The notes beneath the pieces are model-generated. The model searched no databases. It had not been told where the DNA came from and worked only from the letters and a program-made list of their open reading frames with translations. A stretch of DNA of 10,644 bases from a candidate division TA06 bacterium SM23_40. Its GTDB lineage: Bacteria > LJUI01 > SM1-40. Positions within the stretch are counted from its first letter, which is position 1. Each line of letters begins with the position of its first letter. Positions 1-10,644 of this stretch are shown piece by piece. Location of the stretch: contig LJUI01000083.1 of assembly GCA_001303705.1 (NCBI GenBank), positions 1 through 10,644 on the forward strand, written 5' to 3'. The position numbers and the translations under genes were made by a program.

Positions 1-290
1 GCTGCTCCATCTCCATCGATATCCGCCCACACGTTTGGCGCCGCGGGGCCAGCGTGCCGGGTCACAGCACCACCGTGCGGGGTCACAGCATCAGCGCCCG
101 GGGCCGCAGCATCAGCGCCCGGGGCCGCAGCATCAGCGCGAGGGGCCACAGCATCAGCGCCCGGGGCCGCAGCGAGGCCACCGCCCGGGCGCGCCGATGC
201 TCCCATTCCTATAAGGAGAGCGGCCGAACTCACCATGACGATCGCTGAAATCAGGATCATTCTCCCATCAGATCTCCACCCGCAGTTCAT
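1..290 (-). CDS. Secreted repeat protein with DxDxDG motif, N-terminal part (C-terminus beyond window edge)
   Basis: An open minus-strand frame starts with ATG at 288-290 and stays open to position 1, giving 96 residues without a stop. The start is chosen because a strong Shine-Dalgarno (AGGAGG within GAGGAGGGGAGAG) lies about 6 nt upstream. An alternative ATG at 258-260 has only a poorly spaced GGGAG. The product has a signal peptide: Arg at 6 and 10, a hydrophobic core at about 11-28 (MILISAIVMVSSAALLIG) and likely cleavage after A-S-A (31-33). Residues 40-81 are six 7-residue repeats, consensus A-A-A-P-G-A-D. They are followed by NVWADIDGDGA (86-96), whose D-I-D-G-D-G fits the DxDxDG calcium loop of dockerin, FG-GAP/VCBS and thrombospondin-3-like repeats. 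I infer an exported protein with a flexible Ala/Pro linker before a calcium-binding or propeller domain. The specific function cannot be named. All three plus-strand frames are also open here, but none has a start, RBS and signal peptide of this quality. Confidence 0.72.
   Translation of the reverse strand, partial: MNCGWRSDGRMILISAIVMVSSAALLIGMGASARPGGGLAAAPGADAVAPRADAAAPGADAAAPGADAVTPHGGAVTRHAGPAAPNVWADIDGDGA
48..173 (-). repeat. 21-bp tandem repeat, six units, encoding A-A-A-P-G-A-D heptads
   Basis: Six consecutive 21-bp units were read in the minus-strand gene. Units 1, 3 and 4 (153-173, 111-131, 90-110) are identical at nucleotide level. Unit 2 differs by a few bases (encoding AVAPRAD). 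Units 5 and 6 are diverged (AVTPHGG, AVTRHAG). The period is a multiple of three, so copy-number change keeps the reading frame. This is a coding minisatellite, most likely a length-variable linker behind the signal peptide. Confidence 0.9.
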
Positions 291-317
291 CTCTCCCCTC
301 CTCGTATGGATATGTCG

Positions 318-333
318 AGCACCTTCCAGTGCT
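318..333 (-). other. Small inverted repeat in leader of the minus-strand gene
   Basis: AGCAC (318-322) and GTGCT (329-333) form a perfect 5-bp stem with a 6-nt loop. It lies about 28 nt upstream of the start codon at 290 and just upstream of its Shine-Dalgarno. It could influence translation initiation, but a 5-bp stem is close to what chance gives. Confidence 0.25.
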
Positions 334-370
334 GATCGATAACTCTTTTCCGTACTCCCGATCATTCACA

Positions 371-412
371 GACCGGACCGGAGCGGTGCTGCCCACGGGC
401 CGGTCCACGGTC
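371..412. other. Interrupted 11-bp inverted repeat
   Basis: GACC-GGACCGG (371-381) pairs with CCGGTCC (400-406) and, after a 2-nt bulge, GGTC (409-412). The loop is 18 nt. With the adjacent hairpin at 425-440 it makes about 70 nt of compact foldable sequence in the gene-free region. If the minus promoter at 512-539 is real, both lie in the 5' leader of the minus-strand secreted gene. No known riboswitch class was recognised. Confidence 0.4.
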
Positions 413-424
413 TCCCTCGGTCGG

Positions 425-440
425 GCCGATGAAAATCGGC
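425..440. other. Perfect hairpin with GAAA loop (plus-strand sense)
   Basis: GCCGAT (425-430), GAAA (431-434), ATCGGC (435-440) is a perfect 6-bp stem with a GNRA-type loop when read on the plus strand. On the minus strand the loop reads TTTC. No T-run follows on either side, so it is not an intrinsic terminator. Either an RNA structure or a dyad-symmetric protein site is possible. Confidence 0.4.
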
Positions 441-511
441 ACAGGCTTGGGCCATCCCCCCCTACACGAGCATCCATTCCACACAGCCGCTGCCTCTGCC
501 GCCTTTGCTTC

Positions 512-539
512 GTCATATTCCACCTGATGACCTGGTCAA
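512..539 (-). promoter_or_regulatory. Possible sigma70-like promoter for the minus-strand secreted gene
   Basis: Read on the minus strand, TTGACC (539-534) is followed after 16 nt by TATGAC (517-512), matching 5/6 and 4/6 of the sigma70 consensus. Transcription would start near 505, giving a leader of about 215 nt before the start at 290. That leader would hold the hairpins at 425-440, 371-412 and 318-333. The match is modest; its support is positional. Confidence 0.35.
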
Positions 540-587
540 CTCAGAGCTCTCGTATCAGAACCCTCACAGAAGATACGGGCATCCCGC

Positions 588-616
588 TTGACCTTTGCGT
601 CGCCCCAGTATATCGC
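588..616 (+). promoter_or_regulatory. Possible sigma70-like promoter for the LolA-like/beta-barrel operon
   Basis: TTGACC (588-593), a 17-nt spacer and TATCGC (611-616) are seen. An alternative -10, TATATC (609-614), has a 15-nt spacer. The -35 is good and the -10 weak. It would give a leader of about 210 nt before the start at 834. Its -35 lies about 50 bp from the opposing TTGACC of the minus promoter, the same arrangement as the much better promoter pair at 4879-4989. Confidence 0.3.
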
Positions 617-707
617 AAGAAATCATCTGATGTCAAGCACTTCTGCTCGCCCCGCGTCCAGTCCGCTGGGGCACCCCGCGTACACGCACAAAAAAACCGC
701 TTTCTGC

Positions 708-740
708 CCCGAGGAGGATGAGATATACTCACTCCTCGGG
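708..740 (+). other. Long hairpin in the leader of the LolA-like gene
   Basis: CCCGAGGAG (708-716) is fully complementary to CTCCTCGGG (732-740). The interior can also pair TGAG (719-722) with CTCA (728-731) around an ATATA loop, leaving a 2-nt bulge. The total is about 13 bp. The 5' arm contains a Shine-Dalgarno-like GAGGAGG next to an ATG at 719, which the stem would mask. No T-run follows, so a terminator is unlikely. It sits about 95 nt upstream of the start codon at 834. Confidence 0.45.
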
Positions 741-833
741 TGGCCGCCCCGCTCAGGATCGTGTAGCCGCGGTGTCCCGGCTCGCGTATCTGCGGATCCC
801 GGTCTACACTCATCTCGAGACAAGAGGTCAATC

Positions 834-1619
834 ATGTCCCACGTTATTCGCTTATGCCTCCTTCTCTCTATTGTCATTCCTGTCATTCACCTGCCTGCAG
901 ACGCCCTGGCCGATGAAGCGGACGACAGCCCGTCGGCCCGCCAGATCGTCGCGCGCGTCGACTCGGTCGCCAGAGCCGAATCGAGCGAGGGCATCATCCT
1001 CCAGACGATCACGACTACGGGCGGCGAGGAGAGAGAATTCAGAATCAGAGTCTTCACGAAAGATGGGAACGATAAGATGCTCTTCCGATACCTCGAGCCG
1101 GCCCGGGTGGAAGGCGTGAGTTTCCTCATGCTCGACGACGGAAAAGACATCTGGTCCTACTTCCCCTCCACCGACCGTGTGCGCCACCTCGCCAGTCATG
1201 TGAAGCGACAGAAGATGATGGGGAGCGACTTCTCCTACGAGGATATGGGATCATCGAGCTCGTTCGCCGCCGACTACGATGCCACGCTCGCAGGGACAGA
1301 GGATTGCGAGGGCAACGTCTGCTATCACCTCACCCTCACGCCGTACGATTCCGATTGCGCGTACAGCAGGGTCGAGATCTGGGCTGATACCTCACTCTAC
1401 GTCCCCCTGCGGGTCGACTACTACGATGATGACGGAGAGCTGCTCAAACGCCTCCTGGTCGCCGACATCCGGATCATCGATGCACACCCGACCCCGATGC
1501 ACTATGTGATGACGAATCTGCAAGATGACTCCCGGACCACGATGCGCATCGTCGAGATCGAATACGACATCGATCTACCCGATGCGCAGTTCACCACGAG
1601 CGAACTGAAGAAGCGATAG
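834..1619 (+). CDS. Outer-membrane lipoprotein-sorting (LolA-like) periplasmic protein
   Basis: The product is 261 aa. The ATG at 834 is preceded by AGAGG (823-827) with 6-nt spacing and opens directly into a signal peptide: hydrophobic residues 5-20, likely cleavage after A-L-A (24-26). In-frame sequence further upstream looks non-coding. The mature part shows the pattern of the COG2834 family with LolA/LppX fold: DIWSYFPSTDRVRHLASHV (105-123) followed by GSDFSYEDM (130-138), then an ERW-like strand set ending near VEIEYDIDLPD. Family members are periplasmic beta half-barrels that hold hydrophobic ligands or lipoproteins. They usually occur beside RND/MMPL-type exporters and an outer-membrane protein; the next gene, 7 bp downstream, is such a barrel. 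Substrate is unknown. Cys158, Cys163 and Cys175 could form a disulfide. It is not canonical LolA, which is shorter and has a different sequence. Confidence 0.85.
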   Translation: MSHVIRLCLLLSIVIPVIHLPADALADEADDSPSARQIVARVDSVARAESSEGIILQTITTTGGEEREFRIRVFTKDGNDKMLFRYLEPARVEGVSFLMLDDGKDIWSYFPSTDRVRHLASHVKRQKMMGSDFSYEDMGSSSSFAADYDATLAGTEDCEGNVCYHLTLTPYDSDCAYSRVEIWADTSLYVPLRVDYYDDDGELLKRLLVADIRIIDAHPTPMHYVMTNLQDDSRTTMRIVEIEYDIDLPDAQFTTSELKKR

Positions 1620-1626
1620 CCGGCCG

Positions 1627-2802
1627 ATGGGACTGGAATCGATGTGTCGCCTCGTCGTTACAGTTACACTTGCTACTCTCCTACTTCTGCCACGCGCCTG
1701 GGGGATCGGGCCGGAACTGAGCGGATACTACCAGTACCAGCTCAGGGCAGGAGCCATCGACAGAGAGGCCTACGTTCAGGACTACAACAGACTGCGTCTC
1801 GACATCTCCGCCCAGGCCGGCGAACGTGCATCGTTCCGCGGCGACTACGTGTACCAGACCTTCAATGGGAGGACGGCCCTCCCCCTCGACGAACTTCTGC
1901 CCCCTGCCATCTTTGAACAACTCCCCCCTGATGCGCCCTCCGCGTATGAGTTCGAGAACGAGCACTACCTGGACAACGCGTTCCTCTCCTTCTATGCGGG
2001 ACGGTTCATGATCAGAGTCGGCAAGCAGCAGCTCCCCTGGGGTACGGGATACGCCTGGAATCCGACCGACCTATTCAACGTGAAGTCTCTCGTCGAGCCC
2101 ACTTATGAGAAGCGGGGCGTCGATGCCGGAGCCATCGAAATTCCCTTCCACACTGCCGGTTCGATCCGGGCTGTCTTCGCCCCTCACGGAACGATCGAGC
2201 AAACTGCCCGCCTCCTCAGGATCGGCGAGCACTTCGGCCGGTATGACATCTCGGCAACGATCGGCCAACTCCACGAGGAGCGCCGGAACTTCCTCACAGG
2301 CACCACCTCTGCCGAGCGCAGGCGCCTGCTCGGTGGGGACTTCGCGGGAGAGCTCTTCGGCCTGGGAGTCTGGGGGGAAGGTGCATATAACGACTGGGAG
2401 CGCTCAGATGACTACGCCCAGCTCGTGCTGGGCGTCGACTACACGCTGGAGAACGGAACGTATCTCCTCGGAGAGTACTACTGGAGTGAGCGCGGACGCT
2501 TACGCAGGGAGGACTATACCGTTCAGGAGTGGCTGGAGCTCCTCTTCGGCGGGCGCAAGAGCCTGGCCCGGAACTACCTGTTTCTCTACACCTCCTATCC
2601 CCTCACTGAACTCATCGACCTCTCGGCCTACGGCGTGGGAAACCTCGATGACCGGAGCCTGGTCCTCATCCCCTCGCTGAGCTACAACATCGCTGAGAAC
2701 GTTGACCTCCTGTTCAATCTCAACCTCTTTTCGGGAGATGAAGCATCCGAATTCGGCAGCGCCGATCACCTCGGCTTCCTCCGCGTCACCGCCTACTTCT
2801 AG
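1627..2802 (+). CDS. Outer-membrane beta-barrel protein, partner of LolA-like/RND export loci
   Basis: The product is 391 aa and follows the LolA-like gene after 7 bp, so the two are almost certainly co-transcribed. Neither start has a clear Shine-Dalgarno. ATG 1627 is given here, while ATG 1642 (residue 6) would start exactly at the hydrophobic signal core and is equally plausible; cleavage is likely near A-W-G (24-26). The body alternates amphipathic strands rich in Tyr, Trp and Phe, with short acidic turns. A conserved-looking segment, GKQQLPWGTGYAWNPTDLFN (132-151), is typical of the DUF1302-like or alginate-export-like barrels found next to COG2834 proteins and MMPL/RND transporters. The chain ends LGFLRVTAYF, an outer-membrane beta-signal with terminal Phe for BAM recognition. 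It probably forms an outer-membrane channel; the substrate cannot be read from sequence. Confidence 0.75.
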   Translation: MGLESMCRLVVTVTLATLLLLPRAWGIGPELSGYYQYQLRAGAIDREAYVQDYNRLRLDISAQAGERASFRGDYVYQTFNGRTALPLDELLPPAIFEQLPPDAPSAYEFENEHYLDNAFLSFYAGRFMIRVGKQQLPWGTGYAWNPTDLFNVKSLVEPTYEKRGVDAGAIEIPFHTAGSIRAVFAPHGTIEQTARLLRIGEHFGRYDISATIGQLHEERRNFLTGTTSAERRRLLGGDFAGELFGLGVWGEGAYNDWERSDDYAQLVLGVDYTLENGTYLLGEYYWSERGRLRREDYTVQEWLELLFGGRKSLARNYLFLYTSYPLTELIDLSAYGVGNLDDRSLVLIPSLSYNIAENVDLLFNLNLFSGDEASEFGSADHLGFLRVTAYF

Positions 2803-3012
2803 TGAATCGGGCCGGCCTTCCCCTCCCTGTGGAATCCAATGCCTCCGCATCCGCTGCACGCGCCGCCCCATCTCTGTCGAAGGCGCCGCCTCCTCCTTGA
2901 CCCTTAGATTATCCGGACGGCCGCTGCGATTGCTTCTCGCGCTAACTGGTGGACACCTCACTCGACCATCACCGTGATCGTATCGTCGGGGGCGAGACCG
3001 CAGGCACGGCCT
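2803..3012. other. Gap between convergent genes
   Basis: This separates the 3' ends of the beta-barrel gene (plus) and trxB (minus). A bidirectional terminator would be expected, but I see no stem followed by a T-run in either direction, so termination may be Rho-dependent. It contains one copy of a 16-bp sequence (2811-2826) that recurs upstream of trxB. No credible gene is present. Confidence 0.5.
2811..2826 (+). repeat. 16-bp direct repeat, copy 1 (flanks trxB)
   Basis: GCCGGCCTTCCCCTCC occurs here, just after the beta-barrel stop codon, and again identically at 3991-4006 in the eda-like/trxB gap. The two copies bracket trxB. The sequence is low in complexity and GC-rich, so chance is not excluded. 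Confidence 0.5.
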
Positions 3013-3927
3013 CTACACGCCACTCAGAAACCTCTGGGCTTCGAGGGCGGCCATGACACCATACCCGCATGCGGTAGCAACCTGGCGGTAGCGGCTGTCG
3101 TGGATATCGCCCGCACCGAAGACCCCCGGTATGTTTGTACGCTGGCGTGAATCGACGATGAGGTGGCCGGTCTCGTCGACGTCGAGCTGGCCCTTGAACA
3201 GGTCGGTATTCGGCACGAAGCCGATGAAGATGAATACCGCCGGTGTCTCGATGACACGCTCCTCTTGGGTCTTGACGTTCCTCAGTCTTGCACCCGTGAC
3301 CTGCTCATCCCCCACTATCTCCGTCACGACTGAGTCCCAGATGACGCTGACCTTGCCGGTGGCCATGGCCTTATTCTGTAATATCTTGTCGGCACGGAGC
3401 TCGTCGCGGCGGTGAACGATGTTCACGTGCTTCACGATGCGTGTGAGAAAGATGGCCTCGTCGAGGGCAGAGTTGCCCCCGCCGACGACGACCACATCCT
3501 GATCCTTGAAGAAGAATCCGTCGCAGGTGGCGCAATAGGAGACACCGCGGCCCACGAGCCTTTCCTCTCCAGGCACCCCGAGCCGACGGTACGACGCCCC
3601 GGCGGCCACTATCACCGATTTCGCCTGGTGGGTTTCGCCGTTCGCGGTGGTCACCTCGAACGGCTGCTCCGTGAACCGGACCTTGGCCACTACATCCTGC
3701 ACTATCTCCGTTCCGAACCGTTCGGCCTGGCGCCGCATCTGATCGGAGAGGTCGAACCCGCCGACGCTGTCGGCAAACCCGGGATAATTGTCGATCGTAT
3801 CCGTAAGCGCGATCTGTCCCCCCATCTCCTTGCCCGTGAACAGAAGCGGCGCGAGCCCAGCCCGCGCGCAGTAGATGCCGGCGGCATACCCGGCAGGACC
3901 GCCGCCGATAATGACTACCTCTCGCAT
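3013..3927 (-). CDS. trxB: Thioredoxin-disulfide reductase
   Basis: The product is 304 aa, a normal length for low-molecular-weight bacterial thioredoxin reductase. This FAD enzyme (EC 1.8.1.9) uses NADPH to reduce thioredoxin in the cytoplasm. Visible motifs in order: FAD-binding GGGPAG (8-13), GGQI (36-39), the redox-active CATC (Cys132/Cys135) in YCATCDGFFF, the NADPH-binding GGGNSALDEA (149-158), HRRDELRA (172-179) for the NADPH 2'-phosphate, and the second FAD motif GAGD (271-274). The start at 3927 is chosen because it opens directly on the MREVVIIGGG strand and has GGGGAGGAGAG immediately upstream; a longer in-frame ATG at 3954 has no such support. It lies downstream of the aldolase-family gene on the same strand after a gap of 149 bp, so co-transcription is possible but not tight. 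No thioredoxin gene is in the window. Confidence 0.97.
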   Translation of the reverse strand: MREVVIIGGGPAGYAAGIYCARAGLAPLLFTGKEMGGQIALTDTIDNYPGFADSVGGFDLSDQMRRQAERFGTEIVQDVVAKVRFTEQPFEVTTANGETHQAKSVIVAAGASYRRLGVPGEERLVGRGVSYCATCDGFFFKDQDVVVVGGGNSALDEAIFLTRIVKHVNIVHRRDELRADKILQNKAMATGKVSVIWDSVVTEIVGDEQVTGARLRNVKTQEERVIETPAVFIFIGFVPNTDLFKGQLDVDETGHLIVDSRQRTNIPGVFGAGDIHDSRYRQVATACGYGVMAALEAQRFLSGV

Positions 3928-3972
3928 CTCTCCTCCCCATTTCCTACGGTACAACAGTGGTCTCGAGATCGT

Positions 3973-3988
3973 ATGTCGCCCCCGACAT
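3973..3988. other. Perfect 6-bp inverted repeat upstream of trxB
   Basis: ATGTCG (3973-3978) and CGACAT (3983-3988) surround CCCC. The centre is about 53 bp upstream of the trxB start. It could be a protein-binding dyad or a small hairpin in the mRNA between the aldolase-like gene and trxB. There is no adjoining T-run, so it is not a terminator. Confidence 0.35.
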
Positions 3989-3990
3989 CA

Positions 3991-4006
3991 GCCGGCCTTC
4001 CCCTCC
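3991..4006 (+). repeat. 16-bp direct repeat, copy 2 (flanks trxB)
   Basis: This is identical to 2811-2826 (GCCGGCCTTCCCCTCC). It lies in the 149-bp gap between trxB and the aldolase-family gene, next to the inverted repeat at 3973-3988. Confidence 0.5.
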
Positions 4007-4076
4007 GTCCTCAGGCTCTCTCACACTCCGTTTCGTACTGCTCTCGAGAAGCGGCCGGCATTCCGGGACTTTCTTC

Positions 4077-4730
4077 TCAGGTGAGCAGCGAGAGCTTCGC
4101 AGTGAGGGCGGTGGCCTTATGGGTGATCACATCCCACCTCCCCGTCTCCACAGCCCACGGGTCGATCAGCCCGCTGGCCACACCGACTGTGGAGACGCCA
4201 GCCCTGAAGTAGTCCAAGATGTTGTTGAGATTGACACCTCCCGTCGCCATCAGTTCGATGAACGGGAGCGGCACCTTGAGCGCGGCGATGTGGCTCGGCC
4301 CGCCGAACGAGGCGGCGGGGAATACCTCCACAAGCCTGGCCCCGAGCGCCCAGGCGGTGACGACTTCTGTCGGAGTGGCGGCCCCGGTCGACGCCAGCAC
4401 CCCGAACTCGGTCGCGGCATCGATGATGCGTCGGTCAGTGTGGGGGGAGACGACGAACTGAGCACCTGCCTCGATCGCCCCCTTCGCCAGCTTGGCGTTC
4501 ACAACGGTTCCCGCGCCTACCAGAACCCCCTCACGTCCCGCCAGCCGACGGATCGCACCCATCGCCCCCGGCATATTGACCGCTATCTCGATAGCGGTGA
4601 TGCCGCCGGAGATCGCGGCCGTAGCGATGTGCTCAGCCTCCTCCTCGCCCGCGGCCCGGATGATGGCAATGATCCTCCGCGCCTTGAGCTCGCGCAGCAC
4701 ATCCTCAGACCGCGTCTTCACCTGATGCAT
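4077..4730 (-). CDS. KDPG/KHG aldolase family protein with altered active site
   Basis: The product is 217 aa, a typical length for the class I 2-keto-3-deoxy-6-phosphogluconate (KDPG) aldolase family (Eda, a TIM barrel). Start 4730 (MHQVKTRS) is preferred because GGGAG lies 7 nt upstream; ATGs at 4736 and 4748 are in-frame alternatives. Family landmarks: RIIAIIRA (19-26), IEIAVNMP (47-54), VGAGTVVNAK (71-80), VVSPHTD (93-99), VFPA (136-139), the phosphate-loop TGGVNLNN (163-170) and VGVASGLI (182-189). The general-base glutamate (E. coli Glu45) is present as Glu48. The Schiff-base lysine (E. coli Lys133, F-K-F-F-P-A) reads Glu135 (V-E-V-F-P-A, codon GAG at 4328-4326). The position of Arg49 reads Asn52. 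The fold is clear, but ordinary KDPG cleavage is doubtful, so I do not give the symbol eda. It has its own promoter at 4879-4907, diverges from the S55 gene and precedes trxB. Confidence 0.85.
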   Translation of the reverse strand: MHQVKTRSEDVLRELKARRIIAIIRAAGEEEAEHIATAAISGGITAIEIAVNMPGAMGAIRRLAGREGVLVGAGTVVNAKLAKGAIEAGAQFVVSPHTDRRIIDAATEFGVLASTGAATPTEVVTAWALGARLVEVFPAASFGGPSHIAALKVPLPFIELMATGGVNLNNILDYFRAGVSTVGVASGLIDPWAVETGRWDVITHKATALTAKLSLLT

Positions 4731-4878
4731 ATCCATTCTCCCTTCCATCGAGGATTCTATGGTTCAATCGGGCGGCCCCGACTCACCCCACAGCAATGCC
4801 GCGAACGCGGAGACTTCGGCCAGCGACGAAGCCCGGCCTCTCGCGCCTCCGGCATCGCGGGAATGTGATGGACAGCCC

Positions 4879-4907
4879 ATCCTATTCGCAACAACACACA
4901 GTGTCAA
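4879..4907 (-). promoter_or_regulatory. Sigma70-type promoter for the aldolase-family gene
   Basis: Read on the minus strand, TTGACA (4907-4902) is a perfect -35. A 17-nt spacer and TAGGAT (4884-4879, 4/6) follow. Transcription would begin near 4872, leaving a leader of about 140 nt before the start at 4730. It faces away from the promoter at 4961-4989; the two -35 boxes are 53 bp apart. Confidence 0.6.
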
Positions 4908-4960
4908 GGAGAAACCCACGGCCCCTCTTCCCCGACTCTGCCGACAGCCCCAAAAACCCT

Positions 4961-4989
4961 TTGACAAACCCCGACCGGCCTGCTATCCT
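4961..4989 (+). promoter_or_regulatory. Sigma70-type promoter for the S55-propeller-Asp-box operon
   Basis: TTGACA (4961-4966) is a perfect -35, with an exact 17-nt spacer and TATCCT (4984-4989, 4/6) as the -10. Transcription would start near 4996, giving a leader of about 87 nt to the ATG at 5083. This is the best promoter match in the window and probably drives the three secreted-protein genes downstream. Confidence 0.7.
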
Positions 4990-4997
4990 CTCGGGCC

Positions 4998-5043
4998 AAG
5001 GAGGGTCGGTACCTCATTGAGCGGTCAGGGCAGAAACCTGACC
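4998..5043 (+). promoter_or_regulatory. Leader with unused Shine-Dalgarno and 7-bp hairpin
   Basis: A perfect AAGGAGG (4998-5004) lies just after the predicted transcription start but has no ATG or GTG at normal distance. The nearest in-frame option is TTG 5017, 12 nt away, which would add 22 residues before the signal peptide. A perfect 7-bp hairpin follows: GGTCAGG (5023-5029), a 7-nt loop, CCTGACC (5037-5043). The hairpin has no T-run. It ends 39 nt before the ATG at 5083 and could serve mRNA stability or translational control. Confidence 0.45.
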
Positions 5044-5082
5044 CCAATCATTGTTGAAAGGCACGGCCCGAAGAAGGCACCC

Positions 5083-6945
5083 ATGAGTTCGTCCTTAGCG
5101 AAATCTGTCTCTCTCGCCCTGCTTCTGTCAATAGCACTTCCTGTTGCCGTCGTCCCAGCCCTCGAGCTCGATACCGAACGGTTCATGCCTCTGGAGGAAG
5201 TGCAGCCGGGCATGACGGGGGTTGGCCGAAGCGTATTCCAGGGGACGACGATTGAGGAGTTCGATGCCGAGATCATCAGCATCCTCAAGAACGCCTTCCC
5301 CAAGCATGACTTGATCCTCGCGCGCCTCTCGGGCGGCCCGATCGAGGAAGCGGGTGTCATCGCCGGAATGAGCGGGAGCCCTGTGTACATCGACGGCCGC
5401 ATGATCGGCGCGGTCGGCTACTCGTTCGGCCTCTTTCCCAAGGAACCGATCGCCGGTATCACCCCGATCGAACAGATGCTCGAGCTCTTCGAGCGCGAGG
5501 ATCGGTCAACCCACCCGCAACTGACGCGCCATGAGGAGACCTGGGAGGAATTGCTGGCCGGCTTTGTGTATTCCCGGGCATCGGAGCCCTCCCACACTGC
5601 CCGGTCTCTGGCCGAGACCGCCGCAATTCGTCACCCACTCCCCTCGGGCGGCGGCATCTCACCGGTCCGGACGCCACTCGTCCTCTCCGGGTTCGACGCC
5701 ACCGCCATCTCCGAGATGACCTCCCTCCTCGACAGATTCGGCTTCATACCCATCCAGGGTGGGGCGTATTCGGGCGAGGAGGCCGCCGAGATCCCGCTCG
5801 AACCCGGCGCAGTGCTCGGCGTCCAGCTCGTCGGCGGAGATGCCTCGGCATTCGCCATCGGCACACTCACCTATCGCGAGGGTGACCGTATCCTCGCTTT
5901 CGGTCATTCGATGTTCAACTCGGGCCAAGCTGCTGCGCCGATCACCAACGGATACGTACATCTGGTGCTCAAGAGCCTCTACGATTCGTACAAGATGGGC
6001 GCGCCTGTCGGGATCGTCGGCACCCTCGGCCAGGACCGCATCCCCGGCATCACCGGCAGGCTCGGCACAGAACCGGATCTCATCCCCTTCGACATCACGG
6101 TGGCATCGCCCGGCCTACCCGCCCCCGAAACGTTCCATCTCGAGATCTTCGACGACCCTATCTTCGCCCCCCAGTTCGTCAGATGGTCCCTTGCGAGTAT
6201 CGTCAGGACGACGAACAGGGGCCTGGGGAACATTACGCTCCATGCCGACACCGAGGTCGAGCTGCGGAGTGGTCAGACCCTCCACCTGGACAATATCTTC
6301 AGCGATCTGACAGCGATCGACGCCGCCGGGGAGGAACTGGGCACCTCGATCGCGCTCCTGATGCTCAATCCGCTGGAGAGAGCACAGATCGCCCGCATGC
6401 AGACGAGGGTCGCCATCGAGGAGACGCTCCGCACGGCATCGATTGAACGACTCCATCTCGAACAGACACGCGTTCATCCAGAGGAGGAGGTCGCACTCCA
6501 CATCTGGCTCAGGCCACATCTGGAGAGACCGATCCCCGTGCAGACCAGAATCGCCGTGCCCGCGGACGTCCCCGATGGGACCTATCAGCTCATCGTCTCC
6601 GATGCGGCGACGGCCCAGGCGATTGAGGTCCTCCGTGCGACCTGGCGGTTCATCCCGACCGAGTTCGACCAGCTACTTCACTTACTCGAAGATCAGGATA
6701 GAAACGACGAGATCATCCTCACTCTCATTCTGCCGCGGCCCGGCGCCGTCGTGAGAGGAGAGGAGCTGCCCCTGCTCCCGCCGTCCGTGCTCCACGTCAT
6801 GCAGCCCGAACTGGAGGCCGGCGAGGGGGGGATGACCGGTGGCAAGGTCGTCTTCCGAACCGACATCAGCACCGACTTCGTCATCACCGGAGCGAAGACG
6901 ATTCCGCTCACTGTCGATCGCTCGGAATCGTCTGTCAGGAAATGA
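5083..6945 (+). CDS. Secreted SpoIVB/S55-peptidase-like protein
   Basis: The product is 620 aa. ATG 5083 has AAGG (5074-5077) 5 nt upstream and begins a signal peptide (hydrophobic residues about 9-24, cleavage near V-P-A, 24-26); the in-frame sequence further upstream overlaps the promoter. The mature N-terminus, RFMPLEEVQPGMTGVGRSVF, and the block HDLILARLSGGPIEEAGVIAGMSGSPVYIDG (residues 75-105, in two motifs) match the SpoIVB peptidase S55 domain. Ser97 of GMSGSP is the expected nucleophile and Asp76 a plausible acid. A GH motif, LAFGHSMF, supplies His275. SpoIVB cleaves the sporulation protein SpoIVFA in Bacillus, but nothing here suggests sporulation. The C-terminal half (about 340-620) looks like beta-rich domains without a recognised name. 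It is probably periplasmic or secreted; substrate unknown. It leads the downstream propeller genes, 100 bp apart. Peptidase activity is inferred only. Confidence 0.82.
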   Translation: MSSSLAKSVSLALLLSIALPVAVVPALELDTERFMPLEEVQPGMTGVGRSVFQGTTIEEFDAEIISILKNAFPKHDLILARLSGGPIEEAGVIAGMSGSPVYIDGRMIGAVGYSFGLFPKEPIAGITPIEQMLELFEREDRSTHPQLTRHEETWEELLAGFVYSRASEPSHTARSLAETAAIRHPLPSGGGISPVRTPLVLSGFDATAISEMTSLLDRFGFIPIQGGAYSGEEAAEIPLEPGAVLGVQLVGGDASAFAIGTLTYREGDRILAFGHSMFNSGQAAAPITNGYVHLVLKSLYDSYKMGAPVGIVGTLGQDRIPGITGRLGTEPDLIPFDITVASPGLPAPETFHLEIFDDPIFAPQFVRWSLASIVRTTNRGLGNITLHADTEVELRSGQTLHLDNIFSDLTAIDAAGEELGTSIALLMLNPLERAQIARMQTRVAIEETLRTASIERLHLEQTRVHPEEEVALHIWLRPHLERPIPVQTRIAVPADVPDGTYQLIVSDAATAQAIEVLRATWRFIPTEFDQLLHLLEDQDRNDEIILTLILPRPGAVVRGEELPLLPPSVLHVMQPELEAGEGGMTGGKVVFRTDISTDFVITGAKTIPLTVDRSESSVRK

Positions 6946-7045
6946 GCAGCAGAGGGTCTGAGGGAGGCGCAATTACGAACCTCGGAAAGGAATCCGGGCG
7001 CAGACCAAGGCACGAATCGAATGAGATGCGGAACGGAGTGACGCA

Positions 7046-9295
7046 ATGAGCTATCATCCGGGCGGCCATCGACTGAAGCATCTGCTCGCAGTGACCGGTT
7101 GTACAACAATCGCAGCGCTCGTGGCCATTCCCTGCTGGGCGGCAACCACGTCGCGATGGGAGGTCGGTTCCCACGATGCGCTGGCCAAGGGCACGCCGAC
7201 TAATGTTTCGATCACCGCAGACGGAAAGGCCGTTCTTGCCCCCGAGCTGAGCCTGTGGGCAGAGTCGGGCGAGCAATATATCTGGTCCCTCGCACGCGAT
7301 TCGAAGGGCGTTCTGTACGTGGGAACGGGGAATGAGGGCAAGGTATTCAAGGTGGCTCGATCCGGGTCGTGCGAGCTTCTCTTCGACTCCGACGAGATCG
7401 CTGTCACCAGCCTGGCTCTCGACCGTCAGGGCAACCTCTTCTGCGGAACGATGCCGGAAGGCCTCATCTACCGCATCACCAGAGATGGCAAAGCCTCGAT
7501 CTTCTGGGACCTTGAGGAGAAGTATGTCTGGGCTCTCGCATTCGATGACAGGGGATCTCTGTATGCCGGGACAGGGGATGAAGGGAGACTGTACCGCGTC
7601 TCACGTACCGGAGATGCCGAACCGGTCTTCGACTCCGACGACCCACACATCATGGCAGTCCTCGTCGATGAACAGGGGAGGCTCTTCGCCGGCACCGAGG
7701 GGAGCGGGCTGGTGGTCAGGATCCCCCGAGACGGGGATGCATTCGTCATGTACGATGCCTCCGAACCGGAGACACGCGCACTTGCCCTCAGTGAGGGGAC
7801 TCTGTACGTGGGGACGACCTCGGGGGCGCCGGTACCTTCCGCTCCTGCAGCGGCACCATCAGAAGTGCTGACCCCGACGCAGCCCGCTGCGTCTTCGGAC
7901 GGCGGAACGGGGACTGAGCCCCAGGCCGCCAGGCGCGAGCCAACACCGTTTGCCCCGATCACTCCCGCAGCCCCCCGGCCCGGGGTTGCAGGCGTTCTCT
8001 ATCGTATTTCGCCCGATGGAGCGGTACGGCGCCTGTGGACCTCACCCGATGTCCTCCTCTCCCTCGCCCTCGATCGCAACCGCCGCCTCGTCATCGGTAC
8101 GGGCGGAGAGGGTAGACTCTGGCGTCTCGACGATGATGACGAAGTCTCTCTGCTGGCGAAATGCGACGCACCGAACATCATCAGCCTTCTCTCTACATCT
8201 GGCGGAGACATATATATCGGCACCGGCGATGACGGCCAACTGTACCGGCTGGCCCCCGAGTACGCGGCGACCGGCACGCTGGAGTCCGAGGTGAAGGACT
8301 GTGGGTCAGTGGCAGAGTGGGGGGTGATCACCTGGGAAGCGCTCATCCCCTCGGGAACGAATGTGACCCTGGCTACGCGCACGGGCAACACAGAGAAGCC
8401 GGACGACAACTGGAGCGACTGGTCGGCCGAGCTCCGGACCCCGACGGGAAAGAGAGTCGCGAGCCCTCCCGCACGATTCCTCCAGTGGCGGGCCACGCTC
8501 ACTTCATCGGATGCGCGCAGCTCGCCGGCACTCGATCGGGTGGAGGTGGCGTACCTGCAGCAGAACCTGGCCCCACAGGTCACCTCTGTCGAGGTGACCG
8601 AGCCTGACAAAGCCGACGAGCAGACCGGCCCCGCAGCGGGGGCGGCGGCGAGGCCCGTTCCGGCCTCGATCTCCACCTCCCCTCTGCTCTCGCCCTCAGG
8701 TGCAGGCGGCCGTAATGAACGCACAGCGAGCACCCTCCCGACGGTTCAGAAGACGAGGGCCATAACCTGGCGCGCAGAAGATCCCAACGGCGACAAGCTC
8801 GCGTACGATGTCTACTTCAAGGGACTCGAAGAGAAGGAGTGGAAGCGTCTCGAGGAGGATTTCTCGGGCACGTCGCTCACGCTCGACCCGCACGCGTTTC
8901 CCGACGGCGAGTACCGCATCAAAGTCGTAGCCACGGACAGTCCGGACAATCCCCGGCCGCTCGCACTCGAAGGCCATCGGGTCTCCGACCCGTTCGCCAT
9001 CGACAATACACCGCCGACGATCGGCGGACTCGCGGTCTCCGGATCGACCGCGGGCCAGCAGAAGGCGAAGGCCGAGGCAAAGGACGCCATGAGCCGCATT
9101 CGCGGGGCGGAATACTCGTGCGATGCCGGCCCCTGGCGTGCGGTCTTCCCCGTTGACCACATATTCGATACTTCGAAAGAGCAGTTTGAGTTCGACCTCC
9201 CGGACCTCGAGCCCGGCGAACATACGCTCGTTCTCAGGGCGATCGATGGTACCGGAAATATCGGGGCATCAAAGACTGTCTTTCACACGAGGTAG
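7046..9295 (+). CDS. Secreted NHL/SMP-30-like beta-propeller with Ig/FnIII-like C-terminal domains
   Basis: The product is 749 aa. ATG 7046 has GGAG (7035-7038) 7 nt upstream. A signal peptide covers residues 1-32 (cleavage near C-W-A, 30-32). Residues about 78-405 hold propeller blades with a recurring pattern of W/T-S-L-A-x-D-x-x-G-x-L-Y-x-G-T-G-x-E-G-x-V/L-Y-R-v, at about 79-105, 120-146, 161-186, 202-226, 244-258 with 316-321, 336-361 and 378-402, consistent with six or seven blades. A Pro/Ala-rich stretch (259-313) is inserted inside the fifth blade. Residues 425-510 form a beta domain (WGVITWEALIP, NWSDWSAEL, ARFLQWRATL) often seen after such propellers. A second Pro/Ala/Ser linker spans 521-568. 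Two Ig/FnIII-like domains follow (571-652, PDGEYRIKVVATDSPDNP; 656-749). There are no catalytic residues I can point to; a binding or scaffold role is likely. Confidence 0.8.
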   Translation: MSYHPGGHRLKHLLAVTGCTTIAALVAIPCWAATTSRWEVGSHDALAKGTPTNVSITADGKAVLAPELSLWAESGEQYIWSLARDSKGVLYVGTGNEGKVFKVARSGSCELLFDSDEIAVTSLALDRQGNLFCGTMPEGLIYRITRDGKASIFWDLEEKYVWALAFDDRGSLYAGTGDEGRLYRVSRTGDAEPVFDSDDPHIMAVLVDEQGRLFAGTEGSGLVVRIPRDGDAFVMYDASEPETRALALSEGTLYVGTTSGAPVPSAPAAAPSEVLTPTQPAASSDGGTGTEPQAARREPTPFAPITPAAPRPGVAGVLYRISPDGAVRRLWTSPDVLLSLALDRNRRLVIGTGGEGRLWRLDDDDEVSLLAKCDAPNIISLLSTSGGDIYIGTGDDGQLYRLAPEYAATGTLESEVKDCGSVAEWGVITWEALIPSGTNVTLATRTGNTEKPDDNWSDWSAELRTPTGKRVASPPARFLQWRATLTSSDARSSPALDRVEVAYLQQNLAPQVTSVEVTEPDKADEQTGPAAGAAARPVPASISTSPLLSPSGAGGRNERTASTLPTVQKTRAITWRAEDPNGDKLAYDVYFKGLEEKEWKRLEEDFSGTSLTLDPHAFPDGEYRIKVVATDSPDNPRPLALEGHRVSDPFAIDNTPPTIGGLAVSGSTAGQQKAKAEAKDAMSRIRGAEYSCDAGPWRAVFPVDHIFDTSKEQFEFDLPDLEPGEHTLVLRAIDGTGNIGASKTVFHTR
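7820..7984 (+). other. Pro/Ala-rich low-complexity insert inside a propeller blade
   Basis: Residues 259-313 of the propeller protein (about 55 aa, rich in Pro, Ala, Ser, Thr and Gly) separate the outer strand TLYVGTTSG from its expected continuation GVLYRISPDG. In the other blades these two elements are only a few residues apart. The insert is in frame and is not a tandem repeat. Confidence 0.75.
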
Positions 9296-9301
9296 AGGTA
9301 G

Positions 9302-10644
9302 ATGAGGTGCAAGCAGAGGCTCCGACTCGCCGGAATCGTCGCACTCTCGGCCGCGGCCGGGACACTGGCGGCGGGCACAGTCGGGCTCGGCATGGACGCC
9401 GACAACTCGTTCCCGGTCGGAATGACCGAAGTCGGCACGACCGAGGTCCGTGCCGATCCCTCTCTTCGATTCGCTCCCCAGATCCGGCTCGACCTTCGAG
9501 CAGCCGCGGGAATGATCGAGTCGATAGCCGCAGCAGCGGACAGCGAGGGGAACCTGTACGTGGCGTGGTGTGCTGCCGACGAAGTCCCCGGGATCTGGTG
9601 TGCCCGTCTTTCGCGCGGGGAGCGATCTTTCTCAGCTCCTGTTGCGGTCAGCGATGAGGCCCGGGATCCTGCCCTCGTGATCGACGACGAGGGGCGTCTC
9701 ATTCTCGCATACGTATCGAACGACTCGCTCATCGAGGCAGTTGTCTCAGAGGACGGCGGTAATCACTTTTCCGAGCCTCTCCAGATAGAGGGGGCCCGTT
9801 CGTCGAAGAAAGAACATCCCGCGCTCGCCGCGAGCGAGGGCCAGGTGTATGTCGCATGGCGCGACCTCGTCGACGGCGAGGCGACCGTCATGGTGGCCCG
9901 CGGCTCACTCCCGAACGGGCTGTTCCAACGACCCGTTGGTCTCGGATGGAACGCTGATGAGTACGGGTCGCTCGTTGCCTCACCCCAAGGGCCTGTCCAT
10001 CTCGTCTGGGAGACAAACGGCAGAATCCGACACACCTCCTCCCGGGATGGCGGGAGGACATTCATTGCAACCCTCCTGCCCTCGGAAGGGACTGATGCCG
10101 GACAGCCTGACATCGCCCTTAGCCCAGACGGATCGCTACTTGTATGCTGGAACCGTGACGGAACGATATTCCTCTCGCGGCGCTCACCCAATTCCGCATC
10201 GTTCTCCGCGCCAGTAAGAGTGAGCGATGAAGCTCCCTCCCTGGCCGCTGGCCCGGGCCCCGCTCAGCTGGCCGCTGATGAGGAGGATCGCGTCTTTGTC
10301 GCCTGGACGAGCCTCTGGGGGACCGATCGGGACATCACGATCGACTGTTCCCTGGACGGCGGTCTCTCGTTCGGCACTGACCAGCGTCCGGGCGAGCGCT
10401 CACAGAACCTCGCTGACCAGGTCCTCCCCGCGCTCGCCGTCGGTCCCGATGGGATGGTCTATGTGGCCTGGATCGACTGCAGCCGGGCCGAAGGCCAGTG
10501 CACATACCCCACGGCCTCCTGTCATGAGATATGTCTCACCTATGCCGCATTAGGCGATACGACGCCGCCGGGAGCTCCCGCTGATCTCAGGGTCTATCAG
10601 AAGACCGATCACAGCATTGCACTCCGCTGGATCGCCCCGGGAGA
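9302..10644 (+). CDS. Secreted Asp-box (BNR/sialidase-like) propeller protein with FnIII domain, C-terminus beyond window edge
   Basis: An open frame starts with ATG 9302 and runs 447 codons to the window edge without a stop. It lies 6 bp after the stop of the propeller gene, with GAGG at 9289-9292 (9 nt) or 9295-9298 (3 nt), so it is probably translationally coupled. Residues 1-29 are a signal peptide (R-rich start, then IVALSAAAGTLAAG). The body is a beta-propeller with repeated xxVAW strands (YVAW 86-89, YVAW 183-186, FVAW 332-335, YVAW 387-390) and three Asp boxes: SEDGGNHF (149-156), SRDGGRTF (247-254) and SLDGGLSF (350-357). These are the hallmark of BNR/sialidase-fold and related propellers. 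Four cysteines (393, 400, 407, 411) cluster after the last blade. From about 420 an FnIII domain begins (TTPPGAPADLRVY...ALRWIAPG). The sialidase arginine triad and tyrosine were not identified, so enzymatic activity is not claimed. Confidence 0.8.
   Translation, partial: MRCKQRLRLAGIVALSAAAGTLAAGTVGLGMDADNSFPVGMTEVGTTEVRADPSLRFAPQIRLDLRAAAGMIESIAAAADSEGNLYVAWCAADEVPGIWCARLSRGERSFSAPVAVSDEARDPALVIDDEGRLILAYVSNDSLIEAVVSEDGGNHFSEPLQIEGARSSKKEHPALAASEGQVYVAWRDLVDGEATVMVARGSLPNGLFQRPVGLGWNADEYGSLVASPQGPVHLVWETNGRIRHTSSRDGGRTFIATLLPSEGTDAGQPDIALSPDGSLLVCWNRDGTIFLSRRSPNSASFSAPVRVSDEAPSLAAGPGPAQLAADEEDRVFVAWTSLWGTDRDITIDCSLDGGLSFGTDQRPGERSQNLADQVLPALAVGPDGMVYVAWIDCSRAEGQCTYPTASCHEICLTYAALGDTTPPGAPADLRVYQKTDHSIALRWIAPG

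What the first reader, a model, noticed from the sequence alone, without database searches (positions are those of the whole stretch)
4077..4730. KDPG-aldolase-family protein lacking the Schiff-base lysine
The landmark F-K-F-F-P-A of E. coli Eda (Lys133) reads V-E-V-F-P-A here, with codon GAG at 4328-4326. The Arg49 position reads Asn52, while the general-base Glu (Glu48) and the phosphate loops are kept. Class I KDPG/KHG aldolases need that lysine for the imine intermediate. Losing both the lysine and the pyruvate-binding arginine in an otherwise intact TIM barrel suggests a different reaction (non-imine chemistry, isomerase or lyase) or a ligand-binding role, possibly linked to trxB downstream.
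Basis: partly seen in the sequence, partly recalled or inferred. Interest (0 to 1): 0.62.

Follow-up and report, generated by a model that had tools for sequence, protein, structure and literature searches.

The report
Aldolase relative missing its catalytic lysine
This gene encodes an intact protein with the fold of a sugar-acid aldolase, but the lysine that does the chemistry in every relative checked is a glutamate here, so it probably no longer works as that aldolase; what it does instead is not shown.

Summary
Window 4077-4730 (minus strand) encodes a 217-aa protein of Pfam PF01081 (KDPG/KHG aldolase, E 9e-38), and codon 4328-4326 is GAG. This Glu135 aligns with Schiff-base Lys133 of E. 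coli Eda. The residue is Lys in all 89 relatives read plus Eda (29-46% identity, many phyla). A pattern census of about 700 genomes found no Lys-less homologue except the window. The Arg49 half of the claim is ordinary: relatives carry Thr, Ser or Asn there. The model (pLDDT 96.7) is a normal KDPG-aldolase barrel, and no lysine sits on or next to a strand end. Other changes at conserved sites include T50A, P115T, P162A and G185A. The gene is intact with normal codon composition. It is the only PF01081 gene in its ~90% complete genome, which also shows no Edd and no recognisable KDG kinase. Best reading: a lineage-specific ex-aldolase that lost class I imine chemistry when KDPG supply was lost, and survives as a binding protein or non-imine enzyme. 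It is a singleton: no relative above 46% identity was found, so a clade, selection, or a one-base AAG/GAG error cannot be tested. The trxB link has no support beyond adjacency.

The parts
4077..4730 (-). PF01081-family (KDPG/KHG aldolase-like) ORF, 217 aa
   Evidence: AlphaFold2 model pLDDT 96.7; best solved natural matches 1wa3 and 1vlw
4326..4328 (-). codon 135 GAG (Glu) at the position of Eda Schiff-base Lys133, in strand 133-136 of the model
4575..4577 (-). codon 52 AAT (Asn) at the position of Eda Arg49; Thr/Ser/Asn in relatives, not informative
4587..4589 (-). codon 48 GAG (Glu), equivalent of Eda Glu45, kept
4581..4583 (-). T50A, departure from a residue conserved in 87 of 90 relatives
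4386..4388 (-). P115T, departure from a residue conserved in 85 of 90 relatives
4236..4244 (-). Thr163-Gly164-Gly165 phosphate loop (Eda Thr161-Gly163), kept
4245..4247 (-). P162A, departure next to the TGG loop
4176..4178 (-). G185A, departure in the second phosphate loop
4879..4907 (-). promoter-like site (TTGACA, 17 nt, TAGGAT) upstream of the ORF; consensus match only

Best explanation
A naturally diverged, intact member of the KDPG/KHG-aldolase fold family that has lost class I (imine) aldolase activity. Inferred course: the lineage lost its supply of KDPG (no Edd, no recognisable KDG kinase), the single PF01081 gene was released from aldolase duty, Lys135 became Glu and several pocket residues drifted. 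The barrel, Glu48, Thr75, Pro96, the FP motif and the TGG phosphate loop were kept, so the protein most likely still binds a small phosphorylated or keto acid, either as a binding protein or with acid-base (Glu48/Glu135) chemistry that needs no imine. Shown: fold (model), loss of Lys, rarity, intact ORF, absence of Edd hits in the assembly. Inferred: loss of activity, retained ligand binding, order of events.
For: Lys in 89 of 89 relatives plus Eda, Glu only here. No Lys-less homologue in 386 genomes spread over the domain, 299 genomes of the phylum of G052 and 16 of the phylum of G111; the matching Lys pattern gave about 20 true hits in 116 genomes. Confident canonical fold. All seven lysines lie in the N-terminal tail or in helices (residues 5, 16, 80, 83, 152, 205, 212), none on or next to a strand end, so the known relocation K133Q/T161K (1fwr) is not mirrored: Thr163 is still Thr. 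Further conserved positions changed (T50A, P115T, P162A, G185A). Only PF01081 gene in the genome. No Edd-model hit at all, although that model rings in all 14 control genomes. The four PfkB kinases are two heptose kinases (one just under its model's cut-off), one ThiD and one unassigned, while Lys-bearing relatives in L073 and L017 sit directly beside KDG-kinase-like genes. Codon composition is like that of its neighbours and there is no internal stop.
Against: No relative above 46% identity was found, so purifying selection on the Lys-less form cannot be shown. The genome is about 90% complete in 189 contigs, so Edd, a KDG kinase or a second Eda could be missing from the assembly. The number of conserved sites broken (6 of 39) is no higher than in other long-branch, Lys-bearing members (4 to 10), so the rest of the pocket does not prove a functional shift. 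No activity or binding data.
Confidence: 0.55

Rival explanations
1. Neofunctionalised enzyme: the Glu135 pocket catalyses a defined non-imine reaction (for example enolisation, isomerisation, decarboxylation, or metal-assisted retro-aldol using Glu48, Glu135 and nearby His97/His147).
For: Two acids now face the same pocket by homology; the fold and the TGG loop are kept; several pocket residues changed.
Against: His97 and His147 also occur in Lys-bearing relatives (His147 in 2 of 89; the SPH motif of the Thermotoga-derived sequences). No clade shares the pocket, no genomic context suggests a reaction, and coordinates could not be inspected for metal geometry.
Confidence: 0.2
2. One-base assembly or sequencing error, or a strain-specific recent mutation: the usual codon of the lineage is AAG and the protein is an ordinary KDPG/KHG aldolase.
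For: AAG to GAG is one base; the contig comes from a fragmented assembly of unknown coverage; conserved sites otherwise look as in Lys-bearing members.
Against: Consensus errors are rare per base (general knowledge), and other conserved positions near the pocket also changed, which a single error does not explain. The genome also lacks Edd and a clear KDG kinase.
Confidence: 0.12
3. Still an aldolase, working without Lys135: imine formed by another lysine, or residual imine-free catalysis.
For: The Schiff-base lysine has been moved by design in Eda (1fwr, K133Q/T161K, title).
Against: No lysine at or next to any strand end; the position used in 1fwr is Thr here.
Confidence: 0.08
4. Decaying pseudogene caught before its first stop codon.
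For: Loss of the catalytic residue; pathway genes not found.
Against: 217 codons with no stop or frameshift, GC3 of 0.82 like its neighbours, end branch 1.04 not exceptional, 33 of 39 conserved sites kept.
Confidence: 0.05

Closest known systems
Thermotoga maritima KDPG/KHG aldolase TM0066 (1wa3, 1vlw)
   Same: Fold (TM 0.87-0.90 by query length) and 37-38% identity; SPH motif, Thr-type residue instead of Arg49, FP and TGG motifs (aligned through designed variants of it)
   Different: Has the Schiff-base Lys (K-L-F-P-G); window has Glu (V-E-V-F-P-A)
E. coli Eda (1eua, 1fq0)
   Same: Fold; equivalents of Glu45, Thr73, Pro94, Phe135-Pro136 and the TGG loop
   Different: Lys133 to Glu, Arg49 to Asn, Pro113 to Thr, Gly183 to Ala; no edd neighbour
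Eda K133Q/T161K (1fwr) and engineered PF01081 nanocage scaffolds
   Same: Lys-less position in an intact barrel (1fwr by its title; nanocages from general knowledge)
   Different: Designed, not natural; 1fwr supplies a new lysine at 161, absent here
2-dehydro-3-deoxy-6-phosphogalactonate aldolase (2v81, 2v82)
   Same: Same fold family
   Different: About 31% identity; the window scores below the NCBIfam cut-off for this subfamily (125 against 207 bits)

Membership tests
PF01081 KDPG/KHG aldolase family (by descent and fold) | Profile match above the curated cut-off | tested here: met
   130.1 bits against 27.8; TIGR01182 165.8 against 156.05
PF01081 KDPG/KHG aldolase family (by descent and fold) | Eight-stranded barrel superposing on solved members | tested here: met
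   Model pLDDT 96.7; 1vlw_B TM 0.90, rmsd 1.3
Class I KDPG/KHG aldolase (by activity) | Schiff-base lysine on strand 6 | tested here: not met
   Glu135; Lys in 89 of 89 relatives and Eda
Class I KDPG/KHG aldolase (by activity) | General acid/base Glu45 | tested here: met
   Glu48
Class I KDPG/KHG aldolase (by activity) | Phosphate loops TGG and GGS/GVGS | tested here: inconclusive
   TGG kept; second loop V-A-S with G185A
Class I KDPG/KHG aldolase (by activity) | Pyruvate-binding Arg49 | tested here: not met
   Asn52, but Thr/Ser/Asn throughout the nearest relatives, so not a defining feature of this branch
Class I KDPG/KHG aldolase (by activity) | Imine formation with pyruvate, KDPG or KHG cleavage | not testable with these tools
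   Needs purified protein
Entner-Doudoroff / KDG pathway gene | Edd or KDG kinase in the genome | tested here: not met
   No Edd-model hit; no PfkB protein passes a KDG-kinase model; genome about 90% complete, so absence is suggestive only

The most novel reading that the evidence does not exclude
A natural KDPG-aldolase barrel that has swapped imine for acid-base or metal-assisted chemistry through a Glu pair (Glu48, Glu135), representing a new reaction in the family in a bacterial lineage without close sequenced relatives.
Probability: 0.12. Interest if true: 0.65.

Novelty: new variant of a known kind. Interest (0 to 1): 0.32.

Why it matters
The Schiff-base lysine is the defining catalytic residue of this family and was invariant in every relative examined. 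A natural Lys-less member with the rest of the barrel intact would be a clean case for asking what a class I aldolase pocket can do without imine chemistry, and a caution for automatic annotation: NCBIfam's eda model would name this protein a KDPG/KHG aldolase because it passes the cut-off.

Tried and rejected
Arg49 loss as evidence: rejected, relatives lack it too. Alternative lysine at a strand end: not found. Clade of Lys-less relatives: the genome-contig scan, viral contigs and pattern censuses gave none; a first census pattern was miscounted, did not even match the window and is not used. One census hit in G410 looked aldolase-like in translation but lies in an ORF with HD/HD-GYP-like motifs (my reading). 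Conserved neighbourhood with trxB: none of the window's other proteins match the flanks of any relative. Literature: searches aimed at Lys-less or Lys133-substituted KDPG aldolases returned no report of a natural one in this open-access library; nearest texts were on engineered aldolases (PMC2431125) and a conserved-residue list for a Flavobacterium enzyme (PMC5334617). RNA families and tRNAs in the window: none.

Full report
What is there. The minus-strand ORF at 4730-4077 encodes 217 aa and matches PF01081 with E 9.2e-38 and NCBIfam TIGR01182 (eda) above its cut-off (165.8 against 156.05 bits). A promoter-like site lies about 150 bp upstream. The next gene in the same direction, starting about 150 bp downstream, is trxB (TIGR01292, 401 bits). 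The window is a whole contig (C31) of a 2.88-Mb, 189-contig, about 90% complete genome that is the only held member of its phylum.

The lysine. Aligned to E. coli Eda, Glu135 pairs with Lys133. Across 89 relatives from two searches (about 29-46% identity; Acidobacteriota, Planctomycetota, Poribacteria, Bacillota, Armatimonadota and others) the residue is Lys in all 89, and it is Lys in Eda. To look wider, a DNA pattern for T-x-x-E-(7)-G-(3)-x-[not Lys]-x-F-P was run over 386 genomes spread over the domain, 16 genomes of the phylum of G111 and 299 of the phylum of G052. It matched the window, and none of the other hits reads as an aldolase in translation (my reading; one was followed up). It covers only codons whose first base is not A, so Ile, Met, Thr, Asn and part of Ser and Arg would be missed. 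The same pattern with Lys gave about 20 true hits in 116 of these genomes, so roughly 65 Lys-bearing homologues are expected in the 386. Lys loss is therefore rare, and no second case was found.

Arg49. Relatives carry Thr 76, Ser 7, Asn 6, and sequences designed from the Thermotoga aldolase carry Thr (alignments). This part of the finding is ordinary.

Other pocket changes. Of 39 positions conserved in at least 90% of relatives the window breaks six: T50A, L77V, P115T, K135E, P162A, G185A. Long-branch members that keep Lys break 4 to 10, so the number is not unusual; K135E is the one that no other breaks. The tree puts the window on an end branch of 1.04, among the longer but not the longest, and its pairing with L066 is a possible long-branch artefact.

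Structure. AlphaFold2 on an alignment of 81 sequences gives pLDDT 96.7; Foldseek's best 50 matches are KDPG/KHG-type aldolases and designs made from them. Position 135 is in strand 6. The lysines at 5, 16, 80, 83, 152, 205 and 212 lie in the N-terminal tail or in helices, none at a strand end. The engineered relocation of the lysine in Eda (1fwr, K133Q/T161K) uses a position that is Thr here.

Genome context. The gene is the only PF01081 member. The Edd model finds nothing, although it rings in all 14 control genomes, presumably through related dehydratases. Of four PfkB-family proteins, two are heptose-kinase-like (one 362.2 bits over its 345 cut-off, one 321.5 just under), one is ThiD, one is unassigned with weak similarity to several sugar kinases. 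In contrast, Lys-bearing relatives in L073 and L017 lie beside KDG-kinase-like genes (these kinases also score below the curated cut-offs). With about 10% of the genome missing, absence is suggestive, not proven. Nothing in the window points to sugar-acid metabolism, and none of its other proteins matched the flanks held for relatives.

Interpretation. The most economical account is loss of class I aldolase chemistry in a lineage without a KDPG supply, with the fold and part of the ligand site kept. Whether the protein now has another reaction, only binds a ligand, or has a recently mutated or miscalled codon cannot be decided from one sequence. The intact frame and normal codon composition argue against an old pseudogene. 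The additional pocket changes argue mildly against a lone base error.

Membership. By descent and fold it is a PF01081 member (tested, met). By activity it should not be filed as a class I KDPG/KHG aldolase, since the defining lysine was tested and is absent; activity itself was not testable.

Noticed in passing
window 50-173: Array of about six 21-bp repeats (86% matches) at the contig start, inside open frames that would encode seven-residue Ala/Pro/Gly-rich repeats.
   Followed up: no
window 4924-6942 (+): Divergent gene with a weak SpoIVB peptidase S55 match (PF05580, 35.7 bits) and a likely signal peptide further in than the first start.
   Followed up: no
window 795-2799 (+): LolA-like outer-membrane lipoprotein-sorting protein (PF17131) followed by a 391-aa protein without a Pfam or NCBIfam match, possibly an outer-membrane partner.
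   Followed up: no
window 7046-10642 (+): A 749-aa protein with two-component-regulator propeller repeats (PF07494) and a 447-aa open-ended neighbour with no Pfam match.
   Followed up: no
own genome G000: No hit at all to the Edd model, which also rings in all 14 control genomes (probably through related dehydratases), so IlvD may be missing too.
   Followed up: partly
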